Shown: positions 1 to 33,103 of the stretch, piece after piece
Position numbering within the stretch: position 1 is the first letter of the stretch
Layout: the number at the start of each line of letters is the position of its first letter
From: Chryseobacterium gleum
GTDB taxonomy: Bacteria > Bacteroidota > Bacteroidia > Flavobacteriales_D > Sanyastnellaceae
Reading direction: 5' to 3'
NCBI GenBank assembly: GCA_945874695.1
Contig: CAMCHP010000033.1
Location: forward strand, 1-33,103
Length of the DNA stretch: 33,103 nt
Program-made: the position numbers and the translations under genes
Notes under the pieces: model-generated
Seen by the model: the letters and a program-made list of their open reading frames with translations, nothing else
Databases searched by the model: none
What the model was told of the DNA's origin: nothing

Positions 1-274
1 TCGTTGATCCCAAGTTCGAACCAAAAGAGTTTTGGTAAAAACTTGTTGTGGTAGTCACTTCCATTGGCTCACCTGCTAATCCGTAAATCGCAGAAAGGAA
101 ATCGTTCTCGTTCGTGAGTACTGCGTACAGACGATAAGTGGTAAATCCGGTTAAATCCGTTGTACCTACGATACCATCGTGTTCGACTACAACATCGATT
201 TCAACTCCTGCAAGCTGAGCTTTCGAAGTAAATGCAGCAAAAGCCACGAAAATAAAGAGTAATAATTTTTTCAT
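1..274 (-). CDS. Secreted protein of unknown function, N-terminal part only
   Basis: An open frame starts at ATG 274 and runs without a stop off the left edge, giving 91 residues. It begins MKKLLLFIFVAFAAFTSKAQ, a clear Sec signal peptide with likely cleavage before the Gln at residue 20. The mature part starts LAGVEIDVVVEHDG and includes TYRLYAVLTNENDF. From memory, similar openings occur in large secreted proteins of Flavobacteriales, but I cannot assign a family. A well-formed Bacteroidota promoter (TATATTTG with an upstream TTG at 19-bp spacing) lies 35 bases upstream, which supports the start. The terminator at 414-449 separates it from the gene behind it, so it is probably an independent unit. 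The function is unknown, and the C-terminus, where a T9SS sorting domain might be, is outside the window. Confidence 0.75.
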   Translation of the reverse strand, partial: MKKLLLFIFVAFAAFTSKAQLAGVEIDVVVEHDGIVGTTDLTGFTTYRLYAVLTNENDFLSAIYGLAGEPMEVTTTTSFYQNSFGSNLGST

Positions 275-308
275 AAAAACAGGGTTGTGTATACTGTAAA
301 ATTTGGTT

Positions 309-339
309 CAAATATAGGGTCTTAATAAATGTTGGCAAG
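309..339 (-). promoter_or_regulatory. Bacteroidota-type promoter of the left-edge secreted protein
   Basis: On the minus strand the -7 box is TATATTTG (forward 309-316), a perfect match to TAnnTTTG. CTTG at forward 336-339 fits the -33 TTTG element with exactly 19 bp between them, the known spacing for the Bacteroidota housekeeping sigma factor. Transcription would start about 30 bases before ATG 274. This is the only promoter in the window for which I see both boxes at ideal spacing. Confidence 0.7.
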
Positions 340-413
340 GCCTAATGGTTATAATTTTCAACCGCGGTAACAATTATAATGCCGAAATGTTGAAAACTCA
401 ACAACTTCACCCC

Positions 414-449
414 AAAAAAAAGAGGCTCAACGTGCGTCGAGCCTCTTTT
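414..449 (-). terminator. Rho-independent terminator of the starch-binding-protein gene
   Basis: A perfect 11-bp stem (418-428 pairs with 439-449) with a 10-base loop is followed on the minus strand by a run of eight Ts (forward 414-421, which overlaps the foot of the stem). It sits about 20 bases past the stop of the minus-strand gene ending at 472. The plus-strand side has TTTT then C, a weaker tract, so it could act weakly in both directions. Confidence 0.85.
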
Positions 450-471
450 CGATTAAACGAAGATTTAATAA

Positions 472-2175
472 TCATCCTTTCATAAAGGTTGTAGTAGCAA
501 CCTTACTGTTAATGCGAACTGCGATTATGTAAAGGCCTTCAACTAATGCCTGAACATTCACTTGCTCTGCTGATGTACTTGAAAGATTGGTTGAAGTGCT
601 CAACACAACACGACCTTGAATGTCGTAAAGCGTAATTTCAGCCACCCCCTGCTCGCCATCACTAGCAATGTTCAATTGCGTGCTCGCTGGATTTGGATAA
701 ACCGTCAATCCGAAGCCCATGTTTGGTTCTGAAATGCTCTGTCCGCAATCTACACATGAGTTGTAGCAAGCCACACCAAGTGTTTCAGGCTGGCCTGACC
801 GAACATAAATGCGGTTGAAACCACCAATGCCATTTGATGCGCCACATAAACCAATCGAGAAGTCGTAGCTCTCTTCTACCGTTGCATCCACTACGCCACC
901 TGGGAATGGGTTACCGTTAGTGTATTTGTACTGAAATTCAGCAGGACCGCTAACTGTGAGCGTCGCTTCATAGATTCCGTCGCCATCGGTATCTGTCATT
1001 TGTGTCGCACCACCTTGCCATTGTGGATCAGTAAAGTTGCCAATCAACCAAATACCCGATGCCGAAACTGCAATGTCTGCTGTATTTACTAAGAAGGTGA
1101 TTGCCGCTGGATCAGGGTTAACCGAACATTCTGAAGAACACTGGTTGTAACAGTAAGTGATCGTTTGCGGTTCATCAGCAACTACAGTAACCACACGGTT
1201 GTTGTTTGTCGCACATGCCGAAGGAACAGACTCGTTATCGTTATCTGCACCATCCCAAGCATTTCCGTTAACGAACTTATACTCGTACTCACCCGGTTGA
1301 AGGTTAAGGGTGATTTCGTAAACGTTTTCGCCCACATTGAGCATCTCATCAACTCCCGGGTTCCAAACTCCTACAGTATTTAGCTCTCCAGCGATGTGAA
1401 CGCCGTTCGGCGATACATCTTCATTGGTCATATCGACGCGGAACGTAACTGGCACTGGTGCTACACACGTTCCACACTGGTTGAAACAGTAATTTGGAGT
1501 AACGGTATTGGCAGCGGTTAGCTCCAACAAACGATTGGTGCCTGTTCCACACTCGTCTGAAATACTCTCGTTCGGGAACAAAAAGCTATCGCCGTTGATA
1601 TACTTGAAAATCAAGTTGCCATTGTCAAGAACAGCAGGGTCAAAAGCATACAAGCCCATGTAAACGCCATCGCCATCGGTGTCAAACAATTCGTTGGCTC
1701 CAGCGTCCCAACCGTTGAATTCGCCTGCAACGTGAACTCCTTGTGGAGCGATTTCAGCCTGCAAAGACATGTCAACGCGGAACAAAACAGCATACTCACC
1801 GCACGCAGCACAGTTGCTAAAGCAAACCTCATAGGTGGCATCCATCATACCCACTTCGATGCGACGGTTGGTATTGCCACTCAGGTTCGCACGGCATGCG
1901 TCAGGCACCACTTCTTCTTGTGGCCAATCGTTGCCGTTGATAAACTTAAATTCGTAAGCGCCCGCTTCCAAAGACAGGGTTACCGAGTAAACGCCATTCC
2001 CATCGTCTGTGAGCGGCGTAGAGTTCGGACTCCAGCCTTGAAAATCACCTGCGATGTGAACGCCTTCAGCGGCCACGGTTTCATTGTTCATGTCGACCGA
2101 AAAGGTCACATTCACCTGCGCGGAGGCGAACGATACGGCCATCAGACCTAAAAGAAAAGAGTAAAGTTTCTTCAT
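472..2175 (-). CDS. T9SS-exported protein with four tandem starch-binding-like modules
   Basis: This 567-residue protein has a Sec signal peptide (1-20, ending FASAQ) and a C-terminal T9SS type A sorting domain (about 490-567, with VYPNPAS, GRVV and GLYIIAV). Between them lie four related modules at about 22-127, 129-239, 242-350 and 357-477. Modules 1-3 begin with a VDM strand and contain GVH(I/V)AGE/D; across the four the pattern continues with an aromatic-rich turn, VY/IY and K(F/Y)xNGN/D. This resembles CBM48/AMPK-type glycogen-binding beta-sandwich domains. Each module ends with a cysteine cluster of the type CFxxCxxC or CYNxC, probably disulfide-bonded. It is divergently paired with the GH13 enzyme at 2281, suggesting alpha-glucan capture at the cell surface or in the medium. 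It has no catalytic domain. The exact ligand and the CBM family number are inferred. Confidence 0.88.
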   Translation of the reverse strand: MKKLYSFLLGLMAVSFASAQVNVTFSVDMNNETVAAEGVHIAGDFQGWSPNSTPLTDDGNGVYSVTLSLEAGAYEFKFINGNDWPQEEVVPDACRANLSGNTNRRIEVGMMDATYEVCFSNCAACGEYAVLFRVDMSLQAEIAPQGVHVAGEFNGWDAGANELFDTDGDGVYMGLYAFDPAVLDNGNLIFKYINGDSFLFPNESISDECGTGTNRLLELTAANTVTPNYCFNQCGTCVAPVPVTFRVDMTNEDVSPNGVHIAGELNTVGVWNPGVDEMLNVGENVYEITLNLQPGEYEYKFVNGNAWDGADNDNESVPSACATNNNRVVTVVADEPQTITYCYNQCSSECSVNPDPAAITFLVNTADIAVSASGIWLIGNFTDPQWQGGATQMTDTDGDGIYEATLTVSGPAEFQYKYTNGNPFPGGVVDATVEESYDFSIGLCGASNGIGGFNRIYVRSGQPETLGVACYNSCVDCGQSISEPNMGFGLTVYPNPASTQLNIASDGEQGVAEITLYDIQGRVVLSTSTNLSSTSAEQVNVQALVEGLYIIAVRINSKVATTTFMKG

Positions 2176-2205
2176 GATGTATAGTTTATTCGAAATTTGT
2201 AGCTC

Positions 2206-2222
2206 AGTGTATCAGATACACT
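2206..2222. promoter_or_regulatory. 17-bp perfect palindrome, possible operator between the starch genes
   Basis: AGTGTATC-A-GATACACT is an exact 8+1+8 inverted repeat in the 105-bp gap between the divergent starch-binding-protein and amylase genes. It lies just downstream of the minus-strand -7 box (2230-2237), at or next to the predicted transcription start, a usual place for a repressor. No regulator gene is adjacent, so the binding protein is unknown. A short RNA hairpin in the leader is the alternative. Confidence 0.5.
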
Positions 2223-2229
2223 TTCAACT

Positions 2230-2237
2230 CAAAAGTA
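2230..2237 (-). promoter_or_regulatory. -7 box of the starch-binding-protein gene
   Basis: TACTTTTG on the minus strand matches TAnnTTTG and lies 54 bases before ATG 2175. I see no -33 element at 19 bp; the nearest TTG is at about 22 bp. Confidence 0.45.
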
Positions 2238-2268
2238 GTATTCTTTTTCAAATTCTTAGCAATTCCCT

Positions 2269-2276
2269 TAGATTCG
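2269..2276 (+). promoter_or_regulatory. Promoter -7-like box abutting the amylase start (leaderless?)
   Basis: TAGATTCG, a TAnnTTCG variant of the Bacteroidota -7 box, lies exactly 4 bases before ATG 2281. The distance places the expected transcription start at or next to the A of the start codon, which would make a leaderless mRNA. A T-rich stretch is present about 19-24 bp upstream, but there is no exact TTG. Four other genes in the window show the same 4-base spacing. Confidence 0.4.
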
Positions 2277-2280
2277 ATTC

Positions 2281-4137
2281 ATGAAAACCTACCGATACAT
2301 TATTGGACTGATCGCAGGAGTACTTCTCTCAATTGCCGTGCCTATTCATGCTCAAATTCAACGCGTTGAGCCACCTTATTGGTGGATCGGCATGGAGGAA
2401 ACACGCCTAGAAATTCTCTTTTATGGTCCAAATATTGGTCGTTACGAAGTTCAAGTTGAAGACTCCTCACTCCTGCTTTCCATTGTAAATGTAACCCGCT
2501 TGGTTAACCCGAATTACCTTTTGGTAATGGTTGAGGTCTCAAACAACCTTGAACCCGGAACCTACGATTTCGTGTTTTCCAAAAATGAGTCGCAATTTAT
2601 TGTGCCTTATGCTTTTGAATCGAAATCAAAACAAGCTCAAGGCGCTTCTGGATTAGACCCAACCGACTTTATTTACCTCGCCTTTCCTGATCGTTTTGCG
2701 AATGGAGATTCGACCAACGATGCATTGCCCGAAATGCTGCAAACCAAAATAGATCGATCAGCCCTATTTGAACGGCACGGGGGCGATTTGGAAGGCATTC
2801 GCCAACGCATCCCTTATTTTAATGAACTCGGCATCACTGCCCTTTGGATCAATCCGCTTATAGAAAACAACCAGCCCAAAGAATCTTACCACGGCTATGC
2901 GGCGACCGACCTCTACTCCATTGATCCTCGTTTTGGCACCAATGTGAGTTATGCCAAATTTGTTCAAGAATGTCATGCGAACGGGCTCAAAGTAATCGTC
3001 GATATTGTCTACAACCACTGGGGTGACCAGCATTGGATCTACCGCGATCTTCCCGATTCTTCGTGGTTTAATTTTCACCCTGAGTACACCCGCACGAGTT
3101 ACCGAGCCACCACGTTGTTTGATCCCTACGCCCATCCTGCCGAAAGGCAGAAATTCACCGACGGATGGTTTGACCACCACATGCCTGATTTGAACCAGCA
3201 GAATCCACACTTGGCCAATTACCTGATTCAACATAGTTTGTGGACGATTGGGAACTTTGGCGTGGATGCTTTCCGCATTGATACCTACGCATACCCCGAT
3301 CAGTTGTTTATGCGTGATTTGGCCCAGAGGATCAAAAAAGAATACCCGAATTTCTTCTGTTTTGGTGAAACTTGGGTACATGGCACACCGGTTCAGGCTT
3401 GGTTTACGGAGAAGAACGGCACGCTGAAACATTTCGATTCACACCTCCAAGCTGTCACTGATTTTCAGCTTTACTATGCCGTGCAAGATGCTTTAAGTCA
3501 GCCTTTCGGCTGGACGCAGGGCGCGGCGCGATTGTACTACACCCTTGCAAAAGATATTTTGTACCAGCACCCTGAATTGAACGTGACCTTTTTGGATAAC
3601 CACGACCTGAGCAGAATCTTTTCTGTGCTCAGTGAAGATCGCCGAAAACTTAAAATTGCCTTGGGCTTTTTGATGACCACGCGCGGTATTCCTTCGATTT
3701 ATTACGGAACTGAAATCGGCATGAAGAACTTCGCTGATCCTGATGGTAAAGTCCGTGAAGATTTCCCAGGTGGCTGGCCCAATGATGCGATGAATAAGTT
3801 CGAAGCTGATGGACGAACAACTGATGAAGCGCTAATCTTCGATTACGTTAAGGCGCTCGGTCAATACCGCAAATTACGTCCAGACATTTGCCGAGGTGAA
3901 TTGGTGCATTTTGTCCCAGAAGATGGTGTTTACGTGTATTTCAGGACGGGTGAAAATCGTAAGCTGATGGTGATAATCAATCCGGAAGACAAACAGAAAA
4001 AACTCAACTTATCAAGGTTTTCAGACATGGTTACCCCAGGCGACTACGGGGTTGAAATCATATATGACCAAATTACAACCTTAACCCCCATTCTGAACCT
4101 TGAGCCTTACACGATCAAAATGTACGAAGTGCGTTAA
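2281..4137 (+). CDS. GH13 alpha-amylase, cyclomaltodextrinase/neopullulanase type, periplasmic
   Basis: This 618-residue enzyme hydrolyses alpha-1,4 bonds in maltodextrins, cyclodextrins or pullulan (family inference). Residues 1-24 form a signal peptide ending IHAQ with no lipobox, so a soluble periplasmic location is likely. An N-terminal beta-sandwich (about 26-112) resembles the Cyc-maltodext_N domain and precedes the catalytic barrel (about 125-535). Its conserved regions are DIVYNH (241-246), GVDAFRID with nucleophile D334, FGET with acid/base E363, and FLDNHD with D442. A C-terminal beta domain follows (about 540-618). The layout matches SusA-like neopullulanases. It is divergent from the T9SS starch-binding protein, and its stop codon shares TTAA with the convergent thioesterase gene. 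The start at 2281 is supported by the signal peptide and the promoter-like box just before it. Precise substrate choice cannot be read from sequence. Confidence 0.93.
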   Translation: MKTYRYIIGLIAGVLLSIAVPIHAQIQRVEPPYWWIGMEETRLEILFYGPNIGRYEVQVEDSSLLLSIVNVTRLVNPNYLLVMVEVSNNLEPGTYDFVFSKNESQFIVPYAFESKSKQAQGASGLDPTDFIYLAFPDRFANGDSTNDALPEMLQTKIDRSALFERHGGDLEGIRQRIPYFNELGITALWINPLIENNQPKESYHGYAATDLYSIDPRFGTNVSYAKFVQECHANGLKVIVDIVYNHWGDQHWIYRDLPDSSWFNFHPEYTRTSYRATTLFDPYAHPAERQKFTDGWFDHHMPDLNQQNPHLANYLIQHSLWTIGNFGVDAFRIDTYAYPDQLFMRDLAQRIKKEYPNFFCFGETWVHGTPVQAWFTEKNGTLKHFDSHLQAVTDFQLYYAVQDALSQPFGWTQGAARLYYTLAKDILYQHPELNVTFLDNHDLSRIFSVLSEDRRKLKIALGFLMTTRGIPSIYYGTEIGMKNFADPDGKVREDFPGGWPNDAMNKFEADGRTTDEALIFDYVKALGQYRKLRPDICRGELVHFVPEDGVYVYFRTGENRKLMVIINPEDKQKKLNLSRFSDMVTPGDYGVEIIYDQITTLTPILNLEPYTIKMYEVR

Positions 4138-4550
4138 GCACTAAGTTTTTCACGCCATAAAGCTGGAACTTCGCGTTTCACGCCACGGCTGTAGTCGAAA
4201 CAAACGAGGATTGATTTCCCTTTGGTGCATAAACGCTCTTGGGATTCGCCTTTGGGCAATCGAAAAACTTCATACGAAACGATCAAGCTGCTCGTGCCTA
4301 CGTGCTCGCATCGCGTTAAAATTCGTACCCGATCATTCAGCAGAATTGGCTCAAGATAATCAACTTCGTTGCGTGCGAGAACAATTCCGTCGGTTTGCCA
4401 GTTCCACTCTCCAGCGATCAATGCATTGAACCAAGCAATACGGGCTTGCTCAAAATAATTGAGATAAACCGCATTGTTCACGTGACCCATTGCGTCGATG
4501 TCTGAAAATCGAACCTCAATAAAGTGCTCTGAGATAACTGAGTTTTGCAT
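4134..4550 (-). CDS. Hotdog-fold acyl-CoA thioesterase (4HBT/YbgC family)
   Basis: The protein has the 4HBT thioesterase signature EVRFSDIDAMGHVNN near its N-terminus, where the Asp of DAMGHVNN is the family's catalytic residue, followed by YLNYFEQARIAWF. Such enzymes release free acid from acyl-CoA or acyl-ACP in the cytosol; the chain length handled here is unknown. I chose ATG 4550 (138 residues) over an in-frame GTG at 4577. The family normally starts close to the catalytic loop, and a -7-like box (CACCTTTG) sits exactly 4 bases before 4550, inside what would be coding sequence for the longer form. It is convergent with the amylase and their stop codons overlap in TTAA. It is probably monocistronic and diverges from the peroxiredoxin-like gene. 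Confidence 0.85.
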   Translation of the reverse strand: MQNSVISEHFIEVRFSDIDAMGHVNNAVYLNYFEQARIAWFNALIAGEWNWQTDGIVLARNEVDYLEPILLNDRVRILTRCEHVGTSSLIVSYEVFRLPKGESQERLCTKGKSILVCFDYSRGVKREVPALWREKLSA

Positions 4551-4554
4551 ATTG

Positions 4555-4562
4555 CAAAGGTG
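4555..4562 (-). promoter_or_regulatory. -7-like box abutting the thioesterase start
   Basis: On the minus strand, CACCTTTG (one mismatch to TAnnTTTG) is followed by 4 bases and then ATG 4550. It favours the shorter start and implies a leaderless or near-leaderless message. Confidence 0.3.
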
Positions 4563-4598
4563 CGATAGACTTTTCACATCTCAGGCAAAAGCAATGGT

Positions 4599-4606
4599 TA
4601 TCTTTG
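4599..4606 (+). promoter_or_regulatory. -7 box of the peroxiredoxin-like gene
   Basis: TATCTTTG is an exact TAnnTTTG match, 30 bases before ATG 4637. It overlaps the in-frame TTG at 4604, so that upstream TTG cannot be a start on a transcript made from this promoter. No clear -33 element is seen. Confidence 0.5.
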
Positions 4607-4636
4607 CCCCTACAAGATCAAGAACGAACCTTTGAT

Positions 4637-5446
4637 ATGATCAAGTCAATTTACATCACATTTTACGTTGTATTCCTCCTCGTTGGTGGCGTTATTTCAA
4701 CGATCCACTTCAATGAGAATATACTTTCGATTGGTCGATTTGCGGCAATCACTGCCTTTTTGACGGGTTGGATCTGGTGGATTTATGTTTTCACCGTGCG
4801 CTTGCGCAATGCGATGTTCGCTTCAATGGTTGTAACTGTGGCTACAGCAACATCGCTTTTGATTGCCATTGGATCACACTACATTTCAGGCGATGGTAGT
4901 TTGTTCAGCGTGAGCATGTGCCTAGCCGCACTGGTAAGTTGGTTGGTGTATCATTTGCTCATTTCTCGAATGCGAAATTTGCGCGACACGCTCAAGCCTG
5001 GCGAATTGTTCCCCGATGCACAAGTGATCGATGCAAACGGCCAGACCATGCAATTGGCGAGTCTTCCAGGAAAGAAGATGTTCCTATTTCACCGCGGAAA
5101 GTGGTGTCCATTTTGTGTTGAACAAGTGACCGAATTCAATGAGGCCCTCGATGCTTATGAGACCAAAGGTGTTCGCATATACAGCATCAGTGCTGACCAA
5201 CCGCGCCACTTACCCGCGTCTAACTTTGTTGCTTTTCAAGACCCAAAGGGTGAATTGGGCAAAACACTGGGCATCTTAGTTAAAAACGGTTTGCCTTTCG
5301 GATTTCAAATCTTCGGCTTTCGCTCCGATCAATTCGAGCCACTTGGTGTACTGGTCGACGAAAACATGCGGATTATTGCCGCACACAAACCAAAAGACAA
5401 TCGAAATCGAAGTACCCCACAGTGGTTTCTTCGTTTTCTCAACTGA
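4637..5446 (+). CDS. Membrane-anchored peroxiredoxin-like (AhpC/TSA) protein
   Basis: The protein has 269 residues from ATG 4637 (MIKSIYITFY). Four hydrophobic segments (about 3-25, 35-55, 59-82 and 88-110) form an N-terminal membrane domain. An AhpC/TSA thioredoxin-fold domain follows (about 119-251), beginning LKPGELFPDAQVID. It carries the active-site sequence HRGKWCPFC, with C157 and C160 as a CxxC pair. A thiol peroxidase or disulfide reductase role is inferred; whether the domain faces the cytosol or periplasm is not certain, although an even number of membrane spans puts both ends on the same side. An in-frame TTG at 4604 would add 11 residues but lies inside the -7 box. The combination of four membrane spans and a peroxiredoxin-like domain is less common than soluble forms. 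The LptF/LptG-like gene follows after 27 bases with its own promoter box. Confidence 0.8.
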   Translation: MIKSIYITFYVVFLLVGGVISTIHFNENILSIGRFAAITAFLTGWIWWIYVFTVRLRNAMFASMVVTVATATSLLIAIGSHYISGDGSLFSVSMCLAALVSWLVYHLLISRMRNLRDTLKPGELFPDAQVIDANGQTMQLASLPGKKMFLFHRGKWCPFCVEQVTEFNEALDAYETKGVRIYSISADQPRHLPASNFVAFQDPKGELGKTLGILVKNGLPFGFQIFGFRSDQFEPLGVLVDENMRIIAAHKPKDNRNRSTPQWFLRFLN

Positions 5447-5451
5447 CCCGC

Positions 5452-5459
5452 TATCTTTG
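5452..5459 (+). promoter_or_regulatory. -7 box of the permease-glycosyltransferase operon
   Basis: TATCTTTG is an exact TAnnTTTG match, 14 bases before ATG 5474, in the 27-bp gap after the peroxiredoxin-like gene. It would give a leader of only about 8-10 bases. No convincing -33 element is seen. Confidence 0.45.
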
Positions 5460-5473
5460 TCGAAACCGCGACG

Positions 5474-6934
5474 ATGAAGAAACTCGCACTCTTATTGATT
5501 CGCACCTTCATTGGACCGTTTATCGTATCCTTCATTATTGCTTTGTTCATTCTCGACATGCAGTTTTTATGGCTGTATGCCGATGACCTCATGGGCAAAG
5601 GGCTCGAGGTTCCCGTGATCTTGGAGTTGATGTTGTATGCCTCGGCGCGTTTTGTGAACATGGCACTGCCTTTGGCAATCTTGATGTCGTCGATAATGAC
5701 CATGGGAGCCCTTGCAGAGAATTATGAGCTTACAGCCATGAAGACTGCAGGATTGTCATTGTATCGCATTCTACGACCACTCGCTGTGCTCATTGTACTC
5801 ATCGGCATTGGAGCCTTTTACTTCTCCAATAATATTTGGCCGGTTTCGAACTTAAAGTTTCGCACCCTCCTTTATTCAGTGACCAAACAAAAGCCCGCAT
5901 TGAACCTTAATGACGGTGTCTTTTATGCCGGCATTGAAGGGTTTTCTATCCGTGTAACGCGTAAAGACCCAAAAACCCAAGTGTTGTACGATGTGCTCAT
6001 TTACGACCACCGTGAAGCGAGCGAAGGAAGTCGAACTGTTATTCGGGCTGAACGTGGTGAAATGGATCAAACCACAGACAAACGCTTCTTGAATTTCACC
6101 TTGTACAATGGCTACAGCTATGACGAGCAACGTGAAGATGTGCGCCGCCCCGACCAACGCACGCACCCTCACCTCGCCAACCGTTTCGAAAAACAAATTT
6201 TGCGCATCGACCTCTCCTCGCTGGCGTTCAACAAAGCCGACGAAGACCTGTTCAAGAACGCCTACGAAATGATGACCATCGGTCAGCTTACGACGACGGT
6301 TGATTCACTGCGCGCCGAAATCACGCAAAAGGAAGACGATCTGGTTACCTACAGCACAAGAACGCTCTTCTTAACCCGCGATAGCCTTAAAATGGACGAA
6401 GCGGAAACCGATCAGGAAGCGAGCCAAGCAGGCGCACATTTTCTGACTGAATTCTCAGCCGTGCAACAGCAACGGATCATCGAACAAGCCATCGAAACAA
6501 CCCGAAATTTCAAAAAGTCTGTCGAAAACGTGTTAGAAGACATCGCAGGCAGAGACCGCCTCGCTGACCGCCACGATATTGAGTGGCACCGCAAATTCTT
6601 TCTGGCTTTTTCATGCCTCGTGCTCTTCTTTATTGGTGCTCCGCTCGGAGCGATTATTCGCAAAGGCGGATTAGGCTTACCTACATTAATCGCCATTTTT
6701 CTCTTCCTCATTTACTACATCATTACCATTGTTGGCGAGCGAATGATCAAAGCCGGAAACATGGAACCCGTAATTGGTATGTGGATCAGCACTGTCGTGC
6801 TATTTCCTTTGAGTATTTTCCTCACCTACAAAGCGGCCACCGATTCGAGCATCATGAACCTCGATCAGTACACGGCGTGGTTAAAAAAGTTGTTTACCAA
6901 ACGCAAACATGAAGGTACTTCAACTTTGCCATAA
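5474..6934 (+). CDS. LptF/LptG (YjgP/YjgQ) family permease with enlarged periplasmic region
   Basis: This 486-residue inner-membrane protein belongs to the YjgP/YjgQ family, whose members LptF and LptG form the transmembrane part of the LPS export ABC transporter. Three N-terminal membrane spans (about 13-35, 56-78 and 101-119) and three C-terminal ones (about 376-395, 402-421 and 433-452) flank a large periplasmic part. The coupling-helix region after span 2, ENYELTAMKTAGLSLYRILRP, is typical. E. coli LptF and LptG have about 360 residues; the extra length here lies at about 250-365 and is charged, helical and probably coiled coil. I cannot tell LptF from LptG, so no symbol is given. The last 26 bases overlap the start of a GT4 glycosyltransferase gene, consistent with a surface-glycan or LPS operon. 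Confidence 0.88.
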   Translation: MKKLALLLIRTFIGPFIVSFIIALFILDMQFLWLYADDLMGKGLEVPVILELMLYASARFVNMALPLAILMSSIMTMGALAENYELTAMKTAGLSLYRILRPLAVLIVLIGIGAFYFSNNIWPVSNLKFRTLLYSVTKQKPALNLNDGVFYAGIEGFSIRVTRKDPKTQVLYDVLIYDHREASEGSRTVIRAERGEMDQTTDKRFLNFTLYNGYSYDEQREDVRRPDQRTHPHLANRFEKQILRIDLSSLAFNKADEDLFKNAYEMMTIGQLTTTVDSLRAEITQKEDDLVTYSTRTLFLTRDSLKMDEAETDQEASQAGAHFLTEFSAVQQQRIIEQAIETTRNFKKSVENVLEDIAGRDRLADRHDIEWHRKFFLAFSCLVLFFIGAPLGAIIRKGGLGLPTLIAIFLFLIYYIITIVGERMIKAGNMEPVIGMWISTVVLFPLSIFLTYKAATDSSIMNLDQYTAWLKKLFTKRKHEGTSTLP

Positions 6935-8114
6935 GCCTCCTTTTCCTCCGAAAGACGGTGGTTGCATTGCCATGCACAACATCACCGAAGGACTGTTGCG
7001 TGCCGGACATTCGGTGCGTATTTTAACCATTTTCACGCACAAGCACGACTTCGAACTCGATCAACTGCCAGACACCTACCTTAACGCTACCCAAATCGAA
7101 GGGGTTTTCGTCGATACTGAAATCAACATTGTTGATGCATTCTCCAGTTTGATCACCCAAGATTCGTACAACATCAGCCGTTTTTTCTCGCCCGACTTTG
7201 ATCGCCGACTGATTCAAATCATACAGCGCGAGGCATTTGAAATCATTCATCTTGAAAGCCTGTTCATGACGCCTTACATTGGCACCTTGCGGCGCATGAG
7301 CCCAGCACCGATCGTTTTGCGTTCACATAACCTCGAATACATCATTTGGGAGCGCTTGGCCGATGGCACCTCAAACTTTGCGAAACGCATCTACCTAAAA
7401 TACCTTGCTAAAAAACTCAAGGAATACGAGATTTCAGTTGTTCGCCAAGTAAATGGCATTGCGGCAATTTCAGCGAGCGACAGCGCACGCTATCGCGAGA
7501 TCACAAGCGAAAAACCTACGATTGAATTGCCGTTCGGCATTGACACGGCAAAATATCCTGATGCCAGCTTTGCTGGCTCTACGCCTACCCTGTTTCATTT
7601 GGGCGCGATGGATTGGCAACCGAACATTGAAGCATTAGATTGGTTCATTGCTCGCATTTGGCCCATCGTGCGAGACGCCCATCCTTCAGTACAGTTTCAT
7701 GTCGCTGGCAAAGGACTAAACACGAATTCAACAGCGTTTCAAGACGCCCGCATTGTAGTACACGGTGAAGTCGATTCTGCAATTGACTTCATGAGGCAAC
7801 ACAGTATTATGGTTGTACCCTTGCGATCAGCAGGTGGAATTCGTGTGAAAATTATTGAAGGCATGGCGTGTGGAAAGGCTATCGTAAGCACCCGCGTTGG
7901 TGCCGAAGGATTGAACCTAGATAACAACGTTGAAATCGAAATTGCCGACGAAGCTGAAATCTTCGCCCAGGCAATACTTAACTTACTTGAAACCCCCGAG
8001 CGCATCACTGCAATGGGCCAAGCTGCACGCAAATACGCTTTGCAGCACTTTGCAAACGATGCAATCACCGAACGGCTCGTTCAATTCTACCAAAAATTGA
8101 GGGCCAAGTCATGA
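6909..8114 (+). CDS. GT4-family glycosyltransferase
   Basis: This 401-residue GT-B fold enzyme transfers a sugar from a nucleotide donor to an acceptor of unknown identity. The N-terminal half starts MKVLQLCHKPPFPPKDGG, a typical nucleotide-sugar-transferase opening with a glycine loop. The C-terminal half carries LPFGIDTAKY (207-216), FHLGAMDWQPNIEALDWF (229-246) and GGIRVKIIEGMACGKAIVS (309-327), containing the conserved Glu (E317) of GT4 enzymes. The start at 6909 lies inside the end of the permease gene (26-bp overlap), and its stop overlaps the next GT4 gene in ATGA. The three genes are therefore one translationally coupled unit, probably for cell-surface polysaccharide or LPS. Confidence 0.9.
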   Translation: MKVLQLCHKPPFPPKDGGCIAMHNITEGLLRAGHSVRILTIFTHKHDFELDQLPDTYLNATQIEGVFVDTEINIVDAFSSLITQDSYNISRFFSPDFDRRLIQIIQREAFEIIHLESLFMTPYIGTLRRMSPAPIVLRSHNLEYIIWERLADGTSNFAKRIYLKYLAKKLKEYEISVVRQVNGIAAISASDSARYREITSEKPTIELPFGIDTAKYPDASFAGSTPTLFHLGAMDWQPNIEALDWFIARIWPIVRDAHPSVQFHVAGKGLNTNSTAFQDARIVVHGEVDSAIDFMRQHSIMVVPLRSAGGIRVKIIEGMACGKAIVSTRVGAEGLNLDNNVEIEIADEAEIFAQAILNLLETPERITAMGQAARKYALQHFANDAITERLVQFYQKLRAKS

Positions 8115-9295
8115 AGATCTTCGTTCTTGTAAGCCGCGTGCCCTGGCCGCTTGAAAAAGGTGACAAATTGCGCGCCTACCATCAAGTACGCGAAATGTCG
8201 AAAGCACACGAAGTGATGCTGTGCTGCCTGAGCGATCAACCCATCCATCCTGAGGCTATCGCTCATTTATGCACGTTCTGCGCGCATGTTGAAGTGGTGA
8301 AATTGCAAAAATGGCGCATCGCTGTGCGCATGATTTTAGGCCTGTTTTCAAGTCGTCCGCTTCAAGTTCATTATTTTTTTCAGCGCGCTGCCGCGCGGAT
8401 GGTCGAGTCGCACATTCAAAGGTTCGCTCCCGATCACATTTATTGCCAACTGATTCGCTGTTCAGAGTATGTGAAGAACCTGCACCACGTACCGAAGACC
8501 CTCGATTACATGGATGCCTTCAATAAAGGAATGGAACGCCTCGCAGAGCAATCACGCTTCATACTGCGCACTTTGTGGCGCATGGAAGCCCGCCGCTTGG
8601 TTCGTTATGAAAACCTCATTTTCGACTATTTCGATCATCATACGATTATATCGAAACAAGATCAGCAGCTCATTTATCATCCAAAACGAAACACCATTGT
8701 TGTAATTCCCAACGGTGTCGATACCGCCTTTTTTGCACCCCAACCTGCAGATAAGAAATATGATGTCGTTTTTACGGGTAACATGAGCTATCCTCCCAAC
8801 ATTGACACGGCTGAACTCTTGGCCCATGAAGTTATGCCTGTTGTTTGGAAAACCCATCCAAATGCTACTTTACTCATTGCGGGGGCAAGCCCTCATCCGC
8901 GCGTTAGCGCGCTAGCAAAAAAAGAACGTGTGACGGTCAGCGGTTGGCTCGATGACATTCGCGAGGCATACCTGAATGGAAAGATTTTTGCGGCACCACT
9001 AAGAATCGGCACCGGATTGCAGAACAAACTACTCGAAGCCATGAGCATGGAACTCCCCTGCATCACCACGGCATTAGCCAATAACGCGCTTGGGGCGCTA
9101 GCAAACCATGAAATCGTGGTAGAAGAATCAACTGAAGCCATGGGACACCGAATTGTTCAGCTCTTGGATGCGCCGAAAGATGCTGATGAACTTGCAAAAA
9201 ATGGCCGCGAATTTGTGCTTCAGCACTTTGGTTGGACAACAGCCGTCGAAAAACTGACAAACCTCATGAAGAGCAAGTCTGAAGCTATGCTGTAA
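8111..9295 (+). CDS. GT4-family glycosyltransferase, EpsH1/PEP-CTERM-associated type
   Basis: This 394-residue GT-B glycosyltransferase starts MKIFVLVSRVPWPLEKGDKL and has a central LDYMDAFNKGMERLA segment resembling the sugar-transferase subfamily linked to exopolysaccharide loci. The donor half includes IPNGVDTAFF (199-208), VVFTGNMSYPPNIDTAELL (219-237) and APLRIGTGLQNKLLEAMSME (295-314). It is not a close copy of the preceding GT4. Its ATG overlaps the previous stop codon (ATGA), so the two are probably translated together. The next gene starts 58 bases later behind its own promoter-like box. The acceptor and sugar are unknown, and the subfamily assignment is from memory of motifs. Confidence 0.88.
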   Translation: MKIFVLVSRVPWPLEKGDKLRAYHQVREMSKAHEVMLCCLSDQPIHPEAIAHLCTFCAHVEVVKLQKWRIAVRMILGLFSSRPLQVHYFFQRAAARMVESHIQRFAPDHIYCQLIRCSEYVKNLHHVPKTLDYMDAFNKGMERLAEQSRFILRTLWRMEARRLVRYENLIFDYFDHHTIISKQDQQLIYHPKRNTIVVIPNGVDTAFFAPQPADKKYDVVFTGNMSYPPNIDTAELLAHEVMPVVWKTHPNATLLIAGASPHPRVSALAKKERVTVSGWLDDIREAYLNGKIFAAPLRIGTGLQNKLLEAMSMELPCITTALANNALGALANHEIVVEESTEAMGHRIVQLLDAPKDADELAKNGREFVLQHFGWTTAVEKLTNLMKSKSEAML

Positions 9296-9311
9296 TTCCG
9301 CGCGCTATTCG

Positions 9312-9319
9312 TACATTCG
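9312..9319 (+). promoter_or_regulatory. -7-like box of the oxygenase-molybdopterin operon
   Basis: TACATTCG (TAnnTTCG form) lies 34 bases before ATG 9354 in the 58-bp gap. The same octamer precedes the DUF2807-like gene on the minus strand at 25972-25979. No clear -33 element is seen. Confidence 0.35.
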
Positions 9320-9353
9320 TTCCTGATCAAATAAACGATTAAGCATTTACAGT

Positions 9354-10313
9354 ATGACGAGTTATGTAATGGGGATCCCAAGTGTAGATCTCGCTGACTA
9401 CATGTCAACCGACCCTGAGCGAAAAGCAAAATTTGTTGCCCAATTAGGTGCAGCATACGAGAACATCGGTTTTGTGGCTGTTAAAAATCACTTGGTTGAT
9501 GCATCAACCATTGATCAGCTTTATGCTGAAGTAAAAAGGTTTTATGAACTGCCCGTGGATGTCAAGCATTCGTATGAAGTTGAGGGCTTGGCCGGGCAAC
9601 GCGGTTACACCTCTTTTGGAAAAGAACACGCGAAAGACAGCAATGCAGGCGATTTGAAAGAATTCTGGCATTTCGGGCAAGAAGTGCAGGGCGACGACCC
9701 CATTAAATCAGAATACCCTGATAACGTGTTTGTGAGCGAACTTCCTGAGTTCAATCGCGTTGGTTTGCTCGCTTATCGCCAGCTTGAAAACACGGGCCGT
9801 TTAATGCTTCAAGCTATTGCGCGGTTCCTGAACCTTGATGAGCATTATTTCGATGCGAAGATTCACAATGGGAATAGCATTCTGCGCCCCATTCATTACC
9901 CGCCAATCACATCGGAGCCTAAATCAGCCGTGCGCGCAGGTCAGCACGAAGACATCAACCTCATTACGCTCTTGATTGGCGCCTCTGCTGAAGGTTTGCA
10001 AGTGTTGAATAAGCAAAATGAGTGGATCGATGTAACCGCCCTCCCCGATCACATTGTTGTGAATGTGGGTGACATGTTGCAACGTTTAACCAACAACCGA
10101 CTCAAGTCAACGACCCACCGCGTGGTGAATCCACCGCGCGAAAAATGGGGAACTTCACGCTTCTCAATTCCGTTTTTCTTGCACCCGCGATCAGAAATGC
10201 GTCTTGATTGCCTGCCGTCGTGCATACCTGCGGGTGAAAATGCACTTTATGAACCCATCACAGCTGGCGTATACCTCGATGAGCGTTTGGCTGAGATTGG
10301 CCTGAAAAAATGA
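9354..10313 (+). CDS. 2-oxoglutarate/Fe(II)-dependent oxygenase (isopenicillin N synthase-like)
   Basis: This 319-residue protein has the two parts of the isopenicillin-N-synthase superfamily: the DIOX_N region (about 7-120, IPSVDLADY with NIGFVAVKNH) and the 2OG-Fe(II) jelly roll (about 170-280). The iron ligands are visible as H198 and D200 (GQHEDINL) and H255 (STTHRVVNP), with R269 and S271 of SRFS binding 2-oxoglutarate. These enzymes hydroxylate or oxidise small molecules in the cytosol; the substrate cannot be read here. An alternative start is Met6 (MGIPSVDLADY). Its stop overlaps the next gene in ATGA, putting it at the head of the molybdenum cofactor operon, an association worth noting because no known cofactor step needs such an enzyme. 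Confidence 0.88.
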   Translation: MTSYVMGIPSVDLADYMSTDPERKAKFVAQLGAAYENIGFVAVKNHLVDASTIDQLYAEVKRFYELPVDVKHSYEVEGLAGQRGYTSFGKEHAKDSNAGDLKEFWHFGQEVQGDDPIKSEYPDNVFVSELPEFNRVGLLAYRQLENTGRLMLQAIARFLNLDEHYFDAKIHNGNSILRPIHYPPITSEPKSAVRAGQHEDINLITLLIGASAEGLQVLNKQNEWIDVTALPDHIVVNVGDMLQRLTNNRLKSTTHRVVNPPREKWGTSRFSIPFFLHPRSEMRLDCLPSCIPAGENALYEPITAGVYLDERLAEIGLKK

Positions 10314-10687
10314 AGCTACGTATTAAAGACAATAGTCTACGCTTTCGACTTACCCGCTCTGAAGTTGATGCCTTGCATCAGCTTGGGCGGGTAAGTGCTG
10401 AAACGGCGTTTCCAAATGGTGGAACATCATTTTCTTATACGTTGGCTACACGTACTGACGGACAAGGCAACGCGAACTTCGCGCAGGGGCAAATTGTGGT
10501 TACCCTCGATGCGAAGCAAGTTGAACAATGGGCATCAACCGCTGAAGTTGGCATTACTTTTGAACTACCTTTAGATTCGGGTGATGCTTTAGTTGTGCTG
10601 ATCGAAAAAGATTTTAACTGTTTGGTCGTGCGCTCCGGAGAAAATGAAACCGACCATTTTCAGAATCCGCTGAGTGAAAGAGAATGA
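10310..10687 (+). CDS. Small conserved protein of unknown function in the molybdopterin operon
   Basis: This 125-residue protein starts MKLRIKDNSLRFRLTRSEVD and has no signal peptide, membrane span or cysteine cluster. Predicted strands alternate (TSFSYTLATRT, QIVVTLDAKQVEQW, ALVVLIEKDFNCLVV), suggesting a compact beta-rich fold. From memory it resembles a small uncharacterised Bacteroidota family (possibly the one named DUF7009), which has the same KIRIKxNSLRLRLT opening. It is coupled on both sides by ATGA overlaps to the 2OG oxygenase and MoaA, so it is made together with them. The function is unknown; the setting suggests a role linked to molybdenum cofactor or the enzyme that uses it. 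Confidence 0.75.
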   Translation: MKLRIKDNSLRFRLTRSEVDALHQLGRVSAETAFPNGGTSFSYTLATRTDGQGNANFAQGQIVVTLDAKQVEQWASTAEVGITFELPLDSGDALVVLIEKDFNCLVVRSGENETDHFQNPLSERE

Positions 10688-11667
10688 TAGAAGATCGCTA
10701 CAATCGGGTGATTGATTATGTGCGTTTGGCCGTTACAGACCGTTGTAACCTGCGGTGCACATATTGCATGCCCGAACATTTCAACGACTTCTTATCGAAG
10801 TCAGCATTGCTGTCTTATGAAGAGCTGTTGCGGTTAATGCAGCTGCTTTCAAACTTGGGCGTGCGCAAACTGCGCATTACAGGCGGCGAACCTTTTGTGC
10901 GACGCAACCTGATGGAGTTCATTGAGCAAATCGCTGAACAACACCTCTTTGAGCAAATTCACATCACAACCAATGGGGTTTTAACAGCCCCTTTGATTCC
11001 TCGTCTGAAAGCGGCCGGTATAAGCGGGGTCAATTTATCGCTAGATACCCTCAATCGCGAGCGATTTTTCCAAATCACGAAACGCGACCAACTCCCTGAG
11101 GTCTTGCAAACGTTAGATCAGCTCGTGGCGCACGACATTCCAACACGCATCAACATGGTCGTGATGCCAAATGTCAATACCGACGACATACTAAGTATGG
11201 CCGAACTTACCCAAGATCGCCCCATCGAAATGCGCTTCATCGAAGAGATGCCCTTCAACGGATCAGGTTCAACCCCTACTTTAACTTGGAACTACCAACG
11301 CATTCTGCAAGAGCTTAGTACCAAATTCGATCTTACACCCGAAAGTTACGAACGCAACGGAACCGCAATGCGTTATAGCATCAACGGACATCAAGGCAAG
11401 GTCGGTATTATCGCAGCCTATAGCCGTACCTTTTGTGGCACCTGCAATCGCCTCCGCATTAGTCCGAAAGGCGAACTGCAAACCTGCCTGTACGGCCGAA
11501 GCACCCACAGTGTATTTGATGCCTTGCGAAGCAATGCCTCTGACGATGCCGTTCGCGATACCATCCTTCAGGCCGTGCATTTGAAACCCGCAGATGGCTT
11601 CGCTGCAGAACAAGAAATGATTGCTCATGAACACATGCACCGAAGCATGAACACCATTGGAGGATAA
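10684..11667 (+). CDS. moaA: GTP 3',8-cyclase MoaA
   Basis: This radical SAM enzyme catalyses the first step of molybdenum cofactor synthesis, turning GTP into 3',8-cyclo-GTP, which MoaC then converts to cPMP. The 327-residue length is normal. The N-terminal SAM cluster is CNLRCTYC (C21, C25, C28), followed by the GGEP motif (67-70). The second Fe-S cluster site is FCGTCNRLR with C251, C254 and downstream C268. The protein ends in the double glycine (326-327) that the family uses to complete the active site. The ATG overlaps the previous stop (ATGA) and moeA follows after 2 bases. Confidence 0.97.
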   Translation: MIEDRYNRVIDYVRLAVTDRCNLRCTYCMPEHFNDFLSKSALLSYEELLRLMQLLSNLGVRKLRITGGEPFVRRNLMEFIEQIAEQHLFEQIHITTNGVLTAPLIPRLKAAGISGVNLSLDTLNRERFFQITKRDQLPEVLQTLDQLVAHDIPTRINMVVMPNVNTDDILSMAELTQDRPIEMRFIEEMPFNGSGSTPTLTWNYQRILQELSTKFDLTPESYERNGTAMRYSINGHQGKVGIIAAYSRTFCGTCNRLRISPKGELQTCLYGRSTHSVFDALRSNASDDAVRDTILQAVHLKPADGFAAEQEMIAHEHMHRSMNTIGG

Positions 11668-11669
11668 GA

Positions 11670-12878
11670 ATGATTTCCATTGAACAGGCGAGAGAAATCA
11701 TGCAGCTTCACCGCTTCGATCCTGAAATCGAGCATGTGACCTTGCAACGCGCGTTGGGGCGCACCTTGGCGATTGATGTGTTTGCAGATCGCTCCCTCCC
11801 ACCTTTTGACCGGGTTTCAATGGACGGCATTGCCGTTGCAGCAGCCGATCTTGATGCGGGTATTCGCAGCTTTTACTGTGAATCAAAGCAATTTGCCGGC
11901 GAACCTGCTGTGCGTCGATCAGATAACGCAGGAACATGCATCGAAACCGCCACGGGCGCTGTGCTGCCCGGAAATTGTGACACAATCATCCCGTACGAAG
12001 CGCTCATTGAAACCGCTGATGCCTTCATCCTGCGTGATGCGATTCACGTGAAACCCTACCAAAATGTGCATCGAGCGGGAAGCGATTTGCCCGAGAACAC
12101 CCGCATCCTGCCGTTAGGCAGCACAATTGATGCTGCAGCAATTGCGGCACTTGCCAGTGTTGGTTACGCCCAAGTACCTGTTTTTACTTTGCCTCGAACG
12201 GCGATCGTGAGCACCGGTGATGAGCTGGTTGATGTGGAGCAAATTCCGCTGCCCCATCAAATTCGCCAGTCCAATGCGCATACGATTCAAAGCTTGCTGC
12301 AACCTTTGGGTGTGCATGCAACGCATTATCACCTCGATGACGACCGCAGTGTTATGCTCAATTGGCTCGCATCGCATACATCGCGTTTTGATCTCATCAT
12401 CTTCTCTGGCGGCGTTTCGATGGGAAAGAAAGATTTCTTGCCCGAAGTGCTTGCAGAAATTGGTGTTGAAAAACACTTTCACAAGGTTAGCCAACGTCCG
12501 GGTAAACCCATGTGGTTTGGCAGTAAGCAAAACATGCATGTGTTCGGATTGCCGGGTAACCCAGTCAGTACCTTTTTATCGGTGATTCTGCACGTGCGTC
12601 CGTGGATTGCCAGCAGCGCGCCCCTCGCAACCCTTGCACCTGAACCGGTATTGCTCGGTGAATCGTTTGAATTTGCGCCTGAACTCACCCTGTTTCAACC
12701 CGTAATTCTCAAGAACGAAAACGGCTGCCTGTATGCCTATCCAGTGCGCGGCAATGGCTCAGGCGATTATCATAGCCTCATTCAATGCACGGGTGTGATC
12801 GAGCTTCTAGCGCATCGCAACCGTTTTGAACGCGATGAAATTGTTCACTATACCTCATTTGCATGGAGAAAAAACTAA
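11670..12878 (+). CDS. moeA: Molybdopterin molybdenumtransferase MoeA
   Basis: MoeA inserts molybdenum into adenylylated molybdopterin. The 402-residue protein shows the family motifs in order: LPPFDRVSMDG (43-53), TATGAVLPGNCD (94-104), STGDEL (181-186), SGGVSMGKKDF (246-256), QRPGKPMWFG (275-284) and GLPGNPVSTFLS (293-304). Domain III holds SGGVSMG and the C-terminal domain IV is present, so the protein is complete. It starts 2 bases after the moaA stop and its last 16 bases overlap moaC. The usual partner for adenylylation (MogA or MoaB) is not encoded in this window. Confidence 0.96.
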   Translation: MISIEQAREIMQLHRFDPEIEHVTLQRALGRTLAIDVFADRSLPPFDRVSMDGIAVAAADLDAGIRSFYCESKQFAGEPAVRRSDNAGTCIETATGAVLPGNCDTIIPYEALIETADAFILRDAIHVKPYQNVHRAGSDLPENTRILPLGSTIDAAAIAALASVGYAQVPVFTLPRTAIVSTGDELVDVEQIPLPHQIRQSNAHTIQSLLQPLGVHATHYHLDDDRSVMLNWLASHTSRFDLIIFSGGVSMGKKDFLPEVLAEIGVEKHFHKVSQRPGKPMWFGSKQNMHVFGLPGNPVSTFLSVILHVRPWIASSAPLATLAPEPVLLGESFEFAPELTLFQPVILKNENGCLYAYPVRGNGSGDYHSLIQCTGVIELLAHRNRFERDEIVHYTSFAWRKN

Positions 12879-13339
12879 GCCATATCAACGACGGAAATCC
12901 AGAAATGGTTGACGTAGGCGCGAAAACAGCAGCTTTGCGAACGGCCACCGCTCGCGCCATTGTTCGATTTCCTGCTGAAGTGTGGGATGTTTTAGCGCGT
13001 GATGGATTCACCACCCCAAAGGGCGCACTGCTGCAAACAGCGAACCTGGCGGGCGTGATGGCTGCCAAGCAAACCTCGAGTTTAATCCCCTTGTGTCATC
13101 CGCTGGCCCTCGAAAAAGTGAGCATACACTTTGAACAAGCCGCGCCTGATCTGCATATTTTGTGCGAGGCTCGCATTACCTCAAAAACAGGCGTTGAAAT
13201 GGAAGCACTAACGGGTGCATCCATTGCAGCACTTACCGTGTACGATATGTGTAAGGCGCTTTCACACGATATTCAAATTACCGCTATTCGACTTGAGTCG
13301 AAACGCGGAGGCAAAAACGATTTTTCGCGTGATGCATGA
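12863..13339 (+). CDS. moaC: Cyclic pyranopterin monophosphate synthase MoaC
   Basis: MoaC converts the MoaA product 3',8-cyclo-GTP into cyclic pyranopterin monophosphate. The 158-residue length is normal. Motifs are MVDVGAK (15-21), LIPLCHPL (74-81), SKTGVEMEALTGAS (107-120) and YDMCKAL (127-133), with KRGGK near the C-terminus (147-151). The start lies 16 bases inside moeA and the end overlaps the following mobA-like gene by 8 bases, so translation is probably coupled throughout. Confidence 0.97.
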   Translation: MEKKLSHINDGNPEMVDVGAKTAALRTATARAIVRFPAEVWDVLARDGFTTPKGALLQTANLAGVMAAKQTSSLIPLCHPLALEKVSIHFEQAAPDLHILCEARITSKTGVEMEALTGASIAALTVYDMCKALSHDIQITAIRLESKRGGKNDFSRDA

Positions 13340-14468
13340 AAAGCACCCCAAGCTCGAGCGAACGAATGTGCAAACGTTCGCTTGGCATGAAATCGGCTTC
13401 TTCGGCGAGGCATGCGACACCATTCAGCGCATCTGCGGTGAAATCAGTGCGCACTTGCCCCAATTCAGCTGCGTTTACATTGATGCCGACCACAGTGCAC
13501 TCGACAACCCTGAACTCATCAACCGCAGCAACGGCGCACTCAAAGCCGAAATCATTGATCAGCAAGGGCAGTTCAGTTTGTTTTCGGCCTATCGGCCGGA
13601 TGGTCATGGCTTGACAGGGCTCGCCGATCAATTCGATTTGGCCTTGATCAACGCCAATCATTTCATACCTAAACAGACGGTTTTGTTGTGGAATAACGAC
13701 CGTTTGCCCCGCATTCTCAAACGCAAAGAACAGCTCGCCCAATGCATTGCTGTCGCAGGCATCACCCCAAGCGATCTGCCTGAATCGGTGCGTGAATTTT
13801 TGCCGCAGGATGTCGCATACCTCGACAGCAATGCCGCCAGCATTGCGCAGTTCATCGCTGCGCAAGTTCCGGTAGCACCCGTATTCGGATTGATTTTAGC
13901 GGGTGGACAAAGCACCCGCATGGGAATCGACAAGGCGCATATCGACTTCTACGGTAAACCGCAATACGCGCATGCCAGCGACATCGTTTCGGCGCATGTG
14001 GACGAAGTATTTCTCTCGGTCAACACGGCAGATCGATTCCCCGATTATGAGCAACGTTTGCTTGACAGATTTCATGGGTTTGGGCCGTTTGGCGCAGTGC
14101 TTACAGCCTTTGCACACAATCCGAATGTGGCTTGGCTGGTGGTCGCCTGCGATTTGCCCTTAATTGATCACGCCTTCATCGCCGAGTTACTATCCAAGCG
14201 CGACCCGTCGAAGGTGGCCACGGCATTTATGAATCCTGAAACGGGTTTTCCTGACCCCTTATGCACCCTTTGGGAACCCAAGGCCTATGTGCGCCTGTTG
14301 AATTTCTTAGCACGCAGCTATAGTTGTCCGCGTAAGGTTCTCATTAACAGCGACATCGCATGTATTGAAACACAAACGCCTGAGAAATTACGCAATGTGA
14401 ACACGCCCGAAGAGCTTGCAACTGTACGTGCGATGATTCAAGCGCAAACGGCCACTAATCCCAAATAA
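13332..14468 (+). CDS. Two-domain protein: MobB-like N-terminal region fused to MobA guanylyltransferase
   Basis: From ATG 13332 the protein has 378 residues. The C-terminal part (about 183-378) is a MobA-type nucleotidyltransferase that attaches GMP to molybdopterin: LAGGQSTRMGIDK (189-201) is the GTP-binding loop, followed by FGPFGAVLTAF and ACDLPLI (272-278). The N-terminal part (1 to about 180) is an alpha/beta domain with the segments CVYIDADHSALD and FDLALINANHF. It may be a degenerate MobB-like domain, but I see no P-loop, so GTP binding there is doubtful. From memory the same layout occurs in other Bacteroidota next to moaC. An earlier in-frame ATG at 13215 lies deep in moaC and is rejected. 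The end overlaps the convergent M28 peptidase gene by 14 bases. Confidence 0.88.
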   Translation: MHEKHPKLERTNVQTFAWHEIGFFGEACDTIQRICGEISAHLPQFSCVYIDADHSALDNPELINRSNGALKAEIIDQQGQFSLFSAYRPDGHGLTGLADQFDLALINANHFIPKQTVLLWNNDRLPRILKRKEQLAQCIAVAGITPSDLPESVREFLPQDVAYLDSNAASIAQFIAAQVPVAPVFGLILAGGQSTRMGIDKAHIDFYGKPQYAHASDIVSAHVDEVFLSVNTADRFPDYEQRLLDRFHGFGPFGAVLTAFAHNPNVAWLVVACDLPLIDHAFIAELLSKRDPSKVATAFMNPETGFPDPLCTLWEPKAYVRLLNFLARSYSCPRKVLINSDIACIETQTPEKLRNVNTPEELATVRAMIQAQTATNPK

Positions 14469-15732
14469 CCTCGAAAGTTTTCGGCTCGCCATTGCGCAAC
14501 ACCGTAACAGACGTTGTATCGCCCGGTGCGAAGATGGCGAGGCCTTCCATGTACTTGTAGATATCGGTGACTTCAATTTCGCCCATGCGAACTACAATGT
14601 CGCCTTTGATCAAACCTGCCGTGTGGGCTGGGCGGTCTTCACTTACCCCATCAAGGCGCATTCCTTCTTTGTCATACATGTAATCGGGAACAATGCCCAA
14701 GGTTACTTTGAAGCGGGGTGCATCCTCGCTGCTTTGGTCTTTGGTTTTCGTAAACGCCAGTAAATCGGTCGCATTTGTATCAACGTTGCGCACAATGCGC
14801 TCAACGAAGTTGATCACGTCAACTAAACCTGTGAAATTCAATTTTTCAGCATCGTCAGTTGGTTTGTGGTAGTCTTCATGCTGACCCGTGAAGAAATGCA
14901 ACACCGGTTTGTCAGCAAGGTAGAACGAGGTGTGATCAGACGGGCCAACACCTGACTCATGAAAGAGCAGTTGAAGGCTGTCGTTGTTCGATGCCGCAAT
15001 TGCATCGTTCCAAAACGGTGAAGTGCCTGTGCCATAAACGGCCAACGCACGTTCGCTGTTCATGCGGCCAACCATGTCCATGTTCAACATGCAGCTCACC
15101 TTTTCTAGGGGAATGGTGCTGTTTTCAATAAAGCTTTTCGATCCAATGAGCCCCTTTTCTTCGCCTGAAAAAGCGATGAAAAGCAGGTTGTGGTTGGTTT
15201 TCGTTTCAGCAAAACGCGCAGCCAACTCAATCAGTGCAGCCACACCACTGGCATTGTCATCGGCACCATTGTGAATGGCCGTTTCACCGATCGCCAAAGA
15301 GTTTTCATCGCCCATACCGAGGTGGTCATAATGCGCCCCGATGATGATCCAGCGCTCAGCACCGCGGTCTAAAACACCAATCACATTGCGCCCGGTAACC
15401 GACTGAACGGGCCCCATGGCTAAACGTGTGGTGTCGCCTTCGCCATGTTTGCGCACCGGCGGGTGAGGTCTGAATGTGAAGTCTTGAAACCACAAGCTAT
15501 CGCCTTTCGGACTGAGTTTTGCTTCGCGAAAGCGGTTGGCAATATATTCTGCAGCGCGTTTTTCACCTTCAGAGCCTGTTGCTCTTCCTTCAAACGCATC
15601 GCTTGCCAAAACATTTACATCTTCCGTCAATCGGACGATTAATCGTTCATTCGAAGTAGTTGTTGGTCCGCAAGCCGCCAACGAAGCAAGCACAAATGCA
15701 GAAGAAACAATGAAAATTGAACTCAGTTTCAT
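14455..15732 (-). CDS. M28 family zinc aminopeptidase, PDZ-containing lipoprotein
   Basis: This 425-residue protein has a lipoprotein signal peptide with lipobox LAAC (C21), so it is anchored in an envelope membrane. A PA-like insert is lacking; the M28 catalytic domain (about 30-315) carries the two-zinc ligands H134 (GAHYDHLG), D158 (NGADDNASG), E192 with general base E191 (SGEEKG), D219 (NMDMVGR) and H289 (DYHKPTDD). A PDZ domain closes the protein (about 340-425, with RPAHTAGLIKGDIVVRMG). Enzymes of this type remove N-terminal residues from periplasmic peptides; the PDZ domain may select C-termini. The gene is convergent with the MobA fusion (14-bp overlap) and divergent from the beta-propeller lipoprotein, with overlapping promoter boxes between them. 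Confidence 0.92.
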   Translation of the reverse strand: MKLSSIFIVSSAFVLASLAACGPTTTSNERLIVRLTEDVNVLASDAFEGRATGSEGEKRAAEYIANRFREAKLSPKGDSLWFQDFTFRPHPPVRKHGEGDTTRLAMGPVQSVTGRNVIGVLDRGAERWIIIGAHYDHLGMGDENSLAIGETAIHNGADDNASGVAALIELAARFAETKTNHNLLFIAFSGEEKGLIGSKSFIENSTIPLEKVSCMLNMDMVGRMNSERALAVYGTGTSPFWNDAIAASNNDSLQLLFHESGVGPSDHTSFYLADKPVLHFFTGQHEDYHKPTDDAEKLNFTGLVDVINFVERIVRNVDTNATDLLAFTKTKDQSSEDAPRFKVTLGIVPDYMYDKEGMRLDGVSEDRPAHTAGLIKGDIVVRMGEIEVTDIYKYMEGLAIFAPGDTTSVTVLRNGEPKTFEVIWD

Positions 15733-15765
15733 GGATATTTACTCTAGAGGTTGGCGCTTATTTTC

Positions 15766-15773
15766 TAATTTTG
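15766..15773 (+). promoter_or_regulatory. -7 box of the beta-propeller lipoprotein gene
   Basis: TAATTTTG matches TAnnTTTG, 43 bases before ATG 15817. It lies only 20 bp from the opposite-strand box at 15794-15801, so the two promoters face into each other. Confidence 0.4.
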
Positions 15774-15793
15774 CGCTCGAATTAAAATCTGCA

Positions 15794-15801
15794 CAAAAGT
15801 A
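15794..15801 (-). promoter_or_regulatory. -7 box of the M28 peptidase gene
   Basis: On the minus strand TACTTTTG matches TAnnTTTG, 61 bases before ATG 15732. No -33 element at ideal spacing is seen. The leader would run back across the plus-strand box at 15766-15773. Confidence 0.4.
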
Positions 15802-15816
15802 CGCAGAACCATCCAA

Positions 15817-16920
15817 ATGAAGAACCTCTACATTTTGACTTTCGGGCTCTTATTGCTCACCGCCTGCGGAAACACCGATTCATCTACAGAGCAAGCTGCG
15901 CCTGCGGTTGACAGCCTTGCAAATCCATTGATCTATCCGCAAGAAGTCCACTTTAAGAACATGCGCCAGTTAACCTTCGGAGGTGACAACGCCGAAGCCT
16001 ATTGGAGTTTCGGAAACGACATGCTCGTTTTTCAAGCAATCAATCCACAATGGGGCGTAAGCTGCGACCAAATTTACGTGATGAAAATGAACGGTGAGCG
16101 CCTTGACAGTGTGCCCCCGCTGCGGGTTTCAACCGGACTAGGCCGCACGACCTGCGCATTTTTCATGCCCGGTGACTCAACTTTCATTTATGCGTCAACC
16201 CATTTGGCCAATGACAGCTGCCCGCCTGTTCCTGAGCGCAAAGCTGGACGTTATGTTTGGCCGATTTACAACACGTATGACATTTTTGAAGCTGATTTGA
16301 ACGGCAATATTATTCGCCAGCTCACCAACAGTGAAAGCTACGATGCTGAGGCAACGGTTTCTCCCAAAGGCGATAAAATCGTGTTTACCAGCATGCGCAG
16401 CGGCGACCTCGAATTGTACACAATGAATATTGATGGCAGCGATTTGCGCCAAATCACAAGCGATTTAGGTTACGACGGCGGCGCGTTTTTCTCGCCCGAC
16501 GGTTCAAAACTCATTTGGCGTGCAAGCCGTCCTAAAACCGATGAAGAAATTGCGAAGTACAAAGGTTTGCTTAGCGAAGGTTTGGTGGAGCCCACCAACA
16601 TGGAGCTTTTTGTTGCGAATGTTGATGGCAGCGAAATGCGCCAACTCACCCAACTCGGCAAAGCCAATTGGGCGCCCTATTTTCACCCGAGCGGCGAGAA
16701 AGTATTGTTCGCTTCGAATCACGCGAGTGAAGCTGGCTTTCCGTTCAACATTTACATGATCAATCTCGACGGAAGCGGACTGGAGCAAATCACCTTTGAC
16801 GGTGCCTTCGACAGCTTTCCGATGTTCTCTTTCGATGGCAAATACTTAGCGTTTTCGAGCAACCGCAACAACGGACGCACGCGAAACACCAACATGTTCA
16901 TCGCTGAATGGGTCGATTAA
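15817..16920 (+). CDS. TolB-like beta-propeller (PD40 repeat) lipoprotein
   Basis: This 367-residue protein has a lipoprotein signal (LLTAC, C17). It is built from PD40/TolB-type repeats: RQLTFGGDNAEAYWSF, RQLTNSESYDAEATVSPKGD, RQITSDLGYDGGAFFSPDGS, RQLTQLGKANWAPYFHPSGE and EQITFDGAFDSFPMFSFDGK, each with the QLT/QIT plus SPDG pattern of one propeller blade. No peptidase domain follows, so it is probably a binding or scaffold protein in the periplasm or at a membrane face. It is divergent from the M28 peptidase lipoprotein, and related peptidases and TolB-like proteins are sometimes neighbours in Bacteroidota, but a joint role is only inferred. The next small gene starts within its last 13 bases. 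Confidence 0.9.
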   Translation: MKNLYILTFGLLLLTACGNTDSSTEQAAPAVDSLANPLIYPQEVHFKNMRQLTFGGDNAEAYWSFGNDMLVFQAINPQWGVSCDQIYVMKMNGERLDSVPPLRVSTGLGRTTCAFFMPGDSTFIYASTHLANDSCPPVPERKAGRYVWPIYNTYDIFEADLNGNIIRQLTNSESYDAEATVSPKGDKIVFTSMRSGDLELYTMNIDGSDLRQITSDLGYDGGAFFSPDGSKLIWRASRPKTDEEIAKYKGLLSEGLVEPTNMELFVANVDGSEMRQLTQLGKANWAPYFHPSGEKVLFASNHASEAGFPFNIYMINLDGSGLEQITFDGAFDSFPMFSFDGKYLAFSSNRNNGRTRNTNMFIAEWVD

Positions 16921-17057
16921 ACGCATCCAACAACGACAAGCCTGCCGCGGCTTCGTGGTTGAAGCGATTGGGCTGGGGGGCATTTTTGTTCTTCCTGCTC
17001 AAAGGCATTGCGTGGCTTTTCGTTTTCTGGTTCGGTTTTGAACTCTTCAGTTGCTAA
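16908..17057 (+). CDS. Small (49-residue) single-span membrane protein
   Basis: An ATG at 16908, overlapping the end of the lipoprotein gene by 13 bases, opens a 49-residue frame ending TAA at 17055-17057. It has a short polar, Asn/Lys/Ala-rich N-terminus, then WLKRLGWGAFLFFLLKGIAW, then an aromatic-rich tail ending FGFELFSC. One membrane span (about 24-44) preceded by Lys-Arg suggests an inner-membrane protein with its N-terminus in the cytosol. From memory, tiny Bacteroidota proteins with a KRLG-GFLFFLxKGLxWL pattern exist, usually unnamed. The frame fills the gap up to mtaB almost exactly, which supports it. The function is unknown. Confidence 0.7.
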   Translation: MGRLNASNNDKPAAASWLKRLGWGAFLFFLLKGIAWLFVFWFGFELFSC

Positions 17058-17081
17058 CCCTTCTATGCCGTTGGGGTTCAC

Positions 17082-17089
17082 TATATTTA
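17082..17089 (+). promoter_or_regulatory. -7-like box abutting the mtaB start
   Basis: TATATTTA (one change from TAnnTTTG) is followed by CCCT and then ATG 17094. The 4-base spacing is the same as in front of the amylase, thioesterase, DUF2807-like and esterase genes, and would give a leaderless mRNA. Confidence 0.4.
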
Positions 17090-17093
17090 CCCT

Positions 17094-18404
17094 ATGATTT
17101 CACAACGCAAAGTGGCCCTGTACACGCTCGGTTGTAAGCTCAACTTCGCTGAGACATCAACCATTGCCCGCAACTTTGCTGATGCAGGCTTCGGCCGCGT
17201 TGAAATCGATGAACAACCCGATGTGGTTGTCATTAACACCTGTTCAGTAACCGATCACGCTGATAAAAAGTGCCGCAACATTGTGCGGCGTGCACTCAAC
17301 AGCAATCCCAATGCCTTGGTTGCGGTTATTGGGTGCTATGCCCAGTTGAAACCCACCGAAATTGCAGAAATCCCGGGTGTTGACCTCGTACTCGGGGCCA
17401 ATGAGAAATTCAACCTCACCGAACATCTCGCAACCCTCGAGAAAAGTTCAGGTAAAGGCAAGGTTGTAACGGCGCACATCAAAGAAACGAACCAGTTCAT
17501 TCCCTCCTTCTCGACGGGTGACCGCACGCGTACTTTTTTGAAAGTGCAAGACGGCTGCAATTACTTTTGCGCCTTCTGTACAATTCCGCTTGCTCGGGGT
17601 AAAAGTCGCAGTGCGACCATACAAACCACGTTGCTTGAAGCACAAAAAGCGATTGATGCTGACGCCAAAGAAATCGTATTAACCGGGGTGAATATTGGTG
17701 ATTTCGGAACCGCACACAACGAGAACCTGCTCGGGTTAATTCAAGAACTCGATCAACTGTCAGGTGTCGAGCGTTACCGAATCTCATCCATCGAACCTAA
17801 CTTGCTCACCAACGAAATCATCGACTTTGTTGCGACGAGCAAGCGCTTTCTTCCCCACTTCCACATCCCGCTGCAAAGCGGAAATGACAATACCCTGTCG
17901 GCCATGCGTCGCCGCTACCGCACAGCCGATTATGCTGACCGTGTAAAACACATCATCGCACGCATGCCCAACGCTTGCATTGGGGTTGATGTAATCGTAG
18001 GATTCCCCGGTGAAAGCGACGCCGATTTCGAAGCCACCTATGCCTTCTTGCTCGACTTGCCTATCGGCTATCTTCATGTGTTTACCTACTCTGAACGGCC
18101 CAATACAACCGCTTTGCGCATCGCCGATGTTGTTCCAATGGATGTTCGCGCAGAACGAAATCACCGCCTGCGCATTCTCAGCTTGAAGAAAAAACGTGCC
18201 TTTTATGAGGCCCACCTTGGCAATAAACAACACGTGCTTTTTGAAGCCTCTGAGCACGATGGAAAAATGCACGGCTTTACAGCCAACTACATCAAAGTTG
18301 AAGCTCCTTTTCACGCCGATCTCGTCAATACCATTGTTGAGGTTGAACTCTTGAATATTAATGCTGACGGACATGTTGACGTCGCACTTCCTGTCACCGT
18401 CTAA
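17094..18404 (+). CDS. mtaB: tRNA t6A37 methylthiotransferase MtaB
   Basis: MtaB is a radical SAM methylthiotransferase that converts t6A to ms2t6A at position 37 of tRNAs reading ANN codons. The 436-residue protein has the N-terminal UPF0004 domain with C14 (TLGCKLNFAE), C50 (INTCSVTDHADKKC) and C81 (VIGCYAQ) for the auxiliary Fe-S cluster. The radical SAM core has CNYFCAFC (C155, C159, C162) and GARGKSRS-type flanking sequence (PLARGKSRS). A short TRAM-like beta domain ends the protein (about 370-436). TLGCKLN rather than MiaB's form, and the length, point to MtaB. The start is supported by the TATATTTA box. lgt follows after 9 bases. Confidence 0.94.
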   Translation: MISQRKVALYTLGCKLNFAETSTIARNFADAGFGRVEIDEQPDVVVINTCSVTDHADKKCRNIVRRALNSNPNALVAVIGCYAQLKPTEIAEIPGVDLVLGANEKFNLTEHLATLEKSSGKGKVVTAHIKETNQFIPSFSTGDRTRTFLKVQDGCNYFCAFCTIPLARGKSRSATIQTTLLEAQKAIDADAKEIVLTGVNIGDFGTAHNENLLGLIQELDQLSGVERYRISSIEPNLLTNEIIDFVATSKRFLPHFHIPLQSGNDNTLSAMRRRYRTADYADRVKHIIARMPNACIGVDVIVGFPGESDADFEATYAFLLDLPIGYLHVFTYSERPNTTALRIADVVPMDVRAERNHRLRILSLKKKRAFYEAHLGNKQHVLFEASEHDGKMHGFTANYIKVEAPFHADLVNTIVEVELLNINADGHVDVALPVTV

Positions 18405-18413
18405 ACATAGCCC

Positions 18414-19652
18414 ATGTATCCTAATCTCTATTTCGCCCTTTACGACCTCTTCGGAATCGACTTACCAGCGCTGAAGCTCATCAACTCGTTCGGATTGTTC
18501 GTAGCGCTTGCGTTCTTGGCTGCAAGTCGAACCCTATCAATGGAGTTGCGACGCAAAGAAAAAGAAGGCTTGCTCAAAGGCGACCGCGTGAAAACAGAAG
18601 TTGGAAAGCCGGCCTCTCCCCTCGATATTGCTTCGAGCGCACTCATCGGATTTATTTTTGGCTTCAAGTTCATTTACCTCTTTTTGAATGCTGGCGATTT
18701 ATTCAATGGTGGTGGCTTGCCGCAACAGCATATCTTTTCAACCAAGGGTAGCTGGCTTTGGGGCATTGTTTTGGCTATCGCCTTCGGCGGATGGAGATGG
18801 TACGAAGCCAAGAAGAATGCACTCCCGAAACCCGAAATCAAAGAGGTTTACCGCCCGGTTTGGCAGCACACCGGAAACATCACGCTGGTTGCCGCTATTT
18901 TCGGAATTCTTGGCGCGAAGTTTTTTCACCTCTTTGAGAATCCGGCCGAATTCATCGACTTTTTCAAGAATCCTTCGCTCGAAAGCTTTCTAGGCGGATT
19001 AACAATCTACGGCGGGTTGATCATGGGAGCCCTCGGAGTGTACTGGTATTCGCGAAAAATCAAAGTTGCCTTTATCCATTTATGTGATGCTACGGCCCCA
19101 GGTCTTATGCTTGCATATGGTGTTGGCCGCATGGGTTGTCAGGTTTCAGGCGATGGCGACTGGGGAATACCCAACGTAAACCCAAAACCCGAATGGCTCA
19201 GTTGGCTCCCTGATTGGGCATGGAGTTACCAATACCCCAACAACGTGAATGCCGTCATGGGCCCGCGCGAAGCAGGTTATACCGGTAAACTCATCGAAAA
19301 AACCACTGACCCTTGGCCCATTTTCGAGGGCTACGGCACCTACCTCGATCCGGGCGTGTACCCCACTCCACTTTATGAGGTGGTTATGGCCCTGATTATT
19401 TTTGTGGTGCTGTGGTCATTGCGCAAGCGGATCAAAATCCCGGGAATGATTTTCGGCATCTACCTTATTTTCAACGGCCTTGAACGCTTTTTCATCGAGA
19501 AAATTCGTGTTAACAGCACCTACAATCTGTTTGGCGCTGAAATCACCCAAGCCGAAATTATTTCAACCCTGACATTCATTGGTGGCGTGGCTTGGGTCGT
19601 TTACCTCCTGCGCAAAAACAAGAAAAATCATGGATCTCCACAAACTGTGTGA
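18414..19652 (+). CDS. lgt: Prolipoprotein diacylglyceryl transferase Lgt, long form
   Basis: Lgt transfers diacylglycerol from phosphatidylglycerol to the lipobox cysteine of prolipoproteins in the inner membrane. The family signature GRMGCQVSGDGDWG is at 238-251, and the C-terminal NGLERFFIEKIR region (354-365) is conserved. At 412 residues it is much longer than E. coli Lgt (291); the extra length lies in the first cytosol/membrane region (about 40-150) and in the loop after the signature. The GGLTIYGGLIMG segment (194-205) has Tyr199 where E. coli Lgt has its essential His103, judged by eye. Several lipoproteins with clear lipoboxes are encoded in this window, so Lgt activity is expected. 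The end overlaps the IMPase-family gene by 23 bases. Confidence 0.93.
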   Translation: MYPNLYFALYDLFGIDLPALKLINSFGLFVALAFLAASRTLSMELRRKEKEGLLKGDRVKTEVGKPASPLDIASSALIGFIFGFKFIYLFLNAGDLFNGGGLPQQHIFSTKGSWLWGIVLAIAFGGWRWYEAKKNALPKPEIKEVYRPVWQHTGNITLVAAIFGILGAKFFHLFENPAEFIDFFKNPSLESFLGGLTIYGGLIMGALGVYWYSRKIKVAFIHLCDATAPGLMLAYGVGRMGCQVSGDGDWGIPNVNPKPEWLSWLPDWAWSYQYPNNVNAVMGPREAGYTGKLIEKTTDPWPIFEGYGTYLDPGVYPTPLYEVVMALIIFVVLWSLRKRIKIPGMIFGIYLIFNGLERFFIEKIRVNSTYNLFGAEITQAEIISTLTFIGGVAWVVYLLRKNKKNHGSPQTV

Positions 19653-20415
19653 TGACGTTGCGCAAATCAGCCGTGAGGTAGCCGCATGGATTGCCGAGCA
19701 GCGTGTGCAACTTGCCGAAATCGAATCGAAATCGCTCAACAACCTGGTTTCGTATGTTGATAAAGGCGCCGAAGAGCAGTTTGTGCGCCGGCTGACAGCA
19801 TTGGTACCCGGTGCAGGTTTTATTGCCGAAGAAGGAACCGGTGAACGCAGTTCAGGTGAATTCAATTGGATCATCGACCCGCTTGATGGTACAACCAACT
19901 TCTTGCACCAACTCCCGTTGTGGTGCACAAGCGTCGCCCTGCTTCAAAACAACACCCTCGTGTTGGGCGTAATTGCCGATCATAACCATAGCGAAGTGTT
20001 CACCGCTGTGCGCGGCGGTGGTGCCTTCTGCAACGGCAAACCCATCCGAACCTCACCTACCCTGCAATTGCGTGATGCCTTGCTCGGAACAGGCTTTCCT
20101 TACCACGATTTTGGCCGCCAAGAAGCCTATTTGCAATTGCTTGGTGAAGTCACACGCGCTACACGCGGTGTGCGTCGCCCGGGCAGTGCCGCACTCGACC
20201 TCGCCTATGTCGCTTGTGGTCGATTCGACGGCTTTTATGAATACCGCCTCAATCCGTGGGATGTCGCCGCCGGCATCTTGCTCGTTGAAGAAGCAGGCGG
20301 CCGTGTGACTGAGTTTTACGCCGACGGAGATCCCGTTTTTGGTGATGACATTATCGCAACCAACGGCCATATCCACGCCGAATTTCAGGCACTTGTGGCA
20401 CAATTTCAGGTCTGA
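19630..20415 (+). CDS. Inositol monophosphatase family phosphatase (SuhB/CysQ-like)
   Basis: This 261-residue enzyme is a Mg2+-dependent phosphomonoesterase with the family motifs EE (67-68, AEEGTGE), DPLDGTTNF (83-91) and NPWDVAAG (208-215). These supply the metal ligands and catalytic water site. Possible substrates are inositol-1-phosphate, other sugar phosphates or PAP; sequence alone does not decide. I chose ATG 19630 (MDLHKLCDDV) rather than 19579, because the earlier codon adds 17 residues not expected in the family. The start lies 23 bases inside lgt, so it is probably co-transcribed with mtaB and lgt. Confidence 0.92.
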   Translation: MDLHKLCDDVAQISREVAAWIAEQRVQLAEIESKSLNNLVSYVDKGAEEQFVRRLTALVPGAGFIAEEGTGERSSGEFNWIIDPLDGTTNFLHQLPLWCTSVALLQNNTLVLGVIADHNHSEVFTAVRGGGAFCNGKPIRTSPTLQLRDALLGTGFPYHDFGRQEAYLQLLGEVTRATRGVRRPGSAALDLAYVACGRFDGFYEYRLNPWDVAAGILLVEEAGGRVTEFYADGDPVFGDDIIATNGHIHAEFQALVAQFQV

Positions 20416-20551
20416 ACCGACGATCCGTCAGCCAGCTATCCTTTTTAACTGTCAAACTGACACACTTCGGTGTTCGGTATAGGTTTTGAATACAAGCGAC
20501 CATCCGGCCGCTGAGGCCGAAAAAAAATACTGAATCGTAATTCAACATACC
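20416..20551 (+). other. Intergenic leader of htpG with two small hairpins
   Basis: This 136-bp gap holds no gene. Two short dyads are visible: ACAC-TTCG-GTGT (20462-20473, a UUCG tetraloop) and CGGCC-GCTGA-GGCCG (20505-20519) followed by eight As. Neither has a T-tract on the plus strand, so they are not clear terminators. A TAGGTTTTG near 20480 is one base longer than the -7 consensus. A heat-shock element of known type is not recognisable. Confidence 0.35.
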
Positions 20552-22453
20552 ATGCAACAAGGAACCATCAACGTATCAACGGAGAACATTTTCCCCATTA
20601 TCAAGAAGTTTCTGTATTCAGATCATGAGATTTTCTTGCGCGAACTTGTTTCAAACGCTGTTGACGCAAGTCAGAAAGTGAAAACCCTTTCGGGCATCGG
20701 CGAAATGAAGGCTGACACGCAAAAATTGCGCGTAGAAGTTATCCTCGATGCCAAAGCCGGTACCCTTACCGTGCGCGATAATGGCATCGGCATGACCGCT
20801 GAAGAAGTTGATCGCTACATCAACCAAATCGCGTTTTCAGGCGCCGAAGAGTTCTTGACAAAATACAAAGACAGTGAGGTGAAAAACGCCATCATCGGTC
20901 ACTTCGGTTTGGGCTTTTATTCGGCCTTCATGGTGGCGTCGAAGGTTGAGATCATTACCCGATCGCAACAACCCAATGCCGTTCCTGTGAAGTGGACCTG
21001 CGATGGCAGTCCGAACTACACCATGGAAGAAACCACCAAGAAAACCAAAGGGACGGATATCGTACTTCACATCGCTGAAGACTCAAAAGAATTTTTAGAA
21101 GAGTCACGCATTTCAGGCATCTTGAACAAGTACTGCAAGTTCATGCCGGTGCCTGTGATTTTTGGAAAGAAAACGGAATGGATTGACGATCCATCGGGTG
21201 AGCTCGACGAAGAAGGTGAAGTAAAAAAGGTGAGCACTGAAGTTGAAAACGTGATCAACAACACCCTTCCAGCTTGGACGCGAAAGCCGGCTGATTTGAG
21301 CGACGAAGACTACAGCGCGTTTTACCGCGAGTTGTATCCGATGACGTTTGAAGACCCCTTGTTTCATATTCACTTGAATGTCGATTACCCGTTTAACTTA
21401 ACGGGTGTGCTCTTCTTCCCGAAGTTGAAGCAAAACATGGAGTTGCAGAAGAATAAAATTCATTTGTACTCAAACCAAGTCTTCATCACCGACAACGTCG
21501 AGAACATCGTTCCTGACTTCTTAACGCTGCTTCACGGCGTGATTGATTCGCCCGATATTCCACTGAACGTATCGCGGTCTTACTTGCAAGAAGACAGCAA
21601 TGTGAAAAAGATTTCAGCGCACATCACCAAAAAGGTTGCTGACAAGCTGAATTCGATGTTCAACAACGATCGCGCTGACTTCGAAAGCAAATGGGAAAGC
21701 ATTCGTGTTTTCATTGAGTACGGCATGTTGACCGACGATAAGTTCTTTGAAAAAGGCTTGAAATTTGGACTTTTCAAGAACACCGACGGCCAGTTTAGCA
21801 CATTGGAAGAGTTGAAGGCACGTTTGACGGTAAACCAAAAAGACAAAAACGGGAAAATCATCGTGCTTTACACCGCTGACGCGGTTTTGCAGCACGATCG
21901 CATTGCCAAGGCCAAAGCCATGGGGTACGAAGTGGCAGTACTTGAAGGTCCACTCGCCGCGCATTTCATGCAACGTATGGAGGGACATGACAGCGAATTG
22001 CAATTCCGTCGCGTTGACTCTGACACGTTGAGCAAACTCATCGAAAAAGACGAAACACCCACCTCGCTATTGAGTGAAGCGCAAGAACAAGCGCTCAAGC
22101 CCATCATCGAAAGTGTAGCTGGAAGCGAACACTACAAAGTGCAATTCGCCCCCATGTCGGTGAGCGAACAGCCCATGGTTGTAACCCAATCTGAATTCAT
22201 GCGACGCATGAAAGAACAACAAATGACCGGTGGCGGCGGATTCAATGTGTTTGGTGATTTACCTGAAACCTACAATTTGGTGGTAAACAGCAACCACCCC
22301 CTCATTGAAAAAATTGCTAACTGGACCGATGCAGACAAGCAGAAGTCGCATTTGAAGCAGCTTACAGACCTTGCACTGTTGAGCAATGGCTTGCTGAAAG
22401 GCGAAGCATTGTCACAATTCGTTGAGCGCTCCGTAGAGCTCATCGAAGCATAA
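20552..22453 (+). CDS. htpG: Molecular chaperone HtpG (Hsp90)
   Basis: HtpG is the bacterial Hsp90, an ATP-driven dimeric chaperone in the cytosol. The 633-residue protein is complete. The GHKL ATPase domain (1 to about 215) has LRELVSNAVDAS (29-40, catalytic E31 and N35), DNGIGM (76-81) and GHFGLGFYS (116-124). The middle domain (about 240-480) has the typical LYVRRVFI-like surface as IHLYSNQVFITDN and the SRSYLQ loop that contacts ATP. The C-terminal dimerisation domain includes FMRRMKEQQM and ends without an MEEVD tail, as in other bacterial forms. It stands between the IMPase-family gene and lemA with its own leader. Confidence 0.97.
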   Translation: MQQGTINVSTENIFPIIKKFLYSDHEIFLRELVSNAVDASQKVKTLSGIGEMKADTQKLRVEVILDAKAGTLTVRDNGIGMTAEEVDRYINQIAFSGAEEFLTKYKDSEVKNAIIGHFGLGFYSAFMVASKVEIITRSQQPNAVPVKWTCDGSPNYTMEETTKKTKGTDIVLHIAEDSKEFLEESRISGILNKYCKFMPVPVIFGKKTEWIDDPSGELDEEGEVKKVSTEVENVINNTLPAWTRKPADLSDEDYSAFYRELYPMTFEDPLFHIHLNVDYPFNLTGVLFFPKLKQNMELQKNKIHLYSNQVFITDNVENIVPDFLTLLHGVIDSPDIPLNVSRSYLQEDSNVKKISAHITKKVADKLNSMFNNDRADFESKWESIRVFIEYGMLTDDKFFEKGLKFGLFKNTDGQFSTLEELKARLTVNQKDKNGKIIVLYTADAVLQHDRIAKAKAMGYEVAVLEGPLAAHFMQRMEGHDSELQFRRVDSDTLSKLIEKDETPTSLLSEAQEQALKPIIESVAGSEHYKVQFAPMSVSEQPMVVTQSEFMRRMKEQQMTGGGGFNVFGDLPETYNLVVNSNHPLIEKIANWTDADKQKSHLKQLTDLALLSNGLLKGEALSQFVERSVELIEA

Positions 22454-22549
22454 AACCGTATAAACGTGTTTGTATCCGCTCATCCGAATGGGCGGGTGCA
22501 GACACTTAGAAATCACGATCTTCGTTACAAATTGTTTAAGAACACTACA

Positions 22550-23128
22550 ATGGCAAAATGGCTCACCCTTGGCATTCCGCTTGGAATCATCGCCCTCCTC
22601 GTAATCATTGGCTTCTCGTCATACAACGGATTGGTTTCCGCTGAGGAGAATGTTGATGGTACATGGGCAAACGTACAAACCGACTACCAACGTCGCTTTG
22701 ATCTTATTCCGAACCTCGTGCAAACCGTAAAAGGTTATGCTGATTTCGAACAAAGCACCCTTTTGGGCGTAACCGAAGCGCGTGCAAAAGCGATGAGCGC
22801 GTTGCAATCAGGTGACCCGCAACAATTGGAGTCAGCCAATCAAAACCTCGGCGTTGCCATGGGGCGATTCTTTGGTTACACCGAAAACTACCCTGAGCTC
22901 AAAGCCAATCAGAACTTTCTCGAACTCCAAGCCCAGCTTGAAGGCACCGAGAACCGGATTGCTGTGAGCCGCGATCGCTTCAACGAGGCGGTAAAGACTT
23001 TCAACACGAAAATCAAGAAATTCCCAGGCAATATTTTCGCCGGTATGTTTGGTTTTGAAGCACGTAAATACTTTGAAAGCAATGCGGGCGCTGAAACCGC
23101 ACCGAGCGTAAATTTCTCAAACGAATAA
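22550..23128 (+). CDS. lemA: LemA family membrane protein
   Basis: This 192-residue protein starts MAKWLTLGIPLGIIALLVII, an N-terminal membrane anchor (about 5-25). It continues with the family hallmark NVDGTWANVQTDYQRR (34-49) and DLIPNLVQTVKGYADFE (51-67), followed by helices. LemA proteins are membrane-anchored four-helix proteins of unknown exact function. I take ATG 22550; an in-frame GTG at 22466 would add 28 polar residues before the anchor and is unlikely. A GATCTTCG at 22517-22524 resembles the -7 box. The stop codon overlaps the start of the first TPM gene (TAATG), and the set LemA-TPM-TPM is a known gene cluster type. Confidence 0.93.
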   Translation: MAKWLTLGIPLGIIALLVIIGFSSYNGLVSAEENVDGTWANVQTDYQRRFDLIPNLVQTVKGYADFEQSTLLGVTEARAKAMSALQSGDPQQLESANQNLGVAMGRFFGYTENYPELKANQNFLELQAQLEGTENRIAVSRDRFNEAVKTFNTKIKKFPGNIFAGMFGFEARKYFESNAGAETAPSVNFSNE

Positions 23129-23568
23129 TGCGCGAGAAATTCAACGACATCTTCAACGAGGCCGCTCAGAAGCGCCTAGAAGCAGCTATTTCACAGGCTG
23201 AACTCAGCACATCGGGTGAAATACGCCTTCATGTTGAGCCAACCTGCAAAGAAGATGTCCTCGATCGTGCGGCGTTCATTTTTGAGCACCTCAACATGCA
23301 CAAAACAGAAGAGCGCAGCGGTGTGCTCTTCTATTTTGCCCTCTACGACCACAAATTTGCCATCTTAGGCGATGCGGGCATCAATGCGAAAGTTCCCCAC
23401 GGATTTTGGGACAGCATTCGCGATGAAATGCTCAGTCACTTCAAAAAAGCCGACTACATCACCGGCTTAGAGCTTGGCATTCATCAGGCCGGATTGGAAT
23501 TGGCGCAAGATTTCCCGCGCAAGCACAACGACACCAACGAATTAACGAATGAAATTTCTTTTGGCTAA
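23128..23568 (+). CDS. TPM-domain protein (short, no signal peptide)
   Basis: This 146-residue protein carries a TPM domain (about 10-135): AISQAELSTSGEIRLHVEP opens the fold, and GVLFYFALYDHKFAILGD and FKKADYITGLELGI follow. No signal peptide or transmembrane segment is present, so it is probably cytosolic or peripheral to the membrane. TPM domains have been linked to phosphatase activity in plants and to photosystem II repair, but in this setting the role is unknown. Its ATG overlaps the lemA stop, and its end overlaps or abuts the next TPM gene, so the three are co-translated. Confidence 0.88.
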   Translation: MREKFNDIFNEAAQKRLEAAISQAELSTSGEIRLHVEPTCKEDVLDRAAFIFEHLNMHKTEERSGVLFYFALYDHKFAILGDAGINAKVPHGFWDSIRDEMLSHFKKADYITGLELGIHQAGLELAQDFPRKHNDTNELTNEISFG

Positions 23569-24394
23569 ACGAATGCCCTTCAATGTCAGCCACGTGCGCA
23601 TTTTGGCGCTTGCGCTTTTGTTTTCGCCCTTAACGGGCGGATGGGCGCAGGGTGAGTACATGGGGCTCAAAGCCAAGAACAACGTGTTCGTTTATGACTA
23701 TGCCGATATCTTACAGCAAGGTTTCGAGCAGCGTCTCAATGAAGCATTGGTGGCGTTTAAAGATACAACCAGCAACGTGATCGTTGTTGTCACACATCCT
23801 GACTTCTTCGGAGAAGAACCTTGGCGATTCGCAACTGATCTGGGACAAGCCTGGGGCGTTGCAACCGCTGACAAAGACAACGGCATCGTTGTGGTCATTA
23901 AGCCGAAAGTAGATAATCAACGCGGCGCAGCGCACATTGCAGTGGGTGACGGACTCGAAGGTGCGATTCCTGATGCAATGGCCAAGCGCATTGTGGAAGG
24001 CGAAATGATTCCCTTCTTCAAACGAAGCGATTACGGCAGCGGAATTGAAGCGGGCGTGTTAGTACTCAAACAACTCGCCGCTGGCGAAATCAAAGAATAT
24101 GCACCAGCCGGAAAAAAAGATGCGCGTGATGTGGTCTTGGCATTGCTGCTTATTTTCTTCATTTTTGCGATCATATTCGGCGCCATGGCAGCTAAAACGG
24201 CGCGGTATGCCAAGGTGAACGGATTGACATTCTGGGCGGCGTGGATGCTCCTTGCCCAGGCACAACGAACGCACAGCGGCCAATACCGCAATTTCACCGG
24301 AGGTGGATTTGGCGGTGGCGGTGGATTCGGTGGCGGCTTTGGCGGTTTCGGCGGCGGCGGATTTGGCGGCGGTGGCGCAGGCGGTTCGTGGTAA
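23549..24394 (+). CDS. TPM-domain membrane protein with glycine-rich tail (YgcG-like)
   Basis: This 281-residue protein begins with a signal peptide (about 10-34, ending GGWAQ) and a periplasmic TPM domain (about 44-178, with NNVFVYDYADIL, NVIVVVTHP, NGIVVVIKPK and FFKRSDYGSGIEAGV). A membrane span follows (about 194-214) and perhaps a weak second one (224-240). The tail (251-280) is almost pure Gly/Phe, as in YgcG-type proteins. Two starts are possible: ATG 23549, which overlaps the upstream gene by 20 bases, or ATG 23573, four bases after its stop; both leave a working signal peptide. The protein is the envelope partner of the LemA cluster; its biochemical role is unknown. Confidence 0.88.
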   Translation: MKFLLAKRMPFNVSHVRILALALLFSPLTGGWAQGEYMGLKAKNNVFVYDYADILQQGFEQRLNEALVAFKDTTSNVIVVVTHPDFFGEEPWRFATDLGQAWGVATADKDNGIVVVIKPKVDNQRGAAHIAVGDGLEGAIPDAMAKRIVEGEMIPFFKRSDYGSGIEAGVLVLKQLAAGEIKEYAPAGKKDARDVVLALLLIFFIFAIIFGAMAAKTARYAKVNGLTFWAAWMLLAQAQRTHSGQYRNFTGGGFGGGGGFGGGFGGFGGGGFGGGGAGGSW

Positions 24395-24426
24395 GTAGTT
24401 TAGTTACGCATTAAGTAAAGATAGAA

Positions 24427-25218
24427 TTGGCAAATTACGGTAAAGTGCTCGGCGGCGTATTGGGTTGGGCAGTCGGCGGCCCGATTGGTGGCGCATTGGG
24501 CTTTTTCATGGGCATGATGTTCGATGATAAATCGCTCGCAAAAGATGATCAAGAAAGGGTAACAAGCCGAAGCGGACGAGCAGGCTATCAGCGCTACAAC
24601 ACCACACCTGCCGATTTTGCGGCAAGTTTATTGGTGTTATCGGCAGCGATCATGAAAGCTGATGGCCGCGTGCTCAAAAGCGAACTCAACTACGTACGCG
24701 AATTTTTCATCAAAAACTTCGGCGAAACAACCGCTGAAGAGCAAATGCTGGTTTTGCGTGAGCTCTTGAAACAAGACCTCAATACCCGCCAAGTTTGTGA
24801 GCAAATCAGGTACAACATGGAGCACCCGAATCGTTTGCTCCTGCTTCAGTACCTCTTCGGTGTTGCGCTCGCCGATGGCGAAATGGACGCCGCAGAGGTT
24901 CAATCCCTGCGCACGATCGCGCATTACATGGGCATCTCAAACAAAGATTTTGAATCGCTGTTTGCGATGTTCTCAGGCGCGGGTGGTCGCGCACGACGCG
25001 GTGCTTCACGTCCGATCTCCGAGGCGTACACCATTCTTGAAATCACAGAAAGTGTAGATGATGCGGAGGTTAAGCGCGCCTACCGGCGGATGGCAACCAA
25101 GTACCACCCCGACAAAAACCGCGGCGTAGGTGAAGCACATCAAAAAATGGCGGAAGAGAAATTCATCAAAGTGCAAGAAGCTTACGAGCAAATTAAAGCT
25201 GCACGAGGCATCAAGTAA
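24427..25218 (+). CDS. TerB- and J-domain protein (DjlA-like) with glycine-zipper N-terminus
   Basis: This 263-residue protein has three parts. A glycine-zipper segment (about 5-33, VLGGVLGWAVGGPIGGALG) may insert in the membrane. A TerB-like helical domain (about 62-180, with AAIMKADGRVLKSE and ALADGEMDAAE, the acidic loops typical of TerB) follows. A C-terminal J-domain (about 197-262) has the HPD motif at 227-229 (KYHPDKN). It should act as a DnaK co-chaperone at the membrane. The start is TTG 24427: the conserved glycine-rich segment lies upstream of the first ATG, so a non-ATG start is needed. It follows the TPM gene by 32 bases and htpG is nearby. Confidence 0.88.
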   Translation: MANYGKVLGGVLGWAVGGPIGGALGFFMGMMFDDKSLAKDDQERVTSRSGRAGYQRYNTTPADFAASLLVLSAAIMKADGRVLKSELNYVREFFIKNFGETTAEEQMLVLRELLKQDLNTRQVCEQIRYNMEHPNRLLLLQYLFGVALADGEMDAAEVQSLRTIAHYMGISNKDFESLFAMFSGAGGRARRGASRPISEAYTILEITESVDDAEVKRAYRRMATKYHPDKNRGVGEAHQKMAEEKFIKVQEAYEQIKAARGIK

Positions 25219-25220
25219 AC

Positions 25221-25967
25221 CTATTCGGGAATCATAATCAATTCACCCGACCCTTCACGCACCAACTCTACGGTTGACGGACTCCCATGTGCCCACACAT
25301 TGCCCTGCATGCCGATGTAGGCAAATAAATAAGTGCTGGCGAATACCTCCATGGTGTTGATCGAAGAATTGTTGCACGAAACCACGGGGGTTAGAAGTTC
25401 ATGCGCATCGAAGCGTCCGATGCCTTGGTTGAAAAGATACGCCAATGAGGCTCGTCCAACCACACGCGTCGGAGAATAGCCTGTGTGCACAAGAACCTCT
25501 AGCGTATCAACATCTACCCGAAGTAAGACATCGCCACTGCCCAAACGATTTTCGAAAACGAAGCGCGAAGCCTCGATGGAGTCGACCACCAACACATCGC
25601 CCTGCCCGGCATAGCTGATGCGCTGCAAACTGCTCACGTACACATCTACCTCAAGGCGATGAGAAAACTTTCGCACCCAATTGCACGTGTTTTCATTGCG
25701 CACCGCTAAACGTCCGCCTTCAAAATCGGTAATGAGCGATGGCAACAAATTTTCGGGCCCCCGAACTACAACCCGATCGTCGCCGTCTGAATGAAACACC
25801 TTCACGTGAACTAAATCATCCACGTGAAGGTGTTGTATGAATCCTTGAATTGTGCGTGTCTCTTGGCTTTGATCGCCTGCAGACTTTAAACAGTCAGGTG
25901 CATCCGGCCGATTACAGGCCGAAAACAAAAGTGCGATCAATATACTCCAGACAACGATGCTACGCAT
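25221..25967 (-). CDS. DUF2807-like (GIN domain) lipoprotein
   Basis: This 248-residue protein has a lipoprotein signal (LLFSAC, C18) and a repetitive beta-helix-like body (about 35-245) resembling the head GIN domain DUF2807. Cues include RVVVRGPENLLPSL, LEVDVYVSSLQRISYAGQGD and a ladder of strands with VVxSIEASRF and SINTMEVFAST. Such proteins are common, poorly understood envelope lipoproteins in Bacteroidota. A perfect 14-bp inverted repeat lies within the coding sequence at 25795-25834. The stop is 2 bases from the convergent TerB/J-domain gene. A promoter-like TACATTCG lies 4 bases before the ATG, so it may be transcribed on its own, though it also follows the icd unit. Confidence 0.8.
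   Translation of the reverse strand: MRSIVVWSILIALLFSACNRPDAPDCLKSAGDQSQETRTIQGFIQHLHVDDLVHVKVFHSDGDDRVVVRGPENLLPSLITDFEGGRLAVRNENTCNWVRKFSHRLEVDVYVSSLQRISYAGQGDVLVVDSIEASRFVFENRLGSGDVLLRVDVDTLEVLVHTGYSPTRVVGRASLAYLFNQGIGRFDAHELLTPVVSCNNSSINTMEVFASTYLFAYIGMQGNVWAHGSPSTVELVREGSGELIMIPE
25795..25834. repeat. 14-bp perfect inverted repeat inside the DUF2807-like gene
   Basis: AACACCTTCACGTG (25795-25808) and its exact complement (25821-25834) flank a 12-base spacer. It encodes the HLHV and HVKV parts of the lipoprotein near residues 45-58. The transcript could form a strong hairpin early in the message. Each arm also contains CACGTG. Function unproven. Confidence 0.6.
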
Positions 25968-25971
25968 ACGC

Positions 25972-25979
25972 CGAATGTA
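25972..25979 (-). promoter_or_regulatory. -7-like box abutting the DUF2807-like gene start
   Basis: On the minus strand TACATTCG (TAnnTTCG form) is followed by GCGT and ATG 25967. This is the 4-base spacing seen at four other starts in the window. Confidence 0.35.
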
Positions 25980-26030
25980 GCAAATTCTTCAGCAAAGACG
26001 ACCGCACGGTAACGCGGCATAAGCGCTGCA

Positions 26031-26279
26031 TCAATCAAAGCGCACATTCAATTCGGCGTCAATCGAAACCCGTTTATCACTGCGTCCCAATTCCTGGCGA
26101 ATCGTGTACAAATCTTGCTGCAAACGAATGATCTTGGTTTCCCGTTGCTTGATGTCTTCTTCTTGATCAGATTTGCGGATCCGCTCCTCGTGAAATCGAA
26201 TTTTGACATCAATCAAGCGCGTGATCAAATCCAGTGCTTCACGCTGCTCGAAACTGCCTGTTACAAGTTTAATTTCCAT
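26031..26279 (-). CDS. Small coiled-coil protein of unknown function behind icd
   Basis: This 82-residue protein starts MEIKLVTGSFEQREALDLIT and then forms a long charged helix (about 25-68: RFHEERIRKSDQEEDIKQRE and IIRLQQDLYTIRQEL) that looks coiled coil. There is no signal peptide. From memory, short proteins with the same EIKxVxGSFxxxEALDLI opening occur across Bacteroidota without a known role. It starts 8 bases after the icd stop on the same strand, so it is almost certainly co-transcribed with icd. The length, charge and conservation of the opening argue for a real gene rather than chance. Confidence 0.78.
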   Translation of the reverse strand: MEIKLVTGSFEQREALDLITRLIDVKIRFHEERIRKSDQEEDIKQRETKIIRLQQDLYTIRQELGRSDKRVSIDAELNVRFD

Positions 26280-26287
26280 GGCGTGTT

Positions 26288-27721
26288 TTATTGACCCTGC
26301 CCCATTGAGAAGGCCTGAACGCCATCAAAATTGTACAGGTTTTCTGTTTTGATGGTATCGATGTTTGCTGCGTGGGCCTGCGAAAGCAAGTTGATAATTT
26401 CTTCCTTCGACATAGCCCCATCTTCTGATTTGAAACGGCAGCGCCAGTGATCGGTGCAGAAGGTCTCATCGAAACCGTCAGGCCATACCTTAATGCCTCG
26501 GTTGGTGATCATGCTCAACTTTATTTTGCCACTGTTTAAAGGGGCGAGCATGTTCGCAAGCTCGGTCGGACGGTCGCCTGACCAATGAACAAACAAATCG
26601 ACACCTACCAATTGCTTCGCGCGTGCCGGCTTGCGAACGGCTTTGGGCAGCTGCAAAGGCTTCACTGTGCTGTATGAAACCGCTTTCAGGGTCGACGGAC
26701 GGCGGCCCAAGTTAGCAATCACCGCTTCAGCAAACTCACGAGTTCCAACCTTCTTGCTGCTGGTTGCTTCATTGTACACGTCGTAGGTATGAATACCCTC
26801 TTCAAGTGTGCACAACCAAGCGTTGTGAATATTTTCAGCCACATCGCTTTGGCCGAGGTGGTTCAACATCAATATCGCACCGTGCAAAAGCCCCGATGGG
26901 TTGGCTACATTCTGACCTGCACGACGTGGTGCAGAACCGTGAATGGCCTCAAACATGGCACACGTTTCGCCAATGTTCGCTGATCCAGCTAAACCTACTG
27001 AACCTGCAATTTGAGCAGCAACGTCTGACAGTACGTCTCCGTAAAGGTTTGGCATCACAATTACATCAAATGCCTCAGGCGTGTCAGCCAATTTCGCCGC
27101 ACCGATGTCGATGATCCAGTGTTCGTTCTCCAACTCGGGATACTCTACAGCGATTTCATCGAATACCTTGTGAAAGAGCCCATCGGTTTGCTTCATGATG
27201 TTGTCTTTCGTGAAGCAAGTCACCTTCTTTCGTCCGTGCGCACGTGCATACTCAAATGCATAGCGTACAATTTTTTCACAACCCGGACGGCTGATGAGCT
27301 TCAAGCACTGCACAACCTCGTCGGTTTGTTGGTGCTCAATACCCGCATAAAGATCCTCTTCGTTCTCCCGAATGATCACCACATCCATTTGGGGGTGTTT
27401 GGTTTGTACAAAGGGCGCGTAGCTGATGCACGGACGAACATTCGAGTACAAGCCTAAAAACTTGCGGGTTGTTACGTTCAAACTTTTGTACCCCCCGCCT
27501 TGTGGCGTGGTGATTGGTGCTTTGAGAAACACTTTGTTGCGACGAATAATGTCCCATGCTTCTGGGGCAATACCTGCAGTATTTCCTGAAAGGTATACCT
27601 TCTCCCCGACTTCAATCGTTTCAACCTCAATGCGCGCATTCGCTGCCTTGAGAATCGCAAGTGTGGCATCCATAATTTCTGGGCCGATGCCATCGCCCTT
27701 TGCTACTGTAATCCGTTGCAT
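26288..27721 (-). CDS. icd: Isocitrate dehydrogenase, long form, probably NADP-dependent
   Basis: This TCA-cycle enzyme oxidises isocitrate to 2-oxoglutarate. The 477-residue protein has the beta-decarboxylating dehydrogenase core (1 to about 345), starting ITVAKGDGIGPEIMDA, with the substrate-binding region RKFLGLYSNVRP (86-97) and the family signature NLYGDVLSD (225-233). It also has a C-terminal extension (about 368-477), as in Thermus-type isocitrate dehydrogenase. At the cofactor site, EAIHGSAPRRAG has Arg266-Arg267 where E. coli has Lys344-Tyr345, and no Asp of the NAD-specific kind, which suggests NADP. Homoisocitrate or isopropylmalate dehydrogenase is less likely given the length. 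It is divergent from a LysR regulator and followed by the coiled-coil gene. Confidence 0.92.
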   Translation of the reverse strand: MQRITVAKGDGIGPEIMDATLAILKAANARIEVETIEVGEKVYLSGNTAGIAPEAWDIIRRNKVFLKAPITTPQGGGYKSLNVTTRKFLGLYSNVRPCISYAPFVQTKHPQMDVVIIRENEEDLYAGIEHQQTDEVVQCLKLISRPGCEKIVRYAFEYARAHGRKKVTCFTKDNIMKQTDGLFHKVFDEIAVEYPELENEHWIIDIGAAKLADTPEAFDVIVMPNLYGDVLSDVAAQIAGSVGLAGSANIGETCAMFEAIHGSAPRRAGQNVANPSGLLHGAILMLNHLGQSDVAENIHNAWLCTLEEGIHTYDVYNEATSSKKVGTREFAEAVIANLGRRPSTLKAVSYSTVKPLQLPKAVRKPARAKQLVGVDLFVHWSGDRPTELANMLAPLNSGKIKLSMITNRGIKVWPDGFDETFCTDHWRCRFKSEDGAMSKEEIINLLSQAHAANIDTIKTENLYNFDGVQAFSMGQGQ

Positions 27722-27772
27722 GGTGAAAATATTTTTTGCGAATTTCGCCCCTCTTATTCATAAATTTTTATA

Positions 27773-27780
27773 TATCTTTA
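27773..27780 (+). promoter_or_regulatory. -7-like box of the LysR gene
   Basis: TATCTTTA (one change from TAnnTTTG) lies directly before the palindrome at 27781-27795 and 24 bases before ATG 27805. Confidence 0.35.
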
Positions 27781-27807
27781 TTATGCGTTACATAAACATT
27801 CATTATG
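27781..27807. promoter_or_regulatory. Probable LysR-type operator between icd and the regulator
   Basis: TTATG-CGTTA-CATAA (27781-27795) is a perfect inverted repeat and contains the T-N11-A core of LysR-type sites. Another TTATG half site follows at 27803-27807, so CATAA-N7-TTATG forms a second dyad running into the start codon. The site would cover the transcription start, which fits negative autoregulation. Control of icd is possible but not shown. Confidence 0.5.
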
Positions 27808-28740
27808 CATTACACCTTGCATCAGCTCGACGTATTTTTAAAAGTTGTGCAAAGCGGAAGCATTACCAAAGCTGCTGAAGAGCTTCATTTATCGCAGCCG
27901 GCTGTTTCAATTCAACTGAAAAACTTTCAGCAACAATTTGATATTCCGCTGACCGAAGTCATTGGGCGCAAGCTCTATGTGACTGATTTCGGGCAAGAAA
28001 TTGCGATCGCAGCTGAACGCATTCTCAACGAAGTGTATGGCATTAACTACAAAACACTTGCATATAAGGGACAAATGGCGGGGCGCATTGTCATTTCTTC
28101 GGTTTCTACTGGAAAGTATGTCATGCCCTACCTCCTCACCGATTTCTTAAAAGTGCACCCCAGTCTTGAGCTCAAGCTCGACGTCACCAACCGGCAACAA
28201 GTGATTGACGACTTGGAGCACAACCGCGTCGACTTTGCGCTGATGTCGGTTTTGCCTGAGCACATACCGCTGCACACCATTCCGCTGGTACCTAATGAAC
28301 TCGTGTGGGTTGCGAACAGTGATTTTGACTTGCATGCGTTCGATGGTGACTTGCGCTTTTTTGAGCATACCCAGTTGATTTCGCGTGAACCTGGAAGCGG
28401 CACGCGCTGGGTCACTGAGCAGTTCTTTCGCGAACATCATTTATCGATTACGTCGTCGCTCGTACTTACTTCCAATGAAGCGGTTAAACAAGCGGTACTT
28501 GCCGGTTTGGGCTGTGCCATCATGCCAATGATTGGCATTCGCGATGAATTGCGAAATGGCACCTTGAAAGTAATCGAAACACCCCATTTGCCCCTCACCT
28601 CGCAATGGCAATTGGTTTGGCTGAAACACAAAAAACACGGTCCGGCTGCTATGGCCTATATCGATTTCCTGAAAACCCGCAGAGCAGAAATCATTGAACG
28701 GGTATTCGGGGGTGATTTGAACATCCGCAAATCAAAATGA
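27805..28740 (+). CDS. LysR-family transcriptional regulator
   Basis: This 311-residue regulator has an N-terminal winged helix (about 4-62: LHQLDVFLKVVQSGSITKAA, then LSQPAVSIQLKNFQQQF) and a periplasmic-binding-protein-like effector domain (about 88-300, GRIVISSVSTGKYVMPYLL onward). The effector is unknown. The gene is divergent from icd across an 83-bp gap holding a TTATG/CATAA palindrome, the usual layout when a LysR protein controls itself and its neighbour. The ATG at 27805 is the only start giving a full HTH. A hairpin terminator follows the stop. Confidence 0.92.
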   Translation: MHYTLHQLDVFLKVVQSGSITKAAEELHLSQPAVSIQLKNFQQQFDIPLTEVIGRKLYVTDFGQEIAIAAERILNEVYGINYKTLAYKGQMAGRIVISSVSTGKYVMPYLLTDFLKVHPSLELKLDVTNRQQVIDDLEHNRVDFALMSVLPEHIPLHTIPLVPNELVWVANSDFDLHAFDGDLRFFEHTQLISREPGSGTRWVTEQFFREHHLSITSSLVLTSNEAVKQAVLAGLGCAIMPMIGIRDELRNGTLKVIETPHLPLTSQWQLVWLKHKKHGPAAMAYIDFLKTRRAEIIERVFGGDLNIRKSK

Positions 28741-28962
28741 GCTGAAAACAAAAGGCCGTCACTCGTTAGTGACGGCCAATTGACTTGGATAATGCAATGA
28801 ATCATTCACAACCTTACGGTCACATTGCTTTCCTAAACTGAGAACCTCCAGACTGAGAAAAGAAAACTGCAATCGTTCACTTTCAAATCTGACGCAATTT
28901 CAGTCGATGGTATTATCTGACCTTTAAGTCCAGATTGTGATAAGATGAACAAATGCACATCG
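28741..28962. other. Intergenic region between LysR and the esterase
   Basis: This 222-bp gap holds the hairpin at 28754-28777 and otherwise AT-rich sequence without a convincing reading frame, repeat or promoter box. Both flanking genes converge on it. Confidence 0.5.
28754..28777 (+). terminator. Terminator hairpin after the LysR gene
   Basis: A perfect 10-bp stem (GGCCGTCACT, 28754-28763, pairs with 28768-28777) has a CGTT loop and lies 13 bases after the LysR stop. On the plus strand the following bases (AATTGACTT) are only weakly T-rich. On the minus strand a TTTTGTTTT tract follows, so it could serve the esterase gene from the other side as well. Direction is therefore uncertain. Confidence 0.6.
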
Positions 28963-29925
28963 TCAAACCGATGCAGCAGTCGACTCTACCGGGGTCGTTT
29001 CGCTTTGCTCATGCTGTTGCAACGCGGCTTTGCGAATCTTTAAAATGAAATCAGCCGCCTGCTGAAGCGATTGCTTCGCTTCAGGAATGAAATCAGGAAA
29101 CAATTGCCAGCTGTGAAATAGGTTATGCTCCACTATGACCTCATGTTCAACGTCGGCATCCTTTAGTTTCTCAATGAGCGCCAACGAGTCAAAATACAAC
29201 AGCTCGTTCTCAGCTACTTGCACAAGTGTTGGGGGGAAGCCGTCCACATCCGCCCGCAAGGGCGAAAGATCCGGATCATTAAAATTCGAGTCACCAATGT
29301 AAAACCGGCTGTAGTGAATCAAGTCGTTCTTGTCGAATAAACTGTCTTCATCGCGATTCTTTACCGCACTCGGCGAATCAGGCGCTAAATCGAGCCACGG
29401 CGACATTAAAATCAAAGATGCAGGCAAACGACGCCCTTTGTTCTTCAGGCGATGCACCAAGGCAGCGGCCAAATTTCCGCCCGCTGAATCACCAATCAAG
29501 TGAATGGCATGGCTCGGAAAGGTTTTCAATAAGTCGTTCCACGCGCTTTCAACGTCGTTCAATGCTGCCGGATACGGATGCTCGGGGGTTAGGCGATACT
29601 CGGGAATGTAACCGCGCATGCCCGTCATCTTGCACAAGTGGGCCACGGCAACCCGATGGGTGCGCACACTGCCAAAAGCAAAGCCGCCGCCGTGGATGAA
29701 CACAAATACGTCGTTCGTTTTGGGAATGCGGTGGCTCACCAATCCACACGGACGTCCACCCAGCTGAATCATTTCCAACCGCGTGTTCATGGGCATCGGA
29801 TACAAGGTGGCAAACGTGTCGGCCGCCGTGCGCAATGCCTGCGGTGAAGGCTCAATGCCCGCGCTCCGCAATTTCCTGATTAGCTTATAATAGGTCGTAA
29901 CCACCGTGTACTGCACCTTTCCCAT
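28963..29925 (-). CDS. HSL-type alpha/beta hydrolase (acetyl esterase family)
   Basis: This 320-residue cytosolic hydrolase belongs to the hormone-sensitive-lipase group of esterases. The oxyanion-hole motif HGGGF is at 78-82, and the nucleophile is S147 in GDSAGG (145-150). The acid is probably E241 in AENELLYFDSL, where many relatives have Asp, and the His is H271 (LFHSW). The substrate is unknown; short-chain esters or lactones are likely. It has no signal peptide. A canonical TATCTTTG ends 4 bases before the ATG, so the mRNA may be leaderless. The C-terminal 20 residues are polar, Glu/Thr/Ser-rich. It lies 30 bases after csaA on the same strand. Confidence 0.9.
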   Translation of the reverse strand: MGKVQYTVVTTYYKLIRKLRSAGIEPSPQALRTAADTFATLYPMPMNTRLEMIQLGGRPCGLVSHRIPKTNDVFVFIHGGGFAFGSVRTHRVAVAHLCKMTGMRGYIPEYRLTPEHPYPAALNDVESAWNDLLKTFPSHAIHLIGDSAGGNLAAALVHRLKNKGRRLPASLILMSPWLDLAPDSPSAVKNRDEDSLFDKNDLIHYSRFYIGDSNFNDPDLSPLRADVDGFPPTLVQVAENELLYFDSLALIEKLKDADVEHEVIVEHNLFHSWQLFPDFIPEAKQSLQQAADFILKIRKAALQQHEQSETTPVESTAASV

Positions 29926-29929
29926 GCTG

Positions 29930-29937
29930 CAAAGATA
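29930..29937 (-). promoter_or_regulatory. -7 box abutting the esterase start (leaderless?)
   Basis: On the minus strand an exact TATCTTTG is followed by CAGC and ATG 29925. This is the best-matching of the five boxes with 4-base spacing. It lies in the 30-bp gap after csaA. Confidence 0.5.
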
Positions 29938-29955
29938 ACCACCTCTGCCGTTTCT

Positions 29956-30294
29956 TCACCCAATTGGCAACCCGTTTTCTACACCAAAATCTGGCCGCAA
30001 GAGCACCACGTCGCCATCTGCGCCAACTACGCCAAGAACCAAGCACTCGCTTTGGATCGAGGCAATTTGCTTCTTCGGGAAATTAACTACAGCCAGCACT
30101 TGCGTGCCCACCAAAGCCTCGGGCGCGTAGCGAACCGTCAATTGCGCTGATGTTTTCTTGACGCCCAACGCACCGAAATCAATGTGCAGCACATAAGCCG
30201 GTTTGCGCGCACCCGCAAAGACCTCAGCCGATTGCACCGTACCCACACGGATGTCCATCTTTTCAAAGTCAGACCATGAGATTTCTTCTTTCAT
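29956..30294 (-). CDS. csaA: CsaA-type tRNA-binding domain protein
   Basis: This 112-residue protein is a single tRNA_bind OB-fold: MDIRVGTVQSAEVFAGARKP (13-32), SAQLTVRYAPEALVG (49-63) and VVNFPKKQIASIQSECLVLG (69-88) are the standard CsaA segments. CsaA dimers bind tRNA and have been described as an export-related chaperone in Bacillus. The start is ATG 30294: it overlaps the stop codon of the M14 peptidase gene (ATGA), and the 28 residues that an earlier frame would add lie inside that gene and are not family-like. The two genes are therefore co-translated. Confidence 0.93.
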   Translation of the reverse strand: MKEEISWSDFEKMDIRVGTVQSAEVFAGARKPAYVLHIDFGALGVKKTSAQLTVRYAPEALVGTQVLAVVNFPKKQIASIQSECLVLGVVGADGDVVLLRPDFGVENGLPIG

Positions 30295-32030
30295 CGCAAA
30301 TCCATTTTTTCGACCATTCGAAACACAGGGTATCGATTTACCGTGCCTTCGTAAAATGGTGAGCGCAGGTAAATCCAAAACAGCTGCCGCTTTGGCGAGG
30401 CTGCCAAGTCTGCATCGCTGGCTTTCGCTGCCTCAAACTCAGCACGCAATGCAGCATTTTCAGCAAGTAAATCGGCAGCAGTATCTTCAAACACATAGTC
30501 GCTGTACCACTCTTTTTGCTGCAACACACTGTCGAAAAAGTTCCACCTGAAAAATGCATCCACAGCTTGTGGTTCAAGCGTTTCAACAATGTATCGGTTG
30601 CTCGTCTGGTTCACGTAAACCACATAATCGCCTGCGAAAAGTTGCACCGCTTCGTTCTGCACCTCAAGGGCATTCACCGTGTTCAAATGATGCCCCTCGT
30701 ACACCGCATTTGAACTTGTAAATGCGCGGATGTAATATACCTCAAGATGAACCACGGTGTCGCGCTCCAAGCGTTTCATTTGCACGCCATTGAGTTTAAA
30801 GCGTTCAACCACTTCACGCCACGCCTGCGGCACCACGTAAGCAATCGGGGCCTGCACGGCGCGTGTGACTTTATAGCGGTCGTAGTAGCGAATTTCGCGC
30901 TCAAATGGCCGTGAACGGTCATAGGCTAAACGCGATTCGCCATGAATTTTGCTTTTCGGGTAATGCGCTTCGAAGCCACGAAATGGAATCATGCGAAACT
31001 GCGTGGTATCGAGCTCCCAGTCAATTGCAAAGGTTTTTTGGGTTTCGACCTGTCGGTCGGATGCGCGCCGAAGTTCAATCAACGCGTGGTTGTTGGCATG
31101 CATGTGTTCCAACGTCGCACGCAAAAATTGATAGGTGCTTTCAACGCGTTGCGCGAACGGTTTGAGCATGTGTGTTTCAGAGGTGTAGCCAATCGCATTG
31201 AACAAGGCGGCATAGCCGGTGGTGTAGCGCGGGGTCTCAAGATAGTCGCGCAATCCTGTCTCTGGGGTCACACCCAAGGAAAAGACATACGGTGTCATGC
31301 CAAAACCTGCTTGCTCCATGCGTGCGTACACATCCGGATTCATTTTCTCTCGAATGTACGCGCCTTGGGCCTCTCCTGCTTTATCTGGCTGGGTGTTAAT
31401 CATAGTCATGACATATTGATAATCAGCACCGTTTGAGGTATGGGTATCAATCACCACATGCGGCTTCACCCAATGAAAGACGCGGTAAAAGGCCTTCGCG
31501 TTTTCTGAATCGGCTTTGATGAAGTCGCGGTTCAAATCCAAATTGCGCGCATTGCCTCGAAAACCGTACGCTTCAGGTCCGTCTTGATTGGCGCGCACGC
31601 AACACCCCCTGCGCAAGGCGCCACCCACATTGTACACCGGTATAATGGCCACGACCACACTATCCAACCACGCTGAATATGGGGAACGCGCACTCAACAA
31701 GCGCTCCGCAAGTTGGAGGCTGGCGTCAATGCCACACGGCTCGCCTGGATGGATGCCGTTGTTAATGAGCAATACGCTCCGATTGCTGATGGCCGGGTCA
31801 AAGCCCTTTCCACCTTTGTCGATCACAAAAACGTGCAACGGACGACCTACATCCGTTGAACCGATTTCATGCAAGGTCGCCTCACTGTGCGTATCAGCCA
31901 GCCGCTGATAGGCAGCTATCGCCGCTTCATAGGTGACCGAAACATTGCCCGTGAAGACGGGTTCTTGCCCGTAAACACTTGTGAATGAGAGCAACACAAA
32001 AACAAGAACAATGCGATTGTGGAAAAACAT
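30291..32030 (-). CDS. M14-family zinc carboxypeptidase, secreted
   Basis: This 579-residue protein has a signal peptide (1-22, ending SVYGQ) and an M14 carboxypeptidase domain (about 35-310). Zinc ligands are H94 and E97 (GIHPGEPCG) and H197 (DTHTSNG); NLDLNRDF (163-170) supplies substrate-binding Asn/Arg. The catalytic Glu is probably E285 in GYTSETHMLKPF. A beta-rich C-terminal half of unknown function (about 320-579) follows. It probably trims C-terminal residues of peptides in the periplasm; no T9SS tail or lipobox is seen. It is followed by csaA through an ATGA overlap and is divergent from yqgE. Confidence 0.9.
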   Translation of the reverse strand: MFFHNRIVLVFVLLSFTSVYGQEPVFTGNVSVTYEAAIAAYQRLADTHSEATLHEIGSTDVGRPLHVFVIDKGGKGFDPAISNRSVLLINNGIHPGEPCGIDASLQLAERLLSARSPYSAWLDSVVVAIIPVYNVGGALRRGCCVRANQDGPEAYGFRGNARNLDLNRDFIKADSENAKAFYRVFHWVKPHVVIDTHTSNGADYQYVMTMINTQPDKAGEAQGAYIREKMNPDVYARMEQAGFGMTPYVFSLGVTPETGLRDYLETPRYTTGYAALFNAIGYTSETHMLKPFAQRVESTYQFLRATLEHMHANNHALIELRRASDRQVETQKTFAIDWELDTTQFRMIPFRGFEAHYPKSKIHGESRLAYDRSRPFEREIRYYDRYKVTRAVQAPIAYVVPQAWREVVERFKLNGVQMKRLERDTVVHLEVYYIRAFTSSNAVYEGHHLNTVNALEVQNEAVQLFAGDYVVYVNQTSNRYIVETLEPQAVDAFFRWNFFDSVLQQKEWYSDYVFEDTAADLLAENAALRAEFEAAKASDADLAASPKRQLFWIYLRSPFYEGTVNRYPVFRMVEKMDLR

Positions 32031-32099
32031 ACGTGAAATCTTTCCCCAAAAGTCACGAAAAATCCCAACTTTGTCGAAATTGAAGCGTAAACCTGTTCA

Positions 32100-32675
32100 A
32101 TGCTCAAATTCACACCCGACAACAATCCAGCACCTTCGCGGGGTAGCATTCTACTTTCAGAACCGTTTTTGGAAGATCCGAACTTTAAGCGGACTGTAAT
32201 TTTGCTGGGCGAACACAACGAAGAAGGCTCTTTTGGTTTTGTGCTCAACAACTACGTTGATTTGACCTTAGATCGCATCATGCCTGACCTACCGGCATTC
32301 AATAACTTAATTTCCATTGGTGGGCCTGTGCGCAAACGAAACCTCTACTACATTCACACCTTGGGTGATCGATTGAGCGAAAGCATGAAGATCACCGAGG
32401 GCATTTATATGGGGGGCAATTTCGAGGAGCTCAAGAAACTGGCTGCTGCCGGATTGATCGGCGATGACGAAATTCGATTCTTCGTGGGCTACTCAGGCTG
32501 GTCAGCCGGCCAATTGCAAGAAGAACTCGATGGCAAGTCGTGGTTCGTAACCCAGGCCCATGACGACCTGCTTATGAACACGCACATCGACGACTTGTGG
32601 GGTAAGCTGGTGCAAACATTGGGGAAAGAATACGCCCACCTCGTGCACCTTCCAAACGACCCCTCGCTGAACTAA
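32100..32675 (+). CDS. YqgE/AlgH family protein
   Basis: This 191-residue protein belongs to the YqgE/AlgH (DUF179) family: GSILLSEPFLEDPNFKRTVI (15-34), GSFGFVLNN (43-51), SIGGPV (73-78) and FFVGYSGWSAGQL (123-135) are the family's conserved stretches. No signal peptide is present. The function is unsettled; in Pseudomonas AlgH affects alginate expression. The family is widespread, so this is probably housekeeping. The plus-strand stop shares CTAA with the convergent DUF2797-like gene. A weak -7-like CAACTTTG lies about 30 bases before the ATG. Confidence 0.93.
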   Translation: MLKFTPDNNPAPSRGSILLSEPFLEDPNFKRTVILLGEHNEEGSFGFVLNNYVDLTLDRIMPDLPAFNNLISIGGPVRKRNLYYIHTLGDRLSESMKITEGIYMGGNFEELKKLAAAGLIGDDEIRFFVGYSGWSAGQLQEELDGKSWFVTQAHDDLLMNTHIDDLWGKLVQTLGKEYAHLVHLPNDPSLN

Positions 32676-33103
32676 ATTTCAGGAAAATCAAAGGTAACCC
32701 GGTAACCGCTTTGGCTTCGAATGTTCAAAACCATGCCGTTGCCGAACATCAAGTATTGGCCTTTGATCCCGACCAAAGTCGAGCGAATTTCAGGCGTCTT
32801 TTCAAACTTTAAACTGGCAACCTTCGCCGGGTAATTCACCACCGGGTAGTCAATGGTGGTCACGGTGTCGTCGTCACTAAAAAACGGTTCGTAGTCCCCT
32901 CCGAGCAAATCCATCGCTTCGTCTTTGAGGTGTAGTAGGTTTTCGCCCTCCGGGCGGATGGGGCGCAACATGGCATTCCACTGGGTTTTATCATTGAAGT
33001 GCGATTTGAGTTCAACTTCAATGAGCCCTGCGAGTTGACGGTACGGCGTCTCAGCCAACACAATGGCTTCTACTGCGCCTTGATCGATCCAGCGAGATGG
33101 CAC
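32672..33103 (-). CDS. DUF2797-like protein, C-terminal part
   Basis: The frame enters from the right edge and ends at TAG 32672-32674, giving 143 residues. The segment LAETPYRQLAGLIEVELKSH with DKTQWNAML, and the later GIKGQYLMFGNGMVLNIRS, resemble the C-terminal part of DUF2797 proteins, which are about 260-270 residues long. The N-terminal half is outside the window. The function of the family is unknown. The stop overlaps that of the convergent YqgE/AlgH gene by 4 bases. Confidence 0.8.
   Translation of the reverse strand: MPSRWIDQGAVEAIVLAETPYRQLAGLIEVELKSHFNDKTQWNAMLRPIRPEGENLLHLKDEAMDLLGGDYEPFFSDDDTVTTIDYPVVNYPAKVASLKFEKTPEIRSTLVGIKGQYLMFGNGMVLNIRSQSGYRVTFDFPEI

Follow-up and report, generated by a model that had tools for sequence, protein, structure and literature searches.

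We found that the 125-residue protein encoded between a 2OG/Fe(II) oxygenase and moaA in the window, the 33,103-nucleotide stretch of DNA analysed here, is probably an accessory factor that works beside FdhD to give active bis-MGD formate dehydrogenase, with the oxygenase as a passenger. The protein belongs to Pfam DUF7009, a family without an assigned function. Its genes are inherited with, and often encoded beside, those for FdhD and a formate dehydrogenase.

Results

The oxygenase, DUF7009 and moaA genes overlap and share a recurrent order

The sequence-only reading of this DNA had described an oxygenase, an unknown small protein and moaA joined by ATGA overlaps. We confirmed all three open reading frames and read an ATGA at both the oxygenase/DUF7009 and the DUF7009/moaA junction (Table 1). 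The small protein proved to be a member of a named family, DUF7009 (PF22668), although it is right that no function goes with that name. The moaA product scored 338.3 bits against the equivalog model TIGR02666, above the cut-off of 284.05. Two glycosyltransferase genes were identified by Pfam upstream of the three genes. The MobA-type open reading frame has an N-terminal extension resembling MobA/MobB fusions, and its true start, as read from the sequence, is probably the ATG at 13332. Start/stop overlaps are frequent in densely packed operons, so the ATGA overlaps alone are weak evidence of a shared function. The order oxygenase-DUF7009-moaA was repeated in 16 of the 25 DUF7009 genomes of the window's order and is therefore no local accident.

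Table 1. Coding sequences at positions 9354-14468 of the window.
Feature	Coordinates	Strand	Length	Profile matches
2OG/Fe(II) oxygenase (DIOX_N + 2OG-FeII_Oxy)	9354..10313	+	319 aa	PF14226 2.9e-25, PF03171 5.7e-22
DUF7009 protein	10310..10687	+	125 aa	PF22668 1.4e-33
moaA, GTP 3',8-cyclase	10684..11667	+	327 aa	TIGR02666; PF06463, PF04055
moeA, molybdopterin molybdotransferase type	11670..12878	+		PF03453, PF00994, PF03454
moaC	12863..13339	+		PF01967 1.6e-48; NCBIfam moaC above cut-off
MobA-type guanylyltransferase ORF	13215..14468	+		PF12804 4.6e-26; best NCBIfam PRK14490, below its cut-off

DUF7009 is a conserved single-domain protein

The DUF7009 gene is present in one copy in the window genome. 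Its product scored 116 bits against PF22668 (cut-off 27), residues 1-120 aligning with positions 1-118 of the 119 in the profile. At E 0.001 Pfam reported DUF7009 only for this protein, and neither PF02634 (FdhD/FdsC) nor DUF1641 (ForE). No paper naming DUF7009 was found in a search of one open-licence library of 5.39 million texts. When 141 relatives were compared, M1, K2, R4, R11, R13, E99, K100 and D101 were kept in 96-99% and C104 in 132; the window's protein carries all of R4, R11, R13, E99, K100, D101 and C104. Nine relatives lack C104, and since two of these are encoded next to FdhD and formate dehydrogenase, obligatory thiol chemistry is unlikely.

AlphaFold2 predicted one domain with high confidence (mean pLDDT 95.3), a small strand-rich fold that includes two main helices. 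Judging by strand order in the model, R4, R11 and R13 would cluster near the E99-K100-D101-x-x-C104 motif. Foldseek returned 551 weak matches to the model, none at E 0.001, and with VIA-align the best matches were unrelated proteins, led by Suppressor of Fused at Z 4.8. A PDB sequence search with DUF7009 gave one chance match (E 1.6). The DUF7009 tree labelled by gene context, built from 128 columns for 141 rows, left 71 of its 136 inner branches unresolved; it shows no more than that gene contexts are clustered and have repeatedly changed.

DUF7009 co-occurs with MoaC, FdhD and formate dehydrogenase

Of 296 genomes sampled from the window's phylum, 33 carry DUF7009. MoaC was found in all 33 versus 177 of the 296 overall (Fisher p 1e-8 by genome, 2e-5 by genus). 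FdhD was found in 22 of the 33 versus 13 of the other 263 (35 in total; p 2e-16 by genome, 6e-10 by genus), and the FdhF/YdeP enzyme (TIGR01701, above cut-off) in 37 genomes, 24 of them with DUF7009 (p 7e-19 by genome); these tests ignore descent apart from the genus-level repeat made for MoaC and FdhD. A count of homologues against molybdenum genes had been proposed for the oxygenase as well as for the small protein, and it bears out the link for DUF7009 but not for the oxygenase.

Eleven of the 33 DUF7009 genomes have no FdhD, and six have neither FdhD nor an FdhF/YdeP enzyme above cut-off. Thirteen FdhD genomes and 13 FdhF/YdeP genomes lack DUF7009, which is therefore not always needed. MoaC occurs without DUF7009 in 144 genomes. 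DUF7009 was present in five of the ten FdhF/YdeP genomes in which FdhD was not detected (G134, G182, G128, G242 and G293), and in G134 and G182 it directly adjoins the enzyme gene.

Within the window's family the association with FdhD was exact. DUF7009 was present in 20 of 31 family genomes; FdhD was found in all 20 and in none of the other 11 (12/12 versus 0/5 when counted by genus, p 1.6e-4). Matches to FdhF/YdeP or a related formate dehydrogenase were divided in the same way, 20/20 and 0/11, the match in G403 being a fragment and those in G364 and G385 another type of formate dehydrogenase. MoaC was found in 19 of the 20 and in none of the 11.

We then have the wider order, where 25 of the 120 genomes searched carry DUF7009. 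The arrangement was oxygenase-DUF7009-moaA in 16, DUF7009-moaA in three, oxygenase-DUF7009 in two, fdhD-DUF7009-fdhF in two and neither in two. One of the fdhD-DUF7009-fdhF genomes, G342, belongs to the window's family (its order was taken from coordinates) and the other, G308, to the window's order. Within a single family DUF7009 thus occurs in fdh operons as well as in moa operons. MoaC was not detected in G342 or G308 despite the presence of DUF7009, FdhD and formate dehydrogenase, which makes these two genomes exceptions. A suspected fusion of DUF7009 with formate dehydrogenase in G342 (locus L088) was rejected, as the 222-residue open frame and separate coordinates indicate two neighbouring genes.

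The commonest neighbours of DUF7009 are fdhD and fdhF

We examined 35 of the 36 places at which DUF7009 occurs in the phylum sample; one, in G008, had no long flanks and was omitted, and two matches 4 nt apart in G272 were scored as one place. At 18 of the 35, DUF7009 adjoins FdhD and/or an FdhF/YdeP-type formate dehydrogenase, frequently in the order fdhD-DUF7009-fdhF, and at seven it adjoins moa or mobA. In G214 another FdhF-like oxidoreductase lies about 0.5 kb away and is not adjacent. No molybdenum gene was found among the neighbours at the remaining nine. Pfam was applied to selected neighbours, mostly where phmmer gave no molybdenum gene, and at the molybdenum-free places put to it the neighbours included menaquinone-type, electron-transfer-flavoprotein, tetrapyrrole methylase and Crp-type genes, among others.

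The pairing with fdhD was also seen among named records, for which we took the best 80 of 564 confirmed loci found with five query sequences; these loci come from Bacteroidota, Acidobacteriota, Chlorobiales, Myxococcales, Proteobacteria and one member of the Phycisphaerales. FdhD was present in 36 of these best 80 loci, and in 31 its gene precedes that of DUF7009 on the same strand at a distance of no more than 500 nt, in some cases overlapping; three of the five queries came from loci with formate dehydrogenase beside DUF7009, which possibly biases the FdhD share upwards, and short contigs bias it downwards. A molybdenum gene lies within 5 kb in 45 of the best 80, and phmmer found none within that distance in the other 35, this being a comparison with few reference proteins that distant molybdenum genes may escape. 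One proteobacterial clade contributes seven loci, every one of them in unrelated surroundings. On an annotated Granulicella plasmid, fdhF is followed by fdhD, which overlaps the DUF7009 gene by 4 nt. The commonest partner of DUF7009 is fdhD-fdhF rather than moa.

The window genome encodes one clear PF00384 enzyme, the probable target

On another contig of the window genome (C61) we found, in a row, the regulator and kinase of a two-component pair, a formate-tetrahydrofolate ligase, FdhD and a formate dehydrogenase. The dehydrogenase belongs to TIGR01701 (FdhF/YdeP family; 906 bits, cut-off 582). Its NMCHESSG segment aligns with NMCHEPTS of YdeP and keeps the Cys-His pair, which we take to be the formate dehydrogenase-type motif near the metal. 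The FdhD encoded beside it keeps the CGIC loop, and the FdhD CxxC was kept in all 13 cases examined. An in-frame stop suspected in this FdhD gene was rejected, the single TAG being the gene's own terminal stop. In a search confined to PF00384 enzymes, as distinct from those of the xanthine oxidase or sulfite oxidase type, the C61 enzyme was the sole clear match of the window genome, the other being a 1086-residue frame at 30 bits. Because it is the sole clear enzyme of this kind, the C61 formate dehydrogenase is probably the main enzyme served by the moa operon that includes DUF7009.

The oxygenase is distributed independently of molybdenum genes

The oxygenase matched PF14226 and PF03171 above their cut-offs, and by position it carries H198-x-D200, H255 and R269, the HxD...H...R residues of 2OG-Fe(II) oxygenases. 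Its nearest PDB sequence is 3oox, a putative 2OG-Fe(II) oxygenase (1.5e-73, residues 25-317 aligned). At E 1e-30 the oxygenase was found in 67 of the 296 phylum genomes, with one match in each, and 65 of these 67 lie within the window's class, which is represented by 73 genomes. MoaC was absent from 18 of the 65. In the window's family 30 of 31 genomes have the oxygenase, including 11 of the 12 without MoaC. As a control we inspected 17 sampled oxygenase loci elsewhere and found no molybdenum gene within about 7 kb of any; the neighbours there (SUI1, PNP_UDP_1, NMT1-like, DUF1835, chromate transporter and E1/transketolase) suggest no function.

In a tree of the oxygenase all 18 copies linked to DUF7009 group together in a single supported clade, which has 20 members and lies within the window's family. 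The two unlinked copies in this clade are those of G385 and of G346, a genome without MoaC, DUF7009 or FdhD. Family copies are either 73-82% or 46-58% identical to the window's, a split that had raised the suspicion of paralogues; in the tree the linked copies form one clade and the low-identity copies lie elsewhere. On the phylum and order counts, the contexts and the tree, we rejected the oxygenase as a molybdenum gene. Its homologues show no preference for such genes, being present in 65 of 73 class genomes, MoaC-less hosts included, and beside molybdenum genes at none of the 17 loci elsewhere, which is the kind of distribution that the sequence-only reading had named as speaking against a link. 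The oxygenase is thus probably a passenger in this operon. The shared operon may give it shared control, and a role in molybdenum metabolism is not supported.

Discussion

The two extra genes beside moaA had been thought either to act on the substrate of a molybdoenzyme or to add a step or maturation factor to the pathway. For DUF7009 the co-occurrence with MoaC, FdhD and FdhF/YdeP, and the exact match with FdhD in the window's family, favour a maturation factor; neither option is supported for the oxygenase. Since some genomes encode DUF7009 with fdhD-fdhF and others with moaA or mobA, a place between cofactor synthesis and loading would fit it. It would act where the molybdenum-cofactor pathway ends, alongside the sulfurtransferase FdhD. 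In the biochemistry that we infer, DUF7009 would be cytoplasmic and would bind either the apo-enzyme or the cofactor, with R4, R11 and R13 near E99-K100-D101-x-x-C104 as a possible contact site, and may help sulfurated bis-MGD on its way from the Moa, MoeA, MobA and FdhD proteins to the enzyme. The DUF7009 gene of the window's lineage belongs to the moa operon and not to the fdh one, and the enzyme and FdhD are encoded on another contig. The oxygenase would be a class-wide gene with an unrelated role, which in one clade came to head this operon.

System-specific molybdoenzyme chaperones are often encoded beside the enzyme that they mature. By gene context DUF7009 is a candidate for this class, since it is inherited and encoded, with exceptions, together with an enzyme and cofactor genes. 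NarJ/TorD, NapD, XdhC and FdhE are described as dedicated accessory proteins, many with genes beside the matured enzyme (PMC10609526). DUF7009 has no Pfam sequence relation to them and no clear fold match and, unlike them, also has its gene alongside moaA and mobA. FdhD (PF02634) is, like DUF7009, encoded beside formate dehydrogenase; it is co-inherited with DUF7009 and is a cofactor-handling accessory protein (PMC10609526, PMC13197769) which is described as binding and sulfurating bis-MGD and loading formate dehydrogenase (PMC10609526). Interactions among MoeA, MobA, MobB and FdhD have been reported for Methylorubrum (PMC13197769). The sequences of FdhD and DUF7009 are unrelated. ForE (DUF1641), encoded with the formate dehydrogenases of B. 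subtilis, is like DUF7009 a domain of unknown function found with this enzyme (PMC8808070), but the two belong to different Pfam families, and DUF7009 also turns up among cofactor genes, at a distance from the catalytic one. By Pfam family DUF7009 is neither FdhD nor a subunit of the ForE type.

Other roles for DUF7009 would account for part of these data. It might act earlier, in general molybdenum-cofactor synthesis, for example by carrying a MoaA/MoaC intermediate or helping MobA, without being specific to formate dehydrogenase. The presence of MoaC in 33 of 33 DUF7009 genomes would fit this, as would the adjoining moaA or mobA at seven of 35 phylum places, the DUF7009-moaA pairing in 19 of the 25 order genomes and the six genomes without FdhD and FdhF/YdeP. 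However, the 144 MoaC genomes without DUF7009 show that the pathway runs without it, and FdhD and formate dehydrogenase are its commonest neighbours, with the exact match to FdhD in the window's family; we regard a general role as rather unlikely. It is doubtful that DUF7009 is a second bis-MGD hand-off protein able to replace FdhD, one that in some FdhD-less genomes would by itself bind bis-MGD and see to loading, or even sulfuration, of the enzyme. In the 22 of 33 DUF7009 genomes that also have FdhD, DUF7009 is an addition to FdhD and not a version of it. If true, a stand-in role would answer a point raised in PMC10609526, the lack of fdhD in some organisms that have formate dehydrogenase. 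A role for DUF7009 as a small subunit of the enzyme, or as an adaptor to its redox partner, would have the precedent of ForE (PMC8808070) and agrees with the many genomes in which the catalytic gene adjoins it. Such a role is quite improbable given that, in the window's family as well as elsewhere, DUF7009 is encoded with moaA or mobA and apart from the enzyme gene, that it is also present in genomes without an FdhF/YdeP enzyme, and that Pfam finds DUF7009 and no DUF1641.

The oxygenase could in principle be involved together with DUF7009, in an oxidative step of cofactor maturation or on a molybdoenzyme substrate, as it adjoins DUF7009 in 18 of the 20 family genomes with DUF7009 and does so in G364 and G412 with moaA not beside them. 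But the same oxygenase is kept in nearly every family genome whether or not MoaC is present, 18 of its 65 hosts in the class have no MoaC, and its linked copies are confined to one clade that also holds the unlinked copy of G346, all of which makes its participation very unlikely. Chance packing of DUF7009 beside molybdenum genes would explain the nine of 35 places without molybdenum neighbours, but it is scarcely credible in view of the co-occurrence with FdhD by genome and by genus, the exact match in the family and the recurrence of the fdhD pairing in Bacteroidota, in Acidobacteriota records and in other taxa.

Our preferred reading, in which DUF7009 assists the maturation of formate dehydrogenase beside FdhD, would matter beyond this lineage. 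Formate dehydrogenases are wanted for CO2 reduction and are hard to activate in foreign hosts because their maturation is incompletely understood. A conserved partner of FdhD that had gone unnoticed in Bacteroidota, Acidobacteriota and other groups would be a component so far lacking from co-expression, and would give a handle on the mechanism of bis-MGD hand-over, also in organisms without FdhD. No molybdenum-gene annotation of the oxygenase is warranted from this neighbourhood. For DUF7009, a Pfam family previously without a role now has one that can be tested.

Gene neighbours and copies of DUF7009

Three genomes carry DUF7009 within menaquinone-type gene sets, which comprise a chorismate-binding enzyme, a MenD-like TPP enzyme, an alpha/beta hydrolase and an enoyl-CoA hydratase. 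At four loci (L129, L144, L089 and L095) DUF7009 is adjoined by sulfate-permease (SulP + STAS) genes, which possibly serve molybdate or sulfate uptake. A protein combining hemerythrin and MobA-like domains adjoins DUF7009 in a Myxococcaceae record, and a ScdA_N/hemerythrin protein is likewise its neighbour at L132.

Genomes G064 and G158 each encode two DUF7009 proteins (loci L051 and L060 with L050 and L059). In both, the copy adjacent to FdhD and formate dehydrogenase (FDH) lacks the conserved cysteine and the distant copy retains it. The DUF7009 found between FdhD and FDH in G272 is split into two frames 4 nt apart; the frameshift is either genuine or an artefact of assembly.

We found two oxygenase copies in G364 (contigs C92 and C33), with 79% and 54% identity to the window's copy. 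The nearer copy (79%) adjoins DUF7009; the other (54%) clusters with copies from other families in the oxygenase tree.

MoaC was not found in one genome of the window's family (G342, L088) and one of its order (G308, L082) despite the presence of fdhD-DUF7009-fdhF, and these assemblies are rated 99% complete. The MoaC match in G307 contains a single internal TGA.

Coordinates of DUF7009, MoaC and formate features
Feature	Genome	Locus or contig	Position
DUF7009, menaquinone-type set		L043	9998-10330
DUF7009, menaquinone-type set		L045	9725-10135
DUF7009, menaquinone-type set		L033	9585-9926
Split DUF7009	G272	C9	11134-11500
Hemerythrin/MobA-like protein		L140	7850-9001
MoaC match	G307	C3	1623617-1623991
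Response regulator, histidine kinase, formate-tetrahydrofolate ligase, FdhD, FdhF/YdeP enzyme (consecutive)	Window's genome	L073, C61	5487-12380

Formate genes in the window's genome

The gene row on contig C61 may provide the window's bacterium with a route from CO2/formate to one-carbon units, or else with formate oxidation.
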